DNA of 64,000 bases, taken from contig CAIVGN010000024.1 of the NCBI GenBank assembly GCA_903905455.1, forward strand, positions 18,799 to 82,798. Reading direction: 5' to 3'. Origin of the DNA: an uncultured Archangium sp. (GTDB taxonomy: Bacteria; Myxococcota; Myxococcia; Myxococcales; Myxococcaceae). The notes under the pieces were generated by a model. The model did no database searches. It saw nothing but the letters and a program-made list of their open reading frames with translations, and was not told where the DNA came from. A program made the position numbers and the translations under genes. Shown here in pieces: positions 1 to 64,000 of this stretch (position 1 is the first letter of the stretch; every line of letters begins with the position of its first letter).

Positions 1-1337
1 TCGCTCGCATCAACGAGTTCGGCGTCGAGAACGGCGTCCACTACATCGAGATGGAATACGTCGCCGGTGAAGACCTGCGACGCATCGAGAAGCGCGCCGC
101 CGCCGTGGGCAAGGGCATCCCCATCGGCATCATCATCCGCATCATCGCCGAGGCCGCCGCGGGCCTCGACTTCGCCCACAAGGCGCGCGACGCGAAGGGC
201 GAACCGCTGCACCTCGTGCACCGCGACGTGAGCCCCCAGAACGTGCTCGTGGGCTTCGACGGCTCGGTCAAGCTCATCGACTTCGGCGTGGCCAAGGCCG
301 CCGGCCGCGCGCAGCACACCGCCACCGGCATCTTGAAGGGCAAGTTCCCCTACATGTCGCCCGAGCAGGCGCACGGCGAGGACCTCGACGCCCGCAGCGA
401 CGTCTTCGCCCTGGGCATCGTGCTGTGGGAACAGCTCACCGGCCGCCGCCTCTTCAAGGGCGACAACGACCTCGCCACCCAGCGCCTGGTGCGCGCCTGC
501 CAGGTGCCCGCGCCCTCGAGCGTCGAGCCCTCGGTGCCCGCCGGCCTCGACCCCATCACCATGAAGGCCCTGGCGCGCGAACCCAAGGACCGCTTCGCCG
601 ACGCCGGCGAGCTGCGCGCCGCGCTGGAAGACTTCGCGCTGCACAACGCCATCCCCACCTCCTCGGCGCACCTCTCGGCCTTCATGAAGGAGCTGTACGC
701 CGAGCGCATCGCCAAGGAAGCCGACCCGCGGTTCTTCGAAGAAGACTCGGGCCTCACGGACCTCGACGTGGGCGGGCTGCCGCGCGCCACGGGCAACGCC
801 ACCGTCGTCGACCGCAACAAGCTGCCCGGCGCCAGCGGCCCGCAGACCGCCATCGCCGGCGGGGCCACCCGCATCGTCGCGCCGCCCGCGGGCGGGCTCT
901 CGGTGCCCAAGCTGGTTGCGGCCGGCGCGGTGCTGCTGACCCTCATCGGCGGCGGCGTCTACTTCGCGACCCGCCCCGCCCCGCTGCCGCCGGTCGTCGT
1001 CGACGAGACCCCGAAGTCCAGGCCGGTGGTGGTGGTGCCCGTCGAGCCGACCCCGCCCCCGGTGGTCGCCCCGCTGGTGGTGCGCATCGAGTCGGAGCCC
1101 CCGGGCGCCACGGTGGAGCTCGCCGGCGTCAGCGTGGGCCAGACGCCCTTCGAAGCGCGCGTCGAGAAGGTGAAGCTCCCGGTCGCGCTGCGCCTGTCCG
1201 CCGAGGGCTACGAGCCGACGGACGCCACGCTCACCGACATGACCAGCACCAGCCTGTCGTTCGCGCTCAAGAAGAAAGCGACCGCGCCGAAGCCGGGCGG
1301 CACGGGGAAGAACCCGGTCATCAAGACCACGCGATGA
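1..1337 (+). CDS. Ser/Thr protein kinase with C-terminal PEGA domain (5' end outside window)
   Basis: Eukaryotic-like Ser/Thr kinase; the frame is open from base 3, so the ATP-binding lobe lies upstream. Visible kinase motifs are the catalytic loop HRDVSPQN (codons from 219; the DVSPQN variant is common in myxobacterial kinases), the DFG motif at 279 and a SPEQA activation-segment end. After the kinase domain comes a Pro/Ala-rich linker, one transmembrane helix (about 903-971, followed by FATRP) and a PEGA domain (about 1080-1265, with the motif SEPPGATVELAG). The kinase is therefore cytoplasmic and the PEGA domain periplasmic, probably for envelope sensing. The stop codon overlaps the next start (ATGA), which implies translational coupling to the zinc-finger membrane protein. 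Substrate unknown. Confidence 0.93.
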   Translation, partial: ARINEFGVENGVHYIEMEYVAGEDLRRIEKRAAAVGKGIPIGIIIRIIAEAAAGLDFAHKARDAKGEPLHLVHRDVSPQNVLVGFDGSVKLIDFGVAKAAGRAQHTATGILKGKFPYMSPEQAHGEDLDARSDVFALGIVLWEQLTGRRLFKGDNDLATQRLVRACQVPAPSSVEPSVPAGLDPITMKALAREPKDRFADAGELRAALEDFALHNAIPTSSAHLSAFMKELYAERIAKEADPRFFEEDSGLTDLDVGGLPRATGNATVVDRNKLPGASGPQTAIAGGATRIVAPPAGGLSVPKLVAAGAVLLTLIGGGVYFATRPAPLPPVVVDETPKSRPVVVVPVEPTPPPVVAPLVVRIESEPPGATVELAGVSVGQTPFEARVEKVKLPVALRLSAEGYEPTDATLTDMTSTSLSFALKKKATAPKPGGTGKNPVIKTTR

Positions 1338-2776
1338 CGGCCGAGGCGCCGCTGCGCTGCCAACGCCACGGCGCCGTCGCCGGCTGGGAGTGCACGCGGT
1401 GCAACCACGCGCTGTGCCCCGACTGCGTGGCGCTGAAGATCATCACCCCCACCACGCTCGTGGCCTGCACCCTGTGCGGAGAGTTCGCCGAGCCGCTGGT
1501 GCGCAAGCGCGGAGACGGCGCCTCGCTCGCCCAGCGCCTGCCCGGGGCCTTCCTCTTCCCCTTCCGGGGCGAGGGGTTGCCGGTGTGGCTGGGCATCGCC
1601 CTGTGGCTGTGGGCCCTGTCCTTCCTCGGCCTCACCGGCGGGCTGGTGGGCTGGAGCGTGGTGCTCGGCAGCCTCTTCGGCCTCACCCGCTCGACCGCGC
1701 GCGGCAGCGGGCAGATGGAGCTGTCCGACTTCCAGGACTTCTTCCAGTCGGTGGCCATGCCGGTGGTGCGCTTCGTCATCGCCATGGTGCCCGCCTGGGG
1801 CGGGGCGCTGCTCGCCGCGTGGCTCCATCAACCCTGGCTCTCGTGGCTGTCGCTGGGCCTCGCCGTGGTGTGGAGCCCCACCGCGTACATCGGCGCGGCC
1901 ACCAGCGCCGGCCTCGTGGACCTGCTCAACCCCATGCGGGTGCTCGGCGCGTCGGCCCGCCTGGGCAAGGACCTGGGCGTGTACGTGGGCGCGCTGGCGG
2001 GCGTGGCGGCGGTGATGTTCGTCTCGCTGCCCGTGGCGTGGCTCGCCTCGCGGCTGTGGGTGCCGGTGCTGTCCGGCGTGCTCGCCCAGATGGCGCTGCT
2101 GGTGGGCCCGATCATCGGCGCGCGCGTCGCCGGGTTGGTGCTGCTGCTCCACGGGTCCATCTTCGGCTGGGGCGACGACGTCGACTCCTACGAGCCGGTG
2201 CTCAAGGGCGTCGAGCCGCGCGGCGTGCTCCCCGAGCCGACCCGCACCCTGCCCGCGCACCTGCCCGAGTCCATCGAGCTCGAGCCCGAGGCCCTGCCCG
2301 AGGCCGTCGCCGGTCGCGCCGTCGATCGCTTCGCCGCCCTCGAGCTGAACCCCGACGCCGAGCGCCCGCCCGACGTGGCGCCCTTCGACGTCACGCTCCT
2401 GCCCAGCCTCGCCGACCAGTCGGCCCACGCCATTCGCCGCGCCATGCGCGCCGGCACCCCGGACGTCGCCCTCGATGGCTTCCGCGCCACCGGGCTGACC
2501 GCCGCCGAGGTGCTCACCTTCGACGAGCTGCTGTGGCTGGGCCAGACCGCCGCCGCGCACATCGACTACGAGTCTGCCGAGCTCGCCTTCCGCAAGGCCA
2601 CCGAGAAGCCGGCCGACCCCGAGCCCCTGGCCCGCGCGCAGGTGATGCTCGCCCGCCTGCTCGCCGAGCGCCTCAACCGCGCCCCCGAGGCCAGGACGTG
2701 GATGGAGCGCATCGTCGCCGAGCACCCCGGCACCGCCGCTGCCAGCTACGCCGAGCGCTGGCTCCAGCGCCCCTGA
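1334..2776 (+). CDS. B-box-like zinc-finger membrane protein with C-terminal TPR-like repeats
   Basis: 480 aa. The start is fixed by the 4-nt ATGA overlap with the upstream kinase; a longer open frame back to 425 only overlaps the kinase gene. The N-terminus has a Cys/His cluster (CQRHGAVAGWECTRC, then HALCPDC and CTLCGEF, residues about 8-55) like the B-box/rhodanese-associated zinc fingers at the front of many bacterial membrane proteins. Then come several hydrophobic segments (about residues 75-280) and a cytoplasmic C-terminal region with helical repeats (AHIDYESAELAFRKATEKP and similar) that read as TPR. Role unknown; coupling to the kinase suggests it is a substrate, scaffold or sensor partner, which is inference. 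Confidence 0.85.
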   Translation: MTAEAPLRCQRHGAVAGWECTRCNHALCPDCVALKIITPTTLVACTLCGEFAEPLVRKRGDGASLAQRLPGAFLFPFRGEGLPVWLGIALWLWALSFLGLTGGLVGWSVVLGSLFGLTRSTARGSGQMELSDFQDFFQSVAMPVVRFVIAMVPAWGGALLAAWLHQPWLSWLSLGLAVVWSPTAYIGAATSAGLVDLLNPMRVLGASARLGKDLGVYVGALAGVAAVMFVSLPVAWLASRLWVPVLSGVLAQMALLVGPIIGARVAGLVLLLHGSIFGWGDDVDSYEPVLKGVEPRGVLPEPTRTLPAHLPESIELEPEALPEAVAGRAVDRFAALELNPDAERPPDVAPFDVTLLPSLADQSAHAIRRAMRAGTPDVALDGFRATGLTAAEVLTFDELLWLGQTAAAHIDYESAELAFRKATEKPADPEPLARAQVMLARLLAERLNRAPEARTWMERIVAEHPGTAAASYAERWLQRP

Positions 2777-2921
2777 GGCCGAGTGTCGCGCTGCGTTACA
2801 GTTTCACTTTTGCAGTGGAGCAGGTACGCCAGATTGACCGAAGTCAGGGCAGCGGGTCAGGATAACCGCATGAATTCGCTTCAGTAAATCTGGCATGTGT
2901 CGTGCTCAGTGCCGGGCCACG

Positions 2922-3461
2922 ATGCGAACGTCTTTCGGAATCTGGGTCGTGGCAGCAGTGCTGGCGGGTTGTGGCGCGGAGTCAGGCAGCCCGGCGGTCC
3001 CCAGCACCACGGTCCAGGCGCTCGACCTGTCGCAGGCTGCCCGTGAGGCCGCGGTCATCGACGCGGCGAGCCTGCGCTTCAAGCAGTCGGTGCAGGACCC
3101 CTTTCTCGCGCGGGGCATGACGGTGCGCGGGCTGACGCGCGCGGTGGGCCAGAAGAGCAGCCTCACCCAGTCGACGGGCCCGGCGACGCTGCACCCCGCC
3201 AAGTACAACGCCAGGAGCGGCTCGTGCGCGAAGCTCGAGGTGGTCGAGGGCAAGGTGGTCTACACCGCCATCGCCCGGTCGATCGCCGACGGCGCCGCGG
3301 TGCTGCAGGCGCCCCCAGGCTCGCCGTCGTGGGTGGTGTCCTACGAGGTCGAAGCCGAAGTGACGCCGGACGGTGAGCTGACCCACTTCGTGTTTCGCCA
3401 GCTCGGGGAAGCGAAGCAGGCGCTGCCCGGCGAGAACGACACCGGGCAGTGCCACGGCTGA
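2922..3461 (+). CDS. Small lipoprotein, function unknown
   Basis: 179 aa from the ATG at 2922, chosen over an upstream frame start at 2895 because it gives a clean lipoprotein signal (MRTSFGIWVVAAVLAGCGAE, lipobox LAGC). The mature part has no motif I recognise. A short patch resembling other myxobacterial secreted proteins (KYNARSGSCAKLEV) suggests a small beta-rich domain. It ends at 3461, directly abutting the convergent large lipoprotein gene whose last base is 3462, so any shared terminator must lie within the coding ends. Function unknown. Confidence 0.78.
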   Translation: MRTSFGIWVVAAVLAGCGAESGSPAVPSTTVQALDLSQAAREAAVIDAASLRFKQSVQDPFLARGMTVRGLTRAVGQKSSLTQSTGPATLHPAKYNARSGSCAKLEVVEGKVVYTAIARSIADGAAVLQAPPGSPSWVVSYEVEAEVTPDGELTHFVFRQLGEAKQALPGENDTGQCHG

Positions 3462-6400
3462 TCAGTACCGGGTGAGCATCACCGCGCCGGTCGCGGTGCT
3501 GACGTAGACCACCCAGATGTTGCCCGCCGCGTCGAGGGTGATGCCCGGCTCCGAGGCGGCCGCGATGGTGCCCACCAGCGTCAACACCGGCGCCGCGTTG
3601 CACGCGCTGTTCTGCGGCGTCTTGTAGATGAGCACGCTGCCCCCGAACTCCCCGGCCACCACGAAGAGGTTGGCGTTGAAGGCGCTGGCGAGCGGGCTCG
3701 CCGTGGCGGCTCGCGACGGCAGGGTCACCGTGGTCGAAAGCCAGTTGGGCGTGGTGGCGAAGGGCGTGGCGCTGCAGGCGATGCTCAGCTTGCCGTTGCT
3801 CAGCGAGTCTTCGACGTAGGCGACGGAGGCCGCGGTGGTCGCCACCGCGCGGCCCGTGCGGTCCGTGGTCTTGAGCGGAGCCTGGGCGGTCGCCGCGCCG
3901 ACGGTGGTGCTCGCCCCCACCACGCTCGACGAGGCCCCGTCCCAGAAGCGCACCGTCTTGAGACCCGTCGTGGTGCCCTCGACGCTCGCCCGGCCCTCGA
4001 GCGAGCGGAAGCTGGTCAGCGCGCCCACGCTGGTGTTCCCCCAGGCGCTCGCGCCCTCCTCGAGCGAGTACATCGCGCTCGCGGTCGCGCCGGGGGTGAC
4101 CACGGTGCGCGTGACGACCGGGCCACCGAGCAAGGGCCGGGAGGGCACCAGCTCCAGCGTAGGCCGCAACGCGCCCCGGGCCACGACCGGCGCCGCGGTC
4201 AGCGAGACCCACGGCCCGATGTAGTTGTTGCCCTCGGTGACGTCAGCGATCTCGAGGTCCAACGGCCCGGCCGCGCTGACGAACAGCCCGGTGAAGGTGT
4301 TCTGCAGGCGCCGCGAGGGCAACTGGGTGCTCGAGGACAGGCGGAGGTCGACCAGCGTCGAGCTCCATGCGCGCACCGAGAAGCCCAGCGCTGAGAAGGT
4401 ACGCACCCCGTCGTACGCCACCACCGCCGAGAGGACGTCGGGCCCGGTCTGGGTGAGCCCCACGGCCGGGCGCCCGTCGGCGTCGACGGCCACGCGCGGG
4501 AGCCGGTTGACGTAGTTGGGGGACACCGAGGCCACCACCGCGGGGAAGGCCAGCGGCGCCAGCTCCGTGAGGAACGACGCCGAGGCGGTGGCCGCGAGCG
4601 GGTTGCCGGCCTGGTCCGTCGCGCCGCTGATGGTCATCGCGTAGGGCGTGTAGCCCGCGAGGCCGGTGGTGAAGGAGAAGCTCCGCCGGTCCGGGGTGGA
4701 GAGCTCCGCGCCCGTCACGGCCGGGGTGAAGCTCGTCGCGGTGCGCACCGAGACGATGCCCATGGGCTCCGAGAACACGGCCAGCGTCGCGGTGCGCGAG
4801 ACGAGGCGCTGACCATCGACGGGAATGGTGACCGTCGGGGCCACGGTGTCGACCCAGAAGTGGCGCACCGCCTCCGCCGACACGTTGCCCGCGGCGTCGG
4901 TGGCCACCACGTGCAACTGGTAGCTGGCGCCGTTCACCCCCGCGGGGATGGAGGACCACGTGAAGTTCCAGTTGTTCGCGCCTGCCACCGCCGGGTCGGT
5001 GGCCGTCGTCACCGCCGTGCCCGAGAGGCTCTCGACGATGGTCCGGCGAATCGAGACCGAGGCCATGGGCTCACCGTCGATGACCGTGCCCTGGAAGAGG
5101 GCCGTGGTGCTCGCCGCGTTGAGCACCAGGCCCACGCAGGTGTCGTAGTTCAGGCAGACCGCGTCGCTGCTCCCCACGATGGCCACGCGCGGGGCGACGC
5201 GGTCGGCGGTGTAGCGGGTGGTGGCGCTGCGCGTGTTGCCCACCAGGTCCACGGCGCGCACCGAGAGCACCTGCTCCACCGCGTCGACGGTCGGGACGGC
5301 GAGGACCCCGACCCAGTCACCGTTGGCGTCGAGCGTCGCCGCGGTCCACGGACCGGCCGGGTCGCGGGCGAGCTCCACCGCCTTGAGGCCGTGGCCGTCG
5401 GTGGCCGAGGCGTTCACCGTCACCTGCGAGGTGCCCACCAGTGTTCCCTGCCGCGGCGAGTTCACCAGCAGGCTGGGGTTGACGCGATCGACGAGCACCA
5501 CCAGCGCGCGCGTGGCGACGTTGCCCGAGCTGTCGGTGGCCGTGACCTCGAGGGAATAGAAGCGGCCGTCGACCAGCGGCACCGTCGACCAGGTGAAGCT
5601 CCACGTCGAGCCGCTGGCGAGGGTCATGTTCGTCGAGGGCACCACGACGGAAGCGCCGTCGAGCACGCGCACCTTCACCGGGTTCGTCGCGGCGAGCGCG
5701 AGGCCATCGGTGACGTCGGCGCTCAACTGGAACGAGTTCGCGTTGGCGGCGATCACCGCACCGGAGCAGCCCGTCGCGCTGCAGGCCGCGTCCTGCGAGG
5801 GCGAGAGCGTGATGGTCGGAGGCACCACGTCGATGGTGCGGCTCGCGGTGGCCTGCGCCTGGTTGCCCGAGCGGTCGGCGGCCGTGGCGGTCACCGTGAA
5901 GACGTTCACCGCGCCCATGAGCGTGATGGGGAGATCCGCCTGGTAGGCCCCGGCCTGCACCATCACCGCGACGGCAGGGCCGTTGCCCAGCGCCAGCGTC
6001 ACCAGCGCGAGGCCCGACTCGTCATCGGCGGCGGTGCCGGTGACGTGGAGCTGGGTGTGGAGCGCGTTCGGCGCCACCTGCACCGTCACGCGCGGCGGGA
6101 CGGGGTCGCTCACGCAGCGGTCGAGCGCGTTGCAGTAGTTGGGCAGCGGGCAGACACAGCCCGCGTCGGGGAGCATCACGCCCGCATCGGGCACCACGAC
6201 GCCTGCGTCCGGCACCACGACGCCCGCGTCGACGACCACCACGCCCGCGTCGGCGCTCGCTACGCCCGCGTCGGCGACCACCACGCCCGCATCGGCGACC
6301 ACCACGCCCGCATCCACCACCGCAGCGCCCGCGTCCATCGAGGGCGCGCCCGCGTCGGGAACCAGCAGGCCTGCGTCGGAGCGGGTCTCGCCGGCATCGA

Positions 6401-6518
6401 GCACCTCGACACCGCCAGCATCCCGCTGCGGCTCGAGCGGTTCAGGGAAGGCCGTGGGAGCCGCGGGACCACACGCGACGAAGCAGGAGAACAACAAGAC
6501 GGTGGCGAACGAACGCAT
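3462..6518 (-). CDS. Large lipoprotein with DAG repeats and Ig-like domains
   Basis: 1018 aa from the ATG at 6518. The leading strand reads CTGGAG before the start, a plausible ribosome binding site, and the N-terminus MRSFATVLLFSCFVACGP is a lipoprotein signal. Residues about 25-125 are a low-complexity Asp-Ala-Gly repeat (units such as VVDAG, VPDAG), typical of cell-surface lipoproteins in myxobacteria. Then a Cys-containing patch (CVCPLPNYCNALDRC) and several consecutive bacterial Ig-like domains (repeated TATDSSGN, VRAVDLVGN, VATDAAGNVS motifs), followed by a C-terminal beta-propeller-like region. Probably surface-exposed, adhesive or structural. An alternative start at 6569 would add residues before the signal peptide and is unlikely. 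Confidence 0.9.
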   Translation of the reverse strand: MRSFATVLLFSCFVACGPAAPTAFPEPLEPQRDAGGVEVLDAGETRSDAGLLVPDAGAPSMDAGAAVVDAGVVVADAGVVVADAGVASADAGVVVVDAGVVVPDAGVVVPDAGVMLPDAGCVCPLPNYCNALDRCVSDPVPPRVTVQVAPNALHTQLHVTGTAADDESGLALVTLALGNGPAVAVMVQAGAYQADLPITLMGAVNVFTVTATAADRSGNQAQATASRTIDVVPPTITLSPSQDAACSATGCSGAVIAANANSFQLSADVTDGLALAATNPVKVRVLDGASVVVPSTNMTLASGSTWSFTWSTVPLVDGRFYSLEVTATDSSGNVATRALVVLVDRVNPSLLVNSPRQGTLVGTSQVTVNASATDGHGLKAVELARDPAGPWTAATLDANGDWVGVLAVPTVDAVEQVLSVRAVDLVGNTRSATTRYTADRVAPRVAIVGSSDAVCLNYDTCVGLVLNAASTTALFQGTVIDGEPMASVSIRRTIVESLSGTAVTTATDPAVAGANNWNFTWSSIPAGVNGASYQLHVVATDAAGNVSAEAVRHFWVDTVAPTVTIPVDGQRLVSRTATLAVFSEPMGIVSVRTATSFTPAVTGAELSTPDRRSFSFTTGLAGYTPYAMTISGATDQAGNPLAATASASFLTELAPLAFPAVVASVSPNYVNRLPRVAVDADGRPAVGLTQTGPDVLSAVVAYDGVRTFSALGFSVRAWSSTLVDLRLSSSTQLPSRRLQNTFTGLFVSAAGPLDLEIADVTEGNNYIGPWVSLTAAPVVARGALRPTLELVPSRPLLGGPVVTRTVVTPGATASAMYSLEEGASAWGNTSVGALTSFRSLEGRASVEGTTTGLKTVRFWDGASSSVVGASTTVGAATAQAPLKTTDRTGRAVATTAASVAYVEDSLSNGKLSIACSATPFATTPNWLSTTVTLPSRAATASPLASAFNANLFVVAGEFGGSVLIYKTPQNSACNAAPVLTLVGTIAAASEPGITLDAAGNIWVVYVSTATGAVMLTRY

Positions 6519-6660
6519 GGCGGAGAGCACTCCAGGGGGTGAGGGGAACTGGCCCGCCCCCCCGAGCACGCCCCGTGCTCACCCAACCGACCGCACTTGC
6601 TCAGGCCCTTCGCGCCGGGACTCTGCGCCGACGGACTTCGGGTCTGCGCCCGGAGACGGC

Positions 6661-6966
6661 TCACCGCTTCGCGAGGCGCTCGTTCTCCAGCAGGCTGCGC
6701 AGCCGGTCCTGCTCGCGGCGGGCGATGTCGAGCTCGCGCCGCAGCGACTGCAACCGGGCGTCCCAGGTGACGCGCACCTTGTCGGCGCGCTCGAGCCGTT
6801 GGCGCAGCACGGTGTTGTCGTGCTCGAGGCGATCGATCTCCGCGTGCAGCTCCTCGGGCTTGAAGGCGGAGAGCTCGGCGACCAGGCCGCGCAGGCCCTT
6901 GTTCTCTTGCTGGCTGCTCTCGAGCGCGTCACGCAGTCCGCGCGCCTCGGACACGGAGGAGTCCAT
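6661..6966 (-). CDS. Short coiled-coil protein
   Basis: 101 aa from ATG at 6966. Almost the whole protein is predicted helix with heptad-like Leu spacing (LRGLVAEL, IDRLEHDNTVLRQRLERA, LQSLRRELDIARREQDRLRSLL), so a dimeric coiled coil. No membrane segment or signal. It lies head-to-head with the methyltransferase gene, the two starts about 22 bp apart, so they would share a promoter region. A longer in-frame opening to 7413 overlaps the methyltransferase gene antisense and is rejected. Function unknown. Confidence 0.75.
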   Translation of the reverse strand: MDSSVSEARGLRDALESSQQENKGLRGLVAELSAFKPEELHAEIDRLEHDNTVLRQRLERADKVRVTWDARLQSLRRELDIARREQDRLRSLLENERLAKR

Positions 6967-6988
6967 TGCGGCGAGTGTACCGGCTACG

Positions 6989-7648
6989 GTGCCGCATGCG
7001 CCGACGTCCTTCGTGCTGATCCCCACCGACGTCCGCGCGTACACCTCGCGCACCCTGAGCGTGGCGGTCAGCGAGGCGCTCACCTTCCAGATGCACGAAG
7101 TGCTCGCCCAGCCCCGGCCCAACCACTGGTCGCGGGTGTGGCCGACGTCGGTGGCGATGAGCGGCTGGCTGCTCGACCAGGCCATCGGCTCGCTGCCCCA
7201 GGCCGCCCTCGAGCTGGGCTGCGGCATGGGCCTCGTGAGCATGACGCTCGCGCACCTCGGCCTGCGCATCGAGGGCACCGACCGCGAACCCGTGGCGCTC
7301 GCCTTCGCGATCAAGAACGCGGCCCGCAACGCGCTCACCGGCTTCAGCGCCAGCCTGCTCGACTGGGGCGGCGACACCGGCACGCCGACCCAGCTGCTGG
7401 TGGCCTCGGACATCGTCTACGAAGAGAGCGCCCCGGAGCGGCTCTTCACCCTGATGCAGACCTCCGGCCTGCTCGCCCCCGGCGGTCGCCTGCTGCTGGG
7501 CGTCCCGCACGCGCGCACCGAACTGCTCGACGCGCTCGTCGCCCGGCTGCAGGACCACGGCTACACCCACCTGCTGGAGACCCGCGTGGTGCCCTGGGAA
7601 GGGCGCGACGAGGCCATCGACCTGCACGTGCTGGTGCGCCCCACGTGA
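6989..7648 (+). CDS. Class I SAM-dependent methyltransferase (METTL21/lysine-methyltransferase-like)
   Basis: 219 aa if started at GTG 6989; GTG 7013 (FVLIPTDVRAY context) is an alternative and there is no ATG nearby. The SAM-binding motif I is LELGCGMGLVSMTLA, followed by an acidic residue after beta 2 (IEGTDREPVALAF) and motif ASDIVYEESAPERLF, the layout of the Methyltransf_16/METTL21 family that methylates protein lysines or small molecules such as nicotinamide. The pre-motif W-region (RPNHWSRVWPTSVAMSGWLL) is also characteristic of this family. Substrate unknown. The upstream frame (from 6539) overlaps the antisense coiled-coil gene and is not used. Confidence 0.85.
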   Translation: MPHAPTSFVLIPTDVRAYTSRTLSVAVSEALTFQMHEVLAQPRPNHWSRVWPTSVAMSGWLLDQAIGSLPQAALELGCGMGLVSMTLAHLGLRIEGTDREPVALAFAIKNAARNALTGFSASLLDWGGDTGTPTQLLVASDIVYEESAPERLFTLMQTSGLLAPGGRLLLGVPHARTELLDALVARLQDHGYTHLLETRVVPWEGRDEAIDLHVLVRPT

Positions 7649-7670
7649 GGCGCGCCCTGCCCGGAGGTGC

Positions 7671-8732
7671 ATGGCACAGTGCGCCGCCATGGCTGACCGC
7701 ATCGCCGAATTCTTCGCTGAAAAGACCGCTCGCCGCGCGCTGACGCTGGGCCTGTTCCTGGGCCTCATCGTCGGCTTCCGGCACCTCGCCGTGCTGCTGG
7801 TGTTCTTCGTGTCCTTCGAGCGGGGGCTCTTCTTCACCGCGGGCTCCCTGTCGCGGCGCTTCAAGTGGAAACGGCTGACGGGCCTGTTGCTGGTGCTCGG
7901 CGTCGGTGCGCTGTTGCTGGGCCTCGTGGGCTACGTGTCGGCCGGGCGCCTCGCCTCGCTGGTGGTGGAGACCCGCGAGACGTTGCCCCAGCGCATGGCC
8001 GCGCTCCGCGAGCACCCCTGGTACGTGCAGCTGCAGCAGCACCTGCCGGACTCCGAAGACCTCGCGCAGTCCGCGGAGCACTACGCCGCCGACGTCGCCA
8101 AGTCGGCCGCGGCCATCGGGCGGGGGCTGCTCTCCGCGCTCATCGGCCTCATCCTCGCCATCGTGTACTTCCTCGACGAGGAGCGCATCCGGGCCTTCCG
8201 TGACTCGCTGTCGGGCAAGACGTTGTTCGGCACCCTGGTGCGCTGGTTCGAGCACCTCGCGGAGTCGGTGAGCCTCACGGTGCAGTTGCAGTTGGTGGTG
8301 GCCGGCTGCAACGCGGTGCTCACCCTGCCGGTGCTGTGGTTCATCGGCGTGCCCCACGTTCCCGCGCTGATGGTGCTGATCTTCGTCTCGGGCCTCATCC
8401 CCGTGGTGGGGAACCTCATCTCGGGCGCGGTGCTGGTGGTGCTCGCGTACCAGGTCAAGGGCTGGGGCGGCGTGGGCCTCTTCGTGGCGCTCACCTTCGT
8501 GCTCCACAAGATCGAGTCGTACTACTTGAACCCCAGGCTCACGGCCCGCCACGTGGCCCTGCCCGGCTTCGTGCTCATCCTCTCGCTGCTGGCCTGGGAG
8601 CACCTGCTGGGCTTCGCCGGCCTCTTCGTGTCGTTCCCCTTCCTCTACCTGCTGGGGAAGATCCGCTCCGAGTTCGCCGCCGAGGACGCGCCGCCCCCCG
8701 TCGAGTTGCCCGCTCCTGCGCAGGTCGGCTGA
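7671..8732 (+). CDS. AI-2E family transporter / permease
   Basis: 353 aa, ATG at 7671 preceded by GGAGG at 7663-7667; an internal ATG at 7689 also fits. Family hallmarks are paired N-terminal membrane helices, a soluble middle helical region (TRETLPQRMAALREHPW and following) and a C-terminal half with the conserved stretch resembling LIFVSGLIPVVGNLISG and ALTFVLHKIESYYLNPRL. Members are polytopic inner-membrane proteins linked to autoinducer-2 or small-ion/solute export; substrate cannot be assigned from sequence. It follows the methyltransferase by 22 bp and may be cotranscribed. Confidence 0.9.
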   Translation: MAQCAAMADRIAEFFAEKTARRALTLGLFLGLIVGFRHLAVLLVFFVSFERGLFFTAGSLSRRFKWKRLTGLLLVLGVGALLLGLVGYVSAGRLASLVVETRETLPQRMAALREHPWYVQLQQHLPDSEDLAQSAEHYAADVAKSAAAIGRGLLSALIGLILAIVYFLDEERIRAFRDSLSGKTLFGTLVRWFEHLAESVSLTVQLQLVVAGCNAVLTLPVLWFIGVPHVPALMVLIFVSGLIPVVGNLISGAVLVVLAYQVKGWGGVGLFVALTFVLHKIESYYLNPRLTARHVALPGFVLILSLLAWEHLLGFAGLFVSFPFLYLLGKIRSEFAAEDAPPPVELPAPAQVG

Positions 8733-8803
8733 GCGACCAGGCGAGCTCCACCGCGCCTGGTCGCCGCGCACAGGGCGCCTCCTCGGCCCGAAGAACCGTC
8801 ACC

Positions 8804-10561
8804 TCAAGGCTGTTCCCGGAAATAGTCGCCCTGCGCGTTGTTCGAGTACGTGTTGCCCGACACGCTGCCCGTCTGCCCCGAGTTGAACCAGATGCCGTAC
8901 GTCGCGCTGTAGCGAACGGTGCTGTTGGTCACCGAGACCGTGACCCCGTGGCTGTCGGAGTGGGAGAAGATCATCCCCTTCCACCCCAGGCGCGTGGCGC
9001 CGCCGCCGTACTCCACGATGCAGTGGTCGAGCGCGTTGGCGGGGTTGTTGTCGCCGTCGAAGGTGATGCCGTCCCAGAAGCCCGCCGTCTTGGTGACGCC
9101 GGTGAAGGTGATGGGCAGCGCCGCCGTGCCCACCGCGTGCAGCCCCGCCACGTCGTCCGTCCCCGCCACCGAGATGGCCGACTGCTCCGTCAGCTCGATG
9201 GTCGTCCCCGGGGCGATGGTGAGCACCTTCTGCGGGCGGAGCTTTCCGTCGAGCCGGTAGGGCACGTCGAGCGCGTTCCAGGTGACCGAGTCGTTGACCC
9301 AGTTCGCGCCTACCTGCACGCGGTCGAGGTCGTTGCCCGCGTAGGTCGAGGTGGGGAGCAGCTGGTGCACCGTCTCCGAGCCGACGTACGCCGGCCCCGA
9401 GCCGTTGCGGGTCAGCACGTTGCCGTTGAAGTCGGTGAGGATCGCGCTCGCCGAGAGGTACAGCCCGAAGCCCTCGCTGTCGGTGAGCCGGGTGTTCGCC
9501 ATGCGCAGCTGCGCGCCGCGGCTGTCGGCGATGACCTTCACGGCCGAGCCGGTCCAGTCCGAGGTGATGTCCCCGGCCCACTCGATGGTGACGTGGTCGA
9601 GCACGTTGCGCGCGTCGTTGGAGCCGAACACCAGGCCCTTCCACGCGCCGCGCGTCTTCGTCACGCCCGTCATCACGATGGGCTTCTCGGCGGTGCCCGC
9701 GGCGTTGAGCGTGGACCCTTCCGGCACCTCGAAGCCCGAGCCGTCGGCCATGTGCAGCGTCACGCCGGGCTGCAGGGTGAGGTCGGCGGTGGAGAGCGCG
9801 ATGCGCTTGGAGACGTAATACGGAACGTCGATCGCCTTCCACGTCGCGCTGTCGGTGAGGCTCATGCCGTACACCACGAGCTCGTCCCGGGTATTGCCGG
9901 CGAAGCCGGAGGCCGCGTCGAGGACGCCCACGACCGGCGCGTCGAGGGCCGCGGGGCCCAGCGTGTTGAGGGTGAAGGTGTTGGCCTCGAACTGGGGAAA
10001 GACCGACGAGCCGCTCGCGCTCAGGCCCCAGCCCTGGCTGTGGCGCACGATGGTGTGGGTGAGGCCCACGCGCACGCCGCGGCTGTCGGCGCTGAGCTTG
10101 ATGCCTGCCGCGTCGCGATCGGCCGTGGTGTTGCCCCCGTACTCGACGATGACCCAGTCGAGGCGGCTGGGCGTGCTGGTGCCCTCGAAGCCCAGGCCCT
10201 TCCAGAACCCGCGCTCCGGCAGCAGCGCGGTGAACACGATGGGGTGCTCGGCGGTGCCCTGGGCCAGGAGCACCTGGTCAGCGGAGATGCTGAAGTCCAC
10301 GTCGCGCGAGAAGACGATCTTCACCCCGGGCTGCATGGTGAGGGTGACCCCGGCGCTGATGACGGGCGTCTTCTGCGCGAGGTAGCACCCCCCGGCGAGC
10401 GTGGTGCTCACCGGGAATCGCTCGGGGAGCAGCGTGACGCAGACCTCTGGCTGGGTGCCCGCATCGACCCCCGCGTCGACGCCGGCATCGGTGGTGGGTT
10501 CCCCCGGGTTGCAGCCCATCACGGCGATGGCGGCGACGAGTCCGACGATGATCCGTCTCAT
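8804..10561 (-). CDS. Lipoprotein with right-handed beta-helix repeats
   Basis: 585 aa from the ATG at 10561, preceded on its strand by ACAGGAGCACGCC, a good ribosome binding site. Signal peptide and lipobox (MRRIIVGLVAAIAVMGC) are followed by a TTDAGVDAGVDAG spacer. The body contains recurring units around GFWKGLGFEG, GAWKGLVFGSND, DHVTIEWAGD, DHCIVEYGGG and SRGVTV-like turns, the pattern of parallel beta-helix (right-handed) repeat domains. There is no catalytic triad I can identify, so an adhesin or structural surface protein is more likely than a polysaccharide lyase. The upstream extension to 10759 lacks signal features and is rejected. Confidence 0.88.
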   Translation of the reverse strand: MRRIIVGLVAAIAVMGCNPGEPTTDAGVDAGVDAGTQPEVCVTLLPERFPVSTTLAGGCYLAQKTPVISAGVTLTMQPGVKIVFSRDVDFSISADQVLLAQGTAEHPIVFTALLPERGFWKGLGFEGTSTPSRLDWVIVEYGGNTTADRDAAGIKLSADSRGVRVGLTHTIVRHSQGWGLSASGSSVFPQFEANTFTLNTLGPAALDAPVVGVLDAASGFAGNTRDELVVYGMSLTDSATWKAIDVPYYVSKRIALSTADLTLQPGVTLHMADGSGFEVPEGSTLNAAGTAEKPIVMTGVTKTRGAWKGLVFGSNDARNVLDHVTIEWAGDITSDWTGSAVKVIADSRGAQLRMANTRLTDSEGFGLYLSASAILTDFNGNVLTRNGSGPAYVGSETVHQLLPTSTYAGNDLDRVQVGANWVNDSVTWNALDVPYRLDGKLRPQKVLTIAPGTTIELTEQSAISVAGTDDVAGLHAVGTAALPITFTGVTKTAGFWDGITFDGDNNPANALDHCIVEYGGGATRLGWKGMIFSHSDSHGVTVSVTNSTVRYSATYGIWFNSGQTGSVSGNTYSNNAQGDYFREQP

Positions 10562-10795
10562 GGCGTGCTCCTGTGGTTCGACGAGGCTGCAGGCGGGCGG
10601 TGCAAGCGCGTCGCCATGAACGTGACGTCGAATCGTGCGCGGCGGGTGATGGCCTGGCGGAACCTGCGCGCGGTCTGGCCCGGCGCGTACGGGGCGCGCA
10701 AAAGCCCCTGCGGCGAAGGAGCGCAAAGGCGAGACCGCAGGCGCAGACCCAGCGTCCAACGAAACCGCTGCGCTCGACGCCGACCGTCGCCCCCG

Positions 10796-11785
10796 CTACC
10801 GACGCCGGCCGAGCCGCTCACCGATGCCCTGGATGAGCGCCTCTTCGATCCGACCCGCTACCCCTCGCAACCCCTGGAGCGGGGGCTCGGTTTCCAGCGC
10901 ACGGCGGGCTGCGGCCTCGAAGGTGTGTGTCGGCCGGTGTTGGATGAGGCCCCAGTACCTGTCATCGACGGGGAGCAGGTCGCAGCTGAACCCCAGCACC
11001 AGTTCCCGGGCGAGCGAGAAGTCAGCGCGGGTCACCAGCTTGAGCCACCACGACGAGAGCGAGGGGCTCAACAGCGGCACGCGGAGCGCCGGGACGTAGC
11101 GCCCGCGCAGCGCCGCGATCTTCAGCAGCATCTGGCGACCGTTGAGCACCTCCGGGCCTGGAAGGTCGAACCACGCGCCCTCGGGCAGCTCGAGGCCCAG
11201 GCCTCCGACCAGGGCGAGGATGACGTCCTCGAGGGCGATCGGCGAGGTCCGAGATTCGGTCCACTTCGGGAGCACCAGCGCCGGAAGCCGCAGCGCGAGA
11301 TCGCGAACGATCTGCCAGGACGCACTCCCGACGCCGATGATCAACGAGGCGCGCAACTCGAGCGTCGGCACCCTGCCGGCCCGAAGCACCCGCCCCACCT
11401 CCAGCCGGCTCGCCAGGTGCTCCGAGGGTTCACCGGCGGGCGCGACGCCACCGAGGTAGATGATCCGCCGCACGTTGGCGCGGTCGGCCGCGGCGGCGAA
11501 GATCTCGGCGGCCTGTCGGTCGGCCTCGCGGAAGCCGTGACGCCCCCCGCCCATGCCGTGCACCAGATAGTACGCGGCATCGATGCCCTCGAGCGCAGCC
11601 TCGACCTCTTGCGGCACGTCGAGGTTCGCCTTCACCCACGCCACCCCCGGCTGAGGCGAAGCCCGGGAGAGATCGCGCGTGGTCGCCCGGATCGAGTGAC
11701 CTGCCGCGACGAGCGGGGCCACCAGGGACCGTCCGATGAAGCCGGTCGCGCCGGTGATGAGGATCCGCTGTGGCACGAGGGACAT
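10796..11785 (-). CDS. NAD(P)-binding atypical SDR (NDUFA9/YbjT-like)
   Basis: 329 aa from ATG 11785, preceded by CTGGAGGTCGCCCCG. The N-terminal Rossmann motif ITGATGFIG, then RDLSRA at the end of beta 2 (NADP-type Arg), and AAYYLVHGMGGG place it in the atypical short-chain dehydrogenase group that includes NDUFA9-like and YbjT-like proteins; the classical YxxxK catalytic pair is not apparent. C-terminal region (LGFSCDLLPVDDRYWGLIQHRPTHTFEAAARRAL) matches the C-terminal extension of this subgroup. Likely binds NADP(H); the substrate is unknown. The frame open to 12010 is upstream non-coding sequence. Confidence 0.86.
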   Translation of the reverse strand: MSLVPQRILITGATGFIGRSLVAPLVAAGHSIRATTRDLSRASPQPGVAWVKANLDVPQEVEAALEGIDAAYYLVHGMGGGRHGFREADRQAAEIFAAAADRANVRRIIYLGGVAPAGEPSEHLASRLEVGRVLRAGRVPTLELRASLIIGVGSASWQIVRDLALRLPALVLPKWTESRTSPIALEDVILALVGGLGLELPEGAWFDLPGPEVLNGRQMLLKIAALRGRYVPALRVPLLSPSLSSWWLKLVTRADFSLARELVLGFSCDLLPVDDRYWGLIQHRPTHTFEAAARRALETEPPLQGLRGVAGRIEEALIQGIGERLGRRR

Positions 11786-12228
11786 CGGGGCGACCTCCAG
11801 GATTTTGCGTACACCGCTCTCGGACTGAATGCGCTGACGACAGAGGGCGCGCCAGCCCCTTGTCCCCACGCGGGCAGACGGACGGGATGGTAGGGCTTCC
11901 CCTTTGTTTTCCACGAGGAATCGAACCAGTACGTTTCCTGGCGGTGCGCAGGGGTGCCACGCGAGCGGCCCCAGGGTCGAACCCCACCAGCGAGGGTCGA
12001 CGTCAGGCACGCGCTCTTCGTGCAGGTGGTCGACACCTGCGTCGGCGCTGACTTCACCCGGGTGATGCTCAGCGAAGTCCCGTAGCTGCCTCCATTCCAG
12101 TGCCCCACGGGCGCAGAAGCACGGTCGCGAATTTCACCGTTCCGCAGTTTCTGCGCCGGAGCTTCGACGCAGCCTGACGAACCACGGGGAAAACAAGGGC
12201 TCACGGATCTTGCACGGCTGATCCGCCC
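11786..12228. other. 443-bp intergenic region between SDR and ppdK genes
   Basis: No convincing gene. Contains an imperfect inverted repeat with arms at 11899-11918 and 12182-12199 (shared core TTGTTTTCC), and a nested hairpin candidate at 12111-12156 (perfect 8-bp outer arms and a perfect 5-bp inner stem). Both divergent genes (SDR to the left, ppdK to the right) take their promoters from here. Confidence 0.5.
12111..12156 (+). promoter_or_regulatory. Candidate hairpin in ppdK leader
   Basis: Outer arms GCGCAGAA (12111-12118) and TTCTGCGC (12149-12156) are perfect complements; inside them ACGGT (12121-12125) pairs with ACCGT (12136-12140) around a 10-nt loop. It ends 73 nt before the ppdK start. 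There is no following run of T, so a simple terminator is unlikely; a leader structure or DNA-binding site is possible. Inference only. Confidence 0.35.
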
Positions 12229-14982
<2,754 letters not shown>

Positions 14983-15002
14983 GCTGCTAGGCGACCTGCG
15001 CG

Positions 15003-15542
15003 ATGGCCCAAAACGTCTACACCCAGGTCGCCAGTTCGATGGTGATGCTCACGGAGATCGTCACCGGCCGGCTCTCGGTGACCCCCATCGGCCTGTCGAA
15101 GCGGGTGCTGACCATCACCCCGCCCGCGGGCCCCAGCTCCAACGCCGGCGCGCTCGCCCGGCAGCCGCTGATGCTCTCCAACGGCGCCGAGCAGACGGTG
15201 TGCGGCTGGGTCGACTTCGCGGCCGCCGTCGCCGAGGTGCGCGACTTCGCCGCTTCGAAGGCCGGCTACGAGGCCCGCTACCGCAAGACCTTCGACGTCA
15301 ACGAGGCCGAGTACCGGGTCTGGCTGCAGAAGCTCTTCGCGGTCTTCACCGAGCTGGGCGTGCGCGCCACCGTCACCGGGGAAGCCGAGTCCTACGCCCC
15401 GACCGACCCGGCCACCACCCAGCCTCCGGGCGCCCCGCGAAGGGCCGCCGCCGCCCCCTCGAGTTCGCTGGTCCCCGTGCTGGTGGGCATGGTGCTGGTG
15501 ATGGTCGGCCTCGCCGTGGCCATCGTGGTGCTGATGCGCTGA
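15003..15542 (+). CDS. Tail-anchored protein of unknown function
   Basis: 179 aa, 20 bp after ppdK. A soluble N-terminal domain of about 125 residues (contains SKRVLTITPPAG, QTVCGWVDFAAAVAEVRDF, ADSYAP-like ends) is followed by a Pro/Ala/Ser linker and one C-terminal membrane helix (LVPVLVGMVLVMVGLAVAIVV) ending in MR, so a tail-anchored topology with the domain in the cytoplasm. I do not recognise the domain. It converges on the kinase gene to its right (3 bp gap). Possibly cotranscribed with ppdK; function unknown. Confidence 0.75.
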   Translation: MAQNVYTQVASSMVMLTEIVTGRLSVTPIGLSKRVLTITPPAGPSSNAGALARQPLMLSNGAEQTVCGWVDFAAAVAEVRDFAASKAGYEARYRKTFDVNEAEYRVWLQKLFAVFTELGVRATVTGEAESYAPTDPATTQPPGAPRRAAAAPSSSLVPVLVGMVLVMVGLAVAIVVLMR

Positions 15543-15545
15543 AGG

Positions 15546-17159
15546 CTAGCGGCCCCCGGGCAGGGTCTCGGCCTCGGAGCTCGACACCCGCGCCGGCGAC
15601 ACGCGCTTCAAGTCCGGCGTGCTGGGGGCGGTGGTGAGCAGCGTCGTGGCCACGGCCCCGGCCAGCGCCCGCGCTCCGTCACCCGCGGCCCCCGGGTCGA
15701 TGCCACGCAGCGCCTGCAGCATCACCCGCGCCGTGGGCGTGCGCCGCGACACGTCGCGCTCCAGCAGTTGCATCACCAGCGCCTCGAGCGCGGGGGGCAC
15801 CTCGGGCCGCTTCTGGCGCAGCGAGGGCACCGGCTTCTCGAAGGTGTTCTGCAGCATGGTGGTGGGGTCGAGGGCGCCGAAGAGCTGCTCGCCGCTCAGG
15901 CATTCCCACAGGGTGACGCCCAGCGCGAAGAGGTCCACCCGGCCGTCGATGGCTTCCCCCCGGGCCTGCTCCGGCGCGAGGTAGCCGGGCTTGCCCTTGA
16001 TGAGCCCGGCCTCGGTCAGTTGCAGGTGGCTGGCCGAGCGCGCGATGCCGAAGTCGGTGAGCTTCACCTCGCCGAAGCGCGAGAGCAGCACGTTGGGCGG
16101 GTTCAGGTCGCGGTGCACCAGGTGCAGGGGCTGGCCGTCGACGCCGTGGCGCTCGTGCACGTACTGCAGTGCTTCGCCCAGCGAGGTGGCGAGGTGGAGC
16201 ACCGCGGGCACCGGCAACCCGAGGCCCCGGTGCGCGCGCAGCACGCGGCCCAGGGGAGGCCCGTCGAGGTACTCCATGGCGAGGAAGTAGCTGTCGCCGA
16301 AGAGGCCGAAGTCGAAGACCTGCACCACGCCGGGGTGCGAGAACTGGCTGCACAGCGCCGCCTCGCCGCGGAACATGGCGATGAAGTGCTCGTCCTGCGC
16401 GAACTGCGGCAGCACCCGCTTGAGCGCCACCACCTTCTGGAAGCCGCCCTCGGGGTTGTAGGTCGCGCGGAAGACCTCGGCCATGCCGCCCATGCCCAGG
16501 CGCTCGTGGAGCAGGTACTTGCCGAACACGTCCTTCGCGCGCACCGCCGCGAGCGCCTGCTCGGCGCGCCCGTTGAGCAGCTTCACGAAGAGCACCGTGA
16601 GGATCGACGACGAGAAGAGCAGCACCACCCGCGTGGCGAAGAGCGGCGGCCGCAGGGTCACCAGGGCATCGGCGGGTAACGCCGGCACGGCGACGAACAC
16701 GTAGAGCAGCACGTACTCCAGCGAGGCCAGCGCCCCGGCCCCCAGGCTCAACGCCGTGCTGCTGCGCAGCCCCGAGAGGGCGATGAGCGTGCCCCACAGC
16801 ACCAGCGGAGGTGCGGTCAGGGCGTACTCCACCCCACCTTGCCGGGCATCGAGGACGAAGATGAGCGCCGGCGCCGAGACCTCGAGCGCCACGTTCACCC
16901 AGGCCACCGCGGGGTGAAACCAGCCTCGCGCGATGAGCCGGGTGAGCCCGAAGTAGTAACCGCTCAGCACGAAGAGCAAACCACCGAGCGCGAGGCCCAG
17001 TTGGAGCCCGATCCACGGCAAGAGCAGCAGCGCGAGCAGGCCGCTGACGCCTGCCACCCCGGCCATGAAGCGCGCGACCGACGCTTCGCGCTGGGGAGCG
17101 TCGTTTGCGAGGTGGTCCCGCAGGAGCTGCGCGGCGACAGTGGTCGGGGTGGGGGACAA
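15546..17159 (-). CDS. Ser/Thr protein kinase with N-terminal six-helix membrane domain
   Basis: 537 aa from TTG 17159 (no ATG nearby; next in-frame ATG is inside the first membrane helix, so the TTG start is uncertain). Residues about 30-195 hold some six hydrophobic segments. The kinase domain follows: glycine loop LGMGGMAEVFRA, VALKRV lysine, HRDLNPPN catalytic loop, DFG in KLTDFGIAR, then APEQARGE. A C-terminal Ser/Thr/Ala-rich tail ends in SSSEAETLPGGR. Unlike the other two kinases here, which have a C-terminal membrane anchor, this one has its membrane region in front, suggesting a membrane-embedded sensor. It is transcribed divergently from the PilZ-Hsp70 gene. Confidence 0.92.
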   Translation of the reverse strand: MSPTPTTVAAQLLRDHLANDAPQREASVARFMAGVAGVSGLLALLLLPWIGLQLGLALGGLLFVLSGYYFGLTRLIARGWFHPAVAWVNVALEVSAPALIFVLDARQGGVEYALTAPPLVLWGTLIALSGLRSSTALSLGAGALASLEYVLLYVFVAVPALPADALVTLRPPLFATRVVLLFSSSILTVLFVKLLNGRAEQALAAVRAKDVFGKYLLHERLGMGGMAEVFRATYNPEGGFQKVVALKRVLPQFAQDEHFIAMFRGEAALCSQFSHPGVVQVFDFGLFGDSYFLAMEYLDGPPLGRVLRAHRGLGLPVPAVLHLATSLGEALQYVHERHGVDGQPLHLVHRDLNPPNVLLSRFGEVKLTDFGIARSASHLQLTEAGLIKGKPGYLAPEQARGEAIDGRVDLFALGVTLWECLSGEQLFGALDPTTMLQNTFEKPVPSLRQKRPEVPPALEALVMQLLERDVSRRTPTARVMLQALRGIDPGAAGDGARALAGAVATTLLTTAPSTPDLKRVSPARVSSSEAETLPGGR

Positions 17160-17236
17160 GGGGCCACTTACAGCGTGAGGGGGCCCCCTGCGTCAACGCT
17201 CGCAGCACGGGAAGTTGAACTGCATACTCCCGGGCC

Positions 17237-20955
<3,719 letters not shown>

Positions 20956-20959
<4 letters not shown>

Positions 20960-21681
20960 GCTCCGGCGGCGCCACGCTGATCGACGTCACCTTCGTCGAC
21001 GACGAGACGGGCCAGCCGTTCTTGAAGCTCAAGCTGCCCGCGCGGCTGTTGCCCTCGGCCTTCGCCGCGCACACCCTGATGGCGCTGGGCACGGACGACT
21101 GGGCGGTGCTGCGCGCCACGCCGGGCACCGCCGACGAGTTCATCGCCGCGGGGCGCCTCGAGTTGGTGATGCGCAAGGTGCAGCCCGTCGACCCCAGCAC
21201 CCTGCTCTTCTCGCTCCCCACCGTGGCCGACGAGATCCCCCAGGTCGAGGAGCCCGCGCCGGCCGACGCCCCGGTCTTCCGCCTCACGGAGGACGACTGG
21301 CTGCAGCTCGAGCTGATTCCCACGGCGCAGCGGCCGCAGGTGCAGGCCGACCTCGACGCGGTGCAGGCGGTGGTCACCCATGAGCGCGCGGGGGTGGGCT
21401 TCAAGCAACTCCACGTGCGCAAGGCGCTGCCCGCGCCGTTCGCCCGAGCCCCGCTGCCGCTCGCTGACCTGCGCGCGCGCTTCGGGCCCGAGCGGCCGGT
21501 GGCCTGGGTCGACCACGCGGGCGTGCTGACCGGCTGCTTCGCCTTCACCCTGCCCTCGGGCGCGGTGCTCTACGGCCAGGCGCGCGACGGCCTGGTGGTG
21601 GCCCTGGGCCTCTCGGCGCTCGAGCCGGAGGTGGCGGCGAGCCTGGGGCTGGCGCTCATCGACTGGTGCGCGGCCCGCTAG
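20956..21681 (+). CDS. Hypothetical protein coupled to the PilZ-Hsp70 gene
   Basis: 241 aa. The start ATG shares bases with the stop of the Hsp70 fusion (ATGA), so translation is coupled. No signal peptide or membrane helix. Two segments are visible: an N-terminal domain (TLIDVTFVDDETGQPFLKLKLPARLLPS) that reads as mixed alpha/beta and a C-terminal domain (VAWVDHAGVLTGCFAFTLPSGAVLYGQ) with beta-rich character. I do not recognise the family. Tight coupling suggests a co-factor or substrate adaptor of the chaperone; this is inference from position only. It converges on the PIN toxin gene with a 4-nt overlap. Confidence 0.72.
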
Positions 21682-22052
21682 CTCCAGCGCGCGCACGAGA
21701 CGTTCGCGCGCAGCGTCTCGTCGACGGTGAGCAGCGACGCCCCGGACGCGAGGGCGTGGGCGGCGATGAGTCGATCGTACGGGTCGCGGGTGAAGCTGAG
21801 GTCGAGCGACCGGTCCACGGCCTCGGCGAGCTGCGCGGTGTGCACCAGCACCTCGTGGTCCTCGGCCAGACGCTCGGCGATCCACCGACCGGTCTCGCGC
21901 AGCCGACCGATCTCGAAGAGGGCCTGGAGCTCGAGCACCACGAACGGCGAGATGCGCAGCTCCGATGACGCGAGCACCTTGCGAATCGGCTTGAGCCGCT
22001 TCTGGTCGCCCGCGCGGAGCCACACGGCGACGTGCGTATCGAGATGAATCAC
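21678..22052 (-). CDS. PIN-domain toxin (VapC-type)
   Basis: 124 aa from GTG 22052, overlapping the antitoxin stop (GTGA). PIN fold acidic residues are in place: D5 in HLDTHV, E41 in VVLELQAL, D90/D93 in TRDPYDRLIAAHA and D111 in LTVDETL, so the Mg-dependent ribonuclease site looks intact. Length is normal for a VapC-type toxin (~130 aa). The gene follows its antitoxin on the minus strand, the usual antitoxin-first order. VapC toxins typically cleave tRNA or rRNA; the target here cannot be read from sequence. The gene converges on the Hsp70-partner gene; the two stops share the palindrome CTAG. Confidence 0.88.
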   Translation of the reverse strand: MIHLDTHVAVWLRAGDQKRLKPIRKVLASSELRISPFVVLELQALFEIGRLRETGRWIAERLAEDHEVLVHTAQLAEAVDRSLDLSFTRDPYDRLIAAHALASGASLLTVDETLRANVSCARWS

Positions 22053-22291
22053 AGCGTGGGCTTCCAGTGCGAGACCCAGTCGAAGTGCACGAGCTCGTCC
22101 GGGTCGCCGACCACCAGGTCGGGGTTCGGGCGCGGCCTTCGTTTCGCGGGCCGCGCGCGCTTCTCGGAGACCAGGGGCTTGATCACCACGGTGCCCTCCG
22201 CGCGGGTGACCTCCACCGACTCCCCCGTCTCGAGCACCCGGTCGAGGATCTGGTACAGCTCGGATCGCAGGCGGGTCGCGGTGATCTTCAT
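22049..22291 (-). CDS. Phd/YefM-family antitoxin
   Basis: 80 aa from ATG 22291, chosen because the frame upstream (to 22333) runs across the operator. MKITATRLRSELYQILDRVLETGESVEVTRAEGTVVIKPL matches the N-terminal DNA-binding half of Phd/YefM antitoxins, followed by a basic segment and an acidic C-terminal tail (PDELVHFDWVSHWKPTL) for toxin binding. It overlaps the PIN toxin by 4 nt. A perfect 11-bp inverted repeat lies 6 nt upstream, as expected for autoregulation by the antitoxin/toxin complex. Confidence 0.86.
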   Translation of the reverse strand: MKITATRLRSELYQILDRVLETGESVEVTRAEGTVVIKPLVSEKRARPAKRRPRPNPDLVVGDPDELVHFDWVSHWKPTL

Positions 22292-22297
22292 GAGACC

Positions 22298-22327
22298 GAA
22301 GCGTACGTCCGCACGTACGTACGCTTC
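22298..22327 (-). promoter_or_regulatory. Operator of the Phd/PIN toxin-antitoxin pair
   Basis: Perfect inverted repeat: GAAGCGTACGT at 22298-22308 and ACGTACGCTTC at 22317-22327, spacer 8 nt. Located 6 nt upstream of the antitoxin ATG and about 47 nt upstream of the queE start on the other strand. Size and position fit an autoregulatory Phd operator; binding is inferred. Confidence 0.7.
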
Positions 22328-22373
22328 AAGCACGGCCCCGCCGAGCCTGCGACCCTGCTACACGGGCCAGGCG

Positions 22374-23066
22374 ATGCTCACCGCCCGTCCCCACATCGAA
22401 CCCCGCCGCGTGGCCTCCGCCGACTCGGTGGTGGTCAAGGAGCTGTACCTCTCGCTGCAGGGCGAGAGCTCGCACCAGGGGCTGCTGTGCGCCTTCGTGC
22501 GGCTGACCGGCTGCCACCTGCGCTGCTCGTACTGCGACTCGGAGTTCGCCTTCCGCGGGGGCACGCGCACCAAGAACGTCGACGTGCTGCGCGCGGTGCT
22601 GGAGATGAAGGCGCCGATGGTCGAGGTGACCGGGGGCGAGCCGCTGCTCCAGCCGGGGGTGTACCCGCTGATGGAGTCGATGCTCGACGCGGGGCTCACG
22701 GTGCTGCTCGAGACCAGCGGGGCCATCGACGTGCGCGAGGTGCCCGACGCGGTGCACGCCATCGTCGACATGAAGACGCCCTCGTCGGGCGAGTCGTCGC
22801 GCAACGACTTCAAGAACTTCGACTCCATGGACGCGCGCGACGAGCTCAAGTTCGTCATCGGCTCGCGCGAAGACTACGAGTGGAGCCGTGCGTTGATCGC
22901 CGACCACGGCCTGGGCCGGCGGCCCTTCGGCCTGTTGTTCTCCACGGTGTTCAGCAAGCTGCAGCCGCAAGCGCTCGCGCAGTGGATCGTCGACGACCGG
23001 CTGCCGGTGCGCTTCCAGCTCCAGCAACACAAGTACGTGTGGGAACCCAACGCCCGCGGGGTGTGA
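22374..23066 (+). CDS. queE: 7-carboxy-7-deazaguanine synthase
   Basis: 230 aa from ATG 22374. Radical-SAM enzyme of queuosine/7-deazaguanine biosynthesis that converts 6-carboxy-5,6,7,8-tetrahydropterin to 7-carboxy-7-deazaguanine with SAM and Mg2+. Sequence hallmarks are LSLQGESSHQGLLCAFVRLTGC, the CxxxCxxC cluster motif at C47/C51/C54, TGGEPLLQ and the C-terminal FQLQQHKYVWEP stretch. Other Que genes are not in the window, so it is an orphan here. The ORF start at 22032 in the same frame crosses the TA operon antisense and is not used. Confidence 0.95.
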   Translation: MLTARPHIEPRRVASADSVVVKELYLSLQGESSHQGLLCAFVRLTGCHLRCSYCDSEFAFRGGTRTKNVDVLRAVLEMKAPMVEVTGGEPLLQPGVYPLMESMLDAGLTVLLETSGAIDVREVPDAVHAIVDMKTPSSGESSRNDFKNFDSMDARDELKFVIGSREDYEWSRALIADHGLGRRPFGLLFSTVFSKLQPQALAQWIVDDRLPVRFQLQQHKYVWEPNARGV

Positions 23067-23110
23067 CGCGGCGCGAGGAATAGCGGGCCGCGCCTCGGGT
23101 TTGCTGGGGC

Positions 23111-24241
23111 ATGACGAAGCCGCCCCGCGCCGTGCAGTTCGCCCTCGCCGAACGCCTCGCCCACCTCGACCGCGGCGCCTGGGACGGCTTGACCCGCGAG
23201 GCGGGCGTCTTCATGCAGCGCCCCTTCCTCACGGCCCTCGAGGCCGCGGCGCCCGAGAACGTCTCGCCCCGCTACGCGCTGATGTACCGCGGTGACGAGG
23301 CGATCGCGGCGCTGCAGCTCCAGCTGGTGCGCGTCGAGGGGCGCTCGGCGCTGCCCACCACCGGCGTCGCGCAGCTGGTGAACGAGCGGGCGCTGGTGCT
23401 GGGGAACCTCGCGGCCTGGGGCGAGACGGGGCTGGTGGTGAAGCCCGGGGCCGACCGCGCGCTGGCGTGGCGCGAGGCGCTGCGCCTCATCGACCGGCTG
23501 CGCCGCTTCGAGAAGCCCGAAGGGGTGATCAACGTGTCCTTCGTGAAGGACGCGGCCTGCGAAGAGGACGAGGTCGCGTTGCGCCAGCAGGGCTACCAGC
23601 GCGCGCCCTCGGGCCCCGACATGCAGCTGGACCTCGACCCGGCCTGGGGCACCCTCGACGACTACCTCGGCAAGCTCGCCTCGAAGCGGCGCCGCGCGGT
23701 GAAGAAGACGCTCGAAGACCTCGACCTCGCCGGCTACCGGGTGCGGCGGCTCGACGCGCCCGAGCTGGAGCTCCACGTCGACCGCCTCGACGCGCTCTAC
23801 GGGCAGGTGTGGGCCAACGCCGACGTGCGGCCGCTGCGCCTGTCGGGGCGCTTCTTCGTCGAGCTGCAGCGGCGCCTGGGCGACGACTGCGTGATCACCG
23901 GCCTCGAGCGCGACGGGCGCCTCGACGGCTTCGGGGTCTCGCTGCGCAGCGGGGGGCAGTGCGTGGGCTACTACCTCGGCTACGACAAGTCGGTGGCCGC
24001 GCCGCTGTACCTGCGGCTGCTGGTGTCGATCCTCGAGCAGGCCATCGCCTGGCGGTGCACGCGGGTCTCGATGGGGCGCACCGCGGAAGAGCCCAAGGCG
24101 CGGCTCGGCGCGGTGCCCGGGGCGTCGGCCTTGTGGGTGAAGCACCGCACGCCGCCGCTCAACTGGGCGGTGGGGGCCATCCTCGGCTCGCTCGAGATGC
24201 CCGGGGTCACGGCGCACCGGGTGTTCAGACAAGACGGCTGA
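23111..24241 (+). CDS. FemAB/GNAT-like acyltransferase domain protein
   Basis: 376 aa, cytoplasmic. The N-terminal half has a region FMQRPFLTALEAAAPENVSPRYALMYRGDEAIAAL and the C-terminal half DLDPAWGTLDDYLGKLASKRRRAVKKTLEDLDLAGYRV, then CVITGLERDGRLDGFGVSLRSGGQCVGYYLGYD and GRTAEEPKARLGA, the pattern of GNAT/FemAB-related (BioF2-like, PF13480/PF04339) acyltransferases. Such proteins act in cell-wall or exopolysaccharide decoration, but the acceptor is unknown. It sits 45 bp after queE and 30 bp before the histidine kinase, so an operon with either is possible. Confidence 0.8.
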   Translation: MTKPPRAVQFALAERLAHLDRGAWDGLTREAGVFMQRPFLTALEAAAPENVSPRYALMYRGDEAIAALQLQLVRVEGRSALPTTGVAQLVNERALVLGNLAAWGETGLVVKPGADRALAWREALRLIDRLRRFEKPEGVINVSFVKDAACEEDEVALRQQGYQRAPSGPDMQLDLDPAWGTLDDYLGKLASKRRRAVKKTLEDLDLAGYRVRRLDAPELELHVDRLDALYGQVWANADVRPLRLSGRFFVELQRRLGDDCVITGLERDGRLDGFGVSLRSGGQCVGYYLGYDKSVAAPLYLRLLVSILEQAIAWRCTRVSMGRTAEEPKARLGAVPGASALWVKHRTPPLNWAVGAILGSLEMPGVTAHRVFRQDG

Positions 24242-24271
24242 CGGCGTCGCGAGGCCGTATGCTGCCACTTC

Positions 24272-26374
24272 GTGAGTCCCCCAGCCACGGAGCCGGCGGT
24301 CCAGGAGGCGCAGCGCAGCATCCTCCGCGACGTGGTGCGCACGGCGCTGCCCACGGCGATGGGCATGGCGACGGTGACGCTGACCACGTCCATCGCCACG
24401 GGCATGTTCGAGGCGTTGTGGTCGCGCGGGGTGCCCAGCTTGGTGTTGCTGGGCTTCGCGGGGCTGGCGTGGGTCGACGCCCGGCGAGGGCGCTTCGAAC
24501 GCGCGCTGGGGTTGATCATCTCGGGCGTGGCGGTGGTGGTGCTGATCGCCTTGACCTTCAACGGCGGGGTGCGCGCGCCGGCGGCGATGTTGTTGGCCTG
24601 GCTGGTGTCGTTGTGCGGTTGGATCTTCGGGCGGCGCGGGGCGAGCGTGATGCTGCTCATCTCCTTCACCCTCACCACGTTGGCCTTCCTGCTGGGGGTG
24701 ACGAAGGTATTGCCCGAGCCGCCCGCGCTGCCGCTGGTGGGGCAGTACGTGATGCTCCTGGTGCTCAGCGGGTTGATGTGGACCACCTCGGCCTCGCCGC
24801 CGGAGCGGTTGCGCGCGGCGTTGCTCGAGGCGACGGTGCGCGAGCGGGAGCTGAAGGCGGAGCAGGAGCGCCGGCTCCAGTTCCAGGCGGTCTACGAGCA
24901 GACCTCGTACCTCGTGGCGTTGATCAGCCCCGAGGGCGTGCTGCAGAGCGCCAACCGCGCGGCGCTCGACTTCGTGGGCCTGGCGTCGGCCGAGCTCGTG
25001 GTGGGGCAGCGCTTTTCCCAGGCGCCGTGGTGGGGCGAGGCCAATCGCGCGCCGCTCGAGGAGCGCATCGCCCGGGTGCGCGAGGGCCAGGGGGTGCAGC
25101 GCTTCGACTCGACGCTCGTCGACGCGCAGGGGCGCACGCGCCACCTCGACGTCTCGCTCTCGCCGTTTCGCGACGCGGCGGGCGAGCTCAAGTCGCTCAT
25201 CGCCGAGGGCCGGGACGTGACGGACGCGGTGCTCAGCCGCGAGCGCCTGCACACCACCCGGCGGCTCGAGCTGGTGGGGCAGCTGGCCGGCGGCGTGGCC
25301 CACGACTTCAACAACGTGCTGATGGCGATCCTCTCGTCGGCGGAGCTGCTGCGCCTCGACCTGGGGAGCGCGGGGGTGCGCTCCGAGAACATCGACGACA
25401 GCCTGCGCACCATCGCCCAGTCGGGGCAGCGGGCGAGCGACCTCACGCGGCGGCTGTTGAGCTTCGGGCGGCGCAGCTCGGTCGAGAAGCGGGCGCTGTC
25501 GGTGCATGCGCTGCTCGAGGCGACGCGCAAGCTGTTGGAGCGCACGCTGCCGGCGAACGTGCACGTGAAGTGCGAGCTCCACGCGACGGCGGACCTCGTG
25601 GAGGGTGACCTCGCGTCGCTCGAGAGCGCGTTGATCAACCTGGCGTTGAACGCGCGCGACGCGATGCCCGGGGGCGGCACGCTGACCTTCAGCACGGGGC
25701 AGGCGACGCTCGACGCCGACGCGTGCCGGCGCAGCGGCTTCGACGTGCAGCCCGGCGCGTGGCTCAAGGTCTGGGTGCGCGACACGGGCACGGGCATCTC
25801 GCCAGAGCACGTGGCCCGCGTGTTCGAGCCGTTCTTCACCACCAAGCCCGAGGGCAAGGGCACGGGGCTGGGCCTGGCGTCGGTGTTCGGGGTGATGCGT
25901 GAGCACCAGGGCATGGTGCACCTCGAGTCGGAGCTCGGCCGGGGCACGACCTTCGAGCTCTCGTTGCCGCTCTCGAGCGGCGTGCCGGCGGCGGAGCTGA
26001 AGCCGGCGCTCGAGCGTGGGTTTCCCGGGGTGCGCGCGCTGGTGGTGGACGACGAGGTGGCCTTGCGCGCGACGCTCCCGCGGCTGTTGGGGCGAATGGG
26101 GATCACCTGCACGGCGACGGGCAGCGCCGAGGAGGCGCTGCGGGGGTTCGACCCGGAGATGCAGTTGCTGGTGAGCGACATCGTGTTGCCGGGGCGGCGC
26201 GGCACGGAGCTGGCGGCGGAGTTGTTGGCGCTGCACCCGCGGCTCAAGGTGCTGTTGATCTCGGGCTTCCCGAAGGACAGCGAGGTGTCGGCGCTCCCGG
26301 CCGACCGGGTGCGCATGCTGGCCAAGCCATTCGGGATTGCTGAACTGCAGCGCGCGCTGGGCGAGTTGTTGTGA
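24272..26374 (+). CDS. Hybrid sensor histidine kinase (membrane, PAS, HisKA/HATPase, receiver)
   Basis: 700 aa from GTG 24272. Order: membrane region of about six helices (residues ~35-190), a coiled linker, a PAS domain (~205-330), HisKA with GGVAHDFNNVLMAI (phospho-acceptor His344), HATPase_c with N-box INLALNARDAMPGGG, G1 DTGTGIS and F/G2 FFTTKPEGKGTGLGLA, and a C-terminal receiver domain (VVDDE start, phospho-Asp636 in VSDIVLP, switch Lys in LAKPFG). Non-canonical full chain of the type that autophosphorylates and passes phosphate to its own receiver. No output gene is adjacent. Signal unknown. Confidence 0.94.
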   Translation: MSPPATEPAVQEAQRSILRDVVRTALPTAMGMATVTLTTSIATGMFEALWSRGVPSLVLLGFAGLAWVDARRGRFERALGLIISGVAVVVLIALTFNGGVRAPAAMLLAWLVSLCGWIFGRRGASVMLLISFTLTTLAFLLGVTKVLPEPPALPLVGQYVMLLVLSGLMWTTSASPPERLRAALLEATVRERELKAEQERRLQFQAVYEQTSYLVALISPEGVLQSANRAALDFVGLASAELVVGQRFSQAPWWGEANRAPLEERIARVREGQGVQRFDSTLVDAQGRTRHLDVSLSPFRDAAGELKSLIAEGRDVTDAVLSRERLHTTRRLELVGQLAGGVAHDFNNVLMAILSSAELLRLDLGSAGVRSENIDDSLRTIAQSGQRASDLTRRLLSFGRRSSVEKRALSVHALLEATRKLLERTLPANVHVKCELHATADLVEGDLASLESALINLALNARDAMPGGGTLTFSTGQATLDADACRRSGFDVQPGAWLKVWVRDTGTGISPEHVARVFEPFFTTKPEGKGTGLGLASVFGVMREHQGMVHLESELGRGTTFELSLPLSSGVPAAELKPALERGFPGVRALVVDDEVALRATLPRLLGRMGITCTATGSAEEALRGFDPEMQLLVSDIVLPGRRGTELAAELLALHPRLKVLLISGFPKDSEVSALPADRVRMLAKPFGIAELQRALGELL

Positions 26375-26397
26375 ACGGGTGGTGCAGGTCGCGGGGA

Positions 26398-26528
26398 GGC
26401 TTCGATGGGAGGGTTGCGTCTCCTGCGATCGGCACAGGTCGTCTCTTTGTTTGGGTGCCCGGGATCGCCCCTATCCCTTCCTTTCCCCCCGGGGAAAGGG
26501 GAGCGCCCATCTGCCGCGCGGGCTAGAC
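26398..26528 (+). repeat. Inverted repeat, arm 1 (dispersed intergenic element)
   Basis: About 130 bp ending in GGGCTAGACG; pairs with 26812-26939 in inverted orientation. Shared core runs from GGCTTCGRTGGGAGG through GATCGGCACAGGTCGTCTC and CTTTCCCCCCGGGGAAAGGGG, with small gaps. Could fold as a very long stem or be two copies of a mobile intergenic repeat. Confidence 0.75.
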
Positions 26529-26811
26529 GAGCGCACAGAAATTCGGGGCAAGGCCTCAATTTTCAGGAACGGTCGGTGGGGTTGATCCACCGTCGGCCCT
26601 CGACGGTTTTCGTGGACGGCGACGCGGGGCGCTGAGGCAGCAGCATCTTGCAGCTGCAGGTGCTGCCCTTCGGCAGCCACGACGGGAAGTCAGATGTTGC
26701 TGCCTGGGCGGTGGATCAGGCGCATTCCAAGACCATCGAGAAGAAGCGTCGGCGATCTGCGCTGCGGCCGGTCCTGCACATCGAGGCCACGCCCCGTCTC
26801 CCTCTGAATCC

Positions 26812-26939
26812 CGTCTGGCCCGCGCGGCGAGCGCTCCCCTTTCCCCGGGGGGAAAGGAAGGGATTGGGGCGAATCCCGGCACCCAAACAAAGAGACGACC
26901 TGTGCCGATCGCAGGAGACGCAAACCTCCCACCGAAGCC
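26812..26939 (-). repeat. Inverted repeat, arm 2 (dispersed intergenic element)
   Basis: Reverse-complement partner of the element at 26398-26528, separated by about 280 bp. Internal symmetry CTTTCCCCCCGGGGAAAG is present in each arm. Immediately followed by a small zinc-ribbon-like frame on the minus strand. Confidence 0.75.
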
Positions 26940-26947
26940 CGGACGCC

Positions 26948-27172
26948 TTACGACCCGCCCGCCCCGCCCGCCCCGACCCGCGCGACGAACACCTCGTACT
27001 CCAGCTCCACCCACGCATGCCGGCACCGCGCCGCGGCCCCGGTGCGCACCCGTCGCCACGGCCCCTTGCCCGCGATGCCCCCGCACAACGAGCCACAGCG
27101 CGGACACGAGAACGCACACCGCGCGATGGGCGGCAGCGCCCGGCCCCACGGAGGCAGGTCGATCCCCCGCAA
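26948..27172 (-). CDS. Possible small zinc-ribbon protein
   Basis: 74 aa from TTG 27172; the frame actually stays open upstream to about 27260 (reads DHSQYRGARDLEAGRARFRW...), so the true start may be further out without an ATG. Contains CPRCGSLCGG, a single zinc-ribbon-like knuckle (CxxC plus a downstream C), Trp/Arg-rich surroundings, and high GC at third codon positions like a real gene. The longer shadow frames in other phases lack this composition. It could also be a decayed remnant next to the repeat element. Weak call. Confidence 0.35.
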   Translation of the reverse strand: MRGIDLPPWGRALPPIARCAFSCPRCGSLCGGIAGKGPWRRVRTGAAARCRHAWVELEYEVFVARVGAGGAGGS

Positions 27173-27265
27173 CCACTCGAGCCAGCCCCTGCGCCTCCAA
27201 CGAAAACGCGCGCGACCCGCCTCCAGGTCACGCGCGCCACGGTACTGCGAATGGTCAGGGCCTTC

Positions 27266-27823
27266 TCAGCGGCGCGCGCGGGCCGTGCGCGCCGAGGCCC
27301 GCGCCGGCGCGGTACGACGCGCGACGGTCGTCGCGGCCGGCTTGCGCGGAGCCGCCTTCGCCGCCGGCGCCGCCTTGGTCTGCTTCACCACCGGCTTGCT
27401 GGGCGTCGCCTCGGGCGCGAGCCGAACCACCGGCATCTGCGAGACCGACACGCGCTGCTTCATGCGCTCGGTGCGGGCGACCAGCTCCATCTTCACCTGG
27501 TTGAAGTACTCGCGACCGCCGGGCACCTCGGACGTGCCGTCCATCTCCGGCGCGGACTGCACCACGATGGGCCAGGCCGGGGTGCGCGTGTCGAGCTGCT
27601 TGAGCCGCTGGGTGAGCAACTGCCGGAAGACGGTGAGCACCTCCAGCTCCACGATCTTGCCCGGCGCGAGCAAGATGGCGGCGAACAACCCCGGCCGGCC
27701 CCCCTCGTCGAGGCCCTTCATGGTGAAGGCGTCCGCGATGGCGAAGCCGGGCACCAGCGAGCGCATCGTCAGCTCACGAGACAATTCCAGGAGTTTTCCG
27801 TCCAACCGGGTGTCGTCCAACAT
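27266..27823 (-). CDS. Protein with histone-H1-like Ala/Lys/Arg-rich C-terminal tail
   Basis: 185 aa from ATG 27823. An N-terminal globular domain (MLDDTRLDGKLLELSRELTMRSLVPGFAIADAF..., about residues 1-115) with no motif I recognise is followed by a tail of about 50 residues made of Lys, Ala, Pro and Arg (SKPVVKQTKAAPAAKAAPRK...), resembling eukaryotic histone H1 or bacterial nucleoid proteins with such tails. Likely DNA- or RNA-associated; that is inference from composition. No signal peptide. Ends just before the zinc-ribbon frame; starts behind a short AT-rich promoter region (27824-27922). Confidence 0.78.
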   Translation of the reverse strand: MLDDTRLDGKLLELSRELTMRSLVPGFAIADAFTMKGLDEGGRPGLFAAILLAPGKIVELEVLTVFRQLLTQRLKQLDTRTPAWPIVVQSAPEMDGTSEVPGGREYFNQVKMELVARTERMKQRVSVSQMPVVRLAPEATPSKPVVKQTKAAPAAKAAPRKPAATTVARRTAPARASARTARARR

Positions 27824-27922
27824 AGGCGGGCTGTGTACATGATCTGCCCGCAGCGACGCACCGACGCCGTGTAAAATAATTCCAACCTACTGGAACAACT
27901 CAAGAAATTTCGTCAGGTTTTC

Positions 27923-28795
27923 TCAGCGCCCGAGAGTGAGCTGTTCGAGCAAGGCGGCGCCTGCCTTGCCCAGGTTGCCGCGGGTCACCACCCGGGGCTC
28001 GAAGACATGCACCGCACCCTGGGCCAGTTGCAGGGGCCGCAGCTCCTTCTTCGCCAGCTCTTTTTCGATGAGCCACTCGGGCAGCCAGCCAAAGCCGATG
28101 CCCCCCAGGATGGCCGACTTCTTGGCGTGAAAATCAGACAGGTGCACCGTCGACTGGGTGTCGAGGTCGGCCGTGGCCAGCTGCAACCGCGGGTCGCTGC
28201 CGCGCACCGTGAGCAACACGTGCCGGGCCAATTCTTCGGGCGTGACCCGGCCCAGCTTCGCCAGCGGGTGCCGGTGGTGCGCCACCAGCCGCGCCTTCAA
28301 CTTGGGCAACGCGCGAATGGTCAACGAGGGGCCCGGCTGCGGCGGCAACACCGTCACCATCACCTGGGCCTGCTCCGCCTCGAAGCGCGCGGCCACGCCG
28401 TCGAGCGAGTCCACCGAGAGCATCACCCGCGTCGGCGCCCCCTCGTCGCGCACCCGCCGCACCACCTCGAAGAACGGGGTCAACGGCACCACCGCGTCGA
28501 AGACCACCCGCAGCACCGGCTCCCAGCCCGAGAGCAGCACCGCGCAGGTCGCCTCGAGCGAGCGCTCGGCCTCGAGCATCACCCGGCAGTGGCGCAGCAC
28601 CGCGTCGCCGGCTGGCGTCAGCCGCGTGCGGTAGCCACTGCGGTCGAACAACGAGAGCCCCGTCTGCTGCTCCAGCTGCTTGAGCGCGTACATCACCGCC
28701 GGGTGCCCCTTGTGCAGCCGCTTCGCCGCCGCCTGCAGCGTGCCCTCGCGGGCGAAGGCGTCGAGCGTGCGGGCCTGGTCGAGGGTGACGTTCAT
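27923..28795 (-). CDS. LysR-type transcriptional regulator (tyrosine/homogentisate pathway)
   Basis: 290 aa from ATG 28795, chosen because the palindromic operator then lies upstream of the start. N-terminal winged HTH (NVTLDQARTLDAFAREGTLQAAAKRLHKGHPAVMYALKQLEQQTGLSLFDRSGYRTRLTPAG) and a C-terminal effector domain typical of the family. Transcribed away from hmgA-hppD across a 91-bp gap holding a perfect palindrome, the classic LysR arrangement. LysR control of homogentisate genes is seen in some bacteria; effector unknown. The frame open to 28975 overlaps the hmgA promoter and is not used. Confidence 0.92.
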   Translation of the reverse strand: MNVTLDQARTLDAFAREGTLQAAAKRLHKGHPAVMYALKQLEQQTGLSLFDRSGYRTRLTPAGDAVLRHCRVMLEAERSLEATCAVLLSGWEPVLRVVFDAVVPLTPFFEVVRRVRDEGAPTRVMLSVDSLDGVAARFEAEQAQVMVTVLPPQPGPSLTIRALPKLKARLVAHHRHPLAKLGRVTPEELARHVLLTVRGSDPRLQLATADLDTQSTVHLSDFHAKKSAILGGIGFGWLPEWLIEKELAKKELRPLQLAQGAVHVFEPRVVTRGNLGKAGAALLEQLTLGR

Positions 28796-28806
28796 GGTGC
28801 GCTGCA

Positions 28807-28825
28807 TTGTCGAATTCTTCGACAA
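28807..28825 (+). promoter_or_regulatory. LysR operator between regulator gene and hmgA
   Basis: Perfect dyad TTGTCGAATTCTTCGACAA (arms TTGTCGAA/TTCGACAA, 3-nt centre, T-N11-A signature of LysR binding sites), 12 nt upstream of the regulator start. A second half-site-like TTGTC follows at about 28839-28843. Binding is inferred. Confidence 0.7.
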
Positions 28826-28886
28826 AGAAGCGCAACTCTTTGTCACTATCTCGAGATCGACTGCACACCTTACGAACCCGGTCACC

Positions 28887-30002
28887 ATGGACATCCCCTG
28901 GATCCGCGGTCGTGTCGCAGCGCAGGCCCACGTCGGTCTCCCCGAAGGAACGGTCGAAGAAGAGTACGCACGCAACGGCTTCTTCGGCCGCTACGCCCAC
29001 CTCTACCGCCAGCACGCGCCGGTCGGCTGGAGCCGCATCGAAGGCCCGCTCAAGCCCCGCGCCTACGACCTGCGCAAGCTCGAGGGCGCCAGGGGTGACG
29101 ACTGGCTGGAAGCGCGCCACGGGGTGCTGGGCAACGCCGACGTGAAGCTCTCGCTGGCGACGCTCGCCACGCCGATGCCCTACCTGTTCCGCAACGCCGA
29201 CGCCGACGAGCTGCTCTTCGTGCACGCCGGCGCGGGCCGCCTCGAGACCGACTTCGGGCCCCTGTCCTACGAGCCGGGTGACTACCTGCTGCTGCCCCGC
29301 GGCACCGCGTACCGCCTGGCGCCCACCAGCCCCTCGCGGCTGCTGGTCATCGAGGCCTACAGCGAGATCGAGTTCCCCGAGAAGGGCATGCTCGGCCAGC
29401 ACGCCCTGTTCGATCCCGCGGTGGTGCAGGTGCCCACGCCCGAGGGCTCGTCGCTCACCCCCAACGGCGCCGGCGAGTTCGAGCTGCGCATCGTGCAGCA
29501 GGGCGCGCTGACCCAGGTGTTCTACCCCTTCAACCCGCACGACGTGGTGGGCTGGAAGGGCACGCTCTCGGCGCTCAAGCTCAACGTGCGCGACATTCGC
29601 CCGGTGCTCAGCGACCGCTACCACCTGCCGCCGTCGGCCCACTCGACCTTCGTGATGAAGAACGCGGTGGTGTGCAGCTTCTTGCCCCGGCCGCTGGAGA
29701 ACGGGGACCCGGCCGCGCTGAAGGTGCCGTTCTACCACTCGAACATCGACTTCGACGAGGTGCTCTTCTACCACTCGGGCGAGTTCTTCAGCCGCGCCGG
29801 CATCTCGCCCGGCATGCTGACCTTCCACCCCCAGGGCATCCACCACGGGCCGCAGGCCGCCGCCTTCGAGCGCAGCCGCGCCGCCACGCGCACCGAAGAG
29901 GTCGCGGTGATGTTCGACACCAAGAACCCGTTGCAGGTGCTCTCGCCCGTGACGAAGACCGAAGTCCCCGAGTACTGGAAGAGCTGGAAGGAATCGAAAT
30001 GA
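28887..30002 (+). CDS. hmgA: Homogentisate 1,2-dioxygenase (short form)
   Basis: 371 aa from ATG 28887, cytoplasmic. Opens the aromatic ring of homogentisate to maleylacetoacetate with Fe(II) and O2, in tyrosine/phenylalanine catabolism. Family signature: GFFGRYAHLYRQHAPVGWSRIEGPLKPRAYDL, then FYHSNIDFDEVLFYHSGEFF and TFHPQGIHHGPQ (metal ligands His/Glu in this stretch; H314 and H319/H320 visible). Shorter than the ~430-aa enzymes of pseudomonads and humans, as in a subset of bacterial HmgA proteins. Overlaps hppD by 4 nt (ATGA). Controlled with hppD from the intergenic operator. Confidence 0.9.
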   Translation: MDIPWIRGRVAAQAHVGLPEGTVEEEYARNGFFGRYAHLYRQHAPVGWSRIEGPLKPRAYDLRKLEGARGDDWLEARHGVLGNADVKLSLATLATPMPYLFRNADADELLFVHAGAGRLETDFGPLSYEPGDYLLLPRGTAYRLAPTSPSRLLVIEAYSEIEFPEKGMLGQHALFDPAVVQVPTPEGSSLTPNGAGEFELRIVQQGALTQVFYPFNPHDVVGWKGTLSALKLNVRDIRPVLSDRYHLPPSAHSTFVMKNAVVCSFLPRPLENGDPAALKVPFYHSNIDFDEVLFYHSGEFFSRAGISPGMLTFHPQGIHHGPQAAAFERSRAATRTEEVAVMFDTKNPLQVLSPVTKTEVPEYWKSWKESK

Positions 30003-31078
30003 GCCACCCCCTGCCCCCGCAGTTCCCCGTCTCCGCCGTGAACCCCTGTGGCCTCGACGGCCTCGACTTCGTGGAGTTCGTCTCCAACGAGCCCGCGAAG
30101 CTCGACGCGCTCTTCAAGGGCTTCGGCTTCTCGAAGACCATGCGGCACCAGAGCAAGCCCATCGACCTGTACGCCCAGGGCGACATCACCTTCCTCGTCA
30201 ACCGCGAGCCCCACTCGTTCGCCGCCGGCTTCTCCAGGCTGCATGGCCCGAGCATCTGCTCCATGGGCTGGCGCGCCGTCGACGCGAAGAAGGCCCAGGC
30301 CGCTGCCGTCGAGCGCGGCGCGAAGTCGCGCCCCGAGGGTGACTTCATGGTCGACGGCCAGCCGCTGCCCGCCATCTTCGGCATCGGCGACAGCCTCATC
30401 TACTTCGTGGACACCTATACGAAGTCGGACAGCTGGAGCCGCCGGGGCTTCGTGCCGCTGGAGCAGCCCGAGCGCGTGGCCGACAAGGGCTTCATCGCCC
30501 TGGACCACCTCACCAACAACGTCGAGAAGGGGACGATGGAGCGGTGGGCCACGTTCTACAAGCAGGTCTTCGGCTTCGAGGTCGTGCGCTACTTCGACAT
30601 TCGCGGCGACAAGACCGGCCTGACCTCGAACGCCCTGCGCTCGCCCTGCGGCCGCTTCTGCATCCCCATCAACGAGGCCGACGAGAAGAAGTCGCAGATC
30701 AACGAGTACCTCGAGGAATACAAGGGCCCGGGCATCCAGCACCTGGCCTTCATCACCCACGACATCCTCGGCTCGCTCCAGAAGCTCGAGGGCTCGCCCA
30801 TCGAGATGCTCGACATGGACGACGCGTATTACGCCGAGGCCTTCGGCCGCGTGCCCAACGTCACCGAGGACAAGGTCGAGATCCGCAAGCGCAACGTGCT
30901 CGTGGACGGCGACGAGAAGGGCTACCTGCTGCAGATCTTCACCAGGAACCTGGTGGGCCCCATCTTCATCGAGCTCATCCAGCGCAAGAACCACAGCTCG
31001 TTCGGCGAGGGCAACTTCGGCGCCCTCTTCCGCAGCATCGAGCGCGACCAGCAGAAGCGCGGCGTGTTCGATACCTGA
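29999..31078 (+). CDS. hppD: 4-hydroxyphenylpyruvate dioxygenase
   Basis: 359 aa from ATG 29999, overlapping the hmgA stop. Converts 4-hydroxyphenylpyruvate to homogentisate with Fe(II), the step before HmgA, so the order in the operon is metabolic in reverse. Iron ligands H170 (ALDHLTNN), H248 (IQHLAF) and E325 (IFIELIQR) are all present; NPCGLDGLDFVEFVS at the N-terminus and GEGNFGALFRSIERDQ at the C-terminus are family hallmarks. No fahA or maiA in the window. Confidence 0.96.
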   Translation: MSHPLPPQFPVSAVNPCGLDGLDFVEFVSNEPAKLDALFKGFGFSKTMRHQSKPIDLYAQGDITFLVNREPHSFAAGFSRLHGPSICSMGWRAVDAKKAQAAAVERGAKSRPEGDFMVDGQPLPAIFGIGDSLIYFVDTYTKSDSWSRRGFVPLEQPERVADKGFIALDHLTNNVEKGTMERWATFYKQVFGFEVVRYFDIRGDKTGLTSNALRSPCGRFCIPINEADEKKSQINEYLEEYKGPGIQHLAFITHDILGSLQKLEGSPIEMLDMDDAYYAEAFGRVPNVTEDKVEIRKRNVLVDGDEKGYLLQIFTRNLVGPIFIELIQRKNHSSFGEGNFGALFRSIERDQQKRGVFDT

Positions 31079-31108
31079 GCGCCGGGCTTTGCCTGTAGAG
31101 ACGGGGGC

Positions 31109-31534
31109 ATGAAGCCCCCCGACCTGAAGCTGCGGTTGCTGGCTGATCACCACCGCCTCGAGAAGCTGTTCACCCTCGTGATGGACGCGTTCGAGGCGGA
31201 CGCCCGCGAAGACACGCAGCGCCTGTGGACGGAGCTGGAGCACGGCCTCGAGCGGCACTTCGCCGCCGAGGAGCGCTTCCTCTTTCCGCAGTTCGACCCG
31301 CTCGACCCCGCGGAGACCGCGGCGCTGAGGGCCGAGCACGTGACCATCATGCGGCAGCTCGAGGAGCTCGGCGTGGGCGTCGACTTGAAGCTGGTGCGCG
31401 CCGAGGTGGCCCGGGCCTTCATCGATTCGCTGCGGGCCCACGCTACGCGCGAAGACGCGGTGCTCTACCGCTGGGCAGACGAGTCGCTCGAGACCGGCGC
31501 CTCGCAGATCGTCGAGGCCCTGTCAGACGACTGA
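31109..31534 (+). CDS. Hemerythrin HHE domain protein
   Basis: 141 aa from ATG 31109 (GGGGGC before it). Helical bundle with the HHE pattern: LLADHHRLEKLF, LERHFAAEERFLFPQF, LRAEHVTIMRQL and SLRAHATREDAVLY supply His/Glu ligands for a di-iron or similar centre. Cytoplasmic. Probably oxygen/NO or iron handling; next to another hemerythrin and 30 bp downstream of hppD, an O2- and iron-dependent enzyme. Functional link is inference. Confidence 0.85.
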   Translation: MKPPDLKLRLLADHHRLEKLFTLVMDAFEADAREDTQRLWTELEHGLERHFAAEERFLFPQFDPLDPAETAALRAEHVTIMRQLEELGVGVDLKLVRAEVARAFIDSLRAHATREDAVLYRWADESLETGASQIVEALSDD

Positions 31535-31586
31535 CGTCCCCGCACTCCCGGTTGCATGCCCGGCCGGCCCCAGTGATGCATTGGGG

Positions 31587-31976
31587 ATGATCGACGTGAC
31601 CAAGCTGCTCGTGGGCGTCCCGGTGATGGATGAGCAGCACGCCTCGCTGGTCGAGCTCTACAACGCACTCGAGGCCCCGGGCTCGGACCTCGAGGCGCTG
31701 TGGGGCGCCTTCGCGGCCTACGCCGACTTCCACTTCGAAGAGGAAGAGTCGTTGATGCGCCAGTATGCCTACCCGGGCACCCAGGCCCACGTCGCCGGCC
31801 ACCAGGCCTACCGGGCCACCTTCGAGCGCATGCTCAACGAGCCGGGCGGAGGCCCCGGGGCGGGGCGCGAGGCGATGCTGGCCTACGTCGCGACCTGGCT
31901 GGCCGAGCACATTCTCGGGGTCGACAAGCACTTCGCCGCGTTCCTGCTCGCAGCCGGCTACGCGCCGCGGCGCTGA
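31587..31976 (+). CDS. Bacteriohemerythrin
   Basis: 129 aa from ATG 31587 (a TTG at 31581 would add two residues). Canonical four-helix di-iron motifs are present: VMDEQHASLVELYN, FHFEEEESLMRQ, VAGHQAYRATFERM and HILGVDKHFA. Reversible O2 binding or sensing protein of the cytoplasm. Stands directly after the HHE protein, a pair of related iron proteins. Confidence 0.9.
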   Translation: MIDVTKLLVGVPVMDEQHASLVELYNALEAPGSDLEALWGAFAAYADFHFEEEESLMRQYAYPGTQAHVAGHQAYRATFERMLNEPGGGPGAGREAMLAYVATWLAEHILGVDKHFAAFLLAAGYAPRR

Positions 31977-32270
31977 TCAGGCCTTGGCAGGCGGGGGCGT
32001 GGTGGCCACCGCGGACTTGCGGCGCATCACCGCGAAGGCGATGCCCAGCGCGGCGCCGAGGCCCGCGCCGACCGCGCAGCCGGTCATCTGGAAGGAGATC
32101 ATCCGCTGGGCGCCCTGGAAGGCGACCTCCTGGCAGATGCACATCGCCGAGGCGCCCGAGCCGACGGTGTTGTCCCACGAGATGTACTTGGGGCCCACGA
32201 GGCTGACCGCGAGCACCCCGAGCAGCGCACCTGCCACCATGAAGTTCAGCACCAACCGGACGAAGGCCAT
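31977..32270 (-). CDS. Small integral membrane protein
   Basis: 97 aa from ATG 32270; an ATG at 32342 gives a longer version that overlaps the divergent small gene and lacks a ribosome site, so the shorter start is preferred. Two hydrophobic segments (FVRLVLNFMVAGALLGVLAVSLVG and GCAVGAGLGAALGIAFAVM) with a Cys-containing loop (SAMCICQE). Converges on the bacteriohemerythrin gene with no gap. Function unknown. Confidence 0.6.
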   Translation of the reverse strand: MAFVRLVLNFMVAGALLGVLAVSLVGPKYISWDNTVGSGASAMCICQEVAFQGAQRMISFQMTGCAVGAGLGAALGIAFAVMRRKSAVATTPPPAKA

Positions 32271-32340
32271 GGGCGTCGCATACCACGCGGGCACCCGCCC
32301 GGAATCACCACGCGCCCCCAGTCGTTGATATGGCACCCCC

Positions 32341-32595
32341 ATGACCTCGAGCGTGCTGGGCCTGCTCCTCATCTTCGTGTCGGTGCTCTGCTACGCGCTG
32401 GTGCTGGTGCATGCCTTCTCGCGCAGCGTGGGCACGGGCTTCATGGTGCTCTGCCTGCCGGTGTACACGCTGTATTACGCGTTCTCCCAGTTCGACCACC
32501 GCCGCAAGGGCCTGGTGCTCGCCGGCTGGCTGGGCGCCTTCGTGCTCGGCGTGGTGCTGCGCGTGGTGGGCGTGAGCCTCTCGGCCCAGGGCTGA
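32341..32595 (+). CDS. Small membrane protein, three helices
   Basis: 84 aa: hydrophobic throughout, about three helices (LGLLLIFVSVLCYALVLVHAF, FMVLCLPVYTLYYAF, LVLAGWLGAFVLGVVLRVVGV) with a DHRRKG loop. Resembles small membrane proteins of unknown function found next to secreted proteins in myxobacteria. Start coincides with the extended start of the divergent gene; ATG 32341 is the only good option in this frame. Confidence 0.6.
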   Translation: MTSSVLGLLLIFVSVLCYALVLVHAFSRSVGTGFMVLCLPVYTLYYAFSQFDHRRKGLVLAGWLGAFVLGVVLRVVGVSLSAQG

Positions 32596-32722
32596 CGTTT
32601 CCACCGGGCGCGCGCGGGGTCGCCCCCCCAGGTTGTGGAGCCTCGGCACTCCAATGTCAGCCGCGCTGCAGCCTGATCCGCACACCTGCGTGGTGGCCCG
32701 CTTCGTGCTTTTCGCGGGCGCC

Positions 32723-33118
32723 ATGACCCGGCTCTCCTGCATCGCGGTGCTCGTCCTCGCCTCGGCGGCCTTCGCCACCGGCGAGCGCATCTCCATCACC
32801 GGCGCCGCGGCCCCCCTGAAGGACACGCTGTGCTTCTCCATGACCTGCGTGCCCGGCGGTGGCCGGGACTTCACCGTGGCCGGCCGCGCGGTGAAGGGCG
32901 GCCTCGAGCTGACAGTCACCAGCAGCGCGGGCCAGGTGCGCCTGACCCACGTGGCGCGGCTCAACGAGTCGGGCCAGGTCAGCTCCACGGACCTGGTGCA
33001 CGCCACCTCGCTGGTGGTGCAGGCCATTGAAAAAGGCCCCCTCGCCGCCCCCGCAGCGCCCGCGAAACAGGCCGCCGCGGCCCGCAAACTGCCCAAATCA
33101 GCCGTCGCCAAGCGCTGA
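32723..33118 (+). CDS. Small secreted protein
   Basis: 131 aa from ATG 32723, where a signal peptide begins (MTRLSCIAVLVLASAAFAT with an AFA-type cleavage). Mature part has two Cys (LCFSMTCVP) and a beta-rich region, then an Ala/Lys-rich tail. An upstream start at 32633 would hide the signal and is rejected. Function unknown. Confidence 0.68.
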   Translation: MTRLSCIAVLVLASAAFATGERISITGAAAPLKDTLCFSMTCVPGGGRDFTVAGRAVKGGLELTVTSSAGQVRLTHVARLNESGQVSSTDLVHATSLVVQAIEKGPLAAPAAPAKQAAAARKLPKSAVAKR

Positions 33119-33207
33119 GAACTTCAGGGTTTCGATGTCGTTTCAGGTAGGTGAGTTGACATACACCGACACACAGGAGCATGGATGTCCCAACAAAGGG
33201 GACGCAC

Positions 33208-33642
33208 ATGCTCGGCGACTTTACGAAATCGGCTTCGCTCTCGACGGTCATCAACCGCACTGGCCGCACCTCCGCCTCGGACAAGTTCTCGCCGAGCTTC
33301 GGGGTGCGCCGCGGGCTCATCAAGGACCCCAACTGGCCGCCGGCGCACTTCCCGGAGCACGGGAGCGCGGCCTCGCGCCGCTTCCGCCGGGTGGACTCGA
33401 CGTTCGACGTCGCGCTGCGCGGTGAGCAGGTCACGGTGACGGGCGACATCTCGGAAGGGGGGGCGATGTTCCTCCTCGACCGCAAGGTGGACACCAAGGT
33501 GGTGGACGTGGTGGTGCAGGGCAAGGCGGCCCGGGCCGAGGTGCTGTCCGCCTCGAAGAAGGGCCTGCTCTTCGCGCACCACTGCCGCTTCCTCGACGCG
33601 GCCGAGTCGCTGCCGGTGTGGGAAGCGATCGCGGTCAGCTGA
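33208..33642 (+). CDS. PilZ-domain protein
   Basis: 144 aa from ATG 33208 (preceded by AAGGGGACGCAC, a better-spaced ribosome site than the AGGAG one base before the alternative ATG at 33181). The motif RRFRRVDSTFDVALRGEQVTVTGDISEGGAMFLL followed by AEVLSASKKGLLFAHHCRF is the PilZ/TIGR02266 fold. The canonical RxxxR appears as RRFRR. Stands 23 bp before a kinase gene and may be cotranscribed. Likely c-di-GMP-related or partner-binding; ligand unknown. Confidence 0.75.
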   Translation: MLGDFTKSASLSTVINRTGRTSASDKFSPSFGVRRGLIKDPNWPPAHFPEHGSAASRRFRRVDSTFDVALRGEQVTVTGDISEGGAMFLLDRKVDTKVVDVVVQGKAARAEVLSASKKGLLFAHHCRFLDAAESLPVWEAIAVS

Positions 33643-33665
33643 GTTTCGGGTAGCTTCCACCCATC

Positions 33666-35027
33666 GTGTCCAACAAGGTCGGCGACGAGACCATCCGCAA
33701 CGTGAACCTGGTCTCGTTCACCGACCCGCTGCTGGGGACGGTGGTCGGGCAGTACAAGATCGAGTCGCTGGTGGGCAGCGGCGCGATGGGCATGGTGTAC
33801 CGCGCCATGCACCAGGTCATCGGCAAGGCCGTGGCCATCAAGGTGCTCAAGGCCGACTTCGCCGACGACCCGGAGATGGTGCAGCGCCTGGTGCGCGAGG
33901 CCCGCTCGGTCAACGCCATCCGCCACCCGGCCATCGTCGACATCTTCGACTTCGGCACCCTGCAGCGCACCGGGCAGTCGTACATCGTGATGGACCTGCT
34001 CGAGGGTGACCCGCTCGACGAGTACCTGAAGCGGTTCGCGCCGATGAAGTTGAAGGAGCTGGCGCCCTTCATCGACGAGCTGCTCTCGGCGCTCTCGGCG
34101 GCCCACGCGGTGGGCGTCATTCACCGTGACCTGAAGCCCGGCAACGTCTTCGTGGAGTCGAAGCCCGACGGCCAGAAGGGCATCAAGGTCATCGACTTCG
34201 GGCTCGCCAAGCAGGCGGATCGCGCCGGCGGCTCGGTCAAGCCCACCAACCCCGGCACGCTGCTGGGCACGCCGGCCTTCATGGCCCCCGAGCAGGTGAT
34301 GGGGGCGAAGGTGACGCCGGCCACCGACCTCTACGCCGTGGGCGGCATCGTCTACCAGGCGCTCACCAACCACCTTCCGCACGAGGCGCCCTCGGCCATC
34401 GAGATGCTCACGCAGAAGATGGCCCACGACCCGATTCGGCCGCGGCAGTGGCAGCCCGGCATCGACGAGGAGCTCGACGCCTGGGTGATGAACCTGCTCT
34501 CGCGCGAGCCCGACCAGCGCATGCAGGACGCCGACGAGGCCCGCCGGGCGCTGCGCCGCATCGTCGACGGGCGCACCTCGGGCGTGCGGCCGGCGCTCGC
34601 GCGCCCCGCGTCGACCACCGGCGTGGTGCCCCGGCGCGACTGGGGCGAGGCCAGGACGCTCATCACCGAGGCCAGCGCGCCCTCGGTGGCCGAGAAGGCC
34701 GCCGACGTCAGCACCGGCGACCACGTCTCGCCGTGGGCCAACACCAGCATCGAGCACCCGGTGACCTCCGAGCTCGAGCCGACGGCGCCGCCCATGCGCT
34801 CGCCCTTCGAGACCGCCCGCGGCGAGGTGGTCACCGTGGCCATCGACGCCCAGGCCGTGGCCGCGCCGCCGAAGAAGCGCGAGAGCCAGGCCCGCCTCAT
34901 CTCCGTCGAGGTGCCGGCCGAAGAACCCGTGGCCCAGGTCCCCTCGCGCACCCCGCTCTACGTCGCCCTGGGCACGGCCATCGCCGCGCTGTTGCTGGGC
35001 CTCGCGTGGCTGCTGAGCAGCCGATGA
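33666..35027 (+). CDS. Ser/Thr protein kinase with C-terminal membrane anchor
   Basis: 453 aa from GTG 33666. Glycine loop VGSGAMGMVYRAM, VAIKVLKADF lysine, HRDLKPGNV catalytic loop, VIDFGLAKQ (DFG) and MAPEQVMGA are all present, so active. A long disordered Ala/Pro/Thr/Ser linker separates the kinase domain from a single C-terminal helix (VALGTAIAALLLGLAWLL). Cytoplasmic kinase with an anchor and no sensor domain outside. Follows the PilZ gene. Confidence 0.94.
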   Translation: MSNKVGDETIRNVNLVSFTDPLLGTVVGQYKIESLVGSGAMGMVYRAMHQVIGKAVAIKVLKADFADDPEMVQRLVREARSVNAIRHPAIVDIFDFGTLQRTGQSYIVMDLLEGDPLDEYLKRFAPMKLKELAPFIDELLSALSAAHAVGVIHRDLKPGNVFVESKPDGQKGIKVIDFGLAKQADRAGGSVKPTNPGTLLGTPAFMAPEQVMGAKVTPATDLYAVGGIVYQALTNHLPHEAPSAIEMLTQKMAHDPIRPRQWQPGIDEELDAWVMNLLSREPDQRMQDADEARRALRRIVDGRTSGVRPALARPASTTGVVPRRDWGEARTLITEASAPSVAEKAADVSTGDHVSPWANTSIEHPVTSELEPTAPPMRSPFETARGEVVTVAIDAQAVAAPPKKRESQARLISVEVPAEEPVAQVPSRTPLYVALGTAIAALLLGLAWLLSSR

Positions 35028-35099
35028 CCGGGTGGGGGCCCCGAGATTCGTGCCCTTCGGTCATGAAAGGCCGTAATGTCGAGTCGTTGGCGAGCCTGA

Positions 35100-35170
35100 T
35101 GGGGCGTCGTCCAAGGGTAGGACATCAGACTTTGACTCTGAGTATCGTGGTTCGAATCCACGCGCCCCAG
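35100..35170 (+). tRNA. tRNA-Gln (anticodon UUG)
   Basis: Cloverleaf folds by eye: acceptor TGGGGCG/CGCCCCA, D arm around GTCCAAGGGTAGGAC, anticodon stem CAGA/TCTG with loop CTTTGAC (anticodon TTG at loop positions 3-5, reads CAA), T arm CGTGG-TTCGAAT-CCACG, discriminator G73. The CCA end is not encoded. Lies between the kinase gene and the archaemetzincin-like gene. Nothing in its flanks suggests an integrated element. Confidence 0.96.
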
Positions 35171-35262
35171 ATGTAGCGAAAGCGCGCAGGTGTGTCGTCG
35201 GCGCGAAGTGAGACACAATCGTGAGCAGTTCGTAGCCGTTGCCTTCGCTCTGGGGGAGCAGC

Positions 35263-35787
35263 ATGGCGGTCAGGGAGCTGCAGTTGGTGCCGGTGGGTCC
35301 CGTTCAGGGGACCTTCCTCATGGAACTCGAAGCGCCCATCGCGCAGGTGCTCGGTGTGAGCGCCTACGTGGGCAAGGCGTCGCTCGGGCAACCGACGTTC
35401 GCCTTCAACAAGGATCGAAACCAGTACCACACCACGGCGATCATGCGCCGGCTGCTGACGCTCAAGGACGCCGGCACGCCGCTGATCATCGGGGTGGCGG
35501 ACGTCGATCTCTTCGTGCCCGACTCGCCCTTCGTCTACGGCGAGGCCGACCGCGAGTCGCACGCCGCGGTGATGTCGCTGTGGCGGCTCAAGGGCGAAGG
35601 CGAGGCGTGGAAGCGGCGCACCTTCGTCGAGGCGGTGCACCAGGCCGGGCACCTCATCGGGCTGTCGTATTGCGAAGACGCGCGCTGCGCGATGTACCTC
35701 GCGACGACCATCACCGACGCCGAGCGGCGGCAGCTCCACCTGTGCAACAACTGCCGAAACGAGCTGGTGAAGATTCGAAGAGTTTGA
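35263..35787 (+). CDS. Archaemetzincin-like protein with altered zinc-protease motif (likely inactive)
   Basis: 174 aa from ATG 35263, preceded by GGGGGAGCAGC. The family motif is HExxHxxGxxHC x4 C x M ... CxxC. Here it reads HQAGHLIGLSYC (126-137), ARCAM (C142, M144) and CNNC (161-164): both outer histidines (H126, H130), the structural Cys pairs and the Met-turn are kept, but the catalytic Glu is Gln (Q127) and the third zinc His is Tyr (Y136). Peptidase activity is therefore unlikely. Expected full-length (~170 aa family), so not truncated. Stand-alone gene behind tRNA-Gln; role unknown. Confidence 0.85.
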   Translation: MAVRELQLVPVGPVQGTFLMELEAPIAQVLGVSAYVGKASLGQPTFAFNKDRNQYHTTAIMRRLLTLKDAGTPLIIGVADVDLFVPDSPFVYGEADRESHAAVMSLWRLKGEGEAWKRRTFVEAVHQAGHLIGLSYCEDARCAMYLATTITDAERRQLHLCNNCRNELVKIRRV

Positions 35788-35802
35788 ACGACATTGCGTC
35801 CC

Positions 35803-36744
35803 ATGTCCGTGCGCGCCCTGACCGTCGGCCTCCTCTCGCTCTTCGTCCTCTCGGGTTGTGACCTCTTCGGCGGGGGTGGCGGTGGGGGAGGCGGTACCGG
35901 CGGTGGCGGCGGCGCGGCGTTCACCTTCAACAAGGGCTTCACCTTCGTCCGCAAGGACGACCGCAACGTCTACCTCGCCGACGACAGCGACGTGCAGACC
36001 ACGACCACGCTGACCCAGTCGGGCAACGTGCGCACCCCGGCGCTCTCGGTGGACGGCACGCGGGTGGTCTTCGTGCGCGGCGGCACCACCGACTCGGAGC
36101 TGGCCACGGTGGCCACCACCGGCGGCGTGGTCCGCACGGTGCTCGCGGCGACCAGCACGGTGAAGAACTTCAAGACCCCGGTGTTCTCGCCCGACGGCGC
36201 GCGCATCGTCTTCGGCTTCGACGACGGGGCCTCGACGAGCATCGGGCTCATCAACGCCGACGGCACGGGCTTCCAGAAGCTGGCCACCGGCGGCCTGGCG
36301 CAGGCGTTCCCCTCGTTCACCCCCGACGGCGCGGCGGTCATCGTGGGCGCGGGCAGCTTCGGCCTGGGCTACCGGCAGATCGAGCGCATCGCCCTCGGCA
36401 CCAACAGCGTGACCAACGTGACCAACGACCTGGGCCTCGAGGTGCAGAGCATCGCCAACCGGCTGCTGGTCTCGCCCGACGGGGTGCACGCGGTGTTCGA
36501 CGCGCGCGGGGCCTCGGGGGTGACGCGGCTCTTCCTCATCGACCTCTCGACGAAGGTGGTCACCCAGCTCTACGCGGGCGAGGCGGGCACCAACGACAGC
36601 TTCCCGTGCTGGATGGGGAACGCCGCGGTGGGCTTCTCGTCGGACTCGGGCGGCAACGACAACGTCTACAAGGTGAACCTGCCTTCGAGCACCTCGGCCT
36701 CGCTGTTGGTGCCCAAGGCCATCGAGCCCTGGTACGGGCCGTAA
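35803..36744 (+). CDS. Lipoprotein with TolB-like beta-propeller repeats
   Basis: 313 aa from ATG 35803. Lipoprotein signal (LLSLFVLSGCDLFG) then an oligo-Gly spacer (GGGGGGGGGTGGGGG) and repeats of SVDGTRVVFVRG, FSPDGARIVFGF, FTPDGAAVIVGA, VSPDGVHAVFDA, the WD40/TolB-propeller pattern. Probably an outer-membrane-associated scaffold facing the periplasm. An alternative TTG start at 35794 would add three residues. Confidence 0.85.
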   Translation: MSVRALTVGLLSLFVLSGCDLFGGGGGGGGGTGGGGGAAFTFNKGFTFVRKDDRNVYLADDSDVQTTTTLTQSGNVRTPALSVDGTRVVFVRGGTTDSELATVATTGGVVRTVLAATSTVKNFKTPVFSPDGARIVFGFDDGASTSIGLINADGTGFQKLATGGLAQAFPSFTPDGAAVIVGAGSFGLGYRQIERIALGTNSVTNVTNDLGLEVQSIANRLLVSPDGVHAVFDARGASGVTRLFLIDLSTKVVTQLYAGEAGTNDSFPCWMGNAAVGFSSDSGGNDNVYKVNLPSSTSASLLVPKAIEPWYGP

Positions 36745-36767
36745 GCGGCGGTGGTAGGAGGCGGGCC

Positions 36768-37127
36768 ATGCCCCACCCCCACGAGGTCCTCGCGCAGGCC
36801 TGGCTCGACGCCTTCAACGCCGGTGACGTGCCGCGGCTGGTCGCGCTGTACGCGGAAGACTGCACCCACACTTCGCCGAAGATTCGGGCGCTCCACCCGG
36901 AGACCGGGGGCAAGCTGGTGGGCCGGGCGGCGCTGACCACCTGGTGGGCCGACGCGCTGAAGCGGCTGCCGGGGCTGCGCTACGAGAAGACGTCGCTGAC
37001 GGCGAACGAAGACCGGGTGTTCCTGGAGTACGTGCGCCACGCCCCCGACGGCGCGCCCATGCCCATCGCCGAGGTGTTCGACATCGGCGCGGGGAAGATC
37101 GTCGCCTCGCGCGTCTACCACGGCTGA
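36768..37127 (+). CDS. SnoaL-like domain protein
   Basis: 119 aa from ATG 36768, preceded by AGGAGG at optimal distance. The pattern AQAWLDAFNAGDVPRLVALYAEDCTHTSP ... TWWADALKRLPGLRYEKTSLTANEDRVFLEYVRHAP matches the SnoaL/NTF2-like alpha+beta cone fold. Small cytoplasmic protein; ligand unknown. Only 6 bp before the spermidine-synthase-like gene. Confidence 0.8.
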   Translation: MPHPHEVLAQAWLDAFNAGDVPRLVALYAEDCTHTSPKIRALHPETGGKLVGRAALTTWWADALKRLPGLRYEKTSLTANEDRVFLEYVRHAPDGAPMPIAEVFDIGAGKIVASRVYHG

Positions 37128-37133
37128 CCGGTG

Positions 37134-38639
37134 ATGAACCGCTCGCTGCTCTTCGTCACCGTGCTGGTCATCGCCACCTGTGGGCTCATCTACGAGCTCA
37201 TCGTGGGCACCCTCGCCAGCTACCTGCTGGGCGACAGCATCACCCAGTTCTCGACGGTCATCGGGGTGTACCTCTTCGCCCTGGGCATCGGCGCGTGGCT
37301 CTCGGGCTTCATCGACAAGGGCGTGCCGCAGCGCTTCGTGGAGATCGAGCTGGCGGTGGCCTTGTGCGGGGGCATCTCGGCGCCCTTCCTCTTCGCCACC
37401 TTCGCCGCGGGGGCCAACTTCCGCGTGGCGCTCTACGGGCTGGTGATCGTCATCGGCTCGCTGGTGGGGCTCGAGATTCCCCTGCTGATGCGCATCATGA
37501 AGGAGCAGCTGGAGTTCAAGGACCTGGTCTCGCGGGTGCTGACCTTCGACTACCTCGGCAGCCTCTTCGCCTCGCTGCTCTTCCCCATCGTGCTGGTGCC
37601 GCACCTGGGGCTGGTGCGCACCTCGCTGGTGTTCGGGTTGCTCAACGCGCTGGTCGGGCTGTGGAGTACCTGGCTGCTGGCGCCGGTGCTGGGCTCGGTG
37701 ACGCGCCTGCGGGTCAAGGCGATCATCGTCTCGGTGCTGTTGATCATCGGCGTGGTGATGGGCGACGCGATGACCTCGCTCTTCGAAGAGCACCTCTACA
37801 ACGACGAGGTGGTGCACGCGCAGTCGACGCCCTACCAGCGCATCGTGGTGACGCGCAGCCACCGGGGCTTCTCGCTGTTCTTGAACGGCAACCTGCAGTT
37901 CTCGTCGGTGGACGAGTACCGGTACCACGAGGCCCTGGTGCACCCTGCGTTCCAGGCGGCGGAGAAGCGAGAGAACATCTTGATCCTCGGCGGCGGTGAC
38001 GGGCTCGCGGCGCGCGAGGTGCTGCGCTACGGCGACGAGGTGAAGAAGGTGACCCTGGTCGACCTCGACGGGGCGATGACCAAGCTGGCCCTGGGCGCGC
38101 TGGAGCTGGCGGAGCTCAACGGCCGCTCGCTGGCCGACCCGCGGCTGCACGTGATCAACGACGACGCCATGCAGTGGCTGACGCAGACCGACGAGCACTT
38201 CGACGTGGTGATCGTGGACTTCCCCGACCCCAACAACTTCTCGCTGGGCAAGCTGTACACCACGCGCTTCTACGACTCGCTGAAGCAGCACCTCGCGCCG
38301 GGCGGGGCGGCGGTCATCCAGTCGACCTCGCCGCTGTTCGCGCGCAAGAGCTACTGGTGCATCGACACCACCATTCGCGCCTCGAAGTTCGAGACGCGGC
38401 CGTACCACGTGTGGGTGCCCAGCTTCGGCGAGTGGGGCTACGTGCTGGCCGGCGTGGGCGAGGGGTCGCTGGAGCCGAAGCACCCGCTGCCCGGGGGCCT
38501 GCGCTTCCTGAGCGACGACACCATGCCCTCGCTCTACCAGTTCCCCAAGGACATGGACCGCGTGCCCGCCGAGGTGAACCGGCTCAACAACCAGGTGCTG
38601 GTGCACTACTACGAAGAAGAGTGGAGACGCTGGAACTGA
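37134..38639 (+). CDS. Membrane-embedded spermidine-synthase-like protein
   Basis: 501 aa from ATG 37134 (GTG 37131 adds one residue). About seven hydrophobic segments (residues ~5-220), then a spermidine-synthase-type methyltransferase fold: LILGGGDGLAAREVLR, VTLVDLDGAM, DFDVVIVDFPDPNN-like, KLYTTRFYDSLKQHLAPGGAAVIQS and the C-terminal VPSFGEWGYVLAG. Polyamine aminopropyltransferases with an N-terminal membrane domain are a recognised subgroup; the polyamine substrate pair is not known. The flavoenzyme usually found with it in other genomes is about 7 kb away here. Confidence 0.88.
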   Translation: MNRSLLFVTVLVIATCGLIYELIVGTLASYLLGDSITQFSTVIGVYLFALGIGAWLSGFIDKGVPQRFVEIELAVALCGGISAPFLFATFAAGANFRVALYGLVIVIGSLVGLEIPLLMRIMKEQLEFKDLVSRVLTFDYLGSLFASLLFPIVLVPHLGLVRTSLVFGLLNALVGLWSTWLLAPVLGSVTRLRVKAIIVSVLLIIGVVMGDAMTSLFEEHLYNDEVVHAQSTPYQRIVVTRSHRGFSLFLNGNLQFSSVDEYRYHEALVHPAFQAAEKRENILILGGGDGLAAREVLRYGDEVKKVTLVDLDGAMTKLALGALELAELNGRSLADPRLHVINDDAMQWLTQTDEHFDVVIVDFPDPNNFSLGKLYTTRFYDSLKQHLAPGGAAVIQSTSPLFARKSYWCIDTTIRASKFETRPYHVWVPSFGEWGYVLAGVGEGSLEPKHPLPGGLRFLSDDTMPSLYQFPKDMDRVPAEVNRLNNQVLVHYYEEEWRRWN

Positions 38640-39467
38640 TCAGTCGTCGTCGGGCTGATCAGCGCCGGTGTCACCCGCGTCGCCTTCGCGCAGCCAGGCC
38701 AGGCCCCCGGACCTCGCGTCGGCCAGGGCGAGCATGGTGGCCAGGGTGCCGTCGGCGAGCGTGAGCAGCCGCGTGGGGTCGAGGCGGTACGCGAGGTGGG
38801 GGCTGCCCTCGCCGAAGAGCTCGAGCAGCAGCGTGCGGGCCCAGAAGCGCAGGCCCTGCACCGCCTCGTTCACCTTGCCCTTGGTGGCGGCGGCGGCGCG
38901 ATCGAAGCCCTCGGCGGCGACCGAGCGCAGGAGCTCCTCGAGGTCTTCGTCGGCCTCGAGCGACTTGGGGTCTTCCTTCAGGCTGCGCGCGTAGACCTCG
39001 GAGCGCAGGGCCTCGTTGAGCGCCTCGTAGAGCTGGGCCTTGTCTTCGACCTCGTCGGCCGGGCGGAGGGTGACGGCGGCGAGGAAGGCCGCGGGCTCGC
39101 CCAGCAGCGGCACCTTCGGGAGCAGCGCGGCGCCGTCGGCGGGCACCTCGAGCGAGGGGAACTCGACCTGGCCCAGGGCCCACAGCAGCAGCTGCAGCTC
39201 CTCGGTGGTCCAGCCCACGGCGTCGACGTCGTCCTCCGACCAGGTGCCCAGGGGGGCGTCGAAGAGCTCGATCCCGTCGGCGCCGAGGTTGGTGAAGAGG
39301 CCGTGCGCCTTGACCCAGGTGGAGAGCGCCTGGAAGCGGGCCGGGTCACGCGCGGTCTCGAGGCGGGCGCGCTCCATGAGGGCGGCGACCATCAGCGCGC
39401 GGCTGGCGACGACGGCGGCCCCGGGAGGCGTGGGTTCGGCATCGGAGGGCTTTCGGGAGGTGGCCAT
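38640..39467 (-). CDS. DUF4272 domain protein
   Basis: 275 aa from ATG 39467. MATSRKPSDAEPTPPGAAVVASRALMVAALMERARLETARD... and DAVGWTTEELQLLLWALGQVEFPSLE match the DUF4272 family. All soluble. It overlaps no gene on its own strand and converges on the spermidine-synthase-like gene with adjacent stops (TGA-TCA). Function unknown. Confidence 0.83.
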   Translation of the reverse strand: MATSRKPSDAEPTPPGAAVVASRALMVAALMERARLETARDPARFQALSTWVKAHGLFTNLGADGIELFDAPLGTWSEDDVDAVGWTTEELQLLLWALGQVEFPSLEVPADGAALLPKVPLLGEPAAFLAAVTLRPADEVEDKAQLYEALNEALRSEVYARSLKEDPKSLEADEDLEELLRSVAAEGFDRAAAATKGKVNEAVQGLRFWARTLLLELFGEGSPHLAYRLDPTRLLTLADGTLATMLALADARSGGLAWLREGDAGDTGADQPDDD

Positions 39468-39491
39468 GGGCCTCGTATACACTCCGCGGCC

Positions 39492-40349
39492 ATGCGAGTC
39501 CTTGGGGGCACCGTGGCGCTGCTGATCTTGCTCGCCACGGGGTGTGGGCCGAAGACGATGGAGGCGCGCATGCGGGACGCCGAGAAGCTGGCGGACCGGG
39601 CGGCCGGGTACCTCGACGACGCCGAGAAGGCCATGGCGGCCCTCGAGCCGAAGCAGATGCAGTCGGCCCTGGAAGACGCGAAGGACGTGCTGGCCAGGAA
39701 GGACATCGAGCTCTACCCCGAGGCGCAGATGCACCTCGATCGCTACCGCGAGCTCAACGGCAAGCTGGCCGAGGTGAAGGCCACCCGCGAGAAGCGCGAC
39801 CTCGAGAAGCGGCTCAACCAGGCGCGCGACAAGATCGTCCCCCGGGCGCAGGCGCTGCTCGAGGCCCAGGAGGCGCTGGTGCCCGGCGCCCCCACCCGCG
39901 CCGCCTGTGACACCCTGGAGGCGAAGGCCAAGGCCCTCAAGGACGCCGTCGACGACGACCTCGACCTCTTCGTCAAGGACAGCGACTTCGCGGCCTGGGC
40001 CAGGTCCCAGCGCAACAAGGTGGACAAGGCCCTCGACGCCGCGGCCCACGCGCGCGTCGCCCTCGCCTTCCTCGAGGGGCCGGTGACCTCGTGGCGCGAG
40101 GGCGTGACGCTGCAGAAGGACGCGAAGGCGAAGAAGTCAGCCGGAGACCGCGAGACCGCGCTGCGCGAGGCGAAGAACCGGTTCGCCGACTGCGCCAAGG
40201 CCGCCACGCCGGTGGCCGAGCTGAAGGTCACGGTGGACGGCAAGCCGATGAGCCCGGCCCAGCTGGTCACCGTGTGTGACAAGGCGCTGAAAGGTGTGGA
40301 AGGGGAGTGGAAGAAGGCCGCCGCCGCCCTGAAAAAGCCGAAGAAGTAG
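39492..40349 (+). CDS. Coiled-coil lipoprotein
   Basis: 285 aa from ATG 39492. Signal with lipobox (LLILLATGCGPK) then almost entirely charged helix (KLADRAAGYLDDAEKAMAALEPKQMQSALEDAKDV, REKRDLEKRLNQARDKI) and a Lys-rich end (KKAAAALKKPKK). Divergent from the DUF4272 gene with 24 bp between starts, so a shared promoter region. Structural or periplasmic scaffold role is likely but unproven. Confidence 0.8.
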   Translation: MRVLGGTVALLILLATGCGPKTMEARMRDAEKLADRAAGYLDDAEKAMAALEPKQMQSALEDAKDVLARKDIELYPEAQMHLDRYRELNGKLAEVKATREKRDLEKRLNQARDKIVPRAQALLEAQEALVPGAPTRAACDTLEAKAKALKDAVDDDLDLFVKDSDFAAWARSQRNKVDKALDAAAHARVALAFLEGPVTSWREGVTLQKDAKAKKSAGDRETALREAKNRFADCAKAATPVAELKVTVDGKPMSPAQLVTVCDKALKGVEGEWKKAAAALKKPKK

Positions 40350-40453
40350 TCGGTGTCTGTCGGCAGGTGTGGGCATCTTCTGATCGGGCACAACCCGCCA
40401 CGCCTTTTCGCGATACTCGAGAAGTTGCTCTGAATTCCTGAAGGGGATCACCC

Positions 40454-42307
40454 ATGGCCCGCATCGACTCTGGCTCTAGCGCCTCCTCCTCTGCCGCGAG
40501 CCAGGCCGCCGCTGCTGCCGCCGCCAAGCAGGCCGCCGCCGCCGCCGTGAAGAAGGCCGCTGCCGACGCCGCGAAGAAGGCCGCCGCCGACGCCGCCAAG
40601 CGCAAGGACGGCTTCGAGAAGAAGCACCTGGGCAAGCTCGACAAGCACCACGTGGGCGGCAAGTCGGCCGACCTGCAGAAGCTCGCCGCCGGCAAGGGCA
40701 CCACCAGCCGCAACGCCGACGGTTCGACGGCCACCTCGCTGGAGGTGACGAAGAAGGGCACCAGCACCAGGCAGGACCTCACCACCGAGCGCAACAAGTT
40801 CACCGGTGAGACCAAGCTCAAGTTCGAGTCCACGGCGACCACCCAGGCGTCGAAGACCAACTCGCGCGAGACCAAGCACACCTTCGAGGCCGCGACCGAC
40901 CTGCTGGGCCGCACCACGTCGACCCAGTCGAAGGAGGTGAGCCTCCAGAAGGGCCACACCACCACCGTCGACAGCCGCGCCACCGCGACCGACGAATACG
41001 GGAACAAGAAGGTCACCACCGGCCTGTCGACCGCGGTCGAGAAGAACGGGGTCACCGCCACCGACGGCAAGTCGACCACCAGGGGCGCGTTCGGCACCCG
41101 GCAGTCGGTCAGCGAGAAGAAGCTCGAGACCTTCAAGGGCACCGGCACCATCGAAGAGATGAAGAAGGGCGACACGCTGAGCAGCACGAGCTCCAAGTCG
41201 ACCACCGGCACCGACTTCGCGTTGAGCCACTCCAGGGAGTTCGCGGACGGCACCTTCACCCTCAAGGACTCGGCCGACTGGAAGAAGAACTCCTTCAACA
41301 AGCAGGGCAGCAAGGAGAAGTCGTGGCAGCTGAAGGACGCCAAGACGCCCGACACCGGCTTCACCCAGCAGAAGACCACCGGGGTGCAGGGCGCCACCGA
41401 CAAGGTGAAGCTCGCCGGTGACGCGCTGGGCGCCGCGGGCCTGAAGAAGGAATGGAAGGGCAAGGAGTGGGACACCGCCAAGCTCGGCGAGCTGGGTGAC
41501 GAGAAGACCCACTTCGTCGGCACGAAGCGCGGCACCTCGGGCGCGTCGTCGGTGAGCGTGGGCGCCAACGGCGTCGACGCGAAGTTCAAGCGCGAGGCGA
41601 GCGCCGGGGCGTACGCGCAGCACAACACCTCCGTCGAAGGCAGCCACGGCAAGGCGAGCTCCCAGGCAGGCGCCCGGCTCGAGGCGAAGGCCGGCGTCGA
41701 TGCGGCGGGCAAGCTGAACCTCAACGGCCTCGACGCGAGCGCGGGCGCGCGGGTCGGCGTGTCGGCCGAGGCGTCGCTCAAGGGCGCGGTCGAGACCAAG
41801 TCGGTGAAGTTCGCCGGCGTGGACCTGAAGGCCGGCGCCGAGGGCACCGTGAAGGCCTCCGCGGTAGCCGCCGCCGAAGCCCGGGGGAGCGTGAAGTTCA
41901 CCCGCAACCCCCCGGCGGCCATCATCGAGGGCAGCGCGGGCGCCTCCGCGGTGGTCAAGGCCGAGGCCGAGGTGAAGGTCTCCGCCGGCCCCTTCGCGCT
42001 GCGTGCGTCGGGCTACGGGAGCGCGGGCGCCGAGGCGAAGGCGTCGGGCGTGCTGGGCTACGACCACGGCAAGCTGAAGATCGGCGGCTCGCTGGGCGCG
42101 GCCGTCGGCCTGGGCCTCGGTGGCGCGGTCAACGTCGAGGTCGACGTGAAGCAGATCGGCGACATGGCCAAGCACGCGGCGGATCAGAACGGCGACGGCA
42201 AGCTGGGCCTCGACGACGTGTCGGCCGGGGCGAAGCACCTCGGGCACGCGGCGGCGAGCGCGGTGAGCAGCGCGGCGAAGACGGCGCGCTCGTGGTTGCC
42301 CTGGTGA
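40454..42307 (+). CDS. Large Ala/Lys/Thr-rich protein, polymorphic-toxin-like C-terminal region
   Basis: 617 aa. Residues about 15-50 are an Ala/Lys helix (AAAAAAAKQAAAAAVKKAAADAAKKAAADAA). Residues ~80-350 are Thr/Ser/Lys-rich repeats. Residues ~370-580 are Gly/Ala/Val strand repeats (AGARLEAKAGVD, AGARVGVSAEASLKGAVE, SAGASAVVKAEAEVKV, GYGSAGAEAKASGVLGYDHGKLKIGGSLGAAVGLGLGGAVNVEVDV) like the structural regions of polymorphic or secreted toxins. A short EF-hand-like loop (DQNGDGKLGLDDV) is near the C-terminus. No classic signal peptide. Located 76 bp upstream of a membrane papain-like protease. I do not see a toxin domain; may be a structural or trafficking protein. Inference. Confidence 0.75.
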   Translation: MARIDSGSSASSSAASQAAAAAAAKQAAAAAVKKAAADAAKKAAADAAKRKDGFEKKHLGKLDKHHVGGKSADLQKLAAGKGTTSRNADGSTATSLEVTKKGTSTRQDLTTERNKFTGETKLKFESTATTQASKTNSRETKHTFEAATDLLGRTTSTQSKEVSLQKGHTTTVDSRATATDEYGNKKVTTGLSTAVEKNGVTATDGKSTTRGAFGTRQSVSEKKLETFKGTGTIEEMKKGDTLSSTSSKSTTGTDFALSHSREFADGTFTLKDSADWKKNSFNKQGSKEKSWQLKDAKTPDTGFTQQKTTGVQGATDKVKLAGDALGAAGLKKEWKGKEWDTAKLGELGDEKTHFVGTKRGTSGASSVSVGANGVDAKFKREASAGAYAQHNTSVEGSHGKASSQAGARLEAKAGVDAAGKLNLNGLDASAGARVGVSAEASLKGAVETKSVKFAGVDLKAGAEGTVKASAVAAAEARGSVKFTRNPPAAIIEGSAGASAVVKAEAEVKVSAGPFALRASGYGSAGAEAKASGVLGYDHGKLKIGGSLGAAVGLGLGGAVNVEVDVKQIGDMAKHAADQNGDGKLGLDDVSAGAKHLGHAAASAVSSAAKTARSWLPW

Positions 42308-42383
42308 GCGCGCGGTTCGACTGATGAGGGATGGCACATCTGGGGCTTGATCCCGCCGTCCCGCGTGGGAGCGTGCGGTCCCG

Positions 42384-44039
42384 ATGCCCATCCAGATGAC
42401 GGAAGATGACGACTCGAGCTCGACGAACAACGATGACTCGGGTGGTGGTGGAGGCGGCGGACGCGGCGGTGGTGGCGGCGGTGGAGGGGGAAGCGGCGGT
42501 GGTGGCGGTGGCGGCTTCGCGCTCATCGTCGCGCTGCTGACGTTCTTCTGGCGCTACCCCAAGCTGGGCGCGATCGCCCTGGTGCTGGCCACGGGCTACT
42601 ACTTCTGCGGCGGTGACTCGCCTTCGCCCTCAGCCGACCCGAGCGCCCCGAAGAAGTCGGCGTCGACGGGCAAGAAGAACAAGGCGTCGCACCAGGACAA
42701 CAAGGGGCCCGGCACGCTGGGCACCGGCGCGACGCTCGACCCCGAGGTCTACGACACGGCGTTGGTGCACGAGCCGCTCGACGAGAACGGCAACCCCGGG
42801 CTGCCGCGGCGGGTGTCCTTGAGGGAGTTCGCACCTCCGCGCGGAAACCAGGGGCACCAGGGCTCGTGCGTGGGCTGGTCGACCTCCTACGCGGCCCGCT
42901 CGATCCTCTACGCGCAGCAGACCGGCAAGGACCCGGCGACGACGCGGTTCAGCCCGTCGTTCGTCTACAACCCCATCGCCAAGCCCGGCTGCCACGGCAC
43001 GTACATCATCCGCGCGCTCGAGGCGATGCAGGGCGTGGGTGACGTGCCGTGGGACGAGTTCGCCTACGACCAGGACTCCTGCAGCAAGAAGCCGAGCAGC
43101 GACCTGAAGGAGCGCGCGGCCGAGTTCCGCATTCGGGGCTTCGATCGCCTCTCGGTCGACGACGACGACTACGCGACCAACGCCGCCGCGGTGAAGCAGC
43201 ACCTCGCGCAGCGGGCGCCGGTGGTCATCGGCATGGACGTGGGCGGCACCTTCGAGACCGAGATGAACGGCACGCGGGTGTGGCACCCCACGCAGGCGGA
43301 CCGCGACCGCGACGGGGACTGGGGCGGGCACGCGCTGGCGGTCATCGGCTACGACGACACCCTCGAGGGCGGGGCCTTCGAGATCATGAACTCGTGGGGC
43401 AAGAAGTGGGGCGAGGACGGGGTGGCCTTCGTTCGCTACGAAGACTTCTCGGAGTTCGTGCACGAGGCCTACGGCCTGTACCCGATGGGCGTGGCGAAGG
43501 ACGTCGCGGACCAGCCGCAGCACATCACCTTCGGCCTGGTGGAGAACAAGAAGCAGCAGCGCATCGCCCTCGAGTCGCAGGGCGGCATCACCTGGCGCAC
43601 CACCGCGGCGCTCAAGAAGGGCACGCGCTTCAAGGTCGAGTACTCGAACGGCAAGCCGACCTACACGTACATCTTCGGGCAGCAGACCGACGGCAGCTCC
43701 TACGTGCTCTTCCCCTACAACGCGAAGCACGACCCCTACTGCGGCACCACGGGCACGCGCATCTTCCCGCGCAAGCAGAGCCTCACGGTGGACGACGTGG
43801 GCACGCGGGACTCCATCGCGGTGGTCATCTCGCCCGAGCCGCTCGACTTCAAGGCGCTCAACGAGCAGATCACCACCGAGGCCGGCGACACCTATGCCGA
43901 GAAGCTGACCGGGGTGTTCGGGGACCAGATGATCAGCGAGCCGTCGGTGAGCATCGAAGACGACCTGCTCTCGCTGACCTCGGAGGCGGACCAGGCCGAC
44001 AAGCTGTACGTGATGGTCATCGAGGTCGACAAGAAGTGA
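42384..44039 (+). CDS. Membrane-anchored papain-like cysteine protease with uncharacterised C-terminal region
   Basis: 551 aa from ATG 42384. Start: acidic/Ser/Thr stretch, a long Gly-rich stretch (GGGGGGGRGGGGGGGGGS), then one membrane helix (ALIVALLTFF and LGAIALVLATGYYF). Papain (C1A) motifs follow: GNQGHQGSCVGWS with C162, GGHALAVIGYDD with H316 and MNSWGKKWGEDG with N336, so a full Cys-His-Asn triad. The C-terminal third looks like a regulatory or binding domain (DUF4384-like). The catalytic domain would be outside the membrane if the N-terminus is cytoplasmic. Adjacent to the 617-aa repeat protein, a possible substrate or partner. Confidence 0.86.
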   Translation: MPIQMTEDDDSSSTNNDDSGGGGGGGRGGGGGGGGGSGGGGGGGFALIVALLTFFWRYPKLGAIALVLATGYYFCGGDSPSPSADPSAPKKSASTGKKNKASHQDNKGPGTLGTGATLDPEVYDTALVHEPLDENGNPGLPRRVSLREFAPPRGNQGHQGSCVGWSTSYAARSILYAQQTGKDPATTRFSPSFVYNPIAKPGCHGTYIIRALEAMQGVGDVPWDEFAYDQDSCSKKPSSDLKERAAEFRIRGFDRLSVDDDDYATNAAAVKQHLAQRAPVVIGMDVGGTFETEMNGTRVWHPTQADRDRDGDWGGHALAVIGYDDTLEGGAFEIMNSWGKKWGEDGVAFVRYEDFSEFVHEAYGLYPMGVAKDVADQPQHITFGLVENKKQQRIALESQGGITWRTTAALKKGTRFKVEYSNGKPTYTYIFGQQTDGSSYVLFPYNAKHDPYCGTTGTRIFPRKQSLTVDDVGTRDSIAVVISPEPLDFKALNEQITTEAGDTYAEKLTGVFGDQMISEPSVSIEDDLLSLTSEADQADKLYVMVIEVDKK

Positions 44040-44108
44040 CGCGGGGCTGAGTGGGGGCGATCCGCGCGCTCGCGTTCGCCCACCCACTGGGTCACACTTC
44101 GCGGCCGC

Positions 44109-45410
44109 ATGGCACAGACCGAACTGTTTCGTCAGGGGCTCACGGAGCTCAAGGCTGGGCGTTTCGCCGAGGCGCGGCGCCTCTTCGTGGAGAACGAAGA
44201 GAAGGCCGGCACCGCGGCGCAGACGAAGGAGCTGTTGCGCCAGGCCGAGGCCAACCTCGCCGCCGGCAAGCTCGACGTGGGCGCGCAGCAGCTGGCCACC
44301 GTGCTCGAGCGCAACCCCACCATCCCCGAGGTGTACGTGGGCCTGGCGCGGGTGGCGCTGTTCACCGGCCAGCTCGCCGACGCGCGCACCCACGCCCTGG
44401 GCGCGGTGAAGGTCGGCCCGCAGCAGCCGCTGGGGTGGACGCTGCTGGGCCTGGTGCACGAGGCCGAGGGCGACGTGAAGGGCGCGCGGCCCCACCTCGA
44501 GAAGGGCGCGCAGTTCGGGCAGAACGTGTTCCTCTGCCAGTTCAACTACGGCCGCGCGTTGACCAGCGAGGGCCGCGCCGCCGAGGGCGTGCCGTTCCTC
44601 CTCAAGGCGACCGAGCTCGAGCCGAAGAACCCCGACGCCCTCGTCGCCCTGGGCTTCGCGCTGCGGCAGCTCAAGCAATACGAGAAGGCGCTCGAGACGC
44701 TGGAGAAGGCGAAGGACGTGGCGCCCAGGAGCGTCGACGCCTGGGCCTCGCTGGCCGACCTGTTGTTCGAGTTGAAGGAGTTCAAGGCCGCGCGCGACCT
44801 CCTCGACCGGGGCCTCACCGCGGTGGGCGAGCACCCTGCCCTGCTGGAGAAGGCCGTCGCCTGCGCGATGCTGCAGGAAGACCCCGCCGGCGCCGTCGCC
44901 TACCTCGAGCGCGAGGTGAAGGTGGTGCCGAACCACGAGCAGGCCTGGCTCAACCTGGCGCACCTCTCGTTGCTCACCGAGAACCTCGACCGCAGCGAGT
45001 CGGCCGCGCGCGAGCTGCTGCAGAAGAACCCGAAGAACTGGGAGGCCTGGTTTCACCTGGGCAACCTCTTCGACGCGGTGCCCGACGAGGCGAAGGCGGA
45101 AGACGCGTACCGCAAGGCCCTCGCGCTGCAGCCGGAGAACTGGAAGGTGCTGATGAACCTCGCCACCGCGCTGGTGCAGACGAAGGTCGCGGCGAAGCAC
45201 CAGGAAGGCAAGGCGCTGCTGCTCGAGGCGAAGGGGCTCGTGCCGGCCGGTGAATGGCGCGTGCACTACAACCTGGCGCTGGCGCACGTGCGGCTGGGCG
45301 AGACGAAGGAGGCCCTGGCGCTGGCGAAGGAGATCCAGGCCGCGGCCCCGGCGGACCCCATGGCGGCCGAGGCGAAGAAGATGGAGACGAACCTGCTCGA
45401 GAAGAACTGA
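44109..45410 (+). CDS. TPR-repeat protein
   Basis: 433 aa, ATG 44109. At least nine TPR-like helix pairs with the W/LG/Y/AF/A/P pattern (for example FLCQFNYGRALTSEGRAAEGVPFLLKA, DALVALGFALRQLKQYEKALETLEKA, AWLNLAHLSLLTENLDRSESAARELLQK, WKVLMNLATALVQTKVAAKHQEGKALL). Cytoplasmic scaffold, no membrane segment or signal. Stands between the protease and the flavoenzyme genes, with a short repeat element right after its stop. Role unknown. Confidence 0.84.
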   Translation: MAQTELFRQGLTELKAGRFAEARRLFVENEEKAGTAAQTKELLRQAEANLAAGKLDVGAQQLATVLERNPTIPEVYVGLARVALFTGQLADARTHALGAVKVGPQQPLGWTLLGLVHEAEGDVKGARPHLEKGAQFGQNVFLCQFNYGRALTSEGRAAEGVPFLLKATELEPKNPDALVALGFALRQLKQYEKALETLEKAKDVAPRSVDAWASLADLLFELKEFKAARDLLDRGLTAVGEHPALLEKAVACAMLQEDPAGAVAYLEREVKVVPNHEQAWLNLAHLSLLTENLDRSESAARELLQKNPKNWEAWFHLGNLFDAVPDEAKAEDAYRKALALQPENWKVLMNLATALVQTKVAAKHQEGKALLLEAKGLVPAGEWRVHYNLALAHVRLGETKEALALAKEIQAAAPADPMAAEAKKMETNLLEKN

Positions 45411-45412
45411 GT

Positions 45413-45456
45413 TCTCCCTCGCCCTGCGAGAGCGGGGAGAGGGCGGGGGTGAGGGG
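45413..45456 (+). repeat. Dispersed intergenic repeat, copy 1
   Basis: 44 bp starting TCTCCCTCGCCCTGCG right after the TPR gene stop. Differs from the reverse complement of 53640-53683 at only about two or three positions. Contains partial self-complementarity (CCCTC and GAGGG), so it may act as a transcript 3' end hairpin. No nearby mobile genes. Confidence 0.6.
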
Positions 45457-45491
45457 CTGTGCCTGCCTGACTCCAGAGGTAGGGTGCGCGC

Positions 45492-47120
45492 GTGCTGTCG
45501 CGCCGTGACGTCATCGTGAGTTTCCTGGGAGCCGCCGCGCTCCAGTCGTGTCGTCGCAGGCCGGTGATGCCCGAGGTCCCGGGCGCGCTCGTCGACTCGG
45601 TGCATGAAATCGGTCACCTCCTGCGCGGGCCTCCGCTGCCGCTGGCGGGCGAAGACAGCGGACGCCTCGACTGCCTCATCGTCGGCGCGGGGGCCGCGGG
45701 GCTCTCGGCGGCGTGGCGACTCAAGGGCGCGGGGCTCGCTTCGCTGCTGGTGGTCGAGGTCGAGGGCGTCTCCGGAGGCACCTCGCAGAGCGGGAAGAAC
45801 GACGTCTCCGCGTTCCCCTGGGGCGCGCACTACCTGCCCTCGCCGCTCACCTCGACCGGCCCCGTGCCGCGGTTGCTGCGCGAGCTGGGCGTGGTCACCG
45901 GCGTCGATGAAACCGGCGCGCCGACCTACGCGGAAGAGGTGCTCATCCACGAGCCCGAGGAGCGGCTGTTCTACAAGGGCCAGTGGTACGAGGGGCTCTA
46001 CCTCCGCGCCGGCGCCAGTGAAGACGACCTCGCGCAGTTGCGGAAGTTCGAGCGCACCACCAAGGCCCTGGCCGCGGCCCGCGATGGCAAGGGTCGCAAG
46101 GCCTTCGCCGTGCCCATCGAGACCGGGAGCGACGACGCCGAGTGGACCCAGCTCGATCGCCTCAGCATGGCCGAGTGGCTCGAGCGCGAGGGCTTCACCT
46201 CTCCGCGGCTCAAGTGGCTCGTGGACTACGCGTGCCGCGACGACTACGGCGCCACCGCCCAGTTCACCAGCGCGTGGGCCGGGCTCTGGTACTTCTGCGC
46301 GCGGCAGACGGGTGAAGAGAAGAGCGACGGGTACCTCTCGTGGCCCGAGGGCAACGGGCGGCTGATCAGCCAGCTCGGCAAGAGCGTCGACGCGGCCCAG
46401 CTGCGCAAGAACGTGTTGATCCACACCGTGGCCCCGGTGGAGGGCGGGTGGCACGCGCACGGGGTCGACGCGAAGACCCGCGCGCCGGTGCGGTACTTCG
46501 CGAAGCAGGTGGTGCTGGCCACGCCGCGGCACGTCGCAGGGCGGCTGGTGGCCCCGTGGCGCGAGCAGCGGCCGGCGTTCCTCGACGCGTTCACCTCGGG
46601 GCCGTGGGTGGTCGCGAACTTGACGTTGTCCAGCAGGCCGAAGACGCGGGGCTTCCCGCTCGCCTGGGACAACGTGCTCTACGACTCGAAGTCGCTGGGC
46701 TACGTGATGGCCTCGCACCAGTCGATGCGCGCCAGCACCGTGGGGCCGGCCATGGCCACCTGGTACTACCCGCTCGCCGAGGGGGACGCGGTCGCCGAGC
46801 GGAAGCGGTTGTTGTCCACCACCTACGAAGACTGGCGCACCATCATCCTCACCGACCTGATGCCCGCGCACTTCGGGCTCGAGCAGCAGGTGCAGCGCAT
46901 CGAGGTCATGCGCTGGGGTCACGCCATGGTGCGCCCGGTGCCGGGGTTCATCTGGGGACAGGCGCGGCAGTTGGCCCAGGTGCCCTTGAATGGCTCGCTG
47001 CACTTCGCGCACTCCGACCTCGGGGGCCTGGCACTCTTCGAGGAAGCGAACTGGCACGGGGTGCGCGCCGCCGAGGCGGTGCTCGGTGGGCTCGGCCTCA
47101 ACTCGACGACGTGGATGTGA
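45492..47120 (+). CDS. FAD/NAD(P)-binding amine-oxidase-like protein, Tat lipoprotein
   Basis: 542 aa from GTG 45492. N-terminal Tat motif SRRDVIVSFLGAAALQSC with a lipobox Cys20, so exported folded and lipidated. FAD-binding LIVGAGAAGLSAAWRLKG (G65-G70) and a C-terminal FAD-contacting part near AHSDLGGLALFEEANWHGVRAAEAVL fit the monoamine-oxidase/phytoene-desaturase flavoprotein superfamily. In other genomes such genes neighbour membrane spermidine synthases (one lies at 37134-38639 here), hinting at polyamine oxidation, but substrate is unproven. Confidence 0.84.
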   Translation: MLSRRDVIVSFLGAAALQSCRRRPVMPEVPGALVDSVHEIGHLLRGPPLPLAGEDSGRLDCLIVGAGAAGLSAAWRLKGAGLASLLVVEVEGVSGGTSQSGKNDVSAFPWGAHYLPSPLTSTGPVPRLLRELGVVTGVDETGAPTYAEEVLIHEPEERLFYKGQWYEGLYLRAGASEDDLAQLRKFERTTKALAAARDGKGRKAFAVPIETGSDDAEWTQLDRLSMAEWLEREGFTSPRLKWLVDYACRDDYGATAQFTSAWAGLWYFCARQTGEEKSDGYLSWPEGNGRLISQLGKSVDAAQLRKNVLIHTVAPVEGGWHAHGVDAKTRAPVRYFAKQVVLATPRHVAGRLVAPWREQRPAFLDAFTSGPWVVANLTLSSRPKTRGFPLAWDNVLYDSKSLGYVMASHQSMRASTVGPAMATWYYPLAEGDAVAERKRLLSTTYEDWRTIILTDLMPAHFGLEQQVQRIEVMRWGHAMVRPVPGFIWGQARQLAQVPLNGSLHFAHSDLGGLALFEEANWHGVRAAEAVLGGLGLNSTTWM

Positions 47121-47132
47121 CGAGGAGCTCGC

Positions 47133-47675
47133 ATGCGCTGGTTTGATTCGCCGCCGTGTCACCGCATGGACGTGAAGGAGTCTTCGGACCAGCGCCTGCT
47201 GGTGACGGGGCCTGGTACCGGGGCGCGCGTCGTCGGAGGCGCGACGGCCGCGTTCGGCACGGTCTTCGCGAGCATGGGCCTGCGGTTCCTGCGGCTGCCG
47301 GTGCCCGGGCCCTTCAAGCTCGTGCCGCTGCTGTTCGCGGCCGCGGGCGGTGGGGTCGCGGCGCTGGGCGCGACCACGGCGTTCTCCTCGTGCTCGGTGG
47401 AGGGGACTCCGGGGCGGTTGCTGGTGAAGTGGAAGATGCCCGGGCTCTCGGAGCGCTCGCTGGAGATCGTCGGCAAGGACGTCGCGGCGTTCGAGGTGAC
47501 GACGCATTCGCATCGCGTCGGCTCGAGTGAGTTCGGCCCGGACCAGCGCGAGTACGAGTACCGGCTGGTGGTCGTCTCGCGCGATGGGAAGGCCGTGGAG
47601 CTCGAGTCGTTCGGCACGAAGGCCCAGGCAGAGCTGCGACGCACGGAGCTGGCCCGGGTCGTGCGCAGCGGGTGA
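47133..47675 (+). CDS. Membrane protein of unknown function
   Basis: 180 aa from ATG 47133 (GAGGAGCTCGC before it; internal ATG 47166 also possible). Two hydrophobic segments (VVGGATAAFGTVFASMGLRF and LVPLLFAAAGGGVAALGATTAF) followed by a cytoplasmic or periplasmic beta-rich domain (RLLVKWKMPGLSERSLEI ... YEYRLVVVSRDGKAVELESFG). No family recognised. Start is 12 bp after the flavoenzyme stop, likely an operon. Confidence 0.7.
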   Translation: MRWFDSPPCHRMDVKESSDQRLLVTGPGTGARVVGGATAAFGTVFASMGLRFLRLPVPGPFKLVPLLFAAAGGGVAALGATTAFSSCSVEGTPGRLLVKWKMPGLSERSLEIVGKDVAAFEVTTHSHRVGSSEFGPDQREYEYRLVVVSRDGKAVELESFGTKAQAELRRTELARVVRSG

Positions 47676-47805
47676 CTCGCGGCCTGCGCCGAGGGCCGGG
47701 TCCTGGCCAGCCCCCGACCCGGGGCTGTCGACCACATCGCTGGGTGCTGACACCCCGCCCCGCGAGGAACGCCGCGCGCGAACCAACAAGTTCAGGGACC
47801 TGGTG

Positions 47806-47822
47806 CGTGCAAAACATGCACG
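47806..47822. promoter_or_regulatory. Short palindrome upstream of a PilZ protein gene
   Basis: CGTGCA-AAACA-TGCACG (arms 47806-47811 and 47817-47822) lies 46 nt before the start at 47869, in a 193-bp intergenic gap with no gene. Could be an operator; weak evidence because of its short arms. Confidence 0.3.
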
Positions 47823-47868
47823 AAGGCCGCGACCCGCTGGACCCCTGATTGCAGAACTCCCGTTCTTC

Positions 47869-49542
47869 ATGTCTGAGTCGGGATTGATCTTCTTTCAGGG
47901 CACGTGTCGTTCGATGCGTGGCCCGTTGGCGCACGTGGGCGAAGTGGTGGTGACGGTCGACGAGGTGCGCTTCTCGCCCTCGGTCATTGACCGGCTCGCG
48001 GGGGCCAGGGACTGGGTCGCGCCGCTGGCGGGGCTGGTGGCGTTGCGTGCGCACCGCGACACGCTGGAGCTCGTGATGGCGACGACCGTTCACCGGCTGG
48101 TCGGAGACGGGACGGCGGCGCTGAAGGCCGCGGTGGAGCGAGCGCTGCGGTCGAACGAGGCCACGCGGGCTGAGGTGTGGCCCACGCCGCCGGGCGAGCG
48201 GGTGCTGTTCACCGAGGAGCTGCAGGTCAGCGAGCCTTCCGGCGAAGAGCGCTTCGGGGTGGTGACGCTGGCCAGCGAGCACCTGCACTTCGCCCACAGC
48301 GGGCTCGACCGTCTCGAAGCCGGGGCGGTGGGCCTCGACGTGGGCATCGACGGCGTGCGCGACGTGCACCTCGGCGCGGGCTTCGTCGACCTGGAGACCG
48401 GGGGCGGGCACTTCCGCTTCCACACGGCGCGCTCGGTGCCGCTCTTCGTCGCCCTGTGCGGCGCAGGACACGGGCAGCCGGCGGACGGCCCGCACTCCCA
48501 CCCCGCGACACTCGCGGGCACCGCGGAGCCCGGGGTGTTCGCCGTGACGCCCCTCGGGCTGCGCTTCCACGCCGAGCACACGCCCCCCCTGGAGGTGGCG
48601 CTGGCGGAGGTGACGAGCGTGGAGCGCGGCCCCGCGCAACACCTCGTGGTGCACGCTGGTTCGAAGGCGTGGGACTTCTCCGTGCCCGACGCGAACGTCG
48701 AGTTCGAGGAGCTCAGCGTGCTGCTGGCGAACCTCCACTTGCCCGACGAGCCGACCACCGACGCCGACGGCGTGTATTCAGAGGCAGCCATCGACGAGGT
48801 GCTCGCCAGCTGGGCCTCGACGCTGCCGGGCCTCACCTCCGGGCGGGTGGTCACCGGCTTCCCCGGGGTGATGGTGCGCGGCAAGGAGGGCGCGCGACGC
48901 GGGGCGCTCCTCTTCTTCGACCAGGGGATGGCCTTCGTGCCGCTCCACCACGGAGAGGACCGGGTGACGCGGGTGCTGCACACGGAAGGAATGTCGGTGC
49001 GCGCCTCGGCCGACACGGGCGACGACGTGCTGGTGATCGACCAGGGGGACACGCCGGTGCGGGTGGTGCCCTCGGGCGGGGCCGCGTGCGTCCGCCGGGT
49101 GAGACCCAAGGTGCGGCACCTGTGCCACGTGCACGAGGCGGTGCAGGACCCCAGGAGAAACAAGCGCCGGGCCTTCCGCGCGCCGCCCGGCGAGACGACG
49201 TGGGTCCAATTGCGGTCCTTGCGTGGCCGCGGGAAGACCGTGGCCGGGCCGACGCGCGCGCGGCTGGCCGACCTGTCCCCCGACGGCTGCCGCATTCTCG
49301 TCGACGCCCGCCTCGAGGGTGTCGTGTCCATCGAGCTCCAGCTCCCCCTCAGTCCCCCGGTCATCGTCCGCGCTGAGGTGATCAACGAGACCAGCACCGA
49401 CCCCCTGTTCGGCACCGACTGGCGCTACGGGCTGCACTTCGTGCACACCACGCCGGCGCAGAGCCGGCGCATCCGCGAGTTGTCGATGGAGTTCCAGCGG
49501 CGCGCCCTCGCGCAGCGCCGCGACCAAACCGGCGACGCCTAG
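47869..49542 (+). CDS. Multi-domain protein with C-terminal PilZ domain
   Basis: 557 aa from ATG 47869. Residues up to ~400 comprise repeated beta-strand segments that read as tandem PH-like or small beta domains (EVRFSPSVIDRLAGARDWV, LVALRAHRDTLELVMATT, HFRFHTARSVPLFVALCG, GLRFHAEHTPPLEVALAEV). The last ~115 residues form a PilZ domain (NKRRAFRAPPGETTWVQL, RARLADLSPDGCRILVDARL, DWRYGLHFVHTT; RxxxR-like RRAFR). No signal peptide. Possibly c-di-GMP-responsive; the upstream frame from 47527 overlaps the previous gene and is rejected. Confidence 0.8.
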   Translation: MSESGLIFFQGTCRSMRGPLAHVGEVVVTVDEVRFSPSVIDRLAGARDWVAPLAGLVALRAHRDTLELVMATTVHRLVGDGTAALKAAVERALRSNEATRAEVWPTPPGERVLFTEELQVSEPSGEERFGVVTLASEHLHFAHSGLDRLEAGAVGLDVGIDGVRDVHLGAGFVDLETGGGHFRFHTARSVPLFVALCGAGHGQPADGPHSHPATLAGTAEPGVFAVTPLGLRFHAEHTPPLEVALAEVTSVERGPAQHLVVHAGSKAWDFSVPDANVEFEELSVLLANLHLPDEPTTDADGVYSEAAIDEVLASWASTLPGLTSGRVVTGFPGVMVRGKEGARRGALLFFDQGMAFVPLHHGEDRVTRVLHTEGMSVRASADTGDDVLVIDQGDTPVRVVPSGGAACVRRVRPKVRHLCHVHEAVQDPRRNKRRAFRAPPGETTWVQLRSLRGRGKTVAGPTRARLADLSPDGCRILVDARLEGVVSIELQLPLSPPVIVRAEVINETSTDPLFGTDWRYGLHFVHTTPAQSRRIRELSMEFQRRALAQRRDQTGDA

Positions 49543-49585
49543 GCAGCAAGCCCGGCGGAGCCCCCGTCACACGGAGGATGAAGCA

Positions 49586-50116
49586 ATGAAGGACTCGACC
49601 CTGCAACTCGAGACGCTGCCGCGGACGGTGGAGGCCTTCGTGGCGCTCCGCGACGAACTGGCGACGACCCCCTTCGGTGGGGCCGCCCTGTTCGCGGTGG
49701 CGCTCAACGTGTACTCGGAAGACCCGCGCGCTGGAATCCCATTACTGACGCTCGCGCTCGACCAGGCGTGCCTGTCGAACGGGAACGAGGGGGTCGCCGG
49801 GAAGCAGCCGTCGGCGCTGCGCGACTTCAAGGACCGCAACGGACAGAAGCCGTGGATCGCGAGATCGATGGTGCAGGGCACCTCGCCCGCGGAGGGCTAC
49901 CGGCTCCCCGCGTTCCCGCTGATCCTCAAGTTCCGCGAGCAGGAAGGGGACCTCGAGGAGCGAGAGGCGCGCGTGTTCGTCTACACCACCGGCGCCGACA
50001 GCCCCAAGCCGATGCGCCTGAAGAAGAACGACAAGGGGATCTGGAAGGCCTGCGAGTGGAGCTCGTTCCAGGGCAACTGCCGGCCGCCCGAGGTGTCAGC
50101 GGCCGACGACCTGTAG
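49586..50116 (+). CDS. DUF6935-like protein
   Basis: 176 aa from ATG 49586 with GGAGG in good position. The pattern TLPRTVEAFVALRDELATTPFGGAALFAVALNVYSEDPRAGIPLL and TGADSPKPMRLKKNDKGIWKACEWSSF matches the DUF6935 family as I recall it. All soluble, cytoplasmic-like. Function unknown. Confidence 0.75.
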   Translation: MKDSTLQLETLPRTVEAFVALRDELATTPFGGAALFAVALNVYSEDPRAGIPLLTLALDQACLSNGNEGVAGKQPSALRDFKDRNGQKPWIARSMVQGTSPAEGYRLPAFPLILKFREQEGDLEEREARVFVYTTGADSPKPMRLKKNDKGIWKACEWSSFQGNCRPPEVSAADDL

Positions 50117-50152
50117 CCGAGACGGAGAGGGAGGCTGGGGGACGGGGCCTGG

Positions 50153-51703
50153 TTACTGCCGCGTGAAGGGCGCCCACGCCGGGTACCGAGCGCGCGAATC
50201 GACGGCGTAAATGGGCCCCGTCGTCGAGCCGCCGTCGGGGATGCGGAAGCTGACGTTGGTGAAGTCGCCGTTCACCGAGGTGTTGGTGGTCCGCACGAAG
50301 AGCCCGCCATCGGGCGGGCCCCAGTACAGGCTCACGCTGGCGTCGGCGGCGAAGTTGGTGCCGCTGACGGAGGCGGGTGTGCCGGCCTGGCCCAGGCTCG
50401 GGCTCACGGTGAGCACGGGCCCGTACGCCTCCACCGTCGCGCTGTAGTTGCCGCCACCGTCGGTGGGGATCTGGTTGCCCATGAAGACATACACGCGCCC
50501 ATCCTCGCCGAGGGCAATCGGCCCACCAGAGTGCTCGTCGTTGGTCGAGGCGACGCCAGCCCAGGCCTGGGGTCCGGGCGAGAAGGCGTCGACGGCGCGG
50601 ACGCCGCCGACCAGGTAGAAGCGTTGGTCCGGCGCGAACACCGCGCGGCCCCCGGCATGGCTTCTCGGCGCGCTCGCCAGGGAGAGCGTGGAGGAGCTGC
50701 CAGCGGGGAGCCTCAGGGTGGTGCGATCGCTGTCGCTGGCGAAAAAGTAGAGGTCACCGCTGGGGTGCAAGGCTGCGCCGGTCACCGAGCCGCTCACGGC
50801 GCCGGCATCGACGAAACCAGCGTCAGGATGCCACGTCACCAGGTCGCCGCTTCCGAGCGCGACCAGCACCCCGCCGTCGGGCAACGTCATCGGGGTGCCC
50901 TCGTTGAAGCGCGTGGTGAGCGTCCCCGCAGCGGTCCAGGTGTCCGAAGCCGGGGTGTAGCGGACGATGCTGTTGACCGGAATGCCGAGGCCCGTCTGGC
51001 CTCCGAAGACGTAGAGCTCCCCCGCCGTGAACACGGCCCACGGCCCCAAGCGCGCGGCCGGCATCGACGACTTCGTGCTCAACCCCGTGAGCGCGTTGTT
51101 GATGGGCGACGTGACGAGCTCGAGGAGCTTGCTGCTCGCGCGATCGGGAAAGCTGCCGCTGGTGAGGGTCACGCCCCCGCCGGCGACGTAGAAGCGGGAC
51201 CCGTTGCGCGCCAGGCCCATGGCGGTGCGCCCGTCCGTCTCTGCGATGTTGGCGTTGTTGTAGCGGCCGACGAAGAGCCAACGCGGGGTGGGCTCGGTCG
51301 GGCCCGCGGTGACCAGTGCGCAGAACGAGGCCACGCACGCGCCGGTCTGACAGTCCGCCGCCGTGTTGCAGGCCCGGTCGACGTCGCACGGCAGACAGGT
51401 GCCGCCGCAGTCGATGTCCGACTCCGCGGAGGTCAGGTCGAGCTGCCCGTTCGCGCAGACACCGGGGCCTGCGTCGAGCATGCTTCCGCCGCCTCCGCCG
51501 GTCGCTGTGCCTCCGCCGGTCGCGGTGCCTCCGCCCGTCGCGGTGCCTCCGCCGGTCGCGGTGCCTCCACCGGTCGCGGTGCCTCCACCCGCGCCCCCGT
51601 CGGCGCACAACTCCGGGTGCTCGAGACAGAACTCGGTCTCCGCCCCGGGAAAATCAATGCACGCCGTCGACAACGACAAGGCCGCCCAGAGAAGACGCTT
51701 CAC
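50153..51703 (-). CDS. Lipoprotein with Gly-rich repeats and kelch-like propeller
   Basis: 516 aa from GTG 51703, which overlaps the upstream stop (GTGA) and has CTGGAG before it. Signal (KRLLWAALSLSTAC), then Cys-rich patch, then a GGGTAT hexapeptide run encoded by a tandem 18-bp repeat (51491-51580). The rest shows kelch-type beta-propeller blades (FYVAGGGVTLTSGS, LYVFGGQTGLGIPVNSIVRYTPASDTWTAAG, FYLVGGVRAVDAFSPG). A C-terminal part resembles an IPT/TIG-like domain (GQAGTPASVSGTNFAADASVSLYWG). Translationally coupled to the upstream exported protein. Confidence 0.85.
   Translation of the reverse strand: MKRLLWAALSLSTACIDFPGAETEFCLEHPELCADGGAGGGTATGGGTATGGGTATGGGTATGGGTATGGGGGSMLDAGPGVCANGQLDLTSAESDIDCGGTCLPCDVDRACNTAADCQTGACVASFCALVTAGPTEPTPRWLFVGRYNNANIAETDGRTAMGLARNGSRFYVAGGGVTLTSGSFPDRASSKLLELVTSPINNALTGLSTKSSMPAARLGPWAVFTAGELYVFGGQTGLGIPVNSIVRYTPASDTWTAAGTLTTRFNEGTPMTLPDGGVLVALGSGDLVTWHPDAGFVDAGAVSGSVTGAALHPSGDLYFFASDSDRTTLRLPAGSSSTLSLASAPRSHAGGRAVFAPDQRFYLVGGVRAVDAFSPGPQAWAGVASTNDEHSGGPIALGEDGRVYVFMGNQIPTDGGGNYSATVEAYGPVLTVSPSLGQAGTPASVSGTNFAADASVSLYWGPPDGGLFVRTTNTSVNGDFTNVSFRIPDGGSTTGPIYAVDSRARYPAWAPFTRQ
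51491..51580 (-). repeat. 18-bp tandem repeat, five full units
   Basis: Five units close to GCCTCCGCCGGTCGCGGT (+ strand), in frame within the kelch-like lipoprotein where they encode GGGTAT repeats. Units carry one or two substitutions. Coding minisatellite with likely copy-number variation between strains. Confidence 0.85.
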
Positions 51704-52530
51704 GGCTGGCTCCAGGACCACGCGAGGGGGAGGCGGCCGCCCTGGAACCAGGAGAGCGCGCGGGCATCGGGCTGCAGAAAGAACAACACCACCGCGACCC
51801 CGACCGCAACGAGGCCCACTCCGAGCAGCACCCCCGAGGCGATCTGCTGGCCGGCGCCGTCGAGCGCCACCTGGTGCGCGAGCGTGCTGTTGGTGATGGA
51901 CGGAGCGCCGTTGCGCAGGCTCGCTTCCGCACCCAGCGCGACGGCGAAGAGCACGCCGCTGGCGATGAGGCTCGCCGCGCCGATGGCCCCGGGGATCACC
52001 ACGCGAGGCGTGAAGCGCGAAGACGGGCCCTGCGCCCGATCGGCAGGCGGCGCGATCTGCCTCAGCTTGAAGAGCACCTCGTCATGAACCACGCGCGCGG
52101 TCAGGGTGAAGAAGTCGAGCAGCCCCTCTTCCTTGAGGACGCGGATCGAGCGGGAGATGAGGGTCGAGCCCTTCTTCGCGTCGACGGCCTTGAGGGTGAC
52201 GGCGAACTCCTCGCCCACGCGAGCCACGGTCCCCACCATCAGCACCTCGCTGCCCAGCGCCCCGGCGAGTTCGGCGACGCAACTGTTGTCCGAGCAGCCC
52301 AGGAGCTGGCGCTGCCGTTCGACGCCGAGCACCGCGACGATCTGCGAAGGCGTGGTGATGGTCAGCCCCCCTTCGGCGGCGAGGCGGTCTCCGAGGTACT
52401 CGGCGAAGAAGGTGCACTTGCTGGCGGGGATCTCCGAGCCGCAGGCCAGGTCGGGGATGGCGACGGAGACGGAGACGTCGGTTGCGGTCAGCGCCGCGGC
52501 ACCAAGAACACTCAAGACCAGGGCAGACAT
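51700..52530 (-). CDS. Exported protein with N-terminal TolB/CsgG-like domain and C-terminal membrane helices
   Basis: 276 aa from ATG 52530. Signal peptide (SALVLSVLGAAALTA) then a periplasmic domain (VAIPDLACGSEIPASKCTFFAEYLGDRLAAEGGLTITTPSQIVAVLGVERQRQLLGCSDNSC) with a conserved Cys pair, and a C-terminal half with two membrane helices (VVIPGAIGAASLIASGVLFAVALG, GVLLGVGLVAVGVAVVLFFL). The N-terminal domain resembles the family of envelope proteins that read like TolB/CsgG domains (QL-G-C-N-C motif) in myxobacteria. Coupled to the downstream kelch lipoprotein. Confidence 0.8.
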   Translation of the reverse strand: MSALVLSVLGAAALTATDVSVSVAIPDLACGSEIPASKCTFFAEYLGDRLAAEGGLTITTPSQIVAVLGVERQRQLLGCSDNSCVAELAGALGSEVLMVGTVARVGEEFAVTLKAVDAKKGSTLISRSIRVLKEEGLLDFFTLTARVVHDEVLFKLRQIAPPADRAQGPSSRFTPRVVIPGAIGAASLIASGVLFAVALGAEASLRNGAPSITNSTLAHQVALDGAGQQIASGVLLGVGLVAVGVAVVLFFLQPDARALSWFQGGRLPLAWSWSQP

Positions 52531-52597
52531 GAACGGTCGACACTCCAGGCCCAGGCCTGCATTCGCGAGGTCCGCAGTGCGGCCTTGCCGCCGCGGA

Positions 52598-53542
52598 TCA
52601 ACGCAGGTGGGCCTGCAGCCAGTGGAGGATCGGCTCCACCATCGTCTCGACTGCGCTCGAGCCGTGGCCTCCCTCGGGAGAGACGAGCTTCGTCTTGTCG
52701 GCGCTCTTCGTCGCGGCGAGGAGCTCGTCGCTACCGCGCGGATCGATCAGCGCGTCTCGTGCGCCCTGCACCAGGAGCACCGGCGCGTCGGTGGCGGCCG
52801 CGTTCTTCGCGCAGCGGTCCATCACCCGCTTCTGGGCCCAGAGAAAGCGCAGGCTGAAGTAGCGCACCACCAGCGGGTCGGCCTGCATCGCCTCTCCCTC
52901 TGCGCGATCTCCCGCGTGGGCCACCGCCGAGGGCCGGCTGTTCATGTCCACGGTGAGCGCGGAGGGGCGGAAGAGCGCGTTGCCTGCGAACACCAGGTAG
53001 TCGCTGAAGGAGGGCGTCATGCCTTCGGCCGAGAGCAGCTTGTAGGCCGGGTTCACCAGCAGCACGCCGGCCAACGGGCCCCTGGCGTTCGCGGAGAGGT
53101 GCAGCGCGAGCGCTCCGCCCACGCTGTGGCCGAGAAGGAAGATTGGCTTTCCGGGAAATCGATCGCGGAGGTGATCCAGCCCTCGACGTTGATCAGCGAG
53201 GAGGGAGTCGTAGTCCTCGAGATCACCTCGCAGCCCTGGCGAGTAGCCCGTCCCGCGCGGGTGCAGGAGCATCGTCGCGAAGCCGGCGTCGTGAAGCGCC
53301 GTGAGGAACGCTGGGGAGGGCGGCGCGGCGGTGATCTCCGGTCCCAGGACCAGGAACAGCACGCCTTGCGGCTCGCCTTCGGGGAGGTGCGTGGAGGTGT
53401 AGAGCGGCGCGCCGTCGTCGGCCGTGAGCCACTGGGCTCCGGGCGGGGGATCGAGCGGAGGCCGGGTGAGGCGCGGATAGGCGGCGCAGCTCTGCAAGGA
53501 CAGGGTGAGGGCGAGGAGAGGGAGGAGAGCCGGGGCTCGCAT
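52598..53542 (-). CDS. Alpha/beta-hydrolase lipoprotein (monoacylglycerol-lipase-like)
   Basis: 314 aa from ATG 53542. Lipoprotein signal (LLPLLALTLSLQSCAAYP). Hydrolase pattern: GVLFLVLGPEITAAPPS, HPRGTGYS, nucleophile elbow GHSVGG, Asp in DALIDPRGS and His in GGHGSSAVE. Serine hydrolase of the monoglyceride lipase type, anchored in the membrane facing the periplasm. Substrate unknown. An upstream start to 53647 has no signal features. Confidence 0.88.
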   Translation of the reverse strand: MRAPALLPLLALTLSLQSCAAYPRLTRPPLDPPPGAQWLTADDGAPLYTSTHLPEGEPQGVLFLVLGPEITAAPPSPAFLTALHDAGFATMLLHPRGTGYSPGLRGDLEDYDSLLADQRRGLDHLRDRFPGKPIFLLGHSVGGALALHLSANARGPLAGVLLVNPAYKLLSAEGMTPSFSDYLVFAGNALFRPSALTVDMNSRPSAVAHAGDRAEGEAMQADPLVVRYFSLRFLWAQKRVMDRCAKNAAATDAPVLLVQGARDALIDPRGSDELLAATKSADKTKLVSPEGGHGSSAVETMVEPILHWLQAHLR

Positions 53543-53639
53543 GCAGGGTGACGATGCAATTCGGGCTCCTCGTCGCTTCGTGGAGGCGCGGTCTTCGTCA
53601 CTGCAAGCTGTGCGTTCAGCGCAGGCAGTGCTGGTTCGG

Positions 53640-53683
53640 CCCCTCACCCCGGCCCTCTCCCCGCTGGCGCAGGGCGAGGGAGA
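53640..53683 (-). repeat. Dispersed intergenic repeat, copy 2 (inverted)
   Basis: 44 bp near-identical to copy 1 (45413-45456) but on the opposite strand. It sits about 100 bp before the hydrolase start on one side and 33 bp before the next gene on the other, in a gene-free gap. Same family of GC-rich intergenic repeat as many soil bacteria carry. Confidence 0.6.
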
Positions 53684-53715
53684 CTTGGGGCGGGGGCTCG
53701 ATTAGGCACCGCGTC

Positions 53716-54219
53716 ATGCGGTGGTTCCTCGTGCTGTGCGTGACGCTGTCGGGCTGCAACATGGTGAAGGGGCCACCGCGCGACCACGAATGCCGCGCCA
53801 CGCTGCGCTCCATCGTCGGCCTCGAGTACGCCTACTTCTCCACCTCGCAGCGCTACTCCATTCACCCCGTGGAGATCGGCTTCGCCCCCTCGCAGGGCAA
53901 CCGCTACCTCTACCTCTTCGCCCCCGAAGGCCAACTGACCCGGCGCGACGAGCTGCCCTCCCCGCCCCTCGAGGAGTCCGTCGGCTACGGCCCCGACAGC
54001 AAGAAGCGCGGCGTGCTCCTCGAGGACCTGCTCACCAAGCTGCCTCCGGAGCTGCGATCGATGACCGGGCTCCACGGCACCTGCCCCGAATGCGACGTCA
54101 CCATCGCCTGCATCGGCAACGTCGACGACGACCCCGACCTCGACGCGTGGACCATCTCCACCAGCGACCGCCCCGGCGCGGCGCGCGGCACCCCCATTCA
54201 CCACCTCAAGGACCTGTGA
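53716..54219 (+). CDS. Lipoprotein with pilin-like globular domain
   Basis: 167 aa from ATG 53716. Lipobox LCVTLSGCNMVKG. The mature part (TLRSIVGLEYAYFSTSQRYSIHPVEIGFAPSQGNRYLYLF ... CPECDVTIACIGNVDDDPDLDAWTI) resembles the C-terminal globular domain of type IV pilin-like/fimbrial proteins, where a pilin core helix would be replaced by a lipid anchor; a pair CPEC and a further Cys could form disulfides. Function unknown. Overlaps the next gene by 4 nt (GTGA). Confidence 0.75.
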   Translation: MRWFLVLCVTLSGCNMVKGPPRDHECRATLRSIVGLEYAYFSTSQRYSIHPVEIGFAPSQGNRYLYLFAPEGQLTRRDELPSPPLEESVGYGPDSKKRGVLLEDLLTKLPPELRSMTGLHGTCPECDVTIACIGNVDDDPDLDAWTISTSDRPGAARGTPIHHLKDL

Positions 54220-54716
54220 AGACCGCTCTCCTCCTGCTCACGTTCTCGTTGATCAGCGGCTGCATGAAGCCCGCGGCGCCCAGCAAGCTCGTGGTCGATG
54301 CCGGCCCGCCGCCCGATGACTGCACCGCGGAGACGGTGCTCGTACCCGGCGTGCCCGGCAGCCCGGGGCACCTCATCGCCTCGGAGATCAACCCCAACGG
54401 CGCCAGCGAGCTGGCGACCCTGATGCGGACCTTCGTCGCCGACTGGAGGGACGCGCGCCTCAAGCTCCAGGCCGACGCCGGGGTGACCGCGCGGCTGCCC
54501 GTACACCGTCGCCTTCGTTGCAGCTGGCCCACCGCGGCCAACGATCGCAACCCCACCTTCGACGGCCTGGCCGTCAGCTACGTGGCCCAGGTGAAGGCCT
54601 TCGACGCCGCCCCCTCGCGCCAGACCTACGAAGGCGTGCTCGACGCGTGCAAGGCCTGTCACGAGGTGTCCTGCGGCGGCCCGCTCGAGCTCATCGAAGG
54701 CCTGCGCTGGAAGTGA
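54216..54716 (+). CDS. Lipoprotein with single CXXCH heme motif
   Basis: 166 aa from GTG 54216, sharing the stop of the previous gene. Lipoprotein signal (LLLLTFSLISGCMKPA). One CxxCH (DACKACHE) close to the C-terminus, with helical segments TLMRTFVADWRDARLKLQADAG and YVAQVKAFDAAPSRQTYEGVLDACKACHE, the layout of cytochrome c' type four-helix proteins. Heme attachment is likely but the usual distal and ancillary features are not obvious. Possibly envelope electron transfer or NO binding; unproven. Confidence 0.72.
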   Translation: MKTALLLLTFSLISGCMKPAAPSKLVVDAGPPPDDCTAETVLVPGVPGSPGHLIASEINPNGASELATLMRTFVADWRDARLKLQADAGVTARLPVHRRLRCSWPTAANDRNPTFDGLAVSYVAQVKAFDAAPSRQTYEGVLDACKACHEVSCGGPLELIEGLRWK

Positions 54717-54777
54717 GCTGCCGTAACACCCCGAGTGGCGCGAACGATGCTTCGTCGAGCCACCGGAGGTGGACGTG

Positions 54778-55944
54778 ATGATGCAAGGCCGTGAAGACAC
54801 GACCCGTTTGCTGGCGCAGGCGCTGGATGAAGCGGTGTCACGTGGATCAGTCCGGGTCCCGCCGTACCCGTCGACGGCCCTGCAACTTCAAGCGGTTCTG
54901 GCCAAGGAAGACTACGGGACGGCAGAGCTGGTCGAGGCCATGCGCACCGACCAGGTGTTCACTGGCAACCTGCTGCGCCTGGCGAACTCGCCCATGTACC
55001 GGCGGGGCAGCGACGTGGCGAACATCGGGGGCGCGGTGTTGCGCGTCGGGGCCCGGGAGCTGACGCGGTTGGCGATGGCGGCGGCGGTCACCCAGGCGGC
55101 GAGCGGCCATGGCCTGTTCGCCCTGCGGCGGCGCGTGTGGCGCGAGTCGTTGGCGGCGGCGGTGATCTGCGAGTCGCTCGCCAGTCACGGCGTCGACCCC
55201 GGCGAGGCCTTCGTGGCGGGGCTGCTGCACGACGTGGGCAAGCTGCTGGCGCTCACGACCCTGGAAGAGGTGTTCTCCCGCGGCGCGGCCCCTCGGGTCA
55301 GTGACGAGATCTGCTGGGCCGAGGTCGAGCGCACGCACGTCGCGCTGGGCTCGCTGTTGGCGCAGCGGTGGCAACTGCCGGGGGTGCTGGGAGCGGTGAT
55401 CACCGCGCACCACGACCCGCGCGAGGCCGGCGCGCCGTTGACGCGCACCGTGCTCCAGGCCGACGCCATCGTGGCCTTGCTCGAGGGACACCGCGAGGTG
55501 AGCGTCGCGCAGCTCGAAGCGCTGGGCCTCGAGCCGCACGTCGCGCAGCGCATCGCCAACATGCTGCCCAGCGTGCCGGGCTTCTTGAACGCCCTCGACA
55601 CCGAGCCGGCGAAGCTCGCGCCGAGCGCGCCGTCAGCCAAGCCCGCCGCGACGCGGCCCCACGACTGGTTGTGCGTGGCGCCGTTGAGCGCGCTGACCGG
55701 GGCGCCGTGGCTGGTGAAGCACATCGACACCGTCTCGTTGCGCGCGACGAGCCCTCAGCCGCTGCAGTCGGGGCTGCTGGTGGAGCTCGCGTTGACGCCG
55801 GCCGACCTGCGCTTCTGGGCGCTGGTGGACTCGAGCGAGCCGGTGGGTGACGTCTTCGAGCTGGGCTTCAAGCCCTTCGCGTTGACGGCGGATCAAGCGC
55901 GCCGCTGGGATGAGATCGTCGTGGCCCAGCGCGCCGCGGCGTGA
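54778..55944 (+). CDS. HDOD domain protein
   Basis: 388 aa from ATG 54778 (GGAGGT 8 nt before; GTG 54769 is an alternative). HDOD-type helices: TDQVFTGNLLRLANSPMYRRGSDVANIGGAVLRVGARELTRLAMAAAVTQA, then an HD-like GLLHDVGKLLAL and AHHDPREAG that retain a His/Asp pattern. Such proteins are signalling domains thought to bind partners or cyclic nucleotides. C-terminal ~110 residues form an additional unknown domain. Cytoplasmic. Confidence 0.88.
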   Translation: MMQGREDTTRLLAQALDEAVSRGSVRVPPYPSTALQLQAVLAKEDYGTAELVEAMRTDQVFTGNLLRLANSPMYRRGSDVANIGGAVLRVGARELTRLAMAAAVTQAASGHGLFALRRRVWRESLAAAVICESLASHGVDPGEAFVAGLLHDVGKLLALTTLEEVFSRGAAPRVSDEICWAEVERTHVALGSLLAQRWQLPGVLGAVITAHHDPREAGAPLTRTVLQADAIVALLEGHREVSVAQLEALGLEPHVAQRIANMLPSVPGFLNALDTEPAKLAPSAPSAKPAATRPHDWLCVAPLSALTGAPWLVKHIDTVSLRATSPQPLQSGLLVELALTPADLRFWALVDSSEPVGDVFELGFKPFALTADQARRWDEIVVAQRAAA

Positions 55945-56062
55945 GCACGCCAACAAGCGGGTGACGTTCGAAAGCATGACGCGCGACACCTCGCGCAGAC
56001 AACGGCATCGGGACGTGATGTAGCGCGCCTCCCAATCGCTGGTCCGGGGGTGTCGAACGGTC

Positions 56063-56932
56063 ATGAGCATCTCGTATCCATGGGACCCATCTCTCGCGGC
56101 CCTGCGCGCGCGCATCAACGCTGAGGATCCACTGCATCGGCGCGTGCGCCGCGGGCTTCGAGCCCTCTGGGATGCGGGCCTCCAACTCGAGCAGGCGCCG
56201 ACGGCACCAGCCGACCTCGCGCCGCTCGTTGCGCTGCGACGCGAAGCGGTGCGATTGGCAACGCAGGCCGTGCCCTTCCCCTCGCTGGCTGAGGGCGCTG
56301 ACGCGTTGCTGGCGCTCAACATCCTCATCGAGCGCGGCCTGGACGACGTTTCACCGGAAGAGACGAACCGTGTCCTCGCGTTGGGCCGTGACGCGCACCA
56401 GCGTGCGCTCACCTCACTCGAAGCAACGCTGGTGGAGGCCGAGTCGTTGACGCGACGCTGGCAGCTCACGGTCGCGACGTTCGCGGTGTGTATCGCGCTG
56501 AGCGCTGCGATCGGTGGTGTGCTGGTTGGAAAGCAGTTCCTTCCTGAGGATCTCGCTGCGGGGAAGCCCTTCACCCTCTCGTCGAAGTGGGCCGATTGCC
56601 ACCCTGATCAGAACGAGTGCGGCAACTATCCGACGCGCATCGCCTTCCACACGCTGCCGGAAGCCTCGCCCTGGTACCAGGTGGACCTGGGCGCGCCGAC
56701 GACGTTCAGCGGGGCCACCATCGTCAACCGCCAGGACATGGCGATGCCGCTCGCCTTGCCGCTGGTGCTCGAGGCCAGCGACGACGGAAAGAAGTTCAAG
56801 GAACTCGCGAGGCGCACGGAGTCGTTCGTGACGTGGTCGCCGAACTTCCCAGCGCAGACTGCGCGCTACTTCCGGGTGCGGGTGGATCGAACCTCGACGC
56901 TTCACCTCGAAGCGGTGCGGGTGCACCCGTGA
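56063..56932 (+). CDS. Membrane protein with extracellular discoidin (F5/8 type C) domain
   Basis: 289 aa from ATG 56063. A soluble N-terminal helical part (~130 residues), one membrane helix (LTVATFAVCIALSAAIGGVLVG, residues ~134-155), then an F5/8 type C-like domain (GKPFTLSSKWADC, ASPWYQVDLGAPTTFSGATIVNR, ARYFRVRVDRTSTLHLEAVRVHP). The discoidin domain would be periplasmic and could bind carbohydrate or lipid. Stop overlaps the next gene's GTG start (GTGA), so the pair is coupled. Confidence 0.84.
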   Translation: MSISYPWDPSLAALRARINAEDPLHRRVRRGLRALWDAGLQLEQAPTAPADLAPLVALRREAVRLATQAVPFPSLAEGADALLALNILIERGLDDVSPEETNRVLALGRDAHQRALTSLEATLVEAESLTRRWQLTVATFAVCIALSAAIGGVLVGKQFLPEDLAAGKPFTLSSKWADCHPDQNECGNYPTRIAFHTLPEASPWYQVDLGAPTTFSGATIVNRQDMAMPLALPLVLEASDDGKKFKELARRTESFVTWSPNFPAQTARYFRVRVDRTSTLHLEAVRVHP

Positions 56933-59247
56933 TTCCACGACCGCGGTGGGGCGCGGGGCTGTTGTCGTTGGGGGCGCTGGGGGCGGGAGCGTACGGCGTC
57001 GCGGTAGCGGCGTTGCCGCTCTGGGTGAACGGCCTCGGACCTCGACTGTGGAGTACCTGGTGGTTCTTGGCCACCTTCGTGCTGGCCACGGTGTCGTTTG
57101 GACAGTTCATCGTGCGTCGTTGCTCGAAGACACCCCGAGACGGCACGTGGGCGTTGTCGTTCAGCGCCGGGACCATCGTCTTCGCTGCAGCGATTGGCCT
57201 CTTCGGGTGGCTGGGCTGGATCGGCTGGCCCTTCTTCTGGCTATTGCCACTGACGATGACCTTGGTGGGACTCCCCGCGCTTCGCGATGCGCTGGTGGAA
57301 GCGCACGCCGCGTGGAGGACGTCATCACCGTTTTCGCCCATCGAGTTCGTGGCGTTGCTCTTCGCGGGAGCGTGCCTGGGGTTGCTGTTGCTGCAGGTCA
57401 TCGCGCCCGACAACGTCAACTACGACTCGGTCTGGTACCACCTGCGCGCGGCAGAGCGGAACGCACTGGCGAACGCGATCGTGCGCACGCCGGAGGGAGA
57501 CATGCTCCTCGCGCTGCCCTCCGCGACGAGTTGGCTCTACACGTGGGCGTTTCTCGCCCCGCAATTCTCCACTGAAGACAAGATCGTGCTGGCGCTGCAC
57601 CTCGAGTTCTCGGTCTTCATCGGCACGATGGCCTTCATTCCCGCGCTGGTGCGGGCGCTGGTCCCGGCAGTGAAGCGGACTGCGACTCGCATGACCTGGG
57701 TCGCGCTCTTCTTCTTCCCCTCGGTCTTCATCTACGACACGGGCTTGATGGGCGGCGCAGACCACATGGTTGCATTGTGGGCGGGCGCGGTGGTGCTCGC
57801 GTGGATCCAGGCCAGGGAGCGCGACGATGCGTCGTCATGGGTCTTGCTTGGCGTTCAGATCGCCGGCCTGAGCGCGAAGTACTCGAGCATCTACCTCCTG
57901 GTGCCCTTTATCCCCGCGATGCTCGGCGATGCGGTGTGGCGTGGACGCGCGAAAGGTCTGTTCCCCAGCCTGCGCAACCTGTTCGTGGCAGCTGGAGTGA
58001 CCCTGGTCTTGACCGCGCCGTACTGGCTGCGCAACTGGGTCTGGTACCACAACCCGGTCTACCCCTCAGCGAACAGCCTCTTCCCCAGTACGCCGTGGAA
58101 TGAAGACGCCAAGGCCTGGCAAGATTTCTACGCGCTCTCGAATGTCTTCACGGTGCAGGTGAGCAGCGGCGCGTATCGCCTCGAGTCCACGCTCGCATCG
58201 CTCTTCGACTACCAGCAGCGGATCTACGGCTGGAGAGACATGATGGGCGACCAGTCGGTGATGGGCTCGGGGTACTGGCTCTCGATGTTGGTGTTGCCCT
58301 TCTTGCCTGAGCGAAGGCGGCTCTTCGCGCTCGCCGTGCTCCTCAACCTCGGCATCGCAGTGTGGTTCAACACGCACCAGCACCACATGCGGTACCTGAC
58401 CGTACTCACACCACTCATGGCTGCGGGCATGGCCGCGACCGCGCTCTCGCTCTGGGACATGGGCTGGCCTTCGCGGGTGGGAGTGCTGGGCATCGTGGTG
58501 CTGCTGGTCTCGGCCTATGCCGACGTGCCCTTCCGCAAGACACACCGCATGTCGAGGCACTCGTCGCCCGTGGAGAATGCAGGTGAGTACATCGCCACGC
58601 GGGGCCCTCAGAGCACTCGGGTGAAGACGTGGCGCGAAATCGGGCTGGAGTTGCCGCCCCAAGCCAGGCCTCTGGTGCATGGCATCGAGCCTCATCTAGG
58701 CCTGCCGCGACTCACGGTCACGGACGCCATCGGGCTGCAGTTCGGGATCAACTATGCACGGGCGGGCTCGGTAGGCGCCGCTTGGAAGTTGCTGCGCGGA
58801 ATGGGCGTGACCCACCTCATCTGGAGTGGCGACGTCGAGCAGCCTGACAGCATTGCCGGCGAGGCCATCTTCATGGCCTTGGCGAAGAGCACCGTGAACC
58901 AGAAGGTCCTGCACGGACTGCACCTGGGTGAATTGACGGCTGATGAGCCGCCTGCCGAACCCGGTACCCACGTCGTCTACATCGGCTGCAACGAGCAGTG
59001 GAAGACAGGGCTGTACCTGCTGGCCACGCTCGCCGAACCGCTCCCTCCGATGCACTACCCGTGGCCTGCGCTATCAGCCGTAGAGCCGCTCACCAACGCG
59101 ACATGGGTGTCCGCCGTCAGCGATGAGCGGGTTGGCTGGGTCGTGCAGGAGGAATCATGTCAGCAGGCGGCGCCCGCCGGGTTCGTGTCCATGGGTCGGC
59201 AGCGTGGAAGCCCCTCGTACTGGCGCTACTTCGTTCGCCAGCGTTGA
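56929..59247 (+). CDS. Polytopic membrane protein, GT39/ArnT-like glycosyltransferase
   Basis: 772 aa from GTG 56929. About 12-14 hydrophobic segments, N-terminal acidic loop NVNYDSVWYHLRAAERNALANAI (position of the catalytic DE-type loop in ArnT/PMT-like lipid-sugar transferases) and a C-terminal soluble domain of ~180 residues (YIATRGPQSTRVKTWREIGLELPPQ ... WRYFVRQR). Probably adds sugars from a lipid carrier at the outer face of the inner membrane. Coupled to the discoidin protein, a possible carbohydrate-binding partner. Exact substrate unknown. Confidence 0.8.
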   Translation: MIPRPRWGAGLLSLGALGAGAYGVAVAALPLWVNGLGPRLWSTWWFLATFVLATVSFGQFIVRRCSKTPRDGTWALSFSAGTIVFAAAIGLFGWLGWIGWPFFWLLPLTMTLVGLPALRDALVEAHAAWRTSSPFSPIEFVALLFAGACLGLLLLQVIAPDNVNYDSVWYHLRAAERNALANAIVRTPEGDMLLALPSATSWLYTWAFLAPQFSTEDKIVLALHLEFSVFIGTMAFIPALVRALVPAVKRTATRMTWVALFFFPSVFIYDTGLMGGADHMVALWAGAVVLAWIQARERDDASSWVLLGVQIAGLSAKYSSIYLLVPFIPAMLGDAVWRGRAKGLFPSLRNLFVAAGVTLVLTAPYWLRNWVWYHNPVYPSANSLFPSTPWNEDAKAWQDFYALSNVFTVQVSSGAYRLESTLASLFDYQQRIYGWRDMMGDQSVMGSGYWLSMLVLPFLPERRRLFALAVLLNLGIAVWFNTHQHHMRYLTVLTPLMAAGMAATALSLWDMGWPSRVGVLGIVVLLVSAYADVPFRKTHRMSRHSSPVENAGEYIATRGPQSTRVKTWREIGLELPPQARPLVHGIEPHLGLPRLTVTDAIGLQFGINYARAGSVGAAWKLLRGMGVTHLIWSGDVEQPDSIAGEAIFMALAKSTVNQKVLHGLHLGELTADEPPAEPGTHVVYIGCNEQWKTGLYLLATLAEPLPPMHYPWPALSAVEPLTNATWVSAVSDERVGWVVQEESCQQAAPAGFVSMGRQRGSPSYWRYFVRQR

Positions 59248-59263
59248 GCACCTGGGTCGAGGC

Positions 59264-60124
59264 TCAGCGACACGTGACCTGCAGCGATTGCGGCCCGACG
59301 CTGGTGCTGGCTTGGAGTCGAACTGGAGTGGATGTCCCGGCATCAGCGGTGGCGTTGGTGATCCGCTGAAATGTGAGTGAAGCGGGCTTGAGGCCAAGCT
59401 CGCGGAGCGCCAGCGCCGGCACCTCAAAGTGACCATCACCTGCAGGTACTACGCAGCGCACGATCGATGTCCAGGTCGCGTAGTACATGGCCAGCGTGTA
59501 CGGCGCGGAGGTGGCCTCGATGACAAGGGAACCGGAGCCCGGAACCCACGTGATGGGGAGCGGCGAGTTGAGGGGGATTGACGTGGGTGCTGCCACGTTG
59601 AGCGATGACACGAGAGGCGGCGCGAGGAAATGACCTTCGAACGGGGGAATCCGACCCGAGTAGCCACCGTCGCCACCGAGCGCGACCACGGAGATCGGCT
59701 CGTCGCCAACCCAGCCAGCATTCGTCGCAACGCCGTCGTATTGGGCGTCGTCGCCATAGCCCAGGGTCTGTGTGAGCTGCAGCGACGTGGTGCCGACGGA
59801 GACGGTCATCTGACCCGCGCCAGCGCCGCAGTTTCCACAGCCTCCGCCTTCATTCTCAACGCCTACTGCGATGATCTCGCAACCACCGATCACGCAGTGA
59901 CGAGACAGCGTGCCGACATTGCCGAGATCCGCATGCACGCGCCATTCAGGGGCGCCCCCTTCGCGTTGGCTGATGGTCGCGTTCGGCGGAGCGGCCCGGC
60001 CCTGATCGGTGGTGCAGCTGGTCCAGGGGCCTGAATTCGAGGGGCATGCAACAGAACCCATGCCGCCACCGGCGCCGCCTGGGCCTGACCCGATCTCGTG
60101 GACAGTGTTGATGAGTCGAATCAC
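59264..60124 (-). pseudogene. N-terminally incomplete secreted-type protein
   Basis: 286 aa from GTG 60124. The sequence reads like the mature part of an exported protein (GSVACPSNSGPWTSCTTDQG, SRHCVIGGCEIIAVGVENEGGGCGNCG, Ser/Thr/Gly-rich beta segments, Cys pairs) but there is no signal peptide. Upstream in frame the sequence stays open to about 60193 (reads HFADNQQGDRKEYPDNDYDDG) without an ATG, GTG or TTG start, suggesting the real 5' end is lost or frameshifted. Lower GC than neighbours. A normal lipoprotein N-terminus would be expected. Could also be expressed from the GTG. Confidence 0.5.
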
Positions 60125-60202
60125 ACCGTCGTCGTAGTCGTTGTCAGGGTACTCTTTTCTGTCTCCTTGTTGGTTGTCCGCGAAGTGCGTGCGGTGAGTT
60201 GA

Positions 60203-60568
60203 TCAGTTCGTCTCGATGACGCTGAGGCCACCATCGGCCTCGGCGTTCATCGTCGCGTGGCTGCCGAGACCGCCGGTGATGTAGCCCACGAGGAGCCCGG
60301 TCTTCTTCTCGCCGTGCCACTCGAGCTCGTAGCGGACGGAGCCTTCACCGCCGAACTCGAAGCCCTCGGTGAGCTCGGCCTGCGCCGGCACGTCGCGCAA
60401 AGCGTGCTGTCGTTGTGCGGGGTCGAGGAAGATGACGTGCGTCAGCGGGGCGGTGCTGGCGTTGTGCACCGTCACCTGGTGGGCCCTGAGCGAAGGCGAC
60501 GACTTCAGCCACCACAGCCCAAGGGCGCTCACCACACAGCCCAGCGTGAGGACGTGCCAGCGATTCAC
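60203..60568 (-). CDS. Small single-pass membrane protein
   Basis: 121 aa from GTG 60568 (GTG 60577 also possible; no ATG). N-terminal membrane helix (HVLTLGCVVSALGLWWL) followed by a periplasmic domain of ~95 residues (VTVHNASTAPLTHVIFLDPAQRQ ... SVRYELEWHGEKKTGLLVGYITGG). No known family. Lies just downstream of the chaperone gene of the TAC operon on the same strand, 38 bp away, so it might be cotranscribed, but its content does not suggest a TA role. Confidence 0.6.
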   Translation of the reverse strand: MNRWHVLTLGCVVSALGLWWLKSSPSLRAHQVTVHNASTAPLTHVIFLDPAQRQHALRDVPAQAELTEGFEFGGEGSVRYELEWHGEKKTGLLVGYITGGLGSHATMNAEADGGLSVIETN

Positions 60569-60606
60569 GACGCGCACTGTACGCCGCCTCACTCGAGGCG
60601 ACGGCT

Positions 60607-61071
60607 CTACTTCGGCGAAGACGTTCGCACCGACGCGCCCGTGGCAGCCTGCACCCGAAACACCGGCAGCAGGATCGGCAGGAGTCCCAGCGAAGCCGAT
60701 GCAGCCTGGACCGCTGCGCGCGCATACGGCCACGCGTGCATGACCCCGTTGGTGTTCACGAACTCGAGCAGGACGTCGTCGCTCGCGTCACCGTGGCCGG
60801 AGTAGCGAATGTTGAAGCGATGCACGAACCGCGCAAAGGCGGGGCTCCCATCGCGCCTGCGCGCACGCACGTTCAAGGTGATCAGCGCCACGAACGTATC
60901 CACCTCCCGGACCATCCCGACGCGCAGGCCAATGTCGAGATCGACCTGTTCGCCGGGTTGAGGTCCCGAGACGCGTGCGGTGCGGCGGGCCAGGGTTCCG
61001 GTGGTGATCAGTTCACGAAGCTCGATGCGCCTCGCGAGTTCAAGCACCTGCGGTCCAAGGTCCCTGCTCAC
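60607..61071 (-). CDS. SecB-like chaperone of toxin-antitoxin-chaperone (TAC) system
   Basis: 154 aa from GTG 61071, which overlaps the antitoxin stop (GTGA). Beta-rich core (QVDLDIGLRVGMVREVDTFVALITLNVRARR) then the SecB signature region: FNIRYSGHGDASDDVLLEFVNTNGVMHAWPYARAAVQAASASLGLLPILLPVF. The NG(V)..WPY.R..V pattern and LLP are diagnostic of the SecB fold. In TAC systems (M. tuberculosis Rv1957 and others) the chaperone binds the antitoxin and keeps it stable and active. Solitary SecB for export is less likely given the toxin and antitoxin genes directly upstream. Confidence 0.86.
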   Translation of the reverse strand: MSRDLGPQVLELARRIELRELITTGTLARRTARVSGPQPGEQVDLDIGLRVGMVREVDTFVALITLNVRARRRDGSPAFARFVHRFNIRYSGHGDASDDVLLEFVNTNGVMHAWPYARAAVQAASASLGLLPILLPVFRVQAATGASVRTSSPK

Positions 61072-61637
61072 GCCGCCTCCGTCGTGGCGGTGCTCGCGAG
61101 TCGGGGCTCGAGCTCATGAAGCATGCCCGTAACCGGGGCCTCGACTGCGCTCGCAGTGACGAGGGTGAGGTGGCGCATGACGAACACAGGCGCTGGAGCA
61201 CGAGCGGGAGCGCTTGCGGGCGGCGCCCAGACCTGTCCCACGCGGTCCCAGGCCGTCGCGGGCGACTGGGCCAGCAGCACGAGGCATGTCGTGAGGGCCA
61301 CTGAGCTCTCCTTGCCGGCCTTGAGTCGCGACAGGTAGCCGGGTGAGATCGCGAGCCGCTTCTCCCAGTCGCGTTGCGTACGCTCGGTGCACAGCGAGGC
61401 GATCGCCCCGAGCAGCAGCTCGTGCTGCTTGCGCGCGAGGGCGCTCTCGAGCGCTTCGTCGAGCGCCTTGCCGGTGGCGTCATCAATGAACCGCTCACCG
61501 CACGCCTCGCAGGTGGGCACGGGTACGGGCCACGCGGGGATCAGTGACGGGACATGCCGAAACGGCATCGGCGCCACGCTGGGTACTGCGATCAACCGAC
61601 CCTGCTCACACGCCGGGCAACGCTGGTTCTTCCTCAT
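61068..61637 (-). CDS. MqsA-like antitoxin of TAC system
   Basis: 189 aa from ATG 61637, overlapping the toxin stop (ATGA). N-terminal zinc-binding domain with CPAC (C7, C10) and CEAC (C43, C46), the MqsA-type CxxC-CxxC arrangement; then an HTH/XRE region (residues ~85-125, RDWEKRLAISPGYLSRLKAGKESS) for operator binding. Beyond E. coli MqsA (131 aa) there is a C-terminal extension of about 60 residues starting near W130, Pro/Ala-rich then hydrophobic (HLTLVTASAVEAPVTGMLHEL). This is the place where chaperone-addicted antitoxins carry the segment that the SecB-like chaperone binds. Followed immediately by the chaperone gene. Confidence 0.88.
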   Translation of the reverse strand: MRKNQRCPACEQGRLIAVPSVAPMPFRHVPSLIPAWPVPVPTCEACGERFIDDATGKALDEALESALARKQHELLLGAIASLCTERTQRDWEKRLAISPGYLSRLKAGKESSVALTTCLVLLAQSPATAWDRVGQVWAPPASAPARAPAPVFVMRHLTLVTASAVEAPVTGMLHELEPRLASTATTEAA

Positions 61638-62020
61638 CTTCTCCCCCGTCTCTTTGATGACGGCCTCTCTGCAGGGTGCATCGAAACGCAGGTGATGCAG
61701 CCGCCGTCGTCCGACTCCAAGAGCTTCAGCTTCACGTACCAGGTCGCGACGTTCTCGAGCCCGTAGCGCGCGACCAACGGTTCGGGCAGCGGCCTGACGT
61801 AGACGTCGAAGGCACCGCGATAGGGCGGCTCATCGAGGACGATGGTGCCCTGGAAATGCTCGAGTTCCAGAGAGACCAGCAGCGCACGCGCGAAGGCCAG
61901 CGCATCGGCATAACAATCGATGAGGTCGAGCACGATCTTGCGCGCCCGACTCTCTCCGAGCACGACGTCACCGTCGCGCGCGACGGCGTGCACCTTGTCG
62001 AGTGGGTACTTCGGTTCCAA
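61634..62020 (-). CDS. MqsR-like toxin of TAC system
   Basis: 128 aa from TTG 62020 (the only credible start; no ATG or GTG in this frame before the body). Pattern KYPLDKVHAVARDGDVVLGESRARKIVLDLIDCYADALAFARALL ... FQGTIVLDEPPYRGAFDVYVRPL ... WYVKLKLLESDDGGCITCVSMHP fits MqsR/GCU-type endoribonuclease toxins that associate with MqsA-type antitoxins, at a length of ~100-130 aa. Toxin-first gene order is normal for MqsRA. Toxicity not provable from sequence; key residues look intact but I could not compare an alignment. Confidence 0.82.
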   Translation of the reverse strand: MEPKYPLDKVHAVARDGDVVLGESRARKIVLDLIDCYADALAFARALLVSLELEHFQGTIVLDEPPYRGAFDVYVRPLPEPLVARYGLENVATWYVKLKLLESDDGGCITCVSMHPAERPSSKRRGRR

Positions 62021-62039
62021 CTCACGCCCCCTACCTAAC

Positions 62040-62054
62040 TTGAACTGAGTTCAA
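62040..62054 (-). promoter_or_regulatory. Operator palindrome of the TAC operon
   Basis: TTGAACT-G-AGTTCAA, perfect 7-bp arms, 20 nt upstream of the toxin start. On the minus strand a -35-like TTGAGA lies just upstream and a -10-like TTAGGT just downstream with about 16 nt between, so the palindrome overlaps the promoter core. Fits repression by the MqsA-type antitoxin's HTH. Inferred. Confidence 0.6.
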
Positions 62055-62119
62055 TCTCAATTCGGTCGGGTAAGGCTAGCGCAAGGGACTGACATCACAG
62101 GGAGATGGGGCGCTACGAA

Positions 62120-62347
62120 CTACCCCGTGAGCCGTTGCCGGAACTCCACGAGGCGTTGTTTCAGGTCGACGAGGAACTCATTGGAGACCAACTGCGCGCA
62201 GCTCGCGGTGCGCGAGAACTGGTGCTCGAGGTCCTCCCACTCGTCCTTCAGGTCCATGCGAGCGAGATGAACCTGTACCTTCACCTCGTCTCTCAGCGCC
62301 CGCAGGTCCTGGTGCAAGGACCTGAGGTCCTGCTGCGAACTGCTCAT
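62120..62347 (-). CDS. Small coiled-coil protein
   Basis: 75 aa from ATG 62347, preceded by GAGGTGACACCC. Charged helix with heptad-like Leu (LRSLHQDLRALRDEVKVQVHLARMDLKDEWEDLEHQF), one Cys (SRTASCAQ). Lies between the TAC operon and the 63-aa membrane-like gene, same strand, but separate promoter from the TAC operon. Function unknown. Confidence 0.65.
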   Translation of the reverse strand: MSSSQQDLRSLHQDLRALRDEVKVQVHLARMDLKDEWEDLEHQFSRTASCAQLVSNEFLVDLKQRLVEFRQRLTG

Positions 62348-62448
62348 GGGTGTCACCTCGGGGCGAAACGCTTCAACCGTCGTGCCTTCTGCAAGTGAAC
62401 GGAATCGCGTCGTCGCCCTCGGTACGGACTGCAGAAGCTGCGTGTTGC

Positions 62449-62640
62449 TCAGGTGCCTTTTCGCCGCACTTGCGTGTCGTGCGACTTGAGGATCATCACG
62501 CTGATCTTCAAGTTGATCATGGCGAAGCGAACGAGCTGCCACGGCACGAAGGTGCGCCAGAACACCGTCCACCTGGTGGGGCGAACGAAGGCGAGCGCGC
62601 GCGGGGCGGTGGTCAACGTCTTGGGGGGGGGCGTCGTCAT
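62449..62640 (-). CDS. Small hydrophobic protein next to SQR-like gene
   Basis: 63 aa from ATG 62640, preceded by CCCGGAGTGAAC. Body is RWTVFWRTFVPWQLVRFAMINLKISVMILKSH, amphipathic with Trp/Arg/Phe, possibly membrane-associated. Stands directly after the SQR-like gene (2 bp between its start and the SQR stop), so an accessory to that flavoprotein is plausible. Function unknown. Confidence 0.6.
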   Translation of the reverse strand: MTTPPPKTLTTAPRALAFVRPTRWTVFWRTFVPWQLVRFAMINLKISVMILKSHDTQVRRKGT

Positions 62641-62642
62641 GT

Positions 62643-64000
62643 TCACTCCGGGATGATCCACCACAAGGGGAGTGCCTTCGCCTTGTAGAGAAAGGCGTGA
62701 TGCAGCGCCTGTTTGATCCAGTGCCCCGCGAGGCCGATCTCCCCCGAGGTATGCGACAGGTCGCGGCCCGAGTCGGGGTACTTCTCGAAGTCCGGCACGA
62801 TGGGGCACATGGTCATCGAGGCGGCGCTGCCCTTGAACCAGCTCGCGCCAGCGCTGGCGACACAGGCGGCCCCCAGGCGAGCCATCGAGGCCCCGCGCGT
62901 GGCGTCCGGTGCCCCGTTGATCATGTCCACGATGGAGTGCGCCACGGCCCGGCCCATGATCGCCGAGGGCATGCCGGTGCGCGGCGGAGCGGGGGCGATG
63001 ACGGTGCCGTTCTTCGTCTTGCGCGGCAGGGAGATGGCGTGCGGCGGCGCGAAGGCGATGCCGATGGCGAACACGTTCTTGTACTTCGGCGTCTGGTACC
63101 GCTCGGGCCAGTCGGCGGCCTTCCACTCGCTGGGGTCCTTGGGCCGGTAGTCCGCGTCGACGCGCATGAAGCCGTTGGGTGAGAAGAGCTCCCTGGTGAC
63201 GTCCGCGCCGGCCGCGTCGAAGGCGGTCAACGGAACCCCGGTGAACGGCGGCAGCAACATGGCGAAGTCGAAGTCGAGCTCGTGGTGTTCACCATCGAGC
63301 GTCTCGTAGAAGACCTTCTTCGGCTCCACGCGGGCCACGTGGGCTCCGGTACTCCACTCCACGCCGCGCTCGACGAAGAGGGACTCGGTGAACACCTTGC
63401 TGGGGGTGACGTAGCCGCCCATCTTCAGGTGCAGCCCGCCCACGCCGAAGTCACCGAGGCCGGCTTCGTTGGTGAGGAACACCAGCCGCGCCTGGTCGCG
63501 CACGCCGCGTTTCCGCAGCTCGAACTCGAGGTTGAAGATGTACTCGAAGGCCGCGCCCTCGCAGGTGCCGTGGCCGGTGCCCACCACCAGCGTCTTCTTC
63601 GCGCCCTGCTTCATCTCGGCCACCAGGGCGTCGAGCGTCTGCGAGGCGTGCGCCGCGTGCTGGTAGGTACACACCGAGACCGAGTGGCCGTCGGGGCCGA
63701 GGCCGGGCGTGGCGCCGAAGTTGAGGCGGGGACCGGTGGCGTTGATCAGGTAGTCGTAGTCGAGCTCGACGCGTTGCCCCCTGGTGTCGGTGCCGGTGCT
63801 TTCCGCCACGATGTACGGCCTGGGATGACTCGCGTCGCCCTCGGGGTGCAGCTCGGGGGTCATGGTCCCCGTGCCCACCCAGATGTTCGAGGGGATCCAG
63901 TTCCACTTCGAGTTGGGGGTGACGACGGCCACCTCGTGCTCGCGCGACAGTTGCTTGCGCAAAAGCAGCGCGGCCGTGTGACCCGAGACTCCGGCGCCGA
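62643..64000 (-). CDS. Sulfide:quinone-oxidoreductase-like flavoprotein (5' end outside window)
   Basis: More than 450 aa, N-terminus cut by the window end (frame is open to 64000). The FAD motif GAGVSGHTAALLLRK reads across 63960-63998, then EVAVVTPNSKWNWIPSNIWVGTG, TLVVGTGHGTCEGAAFEYIFNLEFEL and a C-terminal PKYKNVFAIGIAFAPP with a membrane-binding tail, the SQR/NDH-2-like flavoprotein family. Cysteines expected of classical SQR are not clearly placed (C at GHGTCEG, CTYQH and CPIVP), so which reaction (sulfide oxidation or other quinone reduction) is uncertain. Membrane-associated, quinone-linked. Confidence 0.85.
   Translation of the reverse strand, partial: GAGVSGHTAALLLRKQLSREHEVAVVTPNSKWNWIPSNIWVGTGTMTPELHPEGDASHPRPYIVAESTGTDTRGQRVELDYDYLINATGPRLNFGATPGLGPDGHSVSVCTYQHAAHASQTLDALVAEMKQGAKKTLVVGTGHGTCEGAAFEYIFNLEFELRKRGVRDQARLVFLTNEAGLGDFGVGGLHLKMGGYVTPSKVFTESLFVERGVEWSTGAHVARVEPKKVFYETLDGEHHELDFDFAMLLPPFTGVPLTAFDAAGADVTRELFSPNGFMRVDADYRPKDPSEWKAADWPERYQTPKYKNVFAIGIAFAPPHAISLPRKTKNGTVIAPAPPRTGMPSAIMGRAVAHSIVDMINGAPDATRGASMARLGAACVASAGASWFKGSAASMTMCPIVPDFEKYPDSGRDLSHTSGEIGLAGHWIKQALHHAFLYKAKALPLWWIIPE

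Follow-up and report, generated by a model that had tools for sequence, protein, structure and literature searches.

Three adjacent genes in a 64,000-nucleotide stretch of DNA from an uncultured Archangium sp. (contig CAIVGN010000024.1; hereafter the window) probably form a toxin-antitoxin-chaperone (TAC) module, judging by their sequences and predicted structures: they encode a protein with a predicted MqsR fold, a tailed MqsA-type protein, and a predicted chaperone that resembles its counterpart in the tuberculosis TAC more than it does export SecB. A preliminary description had proposed such an MqsR/MqsA/SecB-like TAC, and this reading is supported by gene order, predicted folds, the tail and Ala-Ala pattern of the antitoxin, operator conservation, and the absence of Pfam SecB matches from the phylum. 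Because MqsRA-SecB TACs have already been published, we regard the operon as a divergent variant and not as a new kind of system.

Operon layout and conservation

The three minus-strand open reading frames of that description, with their 4-nt overlaps, were recovered at the positions given in Table 1. The junctions are ATGA at 61634-61637 (toxin/antitoxin) and GTGA at 61068-61071 (antitoxin/chaperone), and the genes are adjacent and co-oriented, as in a TAC. The same genes occur in identical order in G005, G009, G013, G035, G151, and G008 (seven loci with the window; the G008 contig ends within the chaperone gene), which argues that the arrangement is more than chance. Identity to the G005 copy is 54% for the toxin and 55% for the chaperone. 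At the aligned position of the toxin TTG start, the protein records P0003 and P0004 have their initial Met and the G005 copy has GTG. Named relatives of the toxin are myxobacterial.

Table 1. Features of the operon and its upstream region (window coordinates)
Feature	Position	Strand	Details and basis
SecB-like TAC chaperone gene	60607..61071	-	154 aa, GTG start
MqsA-type antitoxin gene	61068..61637	-	189 aa; four Cys, HTH, C-terminal extension; TIGR03830 and alignments
Antitoxin C-terminal tail, predicted chaperone-addiction domain	61071..61226	-	Residues 138-189 (52 residues), Glu-Ala-Ala end; tail comparison
Four-cysteine N-terminal stretch, predicted zinc site	61500..61619	-	Residues 7-46; alignment
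MqsR-like toxin gene	61634..62020	-	128 aa, TTG start
Predicted sigma70-like promoter	62032..62060	-	TTGAGA-N17-TAGGTA, operator filling the spacer; sequence and aligned upstream rows
Predicted operator	62040..62054	.	Perfect inverted repeat TTGAACT-C-AGTTCAA; sequence, position conserved in relatives

Antitoxin and its tail

In the HMM searches for MqsR, MqsA, and SecB that had been proposed as a check, the antitoxin matched the MqsA model TIGR03830 below its curated cut-off (26.4 bits against 61.8; E 4.9e-6; residues 7-126), and neither the toxin nor the chaperone matched its Pfam model (PF15723 and PF02556, respectively). Cys7, Cys10, Cys43, and Cys46 are invariant in seven aligned antitoxins, the first pair lying one residue closer in G035. 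Compared with PDB sequences, antitoxin alignment A2 gave weak HTH and chance matches only (best E 0.012), and MqsA was absent from them.

To compare tails, we counted residues after a conserved Trp column in 17 antitoxins from myxobacteria and in E. coli MqsA. The window antitoxin has the C-terminal extension of a TAC antitoxin, and tail lengths were 52, 54, 41, 66, 52, 74, and 57 in SecB-linked antitoxins; 25, 50, 3, 4, 20, and 3 in those without a third gene; 30, 29, and 29 in those linked to a DUF6941 gene; 38 in the unclassified G155; and 0 in E. coli MqsA. The difference between SecB-linked antitoxins and those without a third gene gave a Mann-Whitney p of 0.003 in a test restricted to these two groups (no G155, DUF6941, or E. 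coli rows) and of 0.0007 with the DUF6941 rows added, both values ignoring shared descent. An Ala-Ala end was found in six of the seven SecB-linked antitoxins (the seventh ends Thr-Ala) and in none of the 10 remaining myxobacterial antitoxins, G155 among them. The overlap with the chaperone gene involves the third base of the final antitoxin codon, and Ala is not imposed by it. A long tail and an Ala-Ala end track the presence of the chaperone gene; tail length alone is no marker of chaperone dependence, since the tails of the SecB-less G036 and G155 reach 50 and 38 residues. No motif common to the tails was seen. Loci were scored as lacking a third, SecB gene from 238 bases of flanking sequence for G186 and from 0.9 to 1.1 kb for the others. 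G155, G036, G067, G194, G186, G097, and G101 all fall outside the 13 genomes matching the chaperone family (see below); G037 has a match, but behind another pair.

Chaperone

The TAC reading was said to fail if the SecB-like protein clustered with general export SecB; by profile and fold comparison, this protein has a predicted SecB fold nearer to TAC than to export chaperones, and its closest solved structure is the chaperone of the Mycobacterium tuberculosis HigBA1-SecB TAC (Rv1955-Rv1957). The export SecB model PF02556 failed to match the window protein, and the relative L010 reached E 0.03, below cut-off. The PADLOC model PD-T4-9_C matched 20 of the 23 members of chaperone alignment A5 at E <= 0.01 and the window chaperone at E 0.018.

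Other myxobacterial SecB-like genes, at L045 (G143), L043 (G037), L044/L013 (G001), L046 (G193), and L047 (G051), come after genes for HTH-like antitoxins, and in some of these cases the toxin is of the Gp49 type. Support for the five non-MqsRA pairs is weak (the cut-off was passed for Gp49 in 1/5 and for HTH in 3/5), and the toxin candidates of L013 and L046 matched no Pfam family.

Predicted toxin fold

The 128-aa protein was expected to fit the MqsR fold, and its predicted fold does so, though it lies outside the Pfam MqsR model. PF15723 did not match it up to E 10 and matched one of the 39 rows of toxin alignment A4 (E 0.068); NCBI lists the relative P0032 as an MqsR family toxin. Profile comparison of the family was weak against the single E. 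coli MqsR (probability 21.6, E 0.001) and clear against six canonical MqsR sequences. Canonical MqsR was present in 1 genome among 60 relatives.

Alternative explanations

An ordinary two-gene MqsRA-like pair could merely be cotranscribed with a general SecB-type chaperone serving export or folding. We consider this very unlikely. The Pfam SecB model matched 0 of 195 genomes of the phylum, a count that a divergent export SecB could escape because the TAC chaperones here are also missed by that model. The family of the window chaperone was matched in only 13 of the 195 genomes, in 12 of them behind a toxin-antitoxin-like pair, and the antitoxin tail with its Ala-Ala end follows the chaperone gene. 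Given the phylum-wide count and the profile and fold comparison, assignment of the third gene as export SecB was rejected.

The preferred TAC reading leaves the activity of the toxin to be weighed. E. coli MqsR requires Lys56, and Lys occupies this position in 6/6 canonical MqsR sequences; the window toxin has Gly58 there, and the 39 aligned rows vary (R13 E6 K6 G5 Q2 S2 D2 H2 I1), so its catalytic activity could be low or of a different kind. This variability would suit a TAC whose toxin is catalytically dead, keeping the MqsR fold without the catalytic Lys and acting by binding (e.g., to RNA or the ribosome) or as a co-repressor only. Such a toxin is nevertheless improbable, as Tyr95, Lys97, Ser113, His115, Asp72, and Tyr74 are invariant in all 39 rows. 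By profile alignment, Tyr95 pairs with catalytic Tyr81. In RelE-type toxins, YoeB and YafQ among them, a His that ends the last strand commonly serves in catalysis; with the invariant residues, this makes a Tyr/His pair the simpler reading of the active site.

Predicted operator and promoter

Taken alone, the palindrome upstream of the window toxin is mildly unusual (p about 0.05, mononucleotide shuffles). Upstream of 15 toxin loci, a set without G186 and the G003 remnant (see below), a palindrome with 6-bp arms (TGGACTnAGTCCA, TGAACTnAGTTCA, or TGGAGTnACTCCA) was found in 12, and an imperfect or shorter one in G035, G151, and G037b; the line-up script favored TGGACTnAGTCCA, and gene starts are approximate for G067, G101, G151, and G155. 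In a search without this bias, the same palindrome was one of the top three for 13 of the 16 loci (exceptions, G035, G037b, and G194b). The window and G005 operators show a paired change, GG to GA.

Recognition of the operator by pattern alone was rejected: TGGACTnAGTCCA has 24 matches, spread over 21 of the 195 genomes, which is no enrichment over the reversed control. Only position speaks for the operator, and of the 21 loci examined, 9 have these genes beside the match and 12 do not. Within the 8.6-Mb genome of the window itself, TGRACTNAGTYCA occurs at two places, the TAC operon and C97:179520, and its reversed control at one. With the putative promoter, the leader would be no longer than about 5 nt, which makes the promoter assignment uncertain; translation of the operon may proceed with next to no leader, or another promoter may be used.

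The second TGRACTNAGTYCA match, of the TGGACTnAGTCCA type, is a predicted operator 36 nt upstream of an orphan MqsA-type gene (L056:1027-1464, G000:C97). This gene is intact (145 aa) and adjoins tRNA-Leu and tRNA-Lys genes, and its product, which extends only ten residues past the conserved Trp, has no long tail; neither a toxin nor a chaperone match was found at L056.

Related loci and genomic context

At three loci, L006 (G037:C243), L021 (G097), and L022 (G101), a DUF6941 gene takes the place of SecB after a related MqsR-like pair. The assignments have E values of 1.2e-6 (over cut-off), 6.8e-6, and 1.4e-5 (both just under). The antitoxin tails of these loci are mutually alike, and two of the three carry the operator TGGAGTnACTCCA. 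A literature search for DUF6941 found no mention. The three loci group in a toxin tree of 18 rows (95/97), in which 9 of 15 inner branches lack resolution. It is possible, if rather doubtful, that the third gene of this MqsR-like toxin family is exchangeable, with a SecB-like protein guarding a long Ala-Ala tail, or DUF6941, as a second, non-SecB antitoxin guardian, guarding a different tail of 29 to 30 residues; tail and guardian would then be swapped on a fixed toxin-antitoxin core with a Tyr/His, not Lys/Tyr, active site.

In the same tree, the SecB-less G155 groups with the SecB-linked G008 and G013 (99/97), and G155 has likely lost its SecB gene. A remnant at L029 (G003:C22) retains 20 residues of a toxin end (90% identical to G005) and 35 residues of an antitoxin start (57%), with no chaperone found at the locus. 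Beside it lies a gene that shares 39% identity with the neighbor of the intact G005 operon; the remnant is a decayed copy of the operon, probably at the same site.

A defense island was considered and rejected, as five flanking open reading frames, scanned against Pfam, contained no defense family. Mobile carriage was likewise rejected: the window toxin had no tblastn match among 72,556 plasmid and 50,697 phage records, and none of 48 pattern matches of the chaperone alignment in viral contigs was confirmed. The flanking oxidoreductase was not detected in the five other genomes of the genus, so no empty site could be shown.

Comparison with known systems

An MqsRA-SecB TAC has been described in Vibrio cholerae RC385 (Vcho-TAC; Bordes 2016, PMC5105189), MqsRAC of E. 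coli C496_10 protects against T2 (Vassallo 2022, PMC9519451), and, according to an mBio review, certain mqsRA modules belong to TACs (PMC11980606). Like Vcho-TAC and MqsRAC, the window operon combines an MqsR-type toxin, an MqsA-type antitoxin, and a SecB-like chaperone, and its antitoxin has a C-terminal extension, a feature that both papers ascribe to TAC antitoxins (PMC5105189, PMC9519451). Unlike those systems, by their descriptions, its toxin lies outside the Pfam MqsR model, with His for Lys96 and Lys56 not fixed, and its host phylum lacks any Pfam SecB match. The Ala-Ala end also differs from that of the V. cholerae antitoxin, Cys-Tyr-Val as hand-read from a printed primer (PMC5105189).

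The HigA1 tail of the M. tuberculosis TAC contains a chaperone site and a C-terminal hydrophobic Val-Ala ClpX degron (PMC8165232); its toxin and antitoxin are HigBA, whereas those of the window are MqsRA-like. CmdTAC (PD-T4-9) of E. coli shares the chaperone family, but its CmdT is an ADP-ribosyltransferase-like toxin (PMC9519451). The two-gene MqsRA of E. coli K-12 has the same toxin fold and gene order; it differs in lacking an adjacent chaperone gene and an antitoxin tail past the HTH domain, and its MqsR has both Lys56 and Lys96. E. coli K-12 mqsR likewise has an inverted repeat upstream, AACCT-TTT-AGGTT, which we take to be the MqsA site; its letters differ from those of the repeat here. 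A literature search found no description of a myxobacterial toxin-antitoxin-chaperone system, and neither the SecB passages of PMC7159879 nor passages of PMC2701414 contain one of a myxobacterial MqsRA-SecB system.

Proposed mechanism and significance

We infer that the toxin would act as a growth-arresting ribonuclease, and that the antitoxin would fold and block it only while the SecB-like protein holds the antitoxin tail, which may end in a ClpX-type degron. If unfolded or phage proteins drew the chaperone off, ClpXP would remove the antitoxin and free the toxin. The antitoxin would also repress the operon through the palindrome before the toxin gene.

Two kinds of trigger have been proposed for known TACs: export clients or stressed proteins compete for the chaperone (PMC8165232), or a phage protein disrupts its grip on the antitoxin (PMC11980606). 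Because the Pfam SecB model finds nothing in this phylum, the question of the TAC trigger can be tested here without a known export SecB. The lineage offers natural contrasts: members of the same toxin family are accompanied by a SecB-like gene, by DUF6941, or by neither of them, and the genome that bears the operon also has an orphan antitoxin with a short tail. These contrasts would show whether the tail and its guardian form a swappable control unit.
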